This document shows, piece by piece, positions 1 to 35,239 of a stretch of DNA of 35,239 bases; positions within the stretch are counted from its first letter, which is position 1; each line of letters starts with the position of its first letter. The position numbers and the translations under genes are program-made. Origin of the DNA: Nanobdellota archaeon (GTDB lineage: Archaea; Nanobdellota; Nanobdellia; Pacearchaeales; GW2011-AR1); assembly GCA_030647095.1 (NCBI GenBank), contig JAUSKH010000049.1:1-35239 (forward strand), written 5' to 3'. The notes beneath the pieces are model-generated. The model did not search any database and was not told the origin of the DNA. It saw only the letters and a list, made by a program, of their open reading frames with translations.

Positions 1-20
1 AATATTATGGAGAATAAAGA

Positions 21-713
21 ATGAGCATCTTAAGAAATAAGAATAACGGCTGGGTAAAATACTGGCAAGACAGAGTTAGTACTGGAGGTAATTATTATGG
101 TAAAAAAACTTATAGTGCTGATAGGATAATAAAAATTCTAAATATACAAAAGAACGACACTGTCTTAGATATAGGCTGTGCAAAAGGCGCCCACTTAACT
201 GATATTAAAGATAAAACAAAAGCAAAATGCTACGGTATAGATATATCTTCTATAGCCATTAGTCTTAACACAGATAAAAGAATAGCTCTAAAAGTAGCAG
301 ATATGGAAAAAACAGGTTATAAAGAAAATAAATTCACAAAAGTTTTTTCCCTAGGTACTTTTGAACACACTCCACGCTCTCTTTCTGTGTTCAAGGAGTT
401 AAATAGAATAATGAAGAAAGATGGTGTCGCTCTAATAACTGTTCCAAACAAATACGCTTTCAATCATATAACTAAAAATATAAAGATGGTTATAGGCACT
501 TGGGATTTAGGATATGAAAGGAGCTTTACTAGAGGGGAACTAAGAAGAATCTTCGCACGTTCAGGTTTTAAGCTTGAAAAGTATTGGGTAGACCCACATA
601 TCCAAGTTGCAAACGTCTTTAACTACATGGATAATCGCTTAAATAAAATAAATAATAAACATTTTGGATTCTTTGTTTACACTGTTTTGAGAAAAGTAGA
701 AAATGTCCATTAG
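21..713 (+). CDS. Class I SAM-dependent methyltransferase
   Basis: This is a small Rossmann-fold methyltransferase of about 230 residues. The SAM-binding motif I VLDIGCAKG lies near residues 48-56, and an acidic strand end (YGIDIS) follows about 20 residues later. The later FSLGTFEHT and VALITVPNKY segments match the usual motifs IV-VI of the Methyltransf_11/UbiE-like group. The acceptor cannot be read from the sequence. The gene overlaps a NodB-like deacetylase by 11 nt and a GT4 glycosyltransferase follows, so it probably methylates a surface sugar or lipid-linked glycan intermediate in the cytoplasm (inference). The ATG at 21 follows a weak GGAGAATAAAG leader. The operon may begin upstream of the window. 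Confidence 0.85.
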   Translation: MSILRNKNNGWVKYWQDRVSTGGNYYGKKTYSADRIIKILNIQKNDTVLDIGCAKGAHLTDIKDKTKAKCYGIDISSIAISLNTDKRIALKVADMEKTGYKENKFTKVFSLGTFEHTPRSLSVFKELNRIMKKDGVALITVPNKYAFNHITKNIKMVIGTWDLGYERSFTRGELRRIFARSGFKLEKYWVDPHIQVANVFNYMDNRLNKINNKHFGFFVYTVLRKVENVH

Positions 714-1449
714 AACTACTTATACTATTGATGTAGAACCTGACTTACACGATCATCAATATAAAGGAATAACTGAAGGTTTAAAAAAATTTGAGAAGAT
801 TTGTGATAAGCATAAAATAAAACCAATACTATTTGTCACAGCAGACTGTATTAAAAAATATCCAGAAATATTTAAAAGACTTGAGAAAAAAGGCTGGGAA
901 ATTTCTTTACATGGCTTTACACATAAAAGATTTGATGATATACCTTATAAAGAAAAAGAAGACGAAATAAAACAGTCCTTAACTTACTGGAAAAAATATC
1001 TCAACTCTAAGCCAAAAGGCTTTAGAGCACCCCAACACAGTATAGACGAGGATACTCTAGACTTATTAGAGAAATACGGCTTTGAATACGATTCCAGTCA
1101 AACACCACTAAACTTTCTACAACTTCTTTTTTTCCCACACAAATTCCCATTATGGATTAAAAGTTTTTTAACTCCTAGAAATCCATATAAAATAAGAAAA
1201 AATCTTTATGAATATCCTCCTTCCGCACTCAAAATTCCTTTTGTTTCCCTAACAGTTAGAGTTTTACCTAAACCTTTTCTTAGAGCATACATTGCACTCA
1301 TTAAAGCCTTCCATACTCATCCTATGTTCTATGCTCATTCATGGGATTTCATAAAGCTTCCAGAAAGCAGAATAGATAGGACTTTCCCATACACAAAGCT
1401 TTTAGATAAGCTAGATTACATAATATCTCTAGAAAATGAAAATCCTTGA
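703..1449 (+). CDS. Polysaccharide deacetylase family protein (NodB-like)
   Basis: The protein is 248 residues long and belongs to the carbohydrate esterase 4/NodB fold. TIDVEPD (residues 8-14) supplies the catalytic and metal-binding acidic residues in place of the canonical TFDD. HGFTH (residues 70-74) is the metal-binding H-x3-H motif, FRAP (107-110) is the usual motif 3, and a His-rich HTHPMFYAHSW stretch near the C-terminus is the expected last motif. There is no signal peptide, so it probably acts in the cytoplasm on a nucleotide- or lipid-linked amino sugar. It overlaps the methyltransferase before it and the GT4 after it by 11 and 14 nt, so the three are very probably translated from one mRNA. 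The exact substrate is unknown. Confidence 0.87.
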   Translation: MSIRTTYTIDVEPDLHDHQYKGITEGLKKFEKICDKHKIKPILFVTADCIKKYPEIFKRLEKKGWEISLHGFTHKRFDDIPYKEKEDEIKQSLTYWKKYLNSKPKGFRAPQHSIDEDTLDLLEKYGFEYDSSQTPLNFLQLLFFPHKFPLWIKSFLTPRNPYKIRKNLYEYPPSALKIPFVSLTVRVLPKPFLRAYIALIKAFHTHPMFYAHSWDFIKLPESRIDRTFPYTKLLDKLDYIISLENENP

Positions 1450-2569
1450 ACTAACGAATTTCTCATCAGGCATCTGCGGAGTATGGTCTCGTGTAAAAGA
1501 GGAAGCTCTAAGACTCTCAAAAGAAGGACATCAAGTAGTTGTATTCACATCTAATCTTACTAAAGGTTCAAAAGAAATAGCAGCCTCACATGACAAAATC
1601 AATTTTATACTAATAAAAAGATTTCCTGCTAAAAAGTTAGGCGGAGAAAGTTATCTAAATTGGTATTCAGATACCACAGAAAATGAAATTTTCAAATTTA
1701 AACCAGATCTCATAATAGCGCACTCCTACCGTCACAGCCACACTCTTAGAGCTCTAAAAACAGCAAAAAAAATAGGCTCAAAAATCTTCCTTGTAACTCA
1801 TGCCCCATTTGTTGATAAGAATACAACCCGTTCTCTCCTAGCCAAATGGGCAGTTAAATATCATGATAGCGCATTTGGACCGAGTAGGAAATTAAATCAG
1901 TTTGATAAAATAATAGCAATAACTAAATGGGAATTTCCCTATCTAAGAGCGTTAGGCATCAAAAGAGAAAAAATAGCTTATATGCCTAATGGCATTCCAG
2001 AAGAATTTTTCTCACAAAAAAAATTAAAAGAGACTAATAAAATATTATTCTTAGGACGAGTCTCCCCAATCAAGGATCTAGAAACACTAATCAAAGCAAT
2101 AGCTCTAATAAGTAATAAGAGCATCAAGCTAGAAATACTAGGTCCAGCAGAAGAGCAATACATAGCTAAACTAAAACATCTAATAAAACATCTAAATCTC
2201 CAGCCAAGGATACTATTCTCTCCTCCAATTTTTGACATAAAAAAGAAAATTTCCAAAATTGATTCAGCAAAAATATTTGTTCTACCTTCAAAGCGTGAAG
2301 CAATGCCTCAATCACTTATAGAAGCCATGTCCCGTGAAAAAATAGTCATAGCCAGTAAAAACCCTGGCTCTAGTGATATCATCACAGAAGGCAAGAACGG
2401 CTATCTTTTTCCAGTCGGTGACGCAAAAGCGCTTGCTCAAAGAATAAATCTAGCTTTATCAAGCCCACATTCATCAATGAAAAAATCTGCCAGTGAATCA
2501 GTAAAACAGTTTTCCTGGGATAAAATTATTCAGAAACTAGACAAACTTATACTTACAGCTCATAATTAG
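1436..2569 (+). CDS. Glycosyltransferase family 4
   Basis: This 377-residue GT-B enzyme has an N-terminal acceptor domain (a GICGVWSRVKEEALRL segment follows the first strand). Its C-terminal nucleotide-sugar domain starts near FLGRVSPIKDLETLIKA. The EX7E signature reads EAMPQSLIEAM at about residues 288-298, followed by GKNGYLFPVGD, typical of Glycos_transf_1. It is a retaining glycosyltransferase; donor and acceptor cannot be told. It is the last gene of the methyltransferase-deacetylase-GT4 set, pointing to a surface glycan. Its 3' end overlaps the convergent queC gene by 17 nt. No membrane segment is evident. Confidence 0.9.
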   Translation: MKILELTNFSSGICGVWSRVKEEALRLSKEGHQVVVFTSNLTKGSKEIAASHDKINFILIKRFPAKKLGGESYLNWYSDTTENEIFKFKPDLIIAHSYRHSHTLRALKTAKKIGSKIFLVTHAPFVDKNTTRSLLAKWAVKYHDSAFGPSRKLNQFDKIIAITKWEFPYLRALGIKREKIAYMPNGIPEEFFSQKKLKETNKILFLGRVSPIKDLETLIKAIALISNKSIKLEILGPAEEQYIAKLKHLIKHLNLQPRILFSPPIFDIKKKISKIDSAKIFVLPSKREAMPQSLIEAMSREKIVIASKNPGSSDIITEGKNGYLFPVGDAKALAQRINLALSSPHSSMKKSASESVKQFSWDKIIQKLDKLILTAHN

Positions 2570-3245
2570 TAGGGTCTTCAATATTTGCCCAACAAAAACC
2601 TTTTTTCCTTAATCTACAAGCAAGACACTCACCACAATGCCTTCTTAATCCAACATAACAGCTAAATGTTTTATTAAAATCAACGCCTAATTTCAAACCA
2701 AGAATAATAATATCTTCCTTATCTTTCCTGATAAGCGGAGCATGAATTTTAAAATAATTAGAACACATTTCCTTACTAACAGAATTCATTTTATTTACAA
2801 ATTCCTGTGTCGCATCAGGAAAAGGTTCTTTACCTTCATTCTTAAAACCAACAAAAATATCACTTTTCTTCTTTTCTCTTACATAATTAGATTCAGCTAA
2901 AGCAAGAGCATACATCAAAAACACAGCATTTCTACAAGGAACATACCATTGTTCGCTTTCTTTGACAGTATTTCCAACACCTTTTTTATTCCTAATTTTA
3001 GAATTATCACCTTTGTTTATAAGAGAATCAGACAATTTAGCTAATTCATGAATCTTTATCTCTCTAAACTCTGCTTTAAGTTCCTTAGCACATCTTTTTG
3101 AAAATTCTCTTTCTTTCTTCAACGCCTTCTGATTATAATTAAAGAATAATACAACTATCTTATCATACCCTAATCTCTTCTTCACATAGTGAGCAGTTAC
3201 TATACTATCTAATCCTCCAGAACATAGTACAATTGCCTTTTTCAT
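2553..3245 (-). CDS. queC: 7-cyano-7-deazaguanine synthase
   Basis: QueC uses ATP and ammonia to turn 7-carboxy-7-deazaguanine into preQ0, the precursor of archaeosine in archaeal tRNA. The 230-residue length fits the family. The PP-loop SGGLDS is at residues 9-14. A zinc site is formed by C196, C204, C207 and C210 in the C-terminal HCGECLAC region, and the PCRNAVFL motif is present. No other queuosine or archaeosine gene is in the window, so the rest of the pathway must lie elsewhere or substrate is salvaged. The minus-strand start lies 50 bp from the divergent start at 3296. A TATA-like TATAAA on the minus strand near 3267-3272 is about 25 bp upstream of the ATG, which favours a leaderless transcript. 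Confidence 0.93.
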   Translation of the reverse strand: MKKAIVLCSGGLDSIVTAHYVKKRLGYDKIVVLFFNYNQKALKKEREFSKRCAKELKAEFREIKIHELAKLSDSLINKGDNSKIRNKKGVGNTVKESEQWYVPCRNAVFLMYALALAESNYVREKKKSDIFVGFKNEGKEPFPDATQEFVNKMNSVSKEMCSNYFKIHAPLIRKDKEDIIILGLKLGVDFNKTFSCYVGLRRHCGECLACRLRKKGFCWANIEDPTNYEL

Positions 3246-3295
3246 CAGATTTATGACTAAATAAACTTTATAAGTCTGTGTTTCTCTCTCGTTCT
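3246..3295. promoter_or_regulatory. Compact divergent promoter with overlapping TATA boxes
   Basis: The 50 bp between the divergent starts of queC (minus, 3245) and the small gene at 3296 (plus) contain one AT-rich block near 3261-3273. Read on the plus strand it gives a TTTATA element about 26 bp before the ATG. Read on the minus strand it gives TATAAA about 25 bp before the queC ATG. Both spacings suit archaeal leaderless transcription, and the two boxes overlap. Confidence 0.5.
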
Positions 3296-3490
3296 ATGAA
3301 GAAACTCGCAAAAGAACTAAAGAAAGGCGACAGCCTTCTAATAGGCGGAGAAAAACTATCCATAGAAATAATTGAGACTTCCGATATAGGTAAACAAGGC
3401 ACGCAAAAAGTCCGCCTAGAGGCAAAAAAGGCAAATGGTGAAAAAGTAGTTATCATAAGACCTGCAGATTACCCTTTTAATGTAGAATAA
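3296..3490 (+). CDS. Small eIF5A/EF-P N-domain-like protein
   Basis: This 64-residue basic protein has the pattern of the N-terminal SH3-like domain of archaeal eIF5A: LKKGDSLLIGGE, then an IGKQG loop, then KVRLEA and VVIIRPADYPFNV. In eIF5A the loop is S-x-T-G-K-H-G with the modified lysine, and the lysine is kept here. The second (OB) domain of eIF5A is missing, so this is not eIF5A itself. It may be a stand-alone translation-associated or RNA-binding domain (inference). An upstream GTG at 3278 would add six residues, but the ATG at 3296 fits the TATA spacing for a leaderless mRNA. The GT2 gene begins 1 bp after the stop, suggesting co-transcription. Confidence 0.55.
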   Translation: MKKLAKELKKGDSLLIGGEKLSIEIIETSDIGKQGTQKVRLEAKKANGEKVVIIRPADYPFNVE

Positions 3491-3491
3491 A

Positions 3492-4397
3492 ATGATTGAT
3501 ATTATAATAACCTCCTATAAAGAACCAAAAGCCACAGTCAGGGCAGTTCAGGCATTTCTAAAACAAAAAATTCCAGGAGACTTTAGAATTTTTGTAGTTG
3601 ACCCATTTCCAGAAGTAGAAAAATTCATAAAAACAAATATAAAAAATAAGAATGTGCATTTCATCCTTGATCCTGGAGAAGGAAAAAGCTATGCTCTGAA
3701 TATGCTTTTTCAGGACTACGGCTCCCAAAATAAAGAAGATATATTCATCATGACTGATGGAGACGTATATGTTTCAGAAAATACAGTACAAGAAATTATT
3801 AAAACATTTAAAGACCCACAAATTGGTTGTATAACAGGCCATCCAATACCTATAGACTCAAGAAAAATAAAATATGGCTACTGGGCGCATCTTGCATTCG
3901 CAGGTATTCACAAAGTTCGCCAGCATCTTTCTAAAGAAAGAAAATTCTTTGAATGTTCAGGCTATCTATTTGCCATCAGAAAAGGAATCATCCTAGATTT
4001 TCCATTAGAAACTTCTGAAGATAGTATAATACCTTACTTATTCTGGAAAAAAGGGTATAAAATAGCCTATACAGAAAAAGCTGAAGTCTACGTTAAAAAT
4101 CCTGATAATTGGCACGATTGGCTAGCCCAAAAAATCAGAAATGTAAAAGCTCATGAAAACTTAAATAAAATATCTCCTGAAATGCCTAGAACAAAATCCT
4201 TTTTTAATGAAATTAAGCAAGGCTTCTTCTTTTCGCTTACCTTTTCCCAAAGCATCAAAGAATTCTTCTGGACCCTAGAGTTTTTCCCAGCCCGTCTTTA
4301 TATGTACCTTAAATCATTTAAAGAATTAAAGAAAGGTCACCCATATAATGACGGCTGGCGTGAAACAGAAATACACTCTACAAAACCTCTTGATTAA
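3492..4397 (+). CDS. Glycosyltransferase family 2
   Basis: This 301-residue GT-A enzyme begins directly with the donor-binding fold (IDIIITSYKEPKATV). A DGD metal-binding motif (IMTDGDVYVS) lies at about residues 91-97, and a SEDSIIPYLFWKKG segment matches the ED region that usually holds the catalytic base. The C-terminus has hydrophobic stretches (FFFSLTFSQSI, FFPARLYMYL) that may sit on the membrane, but there is no clear transmembrane helix bundle. Donor and acceptor are unknown. The start codon lies 1 bp after the preceding small gene. It faces xseB with a 62-bp gap that holds no evident gene. Confidence 0.87.
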   Translation: MIDIIITSYKEPKATVRAVQAFLKQKIPGDFRIFVVDPFPEVEKFIKTNIKNKNVHFILDPGEGKSYALNMLFQDYGSQNKEDIFIMTDGDVYVSENTVQEIIKTFKDPQIGCITGHPIPIDSRKIKYGYWAHLAFAGIHKVRQHLSKERKFFECSGYLFAIRKGIILDFPLETSEDSIIPYLFWKKGYKIAYTEKAEVYVKNPDNWHDWLAQKIRNVKAHENLNKISPEMPRTKSFFNEIKQGFFFSLTFSQSIKEFFWTLEFFPARLYMYLKSFKELKKGHPYNDGWRETEIHSTKPLD

Positions 4398-4459
4398 GCT
4401 TCTTTAATAGAGAAAGATTCCTCAAGCACGACCCAGAATTCCTAATTGATACAGAAGAT

Positions 4460-4684
4460 TTATTTCTTAAGCGGCTCTCTAATAACTATTCTGTCTTTTT
4501 TAACTAAAGTCTCTATTTCTAATTCTGCATCTTCTAATTCTTTATAACCCTGTCTAATTAGTTCCGTACCTTCCTTAAATTTATTCATAGACTCTTTTAA
4601 GGGTATATTCCCAGATTCCAGACCATTAACAATTTTTTTGAGCCTTTCTAAATTTCCTTCAAATGAATCTTCCTTTTTTACCAT
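4460..4684 (-). CDS. xseB: Exodeoxyribonuclease VII small subunit
   Basis: XseB is the small helical subunit that assembles in several copies on XseA to form exonuclease VII, which degrades single-stranded DNA to oligonucleotides. The 74 residues match the family length. The signature FEGNLERLKKIVNGLESGNIPL and a following LKEGMxxYxxG-like region (MNKFKEGTELIRQGYKEL) are clear. The gene starts 1 bp after the xseA stop, so the two are co-transcribed with the large subunit first. This is mainly a bacterial system. Its presence in a DPANN-like genome suggests an old transfer. Confidence 0.92.
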   Translation of the reverse strand: MVKKEDSFEGNLERLKKIVNGLESGNIPLKESMNKFKEGTELIRQGYKELEDAELEIETLVKKDRIVIREPLKK

Positions 4685-4685
4685 A

Positions 4686-5960
4686 TTATCTTTTTATTTT
4701 CTTAACTTCAGCTTCTAACTCTCCTTTATAGAATATTACATTTATATTATTATGTATTTTTACTTCGGTTGCACTTTTTATTATCCTATTTCCTTTCATT
4801 ACAATGCTATAACCTCTTTCAAGTATCGCATTAGGATTCAATGCAGATAATTTAGAGTCTAAAATTTCCAAACTTTTTCTTTTTAGACTCATACATTGAG
4901 ATATTTTTGTTTGAAGCATATATTCAAAACTGTCAATATTTTGATAATATGCGTGTATTGCTTCAAATGGATTTTTAAAAATAGGCCTGTTTGAAATTTC
5001 TTCTAGGCGAGATTTATTAATTTTTATTATATGACCTACAGCATTTAATATTCTTTCATTAAAATTATTTATTAATTTTTTCAGTTCGTTAATATCTGGC
5101 ACTGCTTTTTCAGCAGCAGCTGAGGGTGTTGGAGCCCTATAATCTGCAACAAAATCTGCTATTGTAAAATCTGTTTCATGACCTATTGCAGAAATTATTG
5201 GTATTTTAGATTGAAAAATTGCTCTTGCAACACTTTCTTCATTAAAGCACCATAAATCCTCTAATGAACCACCACCTCTTGCTAAAATAATTACATCCAC
5301 ATCATAATCCTCTTGATTTATTAATTCAATAGCGTTTACAATGGAGTTTGATGCTTCTTTTCCCTGAACAGGTGTAGGAACAATCAATAGTTTTACAAGA
5401 GGATATCTTCTTTTTAAAACATTTAAAACATCATGCATAACTGCCCCATTTAATGAAGTAATTAATCCAATTGTTTTTGGAAACTGGGGTAATTGTTTTT
5501 TATGCTCATTTAAGAATAATCCTTGTTTTTCTAATTTATTTTTTAATTGAATAAAAGCAAGATTTAATGACCCAATACCGTCTGGTTGTATTTCTTCAAT
5601 AATTAGGCTATATTTTCCATAAGGCTCATAAACATCTATGCCTCCTCTAACGATAACTTTCATTCCATGTTCTAACTTAAAATTTATATTTTCACAATTC
5701 TTTTTAAACAAAACGCAATTAATCTGACTTTGTTCATCTTTTAAAGTAAAATATATATGGCCTGAAGAATATAGTTTTGGAGAAGATATTTCTCCCCGCA
5801 AATAAAAATCTCCCAGTTTTTTATCCCCCTTTAATCTATTTTTTATATACCTAGTAATCTCAGAAACACTAAATATCCTTTTGTCTAGTAAATTTGAAGT
5901 TATAACCTGAGCATTAGATAAAAGATTTTTTTGTTTTTTACCAAATAGACCAAATGCCAT
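4686..5960 (-). CDS. xseA: Exodeoxyribonuclease VII large subunit
   Basis: XseA is the catalytic subunit of exonuclease VII. The 424-residue protein has an N-terminal OB-fold (about residues 30-130, including FYLRGEISSPK and HIYFTLKDE). The catalytic core follows with LITSLNGAVMHDVLNVL, RGGGSLEDLW (about 226-235) and GHETDFTIADFVADYRAPTP (259 onwards, with the conserved GHETD). A coiled-coil region comes next, and the tail RGYSIVMKGNRII...GELEAEV is typical. All family hallmarks are present, so it is probably active. A minus-strand TATA-like element (GATATAAAAG, about 5981-5990) lies roughly 25 bp upstream of the ATG, suggesting a leaderless xseA-xseB mRNA. A short reading frame at 6157-6219 repeats the ELEAEV tail. 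Confidence 0.95.
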   Translation of the reverse strand: MAFGLFGKKQKNLLSNAQVITSNLLDKRIFSVSEITRYIKNRLKGDKKLGDFYLRGEISSPKLYSSGHIYFTLKDEQSQINCVLFKKNCENINFKLEHGMKVIVRGGIDVYEPYGKYSLIIEEIQPDGIGSLNLAFIQLKNKLEKQGLFLNEHKKQLPQFPKTIGLITSLNGAVMHDVLNVLKRRYPLVKLLIVPTPVQGKEASNSIVNAIELINQEDYDVDVIILARGGGSLEDLWCFNEESVARAIFQSKIPIISAIGHETDFTIADFVADYRAPTPSAAAEKAVPDINELKKLINNFNERILNAVGHIIKINKSRLEEISNRPIFKNPFEAIHAYYQNIDSFEYMLQTKISQCMSLKRKSLEILDSKLSALNPNAILERGYSIVMKGNRIIKSATEVKIHNNINVIFYKGELEAEVKKIKR

Positions 5961-6053
5961 GATAATTAAAGAGGATGCAGTCTTTTATATCTTTTCTAGG
6001 AATATTTATCTAGCCGTCAAATATTAAAACTTCACCACTCTTACTTTTTTATC

Positions 6054-6164
6054 ATGAAAATACTTGATATCCCAAAACAAAACAGACCTAGAGAACGATT
6101 TTTAAAACTAGGCCCAGAAGCATTAAGTGATACAGAACTTTTTGCAATACTCCTAAGAACTTGA
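6054..6164 (+). pseudogene. Truncated radC (JAB-domain protein) 5' remnant
   Basis: The 36 codons encode a clean N-terminal RadC signature: [15 protein letters not shown] followed by [16 protein letters not shown]. In intact RadC proteins a Gly and a Lys/Arg-Gly follow, then the helix-hairpin-helix and the JAB metalloprotease-like domain. Here TGA falls exactly at the conserved Gly. The next codons would still read S-R-G before a TAA, after which all similarity ends. About 80% of the gene is gone. A TATA-like element 25-35 bp upstream survives. TGA is used as a true stop elsewhere in the window, so this is a dead remnant rather than recoding. Confidence 0.72.
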
Positions 6165-6219
6165 AGCAGAGGTTAAGGATGGAGAGATTAGGCTAAAGAA
6201 AAAGCCAGAGAAGAAATAG
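6157..6219 (+). pseudogene. Possible xseA C-terminal fragment
   Basis: In a different frame from the radC remnant and overlapping its stop, 20 codons read [20 protein letters not shown] and then TAG. The intact XseA nearby ends GELEAEVKKIKR. The shared ELEAEVK segment and the fact that it is followed by a short basic tail and a stop suggest a second, deleted xseA end joined to radC. At DNA level the shared 15-nt stretch has three differences, so it is not a fresh copy. The match is short and could be chance. Confidence 0.3.
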
Positions 6220-6259
6220 AGGTTTAAATCATTGATTGGGCATCAAATAGTCTTTCTTG

Positions 6260-6315
6260 ACTATACGATACCATCGTATAGTAATGGCATAAACTATACT
6301 ATACCATCGTAAAGC
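6260..6315. promoter_or_regulatory. Two related palindromic boxes upstream of ATPase gene
   Basis: Box 1 (6260-6282) is a perfect inverted repeat: ACTATACGAT, 3-nt ACC, ATCGTATAGT. Box 2 (6293-6315) repeats the same sequence with a few changes (ACTATACTAT ACC ATCGTAAAGC), 33 bp downstream. An AT-rich CTATACTATA within box 2 could be the TATA element for the gene at 6344. The arrangement looks like a pair of operator sites, one strong and one degenerate. Confidence 0.45.
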
Positions 6316-6343
6316 TTAAAAGGGTAGAAATTATAGATATTCT

Positions 6344-7501
6344 ATGGAAATAGAAGCAGAGCTGTATAGGCAGAATCCTTGGTGGGAGAATAAATTCAAA
6401 GAAACGAGTTATCCTAGAGAGAAATATACTTCACAAATTTTAAAAAATTTAAAAACGAAGGAAATAATTCTCATAACTGGACTTAGAAGGATAGGCAAGA
6501 CAACTTTGATTATGCAGACTATTAAGCGTTTAATTGAAAATAAAATCAAGCCAGAAGATATTTTTTTTATCAGGATAGACTCTTTTAATCTCCTAGAGTT
6601 TAGCATCCATCAGCTTATAGAAGAGTATAGAAGAATCCACAAGAAAGCTTCTTCCGACTTCTTTTATTTATTTTTAGATGAAGTCTCGACAAGAGATAAT
6701 TTTGAACAGGAACTAAAAAGCATTTATGATAATGAAAATATCAAAGCCATTTGTTCCTCTTCTATTGCTACTTTGATGAGGGATAAGAAAGCCAGTTTGA
6801 CAGGAAGGACAAAAACTATTGAAGTGATGCCCTTGGACTTTCAGGAATTTTTAGAATTCAAAGAAGCAAAAATATCAAAGTCAGATTCTGCAAAACTGGA
6901 AAGCTATTTCAGAGATTATTTAAAAATTGGAGGTGTTCCATATTATGTTCTTACAGAAGATAAGTCTTACTTAAATGAACTGGTCGAAAGCATTATTTAC
7001 AAGGATATAATTGCATATCATAAAATAACTGCTGAAAAAACAATTAAGGAACTCTTTGTTCTTTTATGCCAAAGAGTTGGAAAACCTATGAGTTATAATA
7101 AAATTGCGGAAATCTTAAAGATTTCGGTAGATAGTGCAAAAAGATATGTTGGCTATTTTGAAAAAGCGTATTTATTTTATGTCGTTGACAGATACTCTAA
7201 ATCTCTCAATGAAAGAATAACTTCCCCCAAAAAGATTTATATTGGAGATGTGGGGATTAAAAATTGTATTACAGGATTTAAGGATTTAGGCGCAAGCTAT
7301 GAGAATTTAGTTTTTTTAAAAATCAAAGATAAAAATCCAGAATATTATCTTGAAAATTCGTCTGAAATAGACTTTATAACAAAAGATGAGCTAATTGAAG
7401 CGAAGTACAACAGTGGATTAGATGAGAAACAGAAAAAAGCATTTAAGTCTGTAAATATAAAAAATAAGATTATAGTTAATGGCTACTCTTTTTTTGTCTA
7501 A
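6344..7501 (+). CDS. AAA+ ATPase with DUF4143-type C-terminus
   Basis: The 385-residue protein is of the AAA_14/DUF4143 type common as mobile accessory genes in archaea. Walker A is GLRRIGKTT (residues 46-54) and Walker B is YLFLDEVS (around 107-114). A SSSIATLM sensor region, LTGRTKTIEVMPLDFQEFL and a helical MSYNKIAEILKISVDSAKRYV winged-helix-like segment follow. The C-terminal EIDFITKDELIEAKYN resembles the degenerate PD-(D/E)XK-like fold typical of this group. Biological role is not established for the family; roles in defence or mobile DNA have been suggested. The N-terminal MEIEAELYRQNPWWE is usual. It stands alone behind a palindromic promoter region in the accessory island. Confidence 0.85.
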   Translation: MEIEAELYRQNPWWENKFKETSYPREKYTSQILKNLKTKEIILITGLRRIGKTTLIMQTIKRLIENKIKPEDIFFIRIDSFNLLEFSIHQLIEEYRRIHKKASSDFFYLFLDEVSTRDNFEQELKSIYDNENIKAICSSSIATLMRDKKASLTGRTKTIEVMPLDFQEFLEFKEAKISKSDSAKLESYFRDYLKIGGVPYYVLTEDKSYLNELVESIIYKDIIAYHKITAEKTIKELFVLLCQRVGKPMSYNKIAEILKISVDSAKRYVGYFEKAYLFYVVDRYSKSLNERITSPKKIYIGDVGIKNCITGFKDLGASYENLVFLKIKDKNPEYYLENSSEIDFITKDELIEAKYNSGLDEKQKKAFKSVNIKNKIIVNGYSFFV

Positions 7502-7599
7502 AGTGACTTTAGGTGGACGTTAGACAGAAATATGGTCTACAAAACCCATGGATTAAGTGCAAGGGTTATTGAATAAATAAGCCATCGATACAGCTAGAA

Positions 7600-8367
7600 C
7601 TATTTTAGAACGTATTTTCCTTTACCTTTAAACTGCAGGAGATTTTTATCTCTAAGAATCTGGAGCTGTTGCCTAATTTTATCCTTAACGTGGAAGTTAT
7701 TAGGATGTAACATTGCCAATGCTTTTTCATATTGGTAGATGTCTTGTAATGTAAAATCTTTTTTCTTGAGCTGATGGATAACGTTAAGGATATCAATTGT
7801 CCAGCTTCTTTCTATTAGAGGGGATTTTTTAATGAATTCTATCTTATGCCATTTTTCTTCTACAATTTTCCTTTGTAATATATTTCCATCTTGAATAATT
7901 GGGATTCTTCCTTCAGGAGGGATTTTTTCAAGTAGGACATTACAACCTATCCAACCAGCCCTCTTAGCTGATTCTGCAAGTGGTTTTCTCTTTTCTATAA
8001 CTTCAGGAGTGAAGAAGAAAGAGGGTACTAGGAAGAGGTTTTTCACGTAATAATCTACGGTATATTGTAAAAAGAAGAAGTTGGGTCTCATGTTTTGATG
8101 GATGGATTTTATCATTACTCCATAAGCACCATCGTTAATTTTCCTTCCAAAATTGGGTAGCTGGCTCTTTAACTGGAATTGTTCTTTACATTGAGAACAG
8201 GAAAAATCTGCGACAGGATTATTGTTTGCGAAAGGGGTTAGTTGTGAGTGGAGGCAATGTGGACAGAACATCTGTGAAGCCATCCATTGCTCAGTGAGAA
8301 CTCGTATTCTCTGGGAGTTGCTTTTGTACTTTACAAGCACGATAGGATTTGCTAGAGAGAGGTTCAT
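7600..8367 (-). CDS. DpnI-like methyl-directed restriction endonuclease
   Basis: DpnI of Streptococcus cuts GATC only when the adenine is N6-methylated. The 255-residue length and nearly all landmark segments of DpnI recur here: YKSNSQ, NDGAYG, PNFFFLQYT, RKPLAESAKRAGWIGCN, WTIDILN, FTLQDIYQYE and KIRQQLQILRDK. A zinc ribbon is formed by C35, C38, C57 and C60. The PD-(D/E)XK site reads VAD54F, then Q65-L-K67, so the catalytic Glu of DpnI is Gln here; D-QXK variants are known to be active in other nuclease families. The C-terminal winged helix that reads the methylated site is intact. No Dam-type methylase is adjacent, as expected for this enzyme class. The minus-strand start has a TTTAAATATA box about 25 bp upstream. 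Confidence 0.9.
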   Translation of the reverse strand: MNLSLANPIVLVKYKSNSQRIRVLTEQWMASQMFCPHCLHSQLTPFANNNPVADFSCSQCKEQFQLKSQLPNFGRKINDGAYGVMIKSIHQNMRPNFFFLQYTVDYYVKNLFLVPSFFFTPEVIEKRKPLAESAKRAGWIGCNVLLEKIPPEGRIPIIQDGNILQRKIVEEKWHKIEFIKKSPLIERSWTIDILNVIHQLKKKDFTLQDIYQYEKALAMLHPNNFHVKDKIRQQLQILRDKNLLQFKGKGKYVLK

Positions 8368-8427
8368 GGCAGAATATTATATTTAAATTACGGATCTATT
8401 TAAATACTGCCAAGATCAAATAAAAAT
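8368..8427. promoter_or_regulatory. Divergent promoter of dpnI-like gene, with two GATC sites
   Basis: The 60-bp gap carries two TATA-like boxes: minus-strand AATTTAAATATA about 25 bp upstream of the endonuclease ATG, and plus-strand CTATTTAAATAC (8397-8408) about 26 bp upstream of the ATG at 8428. GATC, the DpnI recognition core, occurs at 8393-8396 and 8413-8416, on either side of the plus-strand box. Confidence 0.5.
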
Positions 8428-8706
8428 ATGAAGATTACTCAGACCACAATTCAGAAAACTTTCTACGTGCAAATTAAAGATAAGACTTATTATGTTGATT
8501 TTGTTAATTCAGATGACCACAATTTGAGTTTATTAAATAGAAATAACTGGGAAATATACGATGAGAGTCATGAAGAGTTAGACCTATATACGTATGATAA
8601 TACAAATAAGAAAAGAGCCAGAGAAATAAAAAAGAACTGGCAGCTTGCTAAAAAGCTGATAAACTTTTGTATAAAACATTTCAATGATTATGAACCCTTG
8701 AAGTAA
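8428..8706 (+). CDS. Hypothetical protein, 92 residues
   Basis: I do not recognise this family. The protein is rich in Asp, Asn, Lys and aromatic residues. It begins with a short beta-rich stretch (TFYVQIKDKTYYVDFVNSDD) and ends in a helical, basic part (KKRAREIKKNWQLAKKLINFCIKHF). There is no membrane segment or signal peptide. A TATA-like box lies 26 bp before the ATG. It is divergent from the DpnI-like endonuclease with a 60-bp shared promoter, so it may be a partner or controller, as small accessory genes accompany dpnI in streptococci (DpnD), but there is no visible similarity to argue for that. Confidence 0.55.
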   Translation: MKITQTTIQKTFYVQIKDKTYYVDFVNSDDHNLSLLNRNNWEIYDESHEELDLYTYDNTNKKRAREIKKNWQLAKKLINFCIKHFNDYEPLK

Positions 8707-8730
8707 ATCCGAAAGAAAAACTGCCAGAAT

Positions 8731-8776
8731 ACTTGATTTAAATATGATCTTAATCATATAACCAATATAATGGTTA
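8731..8776. promoter_or_regulatory. TATA-like box followed by two inverted repeats
   Basis: A GATTTAAATA element (8734-8743) is followed by a perfect inverted repeat ATATGAT-CTTA-ATCATAT (8742-8759). A second, shorter one follows: AACCA-ATATAA-TGGTT (about 8760-8775). No open reading frame of useful length follows, so this may be the promoter and operator of a short RNA or a relic. A second TATA-like CTTTATAAATA lies at about 8811-8822. Confidence 0.3.
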
Positions 8777-8860
8777 AATGATATTAAAACCTCACTAAAC
8801 CGAATAACTTTGCTTTATAAATACCGAAAAGCTTAAATCACATGGATGGGTGGGTATATG

Positions 8861-8940
8861 AGACAGTAATGCGACTTGGCGTTTCGTCTCTTTTGATGAG
8901 ACAAAAAGTGTTACGGTTCTTAGAACCCTGGTTACTGTCT
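8861..8940. ncRNA. Candidate structured RNA (three-way junction)
   Basis: A perfect 9-bp closing stem (AGACAGTAA 8861-8869 with TTACTGTCT 8932-8940) encloses two hairpins. One is GTCTC (8886-8890) with GAGAC (8898-8902), extendable to TTTcGTCTC/GAGACaAAA. The other is GGTTC (8915-8919) with GAACC (8923-8927). TATA-like CTTTATAAATA at 8811-8822 could drive it on the plus strand. On the minus strand it directly follows the stop codon at 8941, so it could instead be a 3' structure of that gene. It lacks H/ACA, C/D and tRNA hallmarks. Confidence 0.4.
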
Positions 8941-9462
8941 TCATTTTCTTATTAAATTTGTTAACTCTTCTATATTTAATTTTAAAATATTGTACTCTTT
9001 TGCTTCTTTATTGCGCTCCCTCAGGTTTCTTGCTGCAGTGTCTACCATAGAAGGCTTCTGAAATCTTGTTTGAATAATATCCTCTGGTCTAAAAGAGGAA
9101 ACTATCTTAGAGATATTTTTATATATCATATCTCTAATTTCATGAAAATGCCCATCGAAGTCGTTACAAATTTCAACATTTAAATCATCTAAATACCCTA
9201 AATCCTTTATCGCTTTTTGCATTAATAATATTATTATCGTTGTATGAAGCCTAATTCTAAGCCTCATCTTATCAGTCTTCTCGTTTTTTCCTAATTTCCA
9301 CAACTTTCCTTGTTTATATAGACTTGTAATCATATCCTTTACATCTTGAGGAACATTAATACCATAGATTTCTTTCTTGTTTAGAATCAAAGCAATAGAA
9401 TAATCTTTCTCGAAAATATCTCTACCCGATTTATCAATTTGAAATAAAGTTATCATTTTCAC
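8941..9462 (-). CDS. Hypothetical protein paired with a deoxyribosyltransferase gene
   Basis: The 173-residue protein is not one I can name. It opens with a beta-like FQIDKSGRDIF and YSIALILNKKEIYGINVP. A basic segment follows (KMRLRIRLHTTIIILLMQKAIKDLG), then an acidic and His-containing ICNDFDGHFHEIRDMI, and TRFQKPSMVDTAARNLRERNKEA near the end. The ordered Asp residues (FQID, ICNDFDGH, SMVDTAA) are reminiscent of RNase-H-like nuclease folds, but that is only a pattern impression. Its start overlaps the stop of the deoxyribosyltransferase gene by 4 nt (ATGA), so the two are translated together and probably work together. The stop codon abuts the stem of a possible structured RNA. Confidence 0.6.
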   Translation of the reverse strand: MKMITLFQIDKSGRDIFEKDYSIALILNKKEIYGINVPQDVKDMITSLYKQGKLWKLGKNEKTDKMRLRIRLHTTIIILLMQKAIKDLGYLDDLNVEICNDFDGHFHEIRDMIYKNISKIVSSFRPEDIIQTRFQKPSMVDTAARNLRERNKEAKEYNILKLNIEELTNLIRK

Positions 9463-9884
9463 AACCCTTCCTTAGCTTGCTCTTTAAACCCAATTAATTC
9501 CACTCTTAGTTCCTCGACCGAACTTACAATCTTCATGGAAGCAATAAGAATTGCACTCAAATATTCCAAAGCCTCTAAAACAGGCTCATCTGTTTTAATG
9601 CCTATTGCAGGAATGCCTTTAGCGTATGCATAACCTAATTCCCATGCAGTTCCTGCACCTACGTGCAAACCATCCAAAACAGCAACCACTAAATCAACCT
9701 CATTAAATCCTTGTCCAATATCTCCTTCAAATATTCTTTGAATATCATTAATTGATTCAGCAAGCCCAACATCCCTATGGGGAAGAAAAGTTTCAAATCC
9801 TAAGGAAGTGCATAGTCTCTCAATTTCTTCAAGCTGCTCTTGCTCAGATTCTGTTCTGATTTTACCTGCAATATAGACTTTCAT
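9459..9884 (-). CDS. Nucleoside 2-deoxyribosyltransferase family protein
   Basis: This is a compact Rossmann-like protein of about 141 residues. Family features are the KVYIAGKI first strand, the SLGFETFLPHRDVGL segment, then DLVVAVLDG and the catalytic Glu in GTAWELGYAYAKGIPAI. Classical members exchange bases between deoxyribonucleosides or cleave N-glycosidic bonds of nucleotides. Relatives occur in defence systems as nucleotide- or NAD-processing enzymes. The substrate is not readable here. An upstream ATG at 9893 adds MIC, but the ATG at 9884 fits a leaderless mRNA with the TTATAAG box at about 9905-9911. It is the first gene of a two-gene operon with an unknown protein, between DpnI and toxin-antitoxin genes. 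Confidence 0.8.
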   Translation of the reverse strand: MKVYIAGKIRTESEQEQLEEIERLCTSLGFETFLPHRDVGLAESINDIQRIFEGDIGQGFNEVDLVVAVLDGLHVGAGTAWELGYAYAKGIPAIGIKTDEPVLEALEYLSAILIASMKIVSSVEELRVELIGFKEQAKEGL

Positions 9885-9929
9885 ACATATCATACCCTAA
9901 GCATACTTATAACCTTTATCCGAATAAAA

Positions 9930-9953
9930 AGATTTAAATAATACATCGTATTA
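9930..9953 (+). promoter_or_regulatory. TATA box and palindromic operator for UPF0175/DUF3368 module
   Basis: GATTTAAATA (9931-9940) lies about 27 bp before the ATG at 9966. Overlapping its end is a perfect inverted repeat TAATAC-ATC-GTATTA (9939-9953). This location, between TATA box and predicted transcription start, is where an autorepressing antitoxin would bind. Confidence 0.5.
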
Positions 9954-9965
9954 CAATTAACACAT

Positions 9966-10277
9966 ATGGCAAAGACAATAACAACCCGCTTACCTGACGA
10001 ATATGTAATCGGAATAGGAAAAATAGCAAAGATAGAGAAGTTAGATACATCAGGAGTAATTAGAAAGCTTTTAGCGAAAGCTATAGGGGAATGGAAAAAG
10101 GATTATGCTATTGATATGTATAAAAGAGGAGAATTCTCATTTGGGCAAGCCGCAAAGGCTGCAGAGATAAGTATGTGGGATTTTCCAAACTTATTAAAAG
10201 AAAAGAAAGTCGCGCTAAATCTCGATGTAGAAGAATTAGAATCCGAGTTAGAAACAATAAAATGGAAAAGGAAGTAG
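9966..10277 (+). CDS. UPF0175-family antitoxin
   Basis: The 103-residue protein has an N-terminal ribbon-helix-helix-like DNA-binding stretch (TITTRLPDEYVIGIGKIAKIEKLDTSGVIRKLLAKAI). The UPF0175 hallmark follows: MYKRGEFSFGQAAKAAEISMWDFPNLLKEKKV. Members are antitoxins paired with DUF3368 PIN-like toxins, which is exactly the next gene here, overlapping by 16 nt. It probably binds the palindrome in its own promoter and neutralises the toxin (known for similar modules; inferred here). The promoter spacing indicates a leaderless mRNA. Confidence 0.88.
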   Translation: MAKTITTRLPDEYVIGIGKIAKIEKLDTSGVIRKLLAKAIGEWKKDYAIDMYKRGEFSFGQAAKAAEISMWDFPNLLKEKKVALNLDVEELESELETIKWKRK

Positions 10278-10747
10278 TATCTAACTCTAGCTCAATAATC
10301 TTTCTAGCAAAGTTAAATATTTTTGATTTAGCAAGAAACGTTTTTTCCAGAATAATTGTGCCAAAAGCAGTAACTAAAGAATTATTCGAAAAAGACTCAC
10401 CGGAAAATGAAATAGTTAAAAGAGAATTGAATAATTTTCTGAAGGAAAGCGAAGTAAAAAATATTAAAGACTTTCCACTCGACGAAGGAGAAAAAGCAGC
10501 TATTTCGCTATGCTTAGAAAAAAATGTAGGAATTTTCTTGTCTGATGATAAGAAAGCAAGAAGATATGCTAAATCCCTAGGAATAAAAGTAATAGGGATA
10601 CTAGGGATTTTACTAGATAACATACAAGAAAAAAAGATAGATAAAAAAGAATTTCTAAGGTTATTGAATAAATTGATAGAAAAGGGTTATTATATTTCCC
10701 CCGCATTATATGCAGAAGTAATGAAGAAGATAGAAGAGTTGCAGTAG
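10262..10747 (+). CDS. DUF3368 PIN-like toxin
   Basis: This is a PIN-fold ribonuclease-type toxin of about 161 residues. The hallmark start VVSNSSSIIFLAKLNIFDLA, the FSRIIVPKAVTKELF segment with a conserved acidic residue, DEGEKAAISLCLEKN (second acidic cluster) and IFLSDDKKARRYAKSLGIKVIG (third acidic cluster, DD) match DUF3368. The reading frame is open further upstream to 10175, but the ATG at 10262, inside the antitoxin gene, gives the family-typical N-terminus. The tail continues with a helical MKKIEELQ. All expected acidic residues are present, so the toxin should be active. Confidence 0.87.
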   Translation: MEKEVVSNSSSIIFLAKLNIFDLARNVFSRIIVPKAVTKELFEKDSPENEIVKRELNNFLKESEVKNIKDFPLDEGEKAAISLCLEKNVGIFLSDDKKARRYAKSLGIKVIGILGILLDNIQEKKIDKKEFLRLLNKLIEKGYYISPALYAEVMKKIEELQ

Positions 10748-10777
10748 GAGCATAACTTGCTTTATAGTGGCAAGCTC
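10748..10777 (+). terminator. Weak hairpin after toxin gene
   Basis: CTTGC (10756-10760) and GCAAG (10770-10774) can pair, and GAGC (10748-10751) and GCTC (10774-10777) flank them. A pyrimidine-rich CTCTTC follows. It could mark the transcript end, but the stem is short. Confidence 0.25.
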
Positions 10778-10880
10778 TTCATCAATAAGCGTCCTTAAAT
10801 CAGATATTACTACTTCTGTAGTTTACTCTTTGTCATACTTAAATCATCTAACTCTACTTCATAAAAAATAGTAAGGAAAA

Positions 10881-10910
10881 CTTTAAATAGTACTTATGAC
10901 CTTAAGTACT
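10881..10910 (+). promoter_or_regulatory. TATA box and 8-bp palindromic operator for RHH/PIN module
   Basis: CTTTAAATA (10881-10889) lies about 27 bp before the ATG at 10912. Between them is a perfect inverted repeat AGTACTTA-TGACCT-TAAGTACT (10889-10910), which ends 1 bp before the start codon. It covers the predicted transcription start of a leaderless mRNA and is a strong candidate for the antitoxin binding site. Confidence 0.6.
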
Positions 10911-10911
10911 T

Positions 10912-11175
10912 ATGGGAGAAATGAAAATAAAGATTAATGATGGTTTGGAACAGGTTTTCAGAAAGGTTGCTATGCGTAGATTTGGATATCATCGGGGCTC
11001 AATGAGCAAAGCAGCTCAGGAAGCATTTGAACAATGGACTTCTATACAAGATGTACCCGATCATAAAGAAGACCCGGTAGAGATGATTTCTGGATTAATG
11101 AAACATGTGAAAAAGAATTCAGTAGAATTACAGCATGAGGCTTGGGAAAGGGTTGGTAGAAAGCATGCTCATTGA
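10912..11175 (+). CDS. VapB-like antitoxin (ribbon-helix-helix type)
   Basis: The 87-residue protein begins with a beta strand (EMKIKINDGLEQVFRKVAMRRFG) and a GSMSKAAQEAFEQW helix, a pattern seen in archaeal RHH-type VapB antitoxins. The C-terminal part (DPVEMISGLMKHVKKNSVELQHEAW) is predicted helical and would wrap the toxin. The next gene, a PIN protein, overlaps by 11 nt. A second ATG four codons in could be the start, but the ATG at 10912 fits the TATA spacing. Confidence 0.8.
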   Translation: MGEMKIKINDGLEQVFRKVAMRRFGYHRGSMSKAAQEAFEQWTSIQDVPDHKEDPVEMISGLMKHVKKNSVELQHEAWERVGRKHAH

Positions 11176-11560
11176 TGCAAATATCTTCCTAGAAGTTCTT
11201 CTAGAACAACAAAGCAGTGGTAGATGCAAGGCTTTTCTAAATTTGTTAAAAACGGGAGAACAAAAAGCAATTCTGACAACATTTTCTATTGACTCAATAA
11301 TATTATCTATGTATAGAGAAAGAGTAAAAGAAGAAAAAATAAAGATATTCTTACGTAGCTTATCACAGTATAAAGGTTTGAAAATATATTCTATAAGTTT
11401 ACGTGATAGATTTGAAGCTTTAGACCAAATTAAAAGATATAATTTAGATTATGAAGATGCAATAACATTACAGGCAGCAATTTCAACAAAATGCTCATCT
11501 ATTCTTAGTTTTGATAGGCATTTTGATAGGGTAAAAGAACTAAAAAGAGAAGAACCTTAA
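11165..11560 (+). CDS. PIN-domain toxin (VapC-like)
   Basis: The protein has about 131 residues. PIN landmarks are MLIDANIFLEVLL (Asp4 and Glu10), a central TFSIDSIILSMYRERV, the LDYEDAITLQAA motif with ED, and ILSFDRHFDRV at the C-terminus. VapC proteins are Mg-dependent ribonucleases that cut tRNA or rRNA. The open frame extends ten codons upstream to 11135, but the ATG at 11165 gives the canonical MLIDAN start and overlaps the antitoxin gene by 11 nt. All catalytic acidic positions are present. Confidence 0.88.
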   Translation: MLIDANIFLEVLLEQQSSGRCKAFLNLLKTGEQKAILTTFSIDSIILSMYRERVKEEKIKIFLRSLSQYKGLKIYSISLRDRFEALDQIKRYNLDYEDAITLQAAISTKCSSILSFDRHFDRVKELKREEP

Positions 11561-11597
11561 ATCAATTTATAGTAAATGATATTAACATTCTTTATAG

Positions 11598-11686
11598 AGG
11601 ACTTTGAATAACCCCTGTTTTTTCCTTCTTTCAAAGTCCTTCTTAGAGAGTTTTGAAAGTTTTGTAAGGGTTTTTCAAAACTCTCT
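11598..11686. ncRNA. Two tandem long hairpins, possible kissing loops
   Basis: Hairpin 1 has a perfect 11-bp stem, AGGACTTTGAA (11598-11608) with TTCAAAGTCCT (11630-11640). Hairpin 2 has a perfect 14-bp stem, AGAGAGTTTTGAAA (11645-11658) with TTTCAAAACTCTCT (11673-11686). The stems resemble each other, and loop 1 contains AACCC (11610-11614), complementary to GGGTT (11668-11672) in loop 2. It sits between the PIN toxin and the heptose operon. It may be a double terminator or a small structured RNA. Confidence 0.5.
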
Positions 11687-11710
11687 ATAGGTTATAAAAC
11701 TCCCACCATC

Positions 11711-11742
11711 GAACTTAAAAATACTATTTTGCTTCCTCTTCT
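11711..11742 (+). promoter_or_regulatory. Promoter of the heptose operon
   Basis: CGAACTTAAAAATA (11710-11723) resembles a BRE plus TATA box about 26 bp before the ATG at 11743. No ribosome binding site is visible, so the message is probably leaderless. Confidence 0.45.
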
Positions 11743-13125
11743 ATGAAAATAGTAATAATAAAGCTTGGCGCAGCAGGAGATGTAATAAGAACTTTACCAA
11801 TAGCAAAAGCCATGAAAGAAAAATACAAAGATGCAGAAATCACTTGGATTACTAAAGACAACATCGCAGATATTCTAAAACCAAGCGAATTTATTGATAA
11901 TGTATACACTTTGCCTTACACTGGCCCACAACAATTTAACTTACTCTACAATTTCGATATTGAAGATGAAGCAACTCAACTAGCACTTATAATTAAAGCA
12001 GATAAGAAATATGGATTTTCCAAAGAAGGGAATTTTCCAGTAGCGTTTAATTTTGGCGCAGAAGAATATCTTAATACTTTTTTTGATGATGAAGTAAAAA
12101 AGGAAAATCAAAAAACCTATCAAGAGTTAATGTTTAATGCAGCAGAATTAACCTATAAAAGAGAACACGTTGGAATTATATTAACTAAAGAAGATCGTGA
12201 ATACGCACTAAAATTCTTTCAGGATAATAAAATTCTAAAATATAATGTTTTAGGTATTCATATGGGTGCTTCTTCCAGATGGCCTTCAAAAGTCTGGCAC
12301 GAATCTAAACTTATTGAGTTCATACAGCAAGCAAATAAAAAAAATTATGAAATAATTATCTTTGGTGGTCCAAATGAAGCATTTAAACATGAAGCTCTTC
12401 TAGAAAAACTAGAACAGAAAAATATTATAGCACACGCAAATAATCCTGACAATACTAATAGGCAATTTGCCTCTCTTATTGAACGCTGTACAGCAATAAT
12501 CTGTTCAGATAGTTTTGCTTTGCATGTGGCTCTAGCTCTCAAAAAACCCACAATAGGCTTATTCTTCTGCACAAGTCCTCATGAAGTTGAAAGCTACGGA
12601 CTATTAAAAAAAGTTGTCTCTCCACTGCTAAAAGATTTCTTTCCAGAACATATGAATGAATATAATGAAGAACTCGTAAAAAGCATTTCTCCACAAGAAG
12701 TTTTAGAAGCACTGGAAGACTCTCTAAAAATAGATACAGTTACAGCAATCATCAAACACCCAACAGAAGAAAAAGTGCTAATCATACAAAGAAGCATTAA
12801 AGATTCAGTTCACAATAATCTCTGGGCATTTCCTGGCGGAAGATGCGAGCAGGGAGAATCTGTCAAGCAAACACTCCAAAGAGAAGTAAAAGAAGAAGTA
12901 GGCTTAGATATAAAATCAATAGGCAAAAAAATTGCAGATTACACCTATCCTATAGAAAAAGGAATATTACTAAGAGGAGCCTCCTATTTTGTCTTCCCAA
13001 CAAGTACAGAAACCGAAGAAGGTCTAGATGTACAAGCACTTCAATGGGTAACTCCTGAAGAACTTAAAAACTATCCCCATATAGATGGAATGGAAGACGA
13101 AATATTAAAGGCGCTTTACAGCTAA
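11743..13125 (+). CDS. GT9 heptosyltransferase-like protein fused to a Nudix hydrolase
   Basis: The 460-residue protein has two parts. Residues 1 to about 325 are a GT9 (ADP-heptose:LPS heptosyltransferase-like) GT-B enzyme: KLGAAGDVIRTLPIAKAMKEKY at the start, LGIHMGASSRWPSKVWH, IIIFGGPNE, and CSDSFALHVALALKKPTIGLF. Residues from about 330 on are a Nudix domain, with the box GGRCEQGESVKQTLQREVKEE VGL split here for length at about 364-387; it keeps the GX5EX7REUXEEXGU pattern. Nudix enzymes cleave nucleoside diphosphate-linked compounds. Since gmhA and hldE follow, the transferase part may use ADP-heptose. The Nudix part might hydrolyse ADP-sugars, perhaps to tune donor supply (inference). 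The fusion is unusual. It leads an operon of three genes. Confidence 0.85.
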   Translation: MKIVIIKLGAAGDVIRTLPIAKAMKEKYKDAEITWITKDNIADILKPSEFIDNVYTLPYTGPQQFNLLYNFDIEDEATQLALIIKADKKYGFSKEGNFPVAFNFGAEEYLNTFFDDEVKKENQKTYQELMFNAAELTYKREHVGIILTKEDREYALKFFQDNKILKYNVLGIHMGASSRWPSKVWHESKLIEFIQQANKKNYEIIIFGGPNEAFKHEALLEKLEQKNIIAHANNPDNTNRQFASLIERCTAIICSDSFALHVALALKKPTIGLFFCTSPHEVESYGLLKKVVSPLLKDFFPEHMNEYNEELVKSISPQEVLEALEDSLKIDTVTAIIKHPTEEKVLIIQRSIKDSVHNNLWAFPGGRCEQGESVKQTLQREVKEEVGLDIKSIGKKIADYTYPIEKGILLRGASYFVFPTSTETEEGLDVQALQWVTPEELKNYPHIDGMEDEILKALYS

Positions 13126-13176
13126 TTTAAATCACAAAGTAGAAAGAAATAAAAGCCTTCTAAAGTACCTAAATTC

Positions 13177-13737
13177 ATGATATCAGAAGATGCAGAAAAT
13201 CTCAATATTGCTCTAAAAAAAACTCTTGACCTGGAAAAAGATAATCTAGAAAAGATGATTTCTATAGGCCTAGAGTGCTTAAGCTCAGGAGGAAAAATTC
13301 TAGCATGCGGAAACGGAGGTTCTGCTTCACAAGCCCAGCATTTTGCAGCAGAATTAGTTGTAAGATTAAAGAAAAATAGAAAAGCTCTTCCTTCAATAGC
13401 CCTCACAACAGATACTTCTATACTAACAGCCTGTAGCAATGATTATTCTTTTGATAAAATCTTCTCCAGGCAAATTGAAGCTCTTGCCAATGAAAAAGAT
13501 ATACTTCTCTGTCTCAGCACCTCCGGCAATTCCGCTAATGTTGTACAAGCAGCACTAGCTGCAAAAGAAAAAGGTTGTAAAACAGTCTCTTTTACAGGAA
13601 AAAAAGAAAGCGAATTAGAAAAAATTTCAGATGTTACAATAAAAGTACAGGCAGAAGAAACTTCCAGAATACAGGAAATTCATCTTTTTCTTATTCATTT
13701 CTTGGCAGGAGAACTTGAAAAACCCTACAATGAATAA
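13177..13737 (+). CDS. gmhA: Sedoheptulose 7-phosphate isomerase (GmhA-like SIS protein)
   Basis: GmhA converts sedoheptulose 7-phosphate to D-glycero-D-manno-heptose 7-phosphate, the first step of heptose synthesis. The 186-residue SIS-domain protein matches family length. It has ILACGNGGSASQAQHFAAE (about residues 40-60), LTTDTSILTACSNDYSF, the phosphate-binding LSTSGNS, and IQEIHLFLIHFLAGELE, where Glu and His are catalytic in GmhA. The neighbouring hldE makes the assignment firm. Related DiaA proteins lack the catalytic set. A TATA-like AAATAAAAG lies about 27 bp before the ATG, so it may also have its own promoter. It overlaps hldE by 8 nt. Confidence 0.87.
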   Translation: MISEDAENLNIALKKTLDLEKDNLEKMISIGLECLSSGGKILACGNGGSASQAQHFAAELVVRLKKNRKALPSIALTTDTSILTACSNDYSFDKIFSRQIEALANEKDILLCLSTSGNSANVVQAALAAKEKGCKTVSFTGKKESELEKISDVTIKVQAEETSRIQEIHLFLIHFLAGELEKPYNE

Positions 13738-15127
13738 TCTAGAGAATATTTTAATGAAATTTAAAGGGAAGAAGATAGTAATTATAGGAGATGTAATGTT
13801 GGACAAATATATTGAAGGCGAAGTCACACGCATAAGCCCAGAAGCCCCTGTTCCAATAGTTAAAGTAGAAAAAGAATTTTACGAAGTAGGTGGAGCAGGC
13901 AATGTAGCAACAAACATTGCTTCTTTAGGTGGTTCAGCATTTTTATTCTCTTTCTTAGGAAACGATGCAGCTGGACAAAAAGTTAAAGAAATACTAAAGT
14001 CAAAATCAGTTTCTTTTCTATTTGACGAATCACAAAGTACAATAGAAAAAACACGAGTTATAGGTAAATCACAACAGTTAATCAGGTTTGACAAAGAAGA
14101 TATTAAACCAAGAGTCTTTAGCAATCTTACTAAAAAAGCAATCTTAGAAAAAGTAAAAGAATCAGGCATAATAATTATTTCAGATTATGCAAAAGGCACA
14201 GTAACACAAGATGTTATGAATTTGCTAGAAGAATACAAATCTAAAATAATAATAGACCCAAGACCTCAAAATAAATCATTATACAAGGGAGTCTTTCTTA
14301 TAACTCCTAATGAAAAAGAATGCTTTGAAATGTCTTCATGTAAAGACGTATTCCAAGGAGGAGATTTACTCCAAAAAGAACTAAGTTCTCATATTCTCGT
14401 TACAAGAGGAGAAAAAGGAATGGCTATATTTGCAGAAAATATAGTTGAAATACCAACATATGCCAAAGAAGTCTACGACGTCACAGGAGCAGGAGATACA
14501 GTAATCGCAGCTCTTTCACTCTCTTTAGCCTCGGGCGCTTCCTTAGAAGAAGGCGCAATACTAGCAAATCACGCTGCAGGTATCGCAGTAGCTAAAAAAG
14601 GAACTTATAATGTTACATTCAAAGAATTAAAGGAAAAAATAACAATAGAAGGAAAAAAAGTCGTAGATCTTGAAGAATTAAAAAGAATAGTTGAAGAACA
14701 AAAAAGAAAAGGGAGAAAAATTGTTTGGACAAACGGTTGTTTTGATATTCTTCATATAGGCCATATAAAATATTTACAGGAAGCTAAAAAGCTCGGAGAT
14801 ATATTAATCGTAGGAATTAATTCAGATGAATCAGTTAAAAAATTAAAAGGTCCAGAAAGACCTCTTCAATCAGAAAAAGAAAGGGCAGAGATTCTCTCTG
14901 CTTTAGATTGTGTAGATTATATCACAATCTTCCCAGATATTACTTCTACTTCTCTACTTGGGGAACTTCAGCCAAATATCTATGTAAAAGGTGCAGATTA
15001 TACCAAAGAATCAATGAATCAAGATGAAAGAAAAGCAATAATGGATTACAATGGCAATATAATCTTCATCCCATTAGTTGAAGGAAAGTCTACATCCAAT
15101 ATAATACAAAAATTAAGATCCGATTGA
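13730..15127 (+). CDS. hldE: Bifunctional heptose 7-phosphate kinase / heptose 1-phosphate adenylyltransferase
   Basis: HldE phosphorylates heptose 7-phosphate and later attaches AMP to heptose 1-phosphate, giving ADP-heptose. The roughly 465-residue protein has the full two-domain layout. An N-terminal PfkB/ribokinase-type kinase carries EVGGAGNVATNIASLGG, DPRPQNKSLYKG and DVTGAGDTVIAALSLSLA. The C-terminal cytidylyltransferase-like domain starts near residue 330 (VWTNGCFDILHIGHIKYLQ) and includes VGINSDESVKKLKGPERP and VEGKSTSNIIQKL. The intermediate phosphatase gmhB is not in the window. The start at ATG 13730 overlaps gmhA; a TTG at 13715 would add five residues. Repeat copy A begins at the stop codon. 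Confidence 0.93.
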   Translation: MNNLENILMKFKGKKIVIIGDVMLDKYIEGEVTRISPEAPVPIVKVEKEFYEVGGAGNVATNIASLGGSAFLFSFLGNDAAGQKVKEILKSKSVSFLFDESQSTIEKTRVIGKSQQLIRFDKEDIKPRVFSNLTKKAILEKVKESGIIIISDYAKGTVTQDVMNLLEEYKSKIIIDPRPQNKSLYKGVFLITPNEKECFEMSSCKDVFQGGDLLQKELSSHILVTRGEKGMAIFAENIVEIPTYAKEVYDVTGAGDTVIAALSLSLASGASLEEGAILANHAAGIAVAKKGTYNVTFKELKEKITIEGKKVVDLEELKRIVEEQKRKGRKIVWTNGCFDILHIGHIKYLQEAKKLGDILIVGINSDESVKKLKGPERPLQSEKERAEILSALDCVDYITIFPDITSTSLLGELQPNIYVKGADYTKESMNQDERKAIMDYNGNIIFIPLVEGKSTSNIIQKLRSD

Positions 15128-15266
15128 TAAAGAGATTGTCTAAATTTGCTATCTCTGCAGCAAGCTATGGAGTATTTCCGCAAATTTTGCTTCGCAACCG
15201 ACAATCTCTAATTGTCAAATTGACAACATAGCAAGCTGTGTGGTATTAACCCAATTTGACAATAAA
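15126..15266 (-). repeat. 141-bp structured repeat, copy A
   Basis: Read on the minus strand this copy runs from TTTATTGTCAAATTGGG to AATCTCTTTATC. It holds two compound hairpins: P1 ATTGTCAAAT with ATTTGACAAT (here the loop-side neighbour differs by one base from copy B), and P3 AGAGATTGTC (plus-strand copy at 15131-15140) with GACAATCTCT. By eye it is identical to copy B at 139 of 141 positions, in inverted orientation. Its plus-strand end supplies part of the TGATAA at the hldE stop, so it begins exactly where hldE ends. No flanking target duplication is evident. Confidence 0.9.
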
Positions 15267-15280
15267 TGAATATACGTTTC

Positions 15281-16789
15281 TTAATATTTTATTTCATATA
15301 TTATAAGAATAGGGTTCTTTTTCTCTGCGTCTGAGAAATATGCTTGAACTGGAGTAACCCTGTTCTGATTATTTTGAACCCATTCTAGAGCTCCTGGAGG
15401 ATTATATTCTAAAGCTGATAGAATTACATATCTTGGAGTTGTATTTTGCAAGAATCCATCAAAACTAGCTTGTGTGGCATAATCTCCTGTTAGATGAGTT
15501 ACGTTAATTTCTGAGTAATATACAGTTTGGGTATAGCCTGCTGACAAGACCCTATCATTTTTATTTGCGTTCTCTTTTAGCCAAATACCAGATAATTTGG
15601 TTGGCATGTAACTATCTTTTTTCGTTTCTATTATGCTATCAAAATGCTTATACTGATAGTATCCACTTAGAGCAAGCAAGACGGCTATTATGAGTATTGC
15701 TAATGGTTTGCTATATTTCTTAGATTTATCGTAAATAAACATCAGGCCTTTTCCTGCTAGTAAGAAAATAAAAGGCATCCAAAGGAAAACCCAGCGATCG
15801 TCTGTATTTCTTATATAAAAGATATAAAATGCTGAGACAAAAGCTAAACTTAAAACACAAAATATGTCTGCGTTTAACCAATGCTTTTTTTCTTTTAATA
15901 GTAAATCAGAGTAGAAGAGGAACTTTAGAGCTAGAATGAGACCAATAAGGAACAATATGAAGACTACACCTTCTGTAAGGAAGTAGTAAAACCTAAAATT
16001 ATACCATCCTATTGCGAACTCCAATGCTGTTCTATCAGGTGTATACCCTCCCCTAAGTGCGAGCACGTCATGGAAAGTAAAGTACGACCAAATGAAGTAA
16101 GGAACCATAGATATTAAAAAAGAAATAGAGAATACATAATTAGCTTTGTTGAAAAAAGCGGAAAGTCTTTCTTTAAGAAATATAAAAACAATAAATATCA
16201 TTGGTACCAAAAGAGCTGAGACCTTAAAGTACACACCTAATGCGACACATAATCCTGAGAGTGCCGGCAAAATCATCTTCTTATTTTCTTCTTTCCAGTA
16301 TTTCCACATGAAGAATACTGCTAGCACTTGAAAGATCATGGAAAAAAAGTCTGGTTGTAGACGTAGAGACCAAAATACAAATGTCCAGCTTATTGAGCTA
16401 AGAAATGCTGCAATAAGTGCTATCTTTTTATCAAACATTTCTTTTCCGAGGAGATAAATTGTAAAACTAAGTATAACAGAAGGTATTATTACTAACAAAA
16501 TCCTCATGGCTGCTTCCTGTAAACCCAACTTAAATGCCAATGCAGCTAGTGCTTGGAAGAGTGGAGGTCTTTGTCCGTTTAAGTTGTAAATTACTCCAAA
16601 AGCCCAATGCTTTGCTGTTGCCATGTATTCTGCTTCGTCCCACCATAATGGCTGGCCCTTGATAGTTGGAAAATAATACATTCGGATTGCAAAAGCTAAA
16701 ATAAGAATTGCTATTAGTGTTGCGTTAGACGGTTCTTTAATCCAATCAAGAACTATTTTTTTTCTCTTTTCTATTTTTTCTTCTGACAT
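15281..16789 (-). CDS. Membrane glycosyltransferase, PMT/ArnT-like (GT39/GT83-type)
   Basis: This 502-residue polytopic protein has about ten to twelve hydrophobic helices in its first 400 residues and a soluble C-terminal part. After the first helix comes PTIKGQPLWWDEAEYMATAKHW, with the DE acidic pair that is catalytic in dolichyl-phosphate-mannose-type transferases, and then NGQRPPLFQALAALAFKLG, both typical of PMT_2. It should use a polyprenyl-phosphate sugar on the outer face of the membrane. The acceptor is unknown. The gene is enclosed by inverted copies A and B of the 141-bp repeat. A TATA-like AATAAAAA lies about 26 bp before the ATG. Confidence 0.85.
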   Translation of the reverse strand: MSEEKIEKRKKIVLDWIKEPSNATLIAILILAFAIRMYYFPTIKGQPLWWDEAEYMATAKHWAFGVIYNLNGQRPPLFQALAALAFKLGLQEAAMRILLVIIPSVILSFTIYLLGKEMFDKKIALIAAFLSSISWTFVFWSLRLQPDFFSMIFQVLAVFFMWKYWKEENKKMILPALSGLCVALGVYFKVSALLVPMIFIVFIFLKERLSAFFNKANYVFSISFLISMVPYFIWSYFTFHDVLALRGGYTPDRTALEFAIGWYNFRFYYFLTEGVVFILFLIGLILALKFLFYSDLLLKEKKHWLNADIFCVLSLAFVSAFYIFYIRNTDDRWVFLWMPFIFLLAGKGLMFIYDKSKKYSKPLAILIIAVLLALSGYYQYKHFDSIIETKKDSYMPTKLSGIWLKENANKNDRVLSAGYTQTVYYSEINVTHLTGDYATQASFDGFLQNTTPRYVILSALEYNPPGALEWVQNNQNRVTPVQAYFSDAEKKNPILIIYEIKY

Positions 16790-16899
16790 TCATTCAGTGT
16801 AGAATAGAGGGTTTTTATTAGTTTCTAATTTGTGTTAAGTCAAGTTCATAAAGTAACAAATAGTTTAGCAGAATAGTCATTTATCTAAAAATTTCTTTT

Positions 16900-17040
16900 T
16901 TTATTGTCAAATTGGGTTAATACCACACAGCTTGCTATGTTGTCGATTTGACAATTAGAGATTGTCGGTTGCGAAGCAAATTTTGCGGAAATACTCCATA
17001 GCTTGCTGCAGAGATAGCAAATTTAGACAATCTCTTTATC
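16900..17040 (+). repeat. 141-bp structured repeat, copy B
   Basis: P1 pairs ATTGTCAAAT (16903-16912) with ATTTGACAAT (16946-16955). P2 pairs CACAGC (16926-16931) with GCTATG (16934-16939), with one C-A mismatch. P3 pairs AGAGATTGTC (16957-16966) with GACAATCTCT (17026-17035). P4 is an AAATT (16978-16982) with AATTT (17020-17024) helix. P5 includes CTC (16994-16996) with GAG (17011-17013) around TAGC-TT-GCTG. It is the inverted partner of copy A and lies between the divergent PMT-like and methyltransferase genes. Confidence 0.92.
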
Positions 17041-17075
17041 AAAAAGTTTATTAATCAAATTATTTTGCTCCTAAA

Positions 17076-17939
17076 ATGAAATGTCTTATTTGCAATAGTT
17101 CTAATGTCAAAAAAATTCTGCTAATTCATGAGGTTTCGCGTTATACAGGCACACCCCATCCTCTTTACAAATGCAAAAACTGCGGATTAATAAGACCTGA
17201 CCCATTACCTTACTCAGATGATACAAAACTTGATATCTATGATGTTTCGGAAAATATAAAATTCTACGATAAAAAAGAGGACAAAATAGACACAAAAAGT
17301 TATGAGTATATCTACTACTTTAAGCATTTTAAGCCTTTTATCTCGCTGGTTAAAAAATATAAAATAAAAGGAAAAGCTCTGGACATAGGATGCGGTGCAG
17401 GACATTTGTTAAAAATGCTTAACAAAGAAGGCCTAGTTGCAGAAGGGACTGAAATTTCTCCTCGCCTTGTTAAAGCTTTAAAAAAAGACAGTCTTAAAGT
17501 ATATTGCGCAGAACTAGGAAACAAGCAATTAAAGAAAAATAATTACAACTTAATTACATTTAATCAGGTTTTAGAGCACATAGTAGACCCTGAAAGTTTC
17601 CTAAAAGAAGTAAATTCACTGCTCCATTCAGAAGGTTATGTAATTCTAGCAGTACCCTATCTCTATGGGTTAGTACCACAAATACTAAGAACCAAATGGT
17701 ACGGTTTAGGTTACGGCCAACATGTTAACTTCTTCTCACAAGAAAGCATGCGAATACTGCTTGAGAGAAACGGTTTTAAACTACAGGAGTTTAAAATTCT
17801 AAGTGTGGACTATGCACATCCTAATTTTCCCTCATTCCTAAACGTCATAGCAAACTTAATAACCTCAGTTATAGTTTCCTTAGGGTTAGGGGATAATTTA
17901 TTTGTCGTAGCTAAAAAAGTAAAAGGAGCAAAAAGATGA
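17076..17939 (+). CDS. Zinc-ribbon SAM methyltransferase (Methyltransf_23 type)
   Basis: The 287-residue protein opens with a zinc-ribbon-like CLICNSSNV (Cys pair) and YKCKNCGLIRPDPLP (second Cys pair), a common start of sugar-modifying methyltransferases in surface polysaccharide clusters. The SAM motif is ALDIGCGAGHLLKML (about residues 100-114), followed by VAEGTEISPRL and NQVLEHIVDPESFLKEV. Substrate is unknown but is probably a glycan. It overlaps the next FkbM gene by 4 nt (ATGA). A TATA-like TTTATTAAT lies about 25 bp upstream of the ATG, just after repeat copy B. Confidence 0.86.
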   Translation: MKCLICNSSNVKKILLIHEVSRYTGTPHPLYKCKNCGLIRPDPLPYSDDTKLDIYDVSENIKFYDKKEDKIDTKSYEYIYYFKHFKPFISLVKKYKIKGKALDIGCGAGHLLKMLNKEGLVAEGTEISPRLVKALKKDSLKVYCAELGNKQLKKNNYNLITFNQVLEHIVDPESFLKEVNSLLHSEGYVILAVPYLYGLVPQILRTKWYGLGYGQHVNFFSQESMRILLERNGFKLQEFKILSVDYAHPNFPSFLNVIANLITSVIVSLGLGDNLFVVAKKVKGAKR

Positions 17940-18628
17940 ACCTTGGAGCATTACTAGCAAAAATATTTGAGAAAATACCAGAAAGACCAATAAAGAATGA
18001 TATCAGGTATTTTCTAGCTTTCAATCGTTTTATGCCTTCTCTTGTCACAAGCATTTCTCCTGTCAAAGGTTATGAATTATATTATAATCTTAAAGAAGGA
18101 GACGTTGTAGTCGACGCAGGTGCTTACCCAGGAGATTATGCTGTTTTTGCAGCAAGAAAAGTGGGACCTAAAGGGAAAGTTATTGCATTCGAGCCAGATG
18201 AAAAAAATAGAAAAATATTAGCAAGGAATTTAGCAAAAGATAAATTGAACAACATTATAATTGTGCCAAAAGGTTTGTGGAGTAAAAAAACAACCCTTAA
18301 ATTTAGTGATTCCGACGGTCTGCACACAACTATTTTCTCAGATATCGGTTCCCAAAAAATAGACGTAGTAAAACTAGATGATGAATTAAAAAAACTTAAA
18401 ATAAAAAAAGTAGACGTTATTAAAATGGATATTGAGGGAGCTGAAGTAGAAGCAATCAAAGGATGTAAAAAAACTCTTCAGGAAAATAAAGTGAAAGTCG
18501 CAATAGCCTCTTATCATATTGTAGACGGGAAAAGAACTTCTTACATCATGGAAGATTACCTCTCAAAACTTGGATATAATGTTAAGTCAGATTTTCCAAA
18601 GCATCTAACAACTTACGCCTGGAAATAA
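17936..18628 (+). CDS. FkbM-family methyltransferase
   Basis: This 230-residue SAM methyltransferase has VVVDAGAYPGDYAVFAARKVG (motif I, about residues 55-75), VIAFEPDEKNRKILARNL, and the FkbM signature VIKMDIEGAEVEAIKGC near residues 160-175. FkbM enzymes O-methylate small molecules, sugars or glycans. It follows the zinc-ribbon methyltransferase with an ATGA overlap, so the pair is co-translated. It meets the minus-strand glycosylation operon tail-to-tail with a single base between stop codons. Confidence 0.9.
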   Translation: MNLGALLAKIFEKIPERPIKNDIRYFLAFNRFMPSLVTSISPVKGYELYYNLKEGDVVVDAGAYPGDYAVFAARKVGPKGKVIAFEPDEKNRKILARNLAKDKLNNIIIVPKGLWSKKTTLKFSDSDGLHTTIFSDIGSQKIDVVKLDDELKKLKIKKVDVIKMDIEGAEVEAIKGCKKTLQENKVKVAIASYHIVDGKRTSYIMEDYLSKLGYNVKSDFPKHLTTYAWK

Positions 18629-18629
18629 T

Positions 18630-19613
18630 CTATCTAGTTTTTATATATGCAATCATATAAGCTACAGTTGTAGCAAAAGTCATTGGTCCATGAAGCAACC
18701 ACGCCTTTTCTCTATCTAAATAGAACATTCTAAGGGAAGCAAAAAAGGCGGAGAAGAATAATAAACTTCGGAGAACTTCGTAGCAGAATCTAATGCGACC
18801 AAATTTCCCAAACATTCCAGAAGCCCATTTGAACTCTCTTTCATTATTTCCAGCAGTAAAATAATATTTACCCCACTTAACTTTCTTTTTCAAGAAATTC
18901 CTAGTATCAGGAGTCATCAAATGATGAAGATGAGCATCTTTAGGTATAGCCACATTAGCCATATTCTTTTTAGCCAGCGTGTAAATTGTATCTACATCGC
19001 GACTATATCCCCCTATCTTTTTTAACGTCTCTTTTCTAAATGTAAGATAATACCCTCCGCAAATAAGAAAATCTTCCGCTTTTATATTATAAGTATAATA
19101 TTTTCCTTTATCAACAAGTTTAACATTTCTTAAAGAAATTTGAGGATCAAGAGAAGTATAAACCGCAAATGGGTCTGTTCCAACAAAACTCAAATATTGA
19201 TTTATAAGAGGATCACTATGGACAACAGCCATTCTACATATGCAAAAGTTAACATCTTTATCAACAAGCAAAGGATAAATCATCTTTCTAATCCAGTCTT
19301 TCTCTATAAGTTTATTATCAGAATCAATAGTGATTATAATATCCCCTGAAGCCTTGCTGCACCCCATTGATTTTGGCATTCCTTTACCTTCCATATATCC
19401 TTTTTTCTTTGTTATAATAACTCTTGCTCCAAGTTCTCTGGCAGCTTCAATAGTCCCGTCGTCAGAATCACTATCCACAACAACTATCTCAACTTTATCT
19501 TGTGGATAGTCTTGTGCACGAATACTTCCCAAGCACCTCTTAGTAAAGTCTACGCAATTGTAAGTACAAACAACAAAACTTACCTTGGGAAGATTTTCTT
19601 TTATTTTCACCAT
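18630..19613 (-). CDS. Glycosyltransferase family 2 with membrane-associated C-terminus
   Basis: This 327-residue GT-A enzyme has VSFVVCTYNCVDFTKRCLGSI, VVVDSDSDDGT, and the metal-binding IITIDSDNKL. CGGYYLTFRKETLKKIGGY corresponds to the region that commonly holds the acceptor site. The last 60 residues are hydrophobic (LLFFSAFFASLRMFY and FATTVAYMIAY), suggesting membrane anchoring. It is the last gene of the minus-strand run with AglB and GPT, 5 bp after another GT2, so it probably extends the lipid-linked glycan for N-glycosylation (inference). Sugar donor unknown. Confidence 0.88.
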   Translation of the reverse strand: MVKIKENLPKVSFVVCTYNCVDFTKRCLGSIRAQDYPQDKVEIVVVDSDSDDGTIEAARELGARVIITKKKGYMEGKGMPKSMGCSKASGDIIITIDSDNKLIEKDWIRKMIYPLLVDKDVNFCICRMAVVHSDPLINQYLSFVGTDPFAVYTSLDPQISLRNVKLVDKGKYYTYNIKAEDFLICGGYYLTFRKETLKKIGGYSRDVDTIYTLAKKNMANVAIPKDAHLHHLMTPDTRNFLKKKVKWGKYYFTAGNNEREFKWASGMFGKFGRIRFCYEVLRSLLFFSAFFASLRMFYLDREKAWLLHGPMTFATTVAYMIAYIKTR

Positions 19614-19618
19614 TTTAG

Positions 19619-20665
19619 TTAAACCTTAAACCCTCTTCGTACAAGACCTATAAGCACCCCTGCACCATAAGTTACATGAATTATAAAGAATATAAATGGT
19701 AATAATACAAGAGCCAATAAAGATTTATGTTTAAAGCTTTCATAAGCAGAGAATACTACATCTAAGGCAAAGTAAGCCAACAAAGGCAACAAAAATAAAC
19801 GGCTAATAAGCAATAAAGTTGGAAGAAATACTAAATACAATAAGAAAAAAGAAGGTACCAGAAAGAAAGGCTTCTTAATTATCCTCCCAACAAAATCAGT
19901 TTGAGGTCTTACTTTACCATAGTCAAATACTTGTTTCGCAAGTCCTTTTAAATTCGCTCTCCTTCTATGATATACAACCATTTCAGGATTATAAGCAATC
20001 TTAAATCCTTTCTTTTTAGCCATATTAATAAAATGCACATCATCCGCAGGATAAAGAGATAAATCAAAATCCAGAACATCAAAAACTTTTTTTCTAACTG
20101 TAAAATTAGCTCCTGTAATATAAGTAGAATTAGCATTCAAATTTAGCACAGACTTACTATATCTTTTCCTAACGTCAAAAGTGCCAAATATATCCTCTAA
20201 AGCATATCCGCTTATTCTTGCAAACCAGGGTTCATCATCTGGACTTAATTGCGGACCGCCAACAATATCTATCTGAGGATGGCTATTAAAAAACTTTTCA
20301 AGATTTTTCAGGAAATCTTTTTCAATAACAGCATCATCATCTAGAAATACAACAATTTCTCCTTTTGACTTTTTTACACCTTGATTTCTATTATCAGGAA
20401 CATTCAAGCCTTTTATAACAATAACCTCAAATTTTCCACTAGGGTAGTCCATATTTTTTATGTGAGTCAGTATCTCTGCACTTCTCCAAGGAGCAAGCGC
20501 AATAACAATAGAAAATTTTTTCTTTATTGCCAAATTGGGTTTAATACCCCGCAGCTTTGCTACGTCGTCCGATTTGGCGATTAGAGATTTCCGTCTTGAA
20601 ACCGAGCGGAATACCCTCTCAGCTTGCTGTGGGGATAGAGAAGGTTTAGGAAATCTCTTTATCAT
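19619..20665 (-). CDS. Glycosyltransferase family 2 with repeat-derived N-terminus
   Basis: The enzyme has 348 residues. The GT-A core starts only at residue 49 or so (KKFSIVIALAPWRSAEIL) and has VIVIKGLNVPDNRNQG, VVFLDDDAVIEKDF and a YPADDVHFINMAKKKGF region. Two or three membrane helices lie at the C-terminus. Residues 2 to about 48 (IKRFPKPSLSPQQAERVF onward) are encoded by repeat copy C, and the start ATG sits at its edge. No other ATG lies before the catalytic domain, so the repeat must provide the start if the gene is expressed. The ATG overlaps the stop of the upstream gene (ATGA). It belongs to the N-glycosylation operon. Confidence 0.85.
   Translation of the reverse strand: MIKRFPKPSLSPQQAERVFRSVSRRKSLIAKSDDVAKLRGIKPNLAIKKKFSIVIALAPWRSAEILTHIKNMDYPSGKFEVIVIKGLNVPDNRNQGVKKSKGEIVVFLDDDAVIEKDFLKNLEKFFNSHPQIDIVGGPQLSPDDEPWFARISGYALEDIFGTFDVRKRYSKSVLNLNANSTYITGANFTVRKKVFDVLDFDLSLYPADDVHFINMAKKKGFKIAYNPEMVVYHRRRANLKGLAKQVFDYGKVRPQTDFVGRIIKKPFFLVPSFFLLYLVFLPTLLLISRLFLLPLLAYFALDVVFSAYESFKHKSLLALVLLPFIFFIIHVTYGAGVLIGLVRRGFKV
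20523..20663 (+). repeat. 141-bp structured repeat, copy C (inside a coding region)
   Basis: P1 pairs ATTGCCAAAT (20526-20535) with ATTTGGCGAT (20572-20581): one T-A pair of the other copies is C-G here and another has become T-G. P3 pairs AGAGATTTCC (20583-20592) with GGAAATCTCT (20649-20658). P4 pairs AAACC (20599-20603) with GGTTT (20643-20647). It lies wholly in the 5' end of the GT2 gene on the opposite strand. Its 141 bp equal 47 codons, and it has no stop in that frame. Confidence 0.92.
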
Positions 20666-21432
20666 CTGAATAATTTAACTCCCTGATCATAAACTCTTAT
20701 AAATCTTTTTAGGGGAGAGTGCAATATTCTAAGTCGTACAATAGCAAGGGCCATCCAGGGACCTGCTGTCATGAAATTTATAGTTGAATAAGCCTTATCG
20801 CTCCATTTAGTCGGTATTTCTTTTACTATAAATCCATCCTTTCTAATAGTATATATAAGTTCAACATCAAAAGCCCAGCGCGTCATTTTGATATGAGGGA
20901 TCGCCATCATAAGTACCTCACGCTTAAACAATTTTGCTCCGCATTGAGTATCTCTATAAGGCATAAAAAGAATAGCCCTTATACTAGCATTAAATATTCT
21001 AGAGACAAGAACGCGGGCAAAAGAAGGTTTTGGTTTTACCATAGATCCTTTAATGTACCTACTGGCAATAACTCCCCCACAACTGTTTATATTACTTACA
21101 AGATCATAAAAAGCATCAGGGGTAGTCGACATATCGGCATCAACAAAACCAATCAATTCATTTTTCCTTTTAAGCGCATCCTTAAATCCCTCAAGAACAG
21201 CATATCCCTTTCCACCCTTTACAAGATTAAGATATTTTATTTTTGTAAACTTTTTTTGTATTTTTCTAACTATTTCTTCTGTTCCGTCTTTAGTATTATT
21301 AATAACAACTAGTATTTCATAATCTAATCCTTCTCTCCTAGCAATCTCATCAAAATATTTAGAATATTCTTCCAAAGTATTTTCTATCCTTTTTTCTTCA
21401 TTATATGCAGGAATTATTATAGATAATTTCAT
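20662..21432 (-). CDS. Dolichyl-phosphate glucosyl/mannosyltransferase-like GT2
   Basis: This GT-A enzyme of about 256 residues is of the ALG5/DPM1 type, which moves a sugar from UDP- or GDP-sugar to polyprenyl phosphate. Features are LSIIIPAYNEEKRIENTL, VVINNTKDGTEEI, GGKGYAVLEGF, the DxD motif FVDADMSTTPDAF, and the subfamily-typical RDTQCGAKLFKREV and RWAFDVELIYTIRKDGF. A TTG at 21450 would extend it six codons; the ATG at 21432 gives the usual start. It could charge the donors used by the PMT-like protein or by late steps of the N-glycan. It lies in the aglB operon. Confidence 0.9.
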   Translation of the reverse strand: MKLSIIIPAYNEEKRIENTLEEYSKYFDEIARREGLDYEILVVINNTKDGTEEIVRKIQKKFTKIKYLNLVKGGKGYAVLEGFKDALKRKNELIGFVDADMSTTPDAFYDLVSNINSCGGVIASRYIKGSMVKPKPSFARVLVSRIFNASIRAILFMPYRDTQCGAKLFKREVLMMAIPHIKMTRWAFDVELIYTIRKDGFIVKEIPTKWSDKAYSTINFMTAGPWMALAIVRLRILHSPLKRFIRVYDQGVKLFR

Positions 21433-21439
21433 TGTGTGG

Positions 21440-22648
21440 TTATTTTTCAAGCAAGAATACTGCTCCCCATAAAAATATTGCGGAAGCAGTAACCAGTGCT
21501 ACTGAAAATTGGAATAAGTTTTTGGAAAAATAGAAAAGCAAAACTGCTTCAACTAATAAAAATATCAGAAAATAACTATGTCCTTTTTTCTTGCCAACAG
21601 AAAGCCTGTAAAATAAGAATATATTAGTTATAGAAAGTATGCCATTAGCAATTCCAAGTAAAAACAATATTCCTGCAGATTGTAAAATTTCTCTTCCGCT
21701 AAATATCTTAACAATCGTTTCTGGATAGAAATAGAATAAGAAAAGAGCAATTGCTATGAATGGAACTAACAAAGCGAGTGAATTATAAAATATTTTACTA
21801 TGTACTTTTTTCTTGTCAGAACTCTGTACAGTTAACGGAAACATTGCTTTACTAATCGGCTGTGTTACTAAGAATATTGACTTGGAAATAATAGAAGCCA
21901 CGGCATAATAACCAGCAATCTCTGAGCTGAACACCATCTTAGCTATTATTATATCTAAACTAAAGAAAGCCGTAACCGTAAAAATCATAATGAAAACCTG
22001 CGGCGTATAACTATAAATTCCTTTTATTTCCATTCTCATTTCTTTTGAAGAGAATATTTTTTTTAAAGTCACAAAAGACCAGCTAAAAGCAATTACAGAA
22101 CCTAGGACAGTTGCAAATATAGCTCCATAAACCCTCCACCCCATATATACTAAAAACATAGAAATAAATAATTTTACTAACGCTTCTAAAACCATATTTG
22201 CTCCCAGAGAATAAAATTTATTCTTACCTTGTAAAGCTCCTCTAGTTATAGGAACAAGGAAATAAGTTATTAGCATTACTCCATTTAACGCAAGTAAAGG
22301 ATAGCTAATTTTCAAAAAGATAGATAGAGGTATAGAAAGTATTAGATAAGCAACAAATAACAATACAGAAACTCTTCCTGATTTTGAAAGGGTCCTTTTC
22401 AAAAGATTTTTTATTTTTCCGTCGTTATTTTCATGCGCCACATATCTTGTAACAACTGTCTGTATAGAGTCACTAAAAATAGCAAGCAAATAAATAATAG
22501 AAAAAAGAGTAGCCAACACCCCATAATCAGCAATAGTCAGCATCCGCACCATAACAAAATGGAAAAGAAAATTCAGAACATTGAATATATTAAATAATAT
22601 TAAAAGGGCAAGGCTTCCCCCAAGCAAAACTTTAGGCATTTTATTCAT
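21440..22648 (-). CDS. Polysaccharide/lipid-linked oligosaccharide flippase (MOP superfamily)
   Basis: The protein has about 402 residues with 10-12 predicted membrane helices and the Wzx/MATE-like start LLGGSLALLILFNIFNVLNFLFHFVM (split: LLGGSLALLILF then NIFNVLNF) followed by LTIADYGVLATLFSIIYL. The ADYG motif is typical of polysaccharide flippases. It would turn the lipid-linked glycan to the outer membrane face for AglB. An open frame extends to 22690, but ATG 22648 is 1 bp after the GPT stop and gives the normal N-terminus. Residues between helices are basic on the cytoplasmic side. Confidence 0.87.
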   Translation of the reverse strand: MNKMPKVLLGGSLALLILFNIFNVLNFLFHFVMVRMLTIADYGVLATLFSIIYLLAIFSDSIQTVVTRYVAHENNDGKIKNLLKRTLSKSGRVSVLLFVAYLILSIPLSIFLKISYPLLALNGVMLITYFLVPITRGALQGKNKFYSLGANMVLEALVKLFISMFLVYMGWRVYGAIFATVLGSVIAFSWSFVTLKKIFSSKEMRMEIKGIYSYTPQVFIMIFTVTAFFSLDIIIAKMVFSSEIAGYYAVASIISKSIFLVTQPISKAMFPLTVQSSDKKKVHSKIFYNSLALLVPFIAIALFLFYFYPETIVKIFSGREILQSAGILFLLGIANGILSITNIFLFYRLSVGKKKGHSYFLIFLLVEAVLLFYFSKNLFQFSVALVTASAIFLWGAVFLLEK

Positions 22649-22649
22649 T

Positions 22650-23669
22650 TTAATGTAAAAATATTCCTTGTTTAAATAATAAAAAACCAATTATTATAAT
22701 TACTATCTGGAAAGCCCAGATTAAACCAACCACTTTTCTTTCGGTAGGCTTTATATTAATTTTTTTGAAGAAGAATATCGCAGCATGTTCTATTCCATAA
22801 ATTTTATCATATTGTAAGTCTAAACTACCGTCTTTTGCTGGTCTCCCAAAAGAATGCTTTGTGAGACCTCCTCTCAATTTCAAGATTGTTTCTATTATAT
22901 AAGGAATGAAAAAGAATACTGCGATTTTCTCAAAATTTCCAAGTATAGCCATAATCGCAAGAAGACCGCCTATAGCATATGTGATAGAATCTCCAGGAAA
23001 GACTTGAGCAGGACAGAAATTATAGAATAAGAAAGCAATTAACGCAGCAACCATACATAACGCTATAATTGCTAGCCATGAAAATCCAGTAAAGTAAGCA
23101 ACTATTGCAAAAGCAGATAAAAGTATTATTCCTTGTCCAGCTTCAAGCCCGTTAAATCCAGCTAGAAAATTATATGTTGTTGTTGCACCAGCTATTCCTA
23201 TAGGTATTATTAACAAAGGATAAAAAATACCCAAGTCAACGAAACCAACAAATGGAACAGATATGCCACTCCTTCCTGCATTTATAACCATTAACGGAAC
23301 AGCAGCAACAGCAACTAAGATAAGTCTAGACCTTCTTGAAAGCCCCCCTTTTCTCCATCCAAATAAATCATCTATAAATCCAATACCTGACAGAAGAAGA
23401 ATCACACTCAATAGAGCCAGAACCTGTACTAATATAGAAGCATGATCTTTCAAATAGAAAACGCTATAAGCAACAAATAATAAAACCCCTATAACAAATC
23501 CTGCAACAACCATCAAACCTCCTGAACCAGCAACCTTTTCACTAGATAATTTATTCATATCTTCCCATAACAATCCAATTTCCTTGGCCTTTCTAATCCA
23601 GAAAGGCATAAGAGATAAAGTAATAAGAAAACTTGCTAGAATTGGTATAATAAGGAGTTTATCAGTCAT
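22650..23669 (-). CDS. UDP-GlcNAc:polyprenyl-phosphate GlcNAc-1-phosphate transferase (GPT/MraY family)
   Basis: This 339-residue enzyme starts the lipid-linked glycan by moving a HexNAc-1-phosphate onto dolichyl phosphate. It has about ten membrane helices. Family motifs are VAGSGGLMVVAGF, GFIDDLFGWRKGG (catalytic DD), NFLAGFNGLEAGQG and VFPGDSITYAIGG. The GRPAKDGSLDLQYDKIYG cytoplasmic loop resembles the eukaryotic ALG7/archaeal GPT branch more than bacterial MraY. Its start overlaps the aglB stop by 4 nt (ATGA), so it is translated with the oligosaccharyltransferase. The flippase follows 1 bp later. Confidence 0.9.
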   Translation of the reverse strand: MTDKLLIIPILASFLITLSLMPFWIRKAKEIGLLWEDMNKLSSEKVAGSGGLMVVAGFVIGVLLFVAYSVFYLKDHASILVQVLALLSVILLLSGIGFIDDLFGWRKGGLSRRSRLILVAVAAVPLMVINAGRSGISVPFVGFVDLGIFYPLLIIPIGIAGATTTYNFLAGFNGLEAGQGIILLSAFAIVAYFTGFSWLAIIALCMVAALIAFLFYNFCPAQVFPGDSITYAIGGLLAIMAILGNFEKIAVFFFIPYIIETILKLRGGLTKHSFGRPAKDGSLDLQYDKIYGIEHAAIFFFKKINIKPTERKVVGLIWAFQIVIIIIGFLLFKQGIFLH

Positions 23670-26401
23670 CTTGCGATTGTAAGTGCACTATCAATGAAAT
23701 CTGTTTGTAGATATTCTTGTTTAACTTCCATGTCTCCTGGATAGTGAATTTCCCATATTCTAATTGGTCCTCTAAATCCTTGGTATTCTACAAAGTCACT
23801 CTTGAATCCTGGATTTTGCGCTTTGATACTTGCAACTACAAAGTCATCTTCTGTATGAACAAGAACAAAATAAGGATCATTTTCTTTATAAAGATAAAGC
23901 CTTGCAAGTTGTGATTTTACAGTTTTATTGCTAAGATACAATGCAGCACCCTCATTATCCAATTGATATCCAGAAGCCTGTTGATCTAATCTAGGATAAA
24001 TAAATACTCCTGCTTCAATTCCAGAACCAAAATCAATTAAGTTTGTACCATCGTAAATATACCTTAAAGGTAAGGCGTACTGATTATTTTGATATACATA
24101 GACTCCTTTAGGCTGGCTTACTATACTTCCATTTTTATCTCTTTCAACAGTTATTGCTCCTATTCCTGCTCTCTGACCTGGTAGGAATATGCGTGTTCCA
24201 TTATTATCATATAATATATCTTCATCAAGAACAGTCCCTCCAGTATATACCGAAATGGTAGTATTCTTTGTTTCTTGTGCCATTTTTGGATCTTTCGCAA
24301 ATGTCGATAGCCAGCTCGCTCTGTCGTAAGTTAAATCGCTTCCTATACTCGAGAATGCACTATACTTACCAATATCAGAAGAATCAATTAAGAAATGAGT
24401 AGTATTATGAGTATATAAAAATTCAAGAGCCTCTCTCTCATTCGGTCCTGTTAAAGCATATCTGCCCATCAAATAATTCCAATATGATATAGCGTTACCC
24501 CCGTCTAATACAGTTGCTCTCTCACCAATTGACTGTACCCAATATCCGTAATCCCACCAATGTCCAAATACAGCATTCTGAGGAGTATTCTCCCTTACCC
24601 AAAACATTGCCTTTTGCCATTGCTGCGTATACGAAGAAGGAACATTATACCTTGCAGAACCGTTTACCTCTTGATAGAATGCATAACCAGAGAATATAGT
24701 AGATATAGAAATCAGTATGGCTATAGCAAAGGCTATAAGTCTCTTTGCGCTATTCTTATTAGTTTTCATAGCTCTACTAAAAGATGCAACAGCAAAATAA
24801 GCAACTATAACGGAAGCAGGAGGAACCAACATCATAATAAGTCTTACCGCTCCTCTTGCAGAAATTATGCTCAAGAAGAAAAGTGCAAATAATATTACAG
24901 GACCGAAATCTATTTTTCTCAATCTTTCTTCTTCCTTTCTTTTATGATAATTATAATAATAAAATCCAAAACTTCCTACAAACACAATGAATCCTAAAAA
25001 GTAAAGTAAAATACTAATCATATTTGTTCCATTAAACGTACTATTCGAAGAGTATCTGCTGAAAATAGTAGCGAATAAGAAAAATACATAAGAAGCAGTT
25101 AGAATCAATCTTTCTTTCTTTTCAAAAGAGGCGGTAATTTGATAATACAAATATATAGAACCGACGAAGAAAAGCCAAAAGAATAGAGGTATTCCATTTA
25201 TTGCAGGACCAAAACTTCTAGCCCATTCTGTGAAATATGGCTGTTTATTTTCAGCAACAGTTAACCCAAGTCTATCTGTCTGAGGGTTAACAAGCGTATG
25301 ATAAGCATCTTTTAAATTATTAGGTACAAAACCAGGACCTATAAAAATAAAAGAAAGTACCAATCCTAATACGAGTGCTATCACAAGAGATAAAATAGGT
25401 TTAGGTATTTTTTCTAATCTCGGCGATTCAATATATTTTTTTAACTTCGTATTAAGAAGCAAAATATGTACAGACAATATTAAAAATAGAATATATGCCG
25501 GGGCTGTAGACGTTGAAGATAGAAGATTCTTAGGATCGTATCTCCCACCATAGAAATACATAATAACTGAAGCAGAGATAAGCCAGACAGAATAAGAATA
25601 ATATTTCTTAACGTCAACTTGACCAAAAATAAAAGATAAGAATACAGCAATCGAGATTGTAGCGAAAATATAAATATATCCTCCCCAAACAAGAGCCATT
25701 GTGGCAGTAAAAATTCCTGCTAAAAGAGCCAACGACATCTTCCATATATTTTTCTGTGCCTTCCATGCAGAAATGAATAGATAAAAAGATAAGAACAAAA
25801 ATACAAAACCAGAAGCTTCTTTTTCAGGAATCCCTGCAATAGTTCTTGGCAATATCGAAGGTATTACTGATAAGAAGAATGAAGCAATTACAGCAATTAT
25901 TAAAGCATTCTTTTTTCCTACACTCTCTTGAAAAATAACCTTAGTCATAAGGAAGAAAGCAATAACTGCAAGTCCAAACATAAATACAGGATAAACTACA
26001 GCCGAATATTCAACAGAAGATGACAAACCTAAAGCAGCCATCATTTTATGGAACCATGCAATAAGATAAGGTTGCCATATAACTTCCCTGCTTGTATCAA
26101 ACCCTCTAGGAACATAACGCATTGTATCAATAGTCATTATATTCCCATGAGCAACAATGTACTTAGCCCATCTTAAAAATAAGAATGGATCTAAATCAGG
26201 TCCAAGAGTCCAATTATTTGTAGTAATATCCCATAATCCCGGCTTTCCTGTAGCAGGATCAATAGCAGTTGGCAGCATTCTTATTTTAACAGCCAAGTAT
26301 ACAACTACTGCAAGTAATAAATAAGCAATCCAATGAAGGTTTATCTTGACAAAATCCGTTGCCTTCTTTTTCCTTTCTTCTATTATTTTTTCTTCATCCA
26401 T
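23666..26401 (-). CDS. aglB: Oligosaccharyltransferase STT3/AglB
   Basis: AglB transfers the lipid-linked oligosaccharide to Asn in N-x-S/T on the outside of the membrane. The 911-residue protein has a cytoplasmic start, about 13 membrane helices, and a large external C-terminal domain. The first outer loop holds GPDLDPFLFLRWAKYI, whose acidic residues bind metal. The hallmark WWDYG is at about residues 614-618 within FGHWWDYGYWVQSIGERA. It leads the glycosylation operon, with overlap into GPT. A minus-strand TATA-like CTTTATATAATG (about 26432-26443) and a weak AAGGTAAGAGTAGG leader precede the ATG. Confidence 0.95.
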   Translation of the reverse strand: MDEEKIIEERKKKATDFVKINLHWIAYLLLAVVVYLAVKIRMLPTAIDPATGKPGLWDITTNNWTLGPDLDPFLFLRWAKYIVAHGNIMTIDTMRYVPRGFDTSREVIWQPYLIAWFHKMMAALGLSSSVEYSAVVYPVFMFGLAVIAFFLMTKVIFQESVGKKNALIIAVIASFFLSVIPSILPRTIAGIPEKEASGFVFLFLSFYLFISAWKAQKNIWKMSLALLAGIFTATMALVWGGYIYIFATISIAVFLSFIFGQVDVKKYYSYSVWLISASVIMYFYGGRYDPKNLLSSTSTAPAYILFLILSVHILLLNTKLKKYIESPRLEKIPKPILSLVIALVLGLVLSFIFIGPGFVPNNLKDAYHTLVNPQTDRLGLTVAENKQPYFTEWARSFGPAINGIPLFFWLFFVGSIYLYYQITASFEKKERLILTASYVFFLFATIFSRYSSNSTFNGTNMISILLYFLGFIVFVGSFGFYYYNYHKRKEEERLRKIDFGPVILFALFFLSIISARGAVRLIMMLVPPASVIVAYFAVASFSRAMKTNKNSAKRLIAFAIAILISISTIFSGYAFYQEVNGSARYNVPSSYTQQWQKAMFWVRENTPQNAVFGHWWDYGYWVQSIGERATVLDGGNAISYWNYLMGRYALTGPNEREALEFLYTHNTTHFLIDSSDIGKYSAFSSIGSDLTYDRASWLSTFAKDPKMAQETKNTTISVYTGGTVLDEDILYDNNGTRIFLPGQRAGIGAITVERDKNGSIVSQPKGVYVYQNNQYALPLRYIYDGTNLIDFGSGIEAGVFIYPRLDQQASGYQLDNEGAALYLSNKTVKSQLARLYLYKENDPYFVLVHTEDDFVVASIKAQNPGFKSDFVEYQGFRGPIRIWEIHYPGDMEVKQEYLQTDFIDSALTIAR

Positions 26402-26445
26402 CCTACTCTTACCTTGAGAGACTAAAAAACCACATTATATAAAGA
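26402..26445 (-). promoter_or_regulatory. Promoter of the N-glycosylation operon
   Basis: On the minus strand CTTTATATAATG (about 26432-26443) lies some 35 bp before the aglB ATG, allowing a short leader of about 10 nt with a purine-rich AAGG...GTAGG stretch. Confidence 0.4.
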
Positions 26446-26468
26446 TTTGGAAAAATTGTTCTCTATCC

Positions 26469-27326
26469 CTAGAAAAGTGCAGGAGTTACAAACACCTCAA
26501 TAAGTGCAGCTATGACTAGGATAACAATTGCAAGTATAATAAGGTTTAAAGAATCCTGAAGCACCTCCCAGAATTTATCAGTACCTGTTTCATGCTTGAT
26601 TACAGCAATAGATACAAGACCTCCGGCTAGAGCAACAATGAAATATGCAGCTATTTCAGGTATCCCATGTACTAAATATCTAAGCAATCCGAAAGGCAAC
26701 GCACTTAATTTTGATTGTGTGAAAATACCTATAGCAGAACCTATAACACTTGCATTCCACGCAAGGATAAAAATAACCCCTGCCCCAAACAAAAGCGAAA
26801 ATACTAATGTAAACAAAAGAACATACATATTATTAGTAAATATCAGGAATAACCTTTCTTTATTTGTAAGAAAAGGAGTGGTAAGTGTTGTATCTTTAAT
26901 ACCATATTGAACCACACATTCATTAAAATTTGTAGGTCTATTGATAGTACAATAAGTCTCAATTTGCTCTCTAAAACTCAAGGTCGTAGGTAAAACAATA
27001 TACCAAATAGCAAAAGCAACAGTAAATCCTAAAAACAACCACATGAATGCATATAAGGCTTTTCTATGCTCTTTTAATAATTCAATCATCTTTCTGCCTT
27101 TTCGTATTTTACTTTCCTCTAATTTTATTGTATAATATACAAAAGGCATAGAAAACATCACGGTAAATAACACAACCAGAATCCCAGATCTCTTAGACAA
27201 TACAACATCTTGGGAAAATATCCATCCCACAAGTAAAATAGAAATACTTGCGTACAGCGCTCCTACAAAAAACAGTTCCCACGGTCTTCTTTCAGCTTTC
27301 CTAGGATTAATAAGCATTTCTAACAT
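26469..27326 (-). CDS. SpoIIM-family (DUF95) integral membrane protein
   Basis: The 285-residue protein has about six helices. The family region is in the second half: NNMYVLLFTLVFSLLFGAGVIF (split: NNMYVLLFTLVF, SLLFGAGVIF), AWNASVIGSAIG, LVHGIPEIAAYFIVALAGG. This is the archaeal version of the stage II sporulation protein M family; in bacteria SpoIIM takes part in peptidoglycan remodelling, but the archaeal role is not known. It is one of the few genes here with a good Shine-Dalgarno, GAGGTGA on the minus strand (27331-27337), 4 nt before the ATG. A TATA-like CTATTTAAG further upstream (about 27365-27373) suits a leadered mRNA. Confidence 0.85.
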   Translation of the reverse strand: MLEMLINPRKAERRPWELFFVGALYASISILLVGWIFSQDVVLSKRSGILVVLFTVMFSMPFVYYTIKLEESKIRKGRKMIELLKEHRKALYAFMWLFLGFTVAFAIWYIVLPTTLSFREQIETYCTINRPTNFNECVVQYGIKDTTLTTPFLTNKERLFLIFTNNMYVLLFTLVFSLLFGAGVIFILAWNASVIGSAIGIFTQSKLSALPFGLLRYLVHGIPEIAAYFIVALAGGLVSIAVIKHETGTDKFWEVLQDSLNLIILAIVILVIAALIEVFVTPALF

Positions 27327-27330
27327 TTGT

Positions 27331-27337
27331 TCACCTC
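27331..27337 (-). promoter_or_regulatory. Strong Shine-Dalgarno GAGGTGA of the SpoIIM-like gene
   Basis: This is the clearest ribosome binding site in the window, 4 nt from the ATG at 27326. It stands out because most neighbours appear leaderless, and it fixes the start codon. Confidence 0.7.
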
Positions 27338-27425
27338 AAATCCAAGGTTTATATCACTCTTTACTTAAATAGTTTTGTGTTATTCATATCAAAACCATTA
27401 TAAATAATCATATCCTAAACTTTAT

Positions 27426-27893
27426 ATGCCATTTGAAAAGGAGTTGAAAGTATTTCTAGGCTCTGACCACGCAGGGTTTGAGACAAAAGAGAAAATAAAA
27501 AATCATCTTCAAAAACTTAAAGTAAATTATGAAGATTTAGGACCAAGTAAATACGCTCCAGGAGATGATTATCCAGATTATGCGTTTAAAGTTGCACAAA
27601 AAGTTTCTCAAAATAAAGATTATAGAGGCATCCTAATATGTGGTACAGGTCTAGGTATGCAAATAGCCGCAAATAAAGTTAAAGGAATTAGAGCAGCATC
27701 TCCTTACGATGCCTATTCAGCAAAAATGTCCCGCGCTCACAATAATACAAATATTCTTGGTCTAAGAGGAAGAAGTTTTCCATTTTCAAAAATAAAACAA
27801 ATAATAACTATCTGGTTAAAGACACCATTTAGTGAAGAAGAAAGACATAAGCATAGGATAGCCAAAATAAGCAATTATGAAAATAAAAAATGA
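27426..27893 (+). CDS. rpiB: Ribose 5-phosphate isomerase B
   Basis: RpiB interconverts ribulose 5-phosphate and ribose 5-phosphate. The 155 residues match the RpiB/LacAB family: VFLGSDHAGFETKEKI (phosphate-binding His15 region), YPDYAFKVAQKV, and ILICGTGLGMQIAANKVKGIRA, where Cys72 is the catalytic base position. RAHNNTNILGLRGR is also conserved. Archaea more often use RpiA, so this looks bacterial-like, though RpiB is seen in some DPANN. TATA-like TTATAAATA is about 25 bp upstream of the ATG. It overlaps the next gene by 4 nt (ATGA). Confidence 0.92.
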   Translation: MPFEKELKVFLGSDHAGFETKEKIKNHLQKLKVNYEDLGPSKYAPGDDYPDYAFKVAQKVSQNKDYRGILICGTGLGMQIAANKVKGIRAASPYDAYSAKMSRAHNNTNILGLRGRSFPFSKIKQIITIWLKTPFSEEERHKHRIAKISNYENKK

Positions 27894-28573
27894 ATTCTCA
27901 AATTATACCTACAATATTCTCCCAATCAAAAGAAGAATTTCTCAATCGGTTTAATCTTCTATCTAAATTCGCTCCATCTATTCAGATAGACGTTATGGAT
28001 GGCAAATTTGTAAACAACACGTCAATACCATTATCAGATATTCCAAATCTAAAAAAAATCAAAAATAAATTTGAAGTCCACCTCATGGTTTATCATCCTG
28101 AAAAGTATATAGAAAAATTAAGTTCAAAAGGATTCAAAAAAATAATTTTCCACATTGAATCATACACTGATCAAGAAGGTAAATCAGTTCAAAGGTTAAT
28201 AGAAAAAATAAAATCTCAAAATATTCAAGCTTTCATTGCAATAAATCCAGAAACCCCTCTAGAAAGAATTCTTCCATACGTTTCCTCAACAGACGGAATC
28301 TTATTCATGGGGGTACACCCAGGCAAAGAACACAAATCATTCATTCCAGAAGTCTACAAAAAAATAAAAAAGCTAAAAACATTCAACAAATCAATAATCG
28401 TCCAGGTAGATGGTGGAGTCTCTCCAAATAATATAGATCAATTAGCAAATATAGATGCAGACATTCTAAACACAGGTTCTTATGTCTCAGATTCAAAAAA
28501 TCCAATACAAGCTTTTAAAATATTGGATAACTTGTTTAAAAAAGCTAAGAGTAAAAAAAGAGGTAAACAATGA
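27890..28573 (+). CDS. rpe: Ribulose-phosphate 3-epimerase
   Basis: Rpe interconverts ribulose 5-phosphate and xylulose 5-phosphate. The 227-residue TIM barrel has IIPTIFSQS, IQIDVMDGKFVNNTS (metal-binding and catalytic Asp34), FEVHLMVYHPEKYI (His), GILFMGVHPGKEHKSF, and IIVQVDGGVSPNNI (second catalytic Asp). FMGVHPGKEHKSF replaces the usual TVNPGFGGQKF, which is seen in divergent members. The last residues are Lys-rich. It overlaps rpiB and prs by 4 nt each, so the three are one translational unit leading from pentulose phosphates to PRPP. Confidence 0.88.
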   Translation: MNSQIIPTIFSQSKEEFLNRFNLLSKFAPSIQIDVMDGKFVNNTSIPLSDIPNLKKIKNKFEVHLMVYHPEKYIEKLSSKGFKKIIFHIESYTDQEGKSVQRLIEKIKSQNIQAFIAINPETPLERILPYVSSTDGILFMGVHPGKEHKSFIPEVYKKIKKLKTFNKSIIVQVDGGVSPNNIDQLANIDADILNTGSYVSDSKNPIQAFKILDNLFKKAKSKKRGKQ

Positions 28574-29439
28574 CGTTGTTAATATCCAGTTTTCAAGAAT
28601 CAAAAAAACTCGCAATAAATGTAGCCAAATCACTAAAGGCAGAATACACAGAAATAATATCAAAAAAATTCCCAGATAATGAAAGTAAAATAGAATTTTC
28701 CAAAAATCCTTCTAATAAAACAGTCATTATCCTAGTCTCTTTTGCTAAAGATCCTAATAAAAAAATAATTGAAACAATCCTGGCAGCAGGTATAGCAAAA
28801 GACTACAAAGCAAATAAAGTCATACTTGTAGCAACATATCTTCCATATATGCGCCAAGACAATCATTTTGAAAATTATGACGGCATGTCAGCAAAAAAGA
28901 TTCTAACAACATTAAGCAATAATTTTGATGAAATTATTGTAATCGACCCTCACCTTCATAGGATTAAACATCTCTCGCAAATTGCTCCAAACGCAAGTTC
29001 AATTACAGTAAATAAGTTAATTGAAGATTATGTTTCAAAAAAATTCTCAAACTTCAAAATAGTAGGTCCAGATGAAGAAAGCCAGCAATGGGATAAATCA
29101 ATTGCAAAAGACCTACATCAGCACGCCACTATTCTAAAGAAAACCCGTTTTTCTTCAACACATGTAAAAATAGCATCAAAAAACATCCACAGTCCTAATA
29201 TTTTAATGATTGATGATATAATAAGCACAGGCCAAACATTGTTAGAAGCAATAAAAATCGTAAAGAAGCAAGGCGCCAAGAAAGTTGTTTGCATAGGCAT
29301 CCACGGCGTTTTCGCAAACAATTCAGATAATCTTATTGCCAAGCAAGCCCAGCTTATCACTACAAACACCATCCCAAATAAGTATGCCAAAATAGATGTC
29401 TCCCCAGTTATTGTTGATGCTTTAAGAAAATATTCGTAG
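28570..29439 (+). CDS. prs: Ribose-phosphate pyrophosphokinase (PRPP synthase)
   Basis: Prs transfers pyrophosphate from ATP to ribose 5-phosphate to give PRPP for nucleotide synthesis. The 289 residues are of archaeal length. Motifs are KKFPDNESKIEF, VATYLPYMRQDNHF (the flexible ATP loop with RQD), VIDPHLHRIKHL, IVGPDEESQQW and the PRPP loop ILMIDDIISTGQTLLEA (about residues 211-227). The loop is followed by GIHGVFANNSDNLIA. It is the end of the rpiB-rpe-prs operon. Together these genes supply ribose without the oxidative pentose pathway. Confidence 0.93.
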   Translation: MTLLISSFQESKKLAINVAKSLKAEYTEIISKKFPDNESKIEFSKNPSNKTVIILVSFAKDPNKKIIETILAAGIAKDYKANKVILVATYLPYMRQDNHFENYDGMSAKKILTTLSNNFDEIIVIDPHLHRIKHLSQIAPNASSITVNKLIEDYVSKKFSNFKIVGPDEESQQWDKSIAKDLHQHATILKKTRFSSTHVKIASKNIHSPNILMIDDIISTGQTLLEAIKIVKKQGAKKVVCIGIHGVFANNSDNLIAKQAQLITTNTIPNKYAKIDVSPVIVDALRKYS

Positions 29440-29471
29440 TTCTAATATTAAGACTAAATACTCAACAAAAG

Positions 29472-29500
29472 ATTTATATATAAAGTAAGGTATAACTTAC
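29472..29500 (+). promoter_or_regulatory. TATA box and short palindrome for AbrB/RelE module
   Basis: GATTTATATATAAAG (29471-29485) is a strong TATA region about 25 bp before the ATG at 29502. It is followed by the inverted repeat GTAAG-GTATAA-CTTAC (29485-29500), ending 1 bp before the start, a likely operator. Confidence 0.45.
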
Positions 29501-29501
29501 C

Positions 29502-29771
29502 ATGGTAGAAATTGATACGGCAACTATAAGCTCAAAGGGACAGATAGTAATCCCTGCGAATATGAGAAAAGATATAAAAGAAGGAGATAGATTTTTGATT
29601 ATTAAAGATAAATCTAGTTTTCTATTAAAAAAGGCAGATGACTTAGATGAGAAATTTAAAGAGGACTTAGAATTTGCTAGAAGAACTGAAGAAGCTTACA
29701 AAAGGCATGAAAGAGGCGAATTCAAGAGAATGTCTGCTGATAAGTTCCTTGAAGAACTTGAGAAATGGTAA
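29502..29771 (+). CDS. AbrB-family antitoxin
   Basis: The 89-residue protein has the swapped-hairpin DNA-binding domain in its N-terminal half: ATISSKGQIVIPANMRKDIKEGDRF, then FLIIKDKSSFLLKKA. The C-terminal half is charged and helical (EEAYKRHERGEFKRMSADKFLEELEKW) and should mask the toxin. The RelE-type toxin gene follows with a 7-nt overlap. It probably represses its own leaderless promoter through the palindrome at 29485-29500. Confidence 0.9.
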   Translation: MVEIDTATISSKGQIVIPANMRKDIKEGDRFLIIKDKSSFLLKKADDLDEKFKEDLEFARRTEEAYKRHERGEFKRMSADKFLEELEKW

Positions 29772-30019
29772 ATGTTAGATTTGATGATAATTTTCAGAGA
29801 GCCATTTCTAAAATAAAAGATCAAGAAATACAAAAAAGTATAAAAAACAAAATTAAAAAAATAATTGAAAATCCAGAAATAGGAAAACCGAGGCGTAATG
29901 TAAGAAAGGGAACTAGAGAAGTTTATGTTGGTGGCGAAAGTTTTAGGATTTCTTATAATTATTATAAAGAACAAGATCTGATTGAATTTTTGGATTTTTA
30001 TCACAAAGACGGGCAGTAA
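29765..30019 (+). CDS. RelE-family mRNA interferase toxin
   Basis: This 84-residue basic protein has the RelE/ParE fold pattern: VRFDDNFQRAISKIKDQEIQKSI, KIIENPEIGKPRRNVRKGTREVYVGGESFRISYNY (two pieces, with the RKGTREVYV and FRISY strands), and FLDFYHKDGQ at the end, where YHKD-like residues are catalytic in archaeal RelE. Such toxins cut mRNA in the ribosomal A site. The start ATG lies within the antitoxin gene. Confidence 0.88.
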   Translation: MVNVRFDDNFQRAISKIKDQEIQKSIKNKIKKIIENPEIGKPRRNVRKGTREVYVGGESFRISYNYYKEQDLIEFLDFYHKDGQ

Positions 30020-30030
30020 TTATCAAAATA

Positions 30031-30147
30031 CAGAGAATTTGAAACTAAAGGTAACTCAATTATCCTAATTCTCTGTCTGGAGACAGCAAGATTTATTGAG
30101 GACTTTAAATCTTGGGTGCTCAAGATGCAATGCCTCAAGCATCTTGA
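30031..30147. ncRNA. Three tandem perfect 9-bp hairpins
   Basis: The stems are CAGAGAATT (30031-30039) with AATTCTCTG (30067-30075); CAAGATTTA (30087-30095) with TAAATCTTG (30106-30114); and TCAAGATGC (30120-30128) with GCATCTTGA (30139-30147). Between the first and second, CTGTCT-GG-AGACAG (30073-30086) is an alternative 6-bp hairpin that competes for the end of stem 1. It lies in a 208-bp gap between relE and the next gene. It could be a structured RNA, a multi-part terminator or a mobile remnant. It does not match the 141-bp repeat. Confidence 0.5.
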
Positions 30148-30227
30148 CAATTCGAATGAACGGTAACAAATCAACCAAATTCTCCATACACAGAAAAGAA
30201 TAAAAAGAGGAAAAAAGACCTCTAAAC

Positions 30228-30785
30228 ATGGAAGATAGTGCAGTTTTAGAACTAGAAAAGCCGGAAACACAATTAAACGAGTCGCAAACACAAGTACTTC
30301 TTATTCCTCCAAAATCACAAATAAGACCTTCTTCTCAACAAACTATAGCTGGAAATAAGTATGATCTCGTTTTAGCATGTCACCCAGATGCACGAGATAA
30401 TTATGAATTATATGACAAAATAGTTAACTTAGTTGAAGAAAAAAAAGGATTAAGAATATACTCTCCCCACACAGATATAAAAAATGGAAACGACCTTGAA
30501 GATACTATAAATTTCACAGTAACAGAAGCAATCCCAAGAACAAAAGCAGTTATAGTTAGCTTAACCACTATAACTCCACAAATTCAAGAAATGTTTGATG
30601 CAACCTATCTTAACAACAGACCATTTCTACTATTCTATGCATCAGGAACAACACCCTTTAACGAAAGGAATGCTATAGCTATAAGATCACACCCTACATT
30701 TCGCGGAGAATTCATTTACAGATCAGATGAACACGCTCTAAGTTTATTAGAATCAAGAATGACTCGTCTTATTGGAACAGGATAA
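30228..30785 (+). CDS. Nucleoside deoxyribosyltransferase-like protein
   Basis: The 185-residue protein has a low-complexity, Gln/Pro-rich start (about 40 residues, no signal peptide). A Rossmann-like domain follows: KYDLVLACHPDARDNYELYDKI, GLRIYSPHTDIKNGNDLED, IPRTKAVIVSLTTITPQIQEMFDATYL and RPFLLFYASG. The order of strand, YSPHxD, an acidic pair, a VIVSL strand and a Gln-Glu-Met-x-x-Ala-x-Tyr helix resembles the deoxyribosyltransferase or TIR-like superfamily. The catalytic Glu may be in IQEMF. The match is distant. Function and substrate are unknown. No toxin or effector partner is adjacent. Confidence 0.5.
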   Translation: MEDSAVLELEKPETQLNESQTQVLLIPPKSQIRPSSQQTIAGNKYDLVLACHPDARDNYELYDKIVNLVEEKKGLRIYSPHTDIKNGNDLEDTINFTVTEAIPRTKAVIVSLTTITPQIQEMFDATYLNNRPFLLFYASGTTPFNERNAIAIRSHPTFRGEFIYRSDEHALSLLESRMTRLIGTG

Positions 30786-30864
30786 ATTCTAAGTTATAAA
30801 TACAGCAGTCAGTTCTTTTAACATCAATCCCAACATTTATAACCCTCTTCCATAATCTATTTTT

Positions 30865-31584
30865 ATGACAGCATTGATAGAATTGAAGGATGTAGCAAAA
30901 TATTATGAAATGGGAGAGAATCTTGTTAAAGCAGTAGACAATATCTCAATAAAGATAGAAAAAGAAGATTTTGTTGCTATTATGGGTCCCTCCGGAAGTG
31001 GAAAATCAACAACAATGAATCTAGTTGGCTCTCTTGATTTATCAACTAAAGGCAATATATACCTAGATGGAAGAGATATAGAAAATTTAGATGAATCGCA
31101 GCTAGCTCAAATAAGAGGAAGAAAAATAGGTTTCATCTTCCAAAGTTTTAATCTAATTCCAAATCTTACTGCAAAAGAAAATGTCATGCTCCCAATGCTT
31201 TTTCAGGATATTCCTAAACCAGAACGTGAAAAAAGAGCAGAAAAATTACTAGTCCAAGTAGACCTTTCAGACAGGGCAGATCACTATCCAAACCAGCTTT
31301 CAGGCGGCCAGCAACAGCGAGTCGCTATAGCCCGTGCACTTGCAAACGACCCAGAAGTAATATTAGCAGACGAACCAACAGGAAATCTAGATACAAAAAC
31401 AGGGGAAAAAGTTTTACATTTTCTCGAAGAATTACACAAGCAAGGAAAAACAATCATCATGGTTACACACGACCCTCATTTAGCAGAAGCCAATGCCAGA
31501 ACAATTTATTGGATGAAAGATGGAAAAATAGAAAAGGTAACTAAGAAAGTAGGCAAGGTGTGGAAAACAGTCGCTAAATCATAA
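30865..31584 (+). CDS. ABC transporter ATP-binding protein (MacB/LolD type)
   Basis: The 239-residue ATPase has Walker [10 protein letters not shown] (about residues 41-49), Q-loop [10 protein letters not shown], signature [15 protein letters not shown], Walker [13 protein letters not shown] and switch MVTHDPH. The wording [14 protein letters not shown] is diagnostic for the MacB/LolD/FtsE group, which couple to FtsX-like permeases and move lipids, peptides or proteins or transmit force across the membrane. Its probable permease lies 2.65 kb downstream (34235), separated by unrelated genes. TATA-like CATTTATAACC lies about 27 bp before the ATG. Confidence 0.94.
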
Positions 31585-31597
31585 ATCTACTTCCTTT

Positions 31598-31738
31598 TTT
31601 ATTGTCAAATTGGGTTTAATACCCCGCAGCTTTGCTGCGTCGTCCGATTTGACAATTAGAGATTTCCGTCCTGAAGCCGAGCGTAATACCCCATCAGCTT
31701 GCTGTGGGGATAGGGAAGGCTTAGGAAATCTCTTTATA
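31598..31738 (+). repeat. 141-bp structured repeat, copy D
   Basis: All stems are fully paired: P1 ATTGTCAAAT (31601-31610) with ATTTGACAAT (31647-31656); P2 CGCAGC (31625-31630) with GCTGCG (31634-31639); P3 AGAGATTTCC (31658-31667) with GGAAATCTCT (31724-31733); P4 AAGCC (31674-31678) with GGCTT (31718-31722); P5 CCCCA (31689-31693) with TGGGG (31705-31709) and CAGC with GCTG, bulged T at 31694. It follows the ABC ATPase stop by 13 bp. The minus-strand frame used in copy C is also open here for all 47 codons. Confidence 0.92.
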
Positions 31739-31770
31739 GAACTGTACAAAGCACCTTCAAACTTTTAACA

Positions 31771-31800
31771 ATGGAAATATTTATAAGTGATGGAAATATT
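31771..31800 (+). promoter_or_regulatory. TATA box between 11-bp direct repeats
   Basis: ATGGAAATATT occurs at 31771-31781 and again at 31790-31800, 19 bp apart. The TATA-like ATATTTATAAG (31777-31787) overlaps the first copy and lies about 26 bp before the ATG at 31809. Direct repeats around a core promoter suggest binding by the antitoxin. Confidence 0.5.
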
Positions 31801-31808
31801 AGTTATTT

Positions 31809-32069
31809 ATGGAAAAAATAGTATCTTTTGACAAACAAGGAAGATTATACATTCCTGAAGAAATAAGGAAAATCTTGCAGTTTAATAAGACTTTAGTATT
31901 GAGAGTCTATGATAAGTCGCTTGTTATTGAACCAATTGATGATGATCCAATTGAAGCCTTAAGCAAGCTTGGAAAAGAAAAACTAAAAAGAAAGTCAATT
32001 GAGACTCTAAAAAAGGAAGCTAGGGGAGAGATAGAAAAAAATGCATTCAAAAAAATACGCAGATTCTGA
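31809..32069 (+). CDS. AbrB-family antitoxin (VapB-like)
   Basis: The 86 residues start with an AbrB-type DNA-binding domain: KIVSFDKQGRLYIPEEIRKIL, then LVLRVYDKSLVIEPID. The C-terminal half is Lys-rich and helical (LSKLGKEKLKRKSIETLKKEARGEI). It is followed by a PIN toxin with a 29-nt overlap. The module sits between copy D of the 141-bp repeat and an unknown gene, inside the transporter gene set. Confidence 0.87.
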   Translation: MEKIVSFDKQGRLYIPEEIRKILQFNKTLVLRVYDKSLVIEPIDDDPIEALSKLGKEKLKRKSIETLKKEARGEIEKNAFKKIRRF

Positions 32070-32442
32070 TTTTTTCTTGGCTTTGTTAAAAGATTCTGAT
32101 TGGCTTAAAGAAAAAGCGAAGAAAATATATGAAGAAAATAAGAAATCTATTTATGTTTCCCCATTTACAGTAGTGGAGCTGATGGTTGTTTGCATCAGAG
32201 AAGAGATTCCACTAAAAGAAACCCTCTTGCAAATATCTAGAATCGCCGAATTAACGTTTATTAAGTGGGATTTATTTTTTAAGGCTGCTGAATATGTTGA
32301 AAATGGAGCAACTGTCTTTGATGCCTTGCTTATGGCGTTCGCTAAAGAAAGTGAAGTAGCTTTCTCCGAAGAAAGTGAGATAATTAGCTCCGATAAAATA
32401 TATGAAAAATTTGGGTTTAAAGTAATAGATTTAAAGAAATAA
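32041..32442 (+). CDS. PIN-domain toxin (VapC-like)
   Basis: The 133-residue PIN protein has KKYADSDFFLALLKDSDWL (first acidic cluster), SPFTVVELMVVCIREEIPL (conserved Glu in the second helix), NGATVFDALLMAFAKES (Asp of the third cluster) and IISSDKIYEKFGFKVIDL (fourth). This is the archaeal AbrB-partner VapC type. It is a probable RNase. The start ATG at 32041 lies within the antitoxin gene. Confidence 0.87.
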   Translation: MHSKKYADSDFFLALLKDSDWLKEKAKKIYEENKKSIYVSPFTVVELMVVCIREEIPLKETLLQISRIAELTFIKWDLFFKAAEYVENGATVFDALLMAFAKESEVAFSEESEIISSDKIYEKFGFKVIDLKK

Positions 32443-32449
32443 ACAAAAC

Positions 32450-32481
32450 TAACTACTATTATAATAACTATAAAGTAGTTA
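32450..32481 (+). terminator. 8-bp hairpin after PIN toxin
   Basis: TAACTACT (32450-32457) pairs perfectly with AGTAGTTA (32474-32481) across a 16-nt AT-rich loop, just after the toxin stop. It may end the module transcript. It could also be an operator for the next gene, whose TATA-like GGTTTAAAAAC lies at about 32491-32501. Confidence 0.35.
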
Positions 32482-32523
32482 CAAAATCAAAAGGTTTAAA
32501 AACAGTTTCTTCTAAAGAAAAAT

Positions 32524-33363
32524 ATGACTGAACAACAATATAAAATAATGAGGGCAAACCCATTGCCAACAAAAACATTAGCAGAAATTCCTTACAGAAA
32601 CAAAACTCTTACAGTAGCGTTTCCTGCCTTCGGACCTAATTATTTCTCAAAGAATATAAAAAATATGCAGGGCGTATATTTTCATCCTAAAACAAGGAAG
32701 AAAATATCGTTCAGAGAACCAACGACTGCTGAATCAATAGCAGTTGCTTCATTTGCCTTTAAAAACATGAAGAGAGCACCAGAATTTGTTTATGTAAAAA
32801 AAGAAATTTTTAATCCTAAATGGTTACAGATAGGCAGAATTTTAAAAACTTCAGAAGGCATTTATGTAAATCCTCCAAAAAGTGAGAAAGGCGAGGTTCT
32901 TACCGATGATAGAAAACTTAAAGAATACCTTACACAAAAAGCAAAGAAAAATAATATATATTTAATGGAGAATGACTTTGCGTTTGCTCCTTACGAGTCA
33001 TTTAAGCATGATGTTCAGGACTCTGGTGATTTTGTAGAAGGTGGTCTGGCACGCGCTTTAGAGTATACTAAAGAAAAAAAAGCCAAAATGTTAGAAGCAA
33101 TCGTAAATCCAAAAGTCTTTAATTTAGGAGTTAATGTATTTGGTTTCGAGCAAGTTAAAGAGCCAACAATAACGGTTGCTACTCTATCTTCTAACAAATG
33201 CTCTGATGATGAATGGTTGGATGAAGGGTTAGACGTAGGTGGCTACGGCTGGGACATCAACGAAGGCTGTGTTTTTGGAGTGTTGAGCCAAGCAGCATAT
33301 CTTTTTTTGAACATATACGTGACAAACATTTTTAAATCAAAATCACACTCGAATTTCAAATGA
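32524..33363 (+). CDS. Hypothetical protein, 279 residues
   Basis: I cannot assign a family. The N-terminal half is basic with repeated Asn-Pro-Leu-Pro, Gly-Pro-Asn-Tyr-Phe and Tyr-Phe-His-Pro-Lys-Thr stretches, and a PTTAESIAVASFAFKNM helix. The middle holds NDFAFAPYESFKHDVQDSGDFVEGGLARALEYT. Near the end ATLSSNKCSDDEWLDEGLDVGGYGWDINEGCVFGVLSQ precedes a hydrophobic ALQ-like AAYLFLNIYVTNIF. The last part could be a reading past an original end. It ends with an ATGA overlap into the CARDB-like gene. It has its own TATA-like box 27 bp before the ATG. Confidence 0.6.
   Translation: MTEQQYKIMRANPLPTKTLAEIPYRNKTLTVAFPAFGPNYFSKNIKNMQGVYFHPKTRKKISFREPTTAESIAVASFAFKNMKRAPEFVYVKKEIFNPKWLQIGRILKTSEGIYVNPPKSEKGEVLTDDRKLKEYLTQKAKKNNIYLMENDFAFAPYESFKHDVQDSGDFVEGGLARALEYTKEKKAKMLEAIVNPKVFNLGVNVFGFEQVKEPTITVATLSSNKCSDDEWLDEGLDVGGYGWDINEGCVFGVLSQAAYLFLNIYVTNIFKSKSHSNFK
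33325..33359 (+). promoter_or_regulatory. Internal promoter for the CARDB-like gene
   Basis: ATTTTTAAATC (about 33328-33338) within the end of the preceding gene lies about 26 bp before the ATG at 33360. It would make the downstream transporter genes independent of the inserted block. Confidence 0.4.
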
Positions 33364-34226
33364 AAAGCAAACAAATAAACTTAGTAATACTCAGCACTTT
33401 AATCGTATTCTTAACTCTAAGCAACGTTTCAGCCATTTTAATATCCTCAATTACTGTTGATAAAATAACTCCTGGAAATAGCGGCAACGTACGCCTTGTA
33501 ATTGAAAACGATCTTAGTTCAGAAATCACAGACGTTTCTGTTACACTTGACCTGAAAGCTCTTCCTTTAACTTCCATAGGTAGCGCACAGGATTCAGTAG
33601 ATAAAATCAGAAAAAATGATGATGAAATCATGGGATTCAAATTAAAATCAGCACCAGACGCTAAAGCAGGAGATTACCAAGTTCCATATACAATTCAATA
33701 TACAGATGGCGATACTAAAAAAACAGAAACAGGGTCGTTAGGAGTAACAATTTCTGCAAGTCCAGAGTTAACATTTACAGTATCAACTGAAAACCCAGTT
33801 GTAGGACAAAAAGGAAAAGTCACTCTTAAAGTCGTAAATCAAGGATTAGCAGACGCAAAATTCGTTTCAGTAAGAATTGCTCCTGTAGGCTTTACTTTAC
33901 TTTCAGATGATGAAGTATACATCGGCTCTATTAGTTCAGACGATTTTGAAACAGCTAATTTTGATGTTATTTTCAACAACGAAAATGAAAGATTGAGTGC
34001 AATTATTCAATATACTGATTTTGATAATCAAAAAGTCGTAAAAAGTATAGATCTACCTATAACAGTTTACACAGAACAAAAAGCTTTAGAGTTGGGAATC
34101 ATAAAAAAGAGATATACTGTTTTTTATTTTATAGGTATAATACTAATTATAATCTTAATTATCGTATGGCGCATGATACGTAAACGTCAAAGACTAAAGA
34201 GAAGCATGAAAGAAAAGGAGGCATAA
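33360..34226 (+). CDS. Secreted membrane-anchored protein with CARDB-like (COG1361) repeats
   Basis: The 288-residue protein has a signal peptide (about residues 1-25, KQINLVILSTLIVFLTLSNVSA split after the n-region). Two Ig-like CARDB/COG1361-type domains follow: VDKITPGNSGNVRLVIENDLSS with DVSVTLDLKALP, and TVSTENPVVGQKGKVTLKVVNQGLADAKFVSVRI. A transmembrane helix lies near residues 252-272 (VFYFIGIILIIILIIVWRM) and a basic cytoplasmic tail follows. COG1361 proteins are S-layer-associated and often sit next to MacB-type transporters. It is 8 bp before the permease gene, so it is probably the extracytoplasmic partner. Confidence 0.8.
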   Translation: MKSKQINLVILSTLIVFLTLSNVSAILISSITVDKITPGNSGNVRLVIENDLSSEITDVSVTLDLKALPLTSIGSAQDSVDKIRKNDDEIMGFKLKSAPDAKAGDYQVPYTIQYTDGDTKKTETGSLGVTISASPELTFTVSTENPVVGQKGKVTLKVVNQGLADAKFVSVRIAPVGFTLLSDDEVYIGSISSDDFETANFDVIFNNENERLSAIIQYTDFDNQKVVKSIDLPITVYTEQKALELGIIKKRYTVFYFIGIILIIILIIVWRMIRKRQRLKRSMKEKEA

Positions 34227-34234
34227 ACATCTAC

Positions 34235-35239
34235 ATGAGAGCAGAATATTTCACTCTTGCTTTTAGAAATTTAAAGAAAAGGGGAATACGCTCCTGGCTT
34301 ACAATGCTTGGAATTTTTATCGGTATTGCAGCAGTTGTTTCTCTAATATCTCTTGGCAACGCTCTACAAACAGCAATTACAGGTCAATTTTCGTCTCTTT
34401 CTCCAGACCTTCTTCTAGTTACCGGAGCTGAAGTAGGATTTGGACCTCCTGGAAGTACAGCAGTGAAAAAACTAATAGACCATGACCTAAATATTATAGA
34501 AGCAGTTTCTAATGTAGACACAGCTATACCCAGGCTTATCAGAGTCGTAAAAGTTGAATTCAATAAAGCTTCCAACTTTTACTATATCGCAAGCATTCCT
34601 TCTGAACAAGAACAGATTACTGAAATATACTCTCTTTTTAGTATGAAAATACTTGAAGGAAGACTTCTAACCTCGACAGATAGGGGAAAGGTCGTTTTAG
34701 GAAATGATTTCATCTCAAATAATGAATTTGGGAAAAAAATAAGAGTTGGAACTATTTTAAAAATTCAAGGAAAGAATTTCGAAGTTATCGGCATACTAAA
34801 AAAAGCAAGCAGTTTTCAAATCAATTCAGCAATATTAATGCCAGAAGACAACTTAAAAGAAATTCTAAACATTGGAGACGAAATAGATGCTATCGCAGTT
34901 AAAGTAAATGATGAAAAGAATGTAGAATCAGTTGCAGAAGAAATAAAGCATAAATTAAGAAAAGACAGGAATGAAAAAGAAGGCGAAGAAGATTTTCAAG
35001 TTCAGACTCCTGTCCAAGCTTTACAAACAGTCAACACAATTCTTTCTGTAATAAAAATTGTAATTACAGGAATAGCTGCAATCTCTCTTTTAATAGGGGG
35101 AATAGGAATAGCAAACACAATGTTCACCTCTGTATTAGAAAGAACAAAAGAAATAGGAGTAATGAAAGCAATCGGCGCAAAAAATTCCGATATTCTTTAC
35201 ATCTTCCTTATAGAATCAGGTCTTCTCGGTCTCGTCGGC
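34235..35239 (+). CDS. ABC transporter permease, MacB/FtsX family (partial)
   Basis: The 335 residues run to the window end with no stop. The N-terminal AFRNLKKRGIRSWLTMLGIFIGIAAVVSLISLG (split: AFRNLKKRGIRSW, LTMLGIFIGIAAVVSL) is the standard MacB permease start with the first helix. A large extracytoplasmic MacB_PCD-like domain follows, with GRLLTSTDRGKVVLG and VGTILKIQGKNFEVIGIL. The FtsX domain then begins (IVITGIAAISLLIGGIGIANTM, then LERTKEIGVMKAIGAK). It probably pairs with the ATPase at 30865. At least two more helices are expected downstream. Confidence 0.93.
   Translation, partial: MRAEYFTLAFRNLKKRGIRSWLTMLGIFIGIAAVVSLISLGNALQTAITGQFSSLSPDLLLVTGAEVGFGPPGSTAVKKLIDHDLNIIEAVSNVDTAIPRLIRVVKVEFNKASNFYYIASIPSEQEQITEIYSLFSMKILEGRLLTSTDRGKVVLGNDFISNNEFGKKIRVGTILKIQGKNFEVIGILKKASSFQINSAILMPEDNLKEILNIGDEIDAIAVKVNDEKNVESVAEEIKHKLRKDRNEKEGEEDFQVQTPVQALQTVNTILSVIKIVITGIAAISLLIGGIGIANTMFTSVLERTKEIGVMKAIGAKNSDILYIFLIESGLLGLVG

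What the first reader, a model, noticed from the sequence alone, without database searches (positions are those of the whole stretch)
7600..8367. DpnI-like methyl-directed restriction enzyme in an archaeal accessory island
The protein matches Streptococcus DpnI end to end, including the zinc ribbon, the RAGWIGCN segment and the methyl-reading winged helix. An enzyme that cuts only G-m6A-TC would protect a Dam-minus host against DNA from Dam-plus bacteria or their phages. For a small archaeon thought to live in contact with other cells this is a notable defence strategy. The catalytic Glu is Gln (D54...Q65-L-K67), so either a D-QXK active site is used or the enzyme only binds.
Basis: partly seen in the sequence, partly recalled or inferred. 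Interest (0 to 1): 0.76.

Follow-up and report, generated by a model that had tools for sequence, protein, structure and literature searches.

The report
Archaeal DpnI-type methyl-directed restriction enzyme
A small archaeon carries a close relative of the bacterial enzyme DpnI, which cuts DNA only where the sequence GATC is methylated; all archaeal relatives found form one branch with a single altered but probably still working active-site residue, so this looks like a borrowed and inherited barrier against methylated foreign DNA.

Summary
Window 7600-8367 (-) encodes a 255-aa DpnI homologue over its whole length (PDB 4esj E=2e-81; PF06044 + PF17726; model Z 32.4, rmsd 1.6 A to DpnI). Every DNA- and methyl-contact residue checked in R.DpnI is identical here. 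The only active-site departure is catalytic Glu64 to Gln (D54...Q65-L-K67). This is a lineage trait: 10 of 10 archaeal homologues have Gln, the bacterial ones covering the site have Glu, and the archaeal set is one clade (100/99) with one E-to-Q change. Asp and Lys are invariant, and PD-QXK sites that bind metal through Gln are known (NhoI, Eco15I), so an active D-QXK enzyme is more likely than a dead binder. No GATC methyltransferase was detected in the host assembly (93% complete). In several bacterial and archaeal relatives the gene sits beside a damaged GATC methyltransferase; in one archaeon it lies inside a broken DpnII operon. Two archaeal relatives (G275, G288) have apparently intact DpnA-like methyltransferases, which remains unexplained. 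A 92-aa gene of unknown function is divergently paired with this and other restriction genes, and the shared promoters carry GATC sites. Activity is untested. New variant of a known kind.

The parts
7600..8367 (-). DpnI-family methyl-directed restriction endonuclease, 255 aa
   Evidence: model mean pLDDT 93.7; Z 32.4, rmsd 1.6 A, 240 residues to 4esj_B
7822..8367 (-). N-terminal catalytic domain with zinc ribbon (residues 1-182)
   Evidence: PF06044 E=3.4e-69; zinc-ribbon cysteines invariant in the alignment
8206..8208 (-). codon for catalytic Asp54 (DpnI D53)
   Evidence: invariant in all rows covering it
8173..8175 (-). codon CAG for Gln65 (DpnI Glu64), the variant catalytic residue
   Evidence: sequence; Gln in 10/10 archaeal homologues, Glu in bacterial ones
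8167..8169 (-). codon for catalytic Lys67 (DpnI K66)
   Evidence: invariant in all rows covering it
7939..7962 (-). RAGWIGCN segment: Arg136, Trp139, Gly141 of the m6A-binding cleft (DpnI R135, W138, G140)
   Evidence: residue map; roles from PMC4117772
7612..7812 (-). C-terminal winged-helix m6A reader; Lys230 and Arg232 = DpnI K229, R231
   Evidence: PF17726 E=2.4e-29
8368..8427 (.). divergent promoter region with two TATA-like boxes and two GATC sites (8393-8396, 8414-8417)
8428..8706 (+). 92-aa protein of unknown function, divergently paired with restriction genes in related archaea
   Evidence: no Pfam match
6344..7501 (+). AAA_14/DUF4143 ATPase, neighbour in the accessory island (PADLOC PDC-S01)

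Best explanation
A DpnI-family methyl-directed (Type IIM) restriction enzyme. The winged helix and the catalytic domain both read Gm6ATC, and the PD-fold domain cuts within the site using Asp54, Gln65 and Lys67 with a divalent metal, Gln replacing the usual Glu ligand. It acts alone: the host leaves its own GATC unmethylated, so DNA from Dam-type or DpnII-type methylating organisms or elements is cut on entry. The gene moves between lineages, can displace GATC restriction-modification genes, and has been kept in one archaeal lineage since a single Glu-to-Gln change. Shown here: homology, fold, conserved contacts, the single E-to-Q clade, and no detected host GATC methyltransferase. Inferred: cleavage, specificity, defence role.
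For: Homology over the full length and fold. All mapped R.DpnI contacts identical: S17, Q18, N48, N77, D78, R126, L129, R135, W138, G140, K229, R231 (roles from PMC4117772). Asp, Gln and Lys conserved in all archaeal homologues. Natural PD-QXK enzymes bind metal through Gln (PMC11347163) and are the next structural neighbours of the catalytic domain (Eco15I Z 9.6, NhoI Z 9.3). No PF01555 in G000; its D12 enzyme gives no phmmer match to six Dam proteins. Damaged GATC methyltransferases beside DpnI genes: G418, G758, N. gonorrhoeae, G1259, G1280; Dam with altered C-termini in G442 and G761, as reported for frameshifted cases in bacteria (PMC11037411). Family members with tested Gm6ATC specificity: Drg (PMC4269198) and FcyTI (PMC11037411).
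Against: No activity data for any Gln-type member. G275 and G288 have apparently intact DpnA-like methyltransferases directly downstream, and those of G255 and G286 are complete except for an obvious start codon; if these make Gm6ATC, an active enzyme should be lethal. The host assembly is 93% complete, so a missed methyltransferase is possible.
Confidence: 0.74

Rival explanations
1. Gln65 abolishes or strongly weakens cleavage, and the archaeal clade are m6A readers (regulators, or partners of a methyltransferase writer) rather than restriction enzymes.
For: Gln replaces a metal-binding Glu; G275 and G288 carry apparently intact DpnA-like methyltransferases next to the gene, which a dead reader would tolerate.
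Against: Asp53 and Lys66 stay invariant in every archaeal homologue, unusual for a dead site; natural PD-QXK enzymes exist; in G1259 and G1280 the neighbouring methyltransferase is truncated, which a harmless reader would not require.
Confidence: 0.15
2. The archaeal enzymes have switched to cutting unmethylated GATC and form ordinary restriction-modification pairs with the DpnA-like methyltransferase.
For: A methyltransferase lies directly downstream in G255, G275, G286 and G288; three of these four have Thr instead of Ile/Val next to the methyl-sensing Trp (position 139).
Against: The window genome, G017, G144 and G208 have no detected GATC methyltransferase (G144 is listed as 100% complete) and would destroy their own DNA; the window protein keeps Ile139 and the whole methyl cleft; G275, paired, also has Ile139; G1259 has Thr139 with a truncated methyltransferase.
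Confidence: 0.05
3. A recently acquired or decaying gene that is not expressed and has no function in this host.
For: Patchy distribution: about 2% of genomes in the phylum sample, absent from the nine other same-genus genomes.
Against: Intact ORF with every functional residue conserved; GC equal to the rest of the window; nearest relatives are archaeal, not bacterial; a paired promoter and partner gene recur in other genera.
Confidence: 0.06

Closest known systems
R.DpnI of Streptococcus pneumoniae (PDB 4esj, 4kyw)
   Same: Full-length homology (49% identity), zinc ribbon, all Gm6ATC contact residues, winged helix, fold
   Different: Gln for catalytic Glu64; archaeal host; no DpnD-like gene found beside it; a divergent 92-aa gene instead
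Drg (dam replacing gene product) of Neisseria and FcyTI of Flavobacterium
   Same: DpnI family, Gm6ATC-specific by experiment (PMC4269198, PMC11037411); drg lies next to a damaged DpnA-type methyltransferase
   Different: Drg keeps Glu64 but has His at the methyl-sensing Trp; both are bacterial (FcyTI sequence not examined here)
PD-QXK modification-dependent nucleases NhoI and Eco15I (BisI family)
   Same: PD fold with a Gln metal ligand in QXK (PMC11347163); structural match Z 9.3-9.6
   Different: Read m5C in GCNGC; only about 10% identity in the structural alignment; the DpnI-type winged helix was not part of the match
HHPV4I / HhiV4I, archaeal-virus m6A-dependent enzyme
   Same: Gm6ATC-dependent, winged-helix domain, archaeal setting (PMC10101028)
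   Different: SRA-wH-HNH architecture, unrelated catalytic domain, haloarchaeal virus

Membership tests
DpnI family (PF06044 + PF17726) | Catalytic/zinc domain PF06044 over full length | tested here: met
   E=3.4e-69, profile 1-182/183
DpnI family (PF06044 + PF17726) | C-terminal winged helix PF17726 | tested here: met
   E=2.4e-29, profile 2-68/70
DpnI family (PF06044 + PF17726) | Gm6ATC contact residues of R.DpnI | tested here: met
   12 of 12 mapped residues identical (roles from PMC4117772)
DpnI family (PF06044 + PF17726) | Overall fold | tested here: met
   4esj_B Z 32.4, rmsd 1.6 A over 240 residues
Canonical PD-(D/E)XK active site as in DpnI | Asp-(Asp/Glu)-X-Lys triad | tested here: not met
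   D54 and K67 present, Gln65 in place of Glu; hence filed as a PD-QXK variant
PD-QXK variant site | Asp...Gln-X-Lys conserved across the lineage | tested here: met
   10 of 10 archaeal homologues
Type IIM methyl-directed restriction enzyme | Cleaves Gm6ATC and not GATC | not testable with these tools
   needs purified protein
Type IIM methyl-directed restriction enzyme | Host lacks GATC m6A methyltransferase | tested here: inconclusive
   no PF01555; one D12 enzyme without detectable similarity to Dam; assembly 93% complete; other methyltransferase families not searched
Streptococcal DpnI-DpnD cassette | Adjacent DpnD/PcfM-like gene | tested here: not met
   phmmer with three DpnD-like queries: hits in six bacterial loci (plus the G1259 query itself), none in the window
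Classical GATC restriction-modification system | Adjacent intact cognate methyltransferase | tested here: not met
   none in the window and no PF01555 in the assembly; present in some relatives

The most novel reading that the evidence does not exclude
The 92-aa protein and the GATC sites in the divergent promoters it shares with DpnI, HsdR, an EVE/NucS-like protein and another putative nuclease form a regulatory switch for restriction genes in this archaeal lineage, so that adenine methylation at the promoter GATC reports on the cell's methylation state and turns the nuclease down. A methylation-sensitive promoter of this kind could also let a Gm6ATC cutter coexist with a GATC methyltransferase, as may be needed in G288.
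Probability: 0.15. Interest if true: 0.75.

Novelty: new variant of a known kind. Interest (0 to 1): 0.5.

Why it matters
No paper found here describes DpnI-type enzymes in archaea of this lineage. A clade fixed for D-QXK in an otherwise unchanged DpnI scaffold is a natural experiment on whether Gln can replace the catalytic Glu. It also predicts unmethylated GATC in these hosts and a barrier to DNA from Dam-positive bacteria, and suggests that DpnI and GATC methyltransferase genes displace and break each other in archaea as in bacteria. The paired 92-aa gene with GATC-bearing promoters is a testable new lead on control of archaeal restriction genes.

Tried and rejected
(1) GATC depletion as evidence of self-targeting: GATC is among the most depleted 4-base palindromes across the whole group with or without DpnI (G000 0.53; six same-genus genomes without DpnI 0.18-0.46), so it is not diagnostic. 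(2) The weak PF06044 hits in G036 and G053 are zinc-ribbon matches, not DpnI; those in G200 and G233 are partial and below cut-off. (3) An early idea that Gln-type enzymes always coexist with intact methyltransferases was dropped after G1259 and G1280 showed truncated ones. (4) Thr139 as a marker of specificity switch: tracks pairing in part only (G275 has Ile and is paired; G1259 has Thr and a truncated partner). (5) Viral origin: viral contigs gave only winged-helix fragments, phages one fragment, no full-length homologue. (6) The 92-aa fold: predicted model moderate (pLDDT 79.5), no PDB match below E 0.4, which does not exclude a known fold. (7) Sigma-70 promoter scan gave chance numbers and does not fit archaea.

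Full report
Identity. The ORF at 7600-8367 (-) encodes 255 aa. The only PDB match is R.DpnI, E=2e-81, over nearly the whole length; both DpnI Pfam domains match far above cut-off and PADLOC names it a Type II methyl-directed enzyme. An AlphaFold2 model from an alignment of homologues (mean pLDDT 93.7) superposes on DpnI at Z 32.4, rmsd 1.6 A. The next matches covering the catalytic domain are Eco15I and NhoI, which are PD-QXK enzymes.

Residues. Using the roles given in PMC4117772, every R.DpnI residue checked that contacts the target or its methyl groups (S17, Q18, N48, N77, D78, R126, L129, R135, W138, G140) and the winged-helix K229 and R231 is identical in the window protein. The sole difference in the active site is Glu64 to Gln65. 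In PMC11347163 the authors state that the acidic residue is often replaced by Asn or Gln, equally suited to bind metal, with NhoI and Eco15I as solved cases.

Distribution and tree. Searches of relatives and of the phylum sample found homologues in about 2% of genomes: ten archaeal genomes in all, including the window's. All ten have Gln (QLK, or QGK in G288); all bacterial rows covering the site have Glu. The archaeal set is one clade with support 100/99 and needs one E-to-Q change. The nine other same-genus genomes examined lack the gene, so gain or loss is frequent.

Host methylation. The G000 assembly (93% complete) has no PF01555 methyltransferase. Its one PF02086 enzyme (contig C55, L041), followed by a gene whose C-terminal residues read as an HNH motif, gives no phmmer hit with six Dam proteins. 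Other methyltransferase families were not searched. This fits a host with unmethylated GATC but does not prove it.

Neighbouring methyltransferases. DpnA (M.DpnIIB)-like genes lie directly downstream of the archaeal DpnI gene in G255, G275, G286 and G288. The three full-length ones aligned (G255, G286, G288) are 42-56% identical to DpnA-type enzymes taken from complete DpnII-like operons on plasmids L093, L094 and L096 and lack the short insert seen in the CcrM-type row. That they methylate GATC is an inference. G275 (split over two contigs with overlapping ends) and G288 look intact; G255 and G286 lack an obvious start codon. In contrast, bacterial neighbours are damaged: internal deletion in G418, missing N-terminus in G758, an in-frame stop in the N. 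gonorrhoeae drg locus, altered Dam C-termini in G442 and G761; the DpnA-like gene of G442 itself has a full open frame. PMC11037411 reports frameshifted neighbours in two other bacteria. Two further archaeal loci agree: G1280 has a methyltransferase cut off before its DPFxGSG motif, and in G1259 the DpnI gene lies between a methyltransferase missing about its last 36 residues and a DpnII gene (PF04556 E=1.5e-90) missing its first 17. This is the archaeal parallel of the alternative DpnI/DpnII loci of pneumococcus (PMC3573125). The two apparently intact cases remain unexplained: different specificity, no expression, strain mixture in the assemblies, or regulation.

The divergent 92-aa gene. Window 8428-8706 (+) encodes a protein without Pfam match. 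Relatives are divergently paired with DpnI in G208 and G1280 (and, broken into pieces, in G144), with a Type I HsdR in G002, with an EVE-like/NucS_C protein in G317 (NucS_C below its cut-off, E=1.5e-4) and with an unassigned ORF that I read as a nuclease in G119; others lie in islands with genes that read as MNT/HEPN pairs. GATC occurs in the shared intergenic DNA of all six intact divergent loci. An automated count of 67 divergent gaps of 40-200 bp in the fetched archaeal loci found GATC in seven, three of them the DpnI/92-aa gaps of G000, G208 and G1280, so 4 of 64 others; the G002, G317 and G119 gaps were read by eye and were not in that automated set. The test was made after seeing the pattern, and G208 and G1280 are close relatives.

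Weighing. The most economical account is an active, solitary Gm6ATC-directed nuclease with a D-QXK site, inherited within this archaeal lineage. The dead-reader rival is weakened by invariant Asp and Lys and by the truncated methyltransferases of G1259 and G1280, and kept alive by G275 and G288. The switch to unmethylated GATC is disfavoured by the solitary members, above all G144 (listed as 100% complete; its full-length PF01555 enzyme has the TSPPY motif typical of m4C enzymes). Nothing here measures activity.

Noticed in passing
window 8428-8706 (+); L070 6798-7079, L108 5688-5969, L109 5617-5925, L110 6173-6445, L164 4742-5029: 92-aa protein family without Pfam match, divergently paired with several different restriction genes; elsewhere found as repeated or degraded copies in defence islands.
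   Followed up: partly
window 8393-8396 and 8414-8417; intergenic regions of L070, L164, L108, L110, L109: GATC sites, rare in these genomes, recur in the divergent promoters shared by the 92-aa gene and a restriction gene.
   Followed up: partly
L165 1904-4489: DpnI gene and a small ORF sitting between a C-terminally truncated DpnA-like methyltransferase and an N-terminally truncated DpnII gene in an archaeon.
   Followed up: yes
L072/L183 and L074: Apparently intact DpnA-like methyltransferases directly downstream of DpnI homologues in G275 and G288, a conflict not explained.
   Followed up: partly
window 4460-5960: Exonuclease VII genes xseA/xseB in an archaeon; among 10 relatives searched xseA was found only in G058, another family, at 79% identity, suggesting transfer.
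   Followed up: partly
window 6260-6314: Two copies of a 22-nt near-palindrome (first copy ACTATACGATACCATCGTATAG) 33 bp apart just upstream of the AAA_14/DUF4143 gene; possible operator.
   Followed up: no
window 9966-11560: Toxin-antitoxin-like pairs: UPF0175 with a DUF3368 PIN protein, and a second PIN protein with a small upstream gene.
   Followed up: no
L041 (G000 contig C55): D12-class methyltransferase followed by a gene with an HNH-like C-terminus; probably a separate restriction-modification system of unknown specificity.
   Followed up: partly
G000 and related genomes: GATC is among the most depleted 4-base palindromes across this archaeal group regardless of DpnI.
   Followed up: yes
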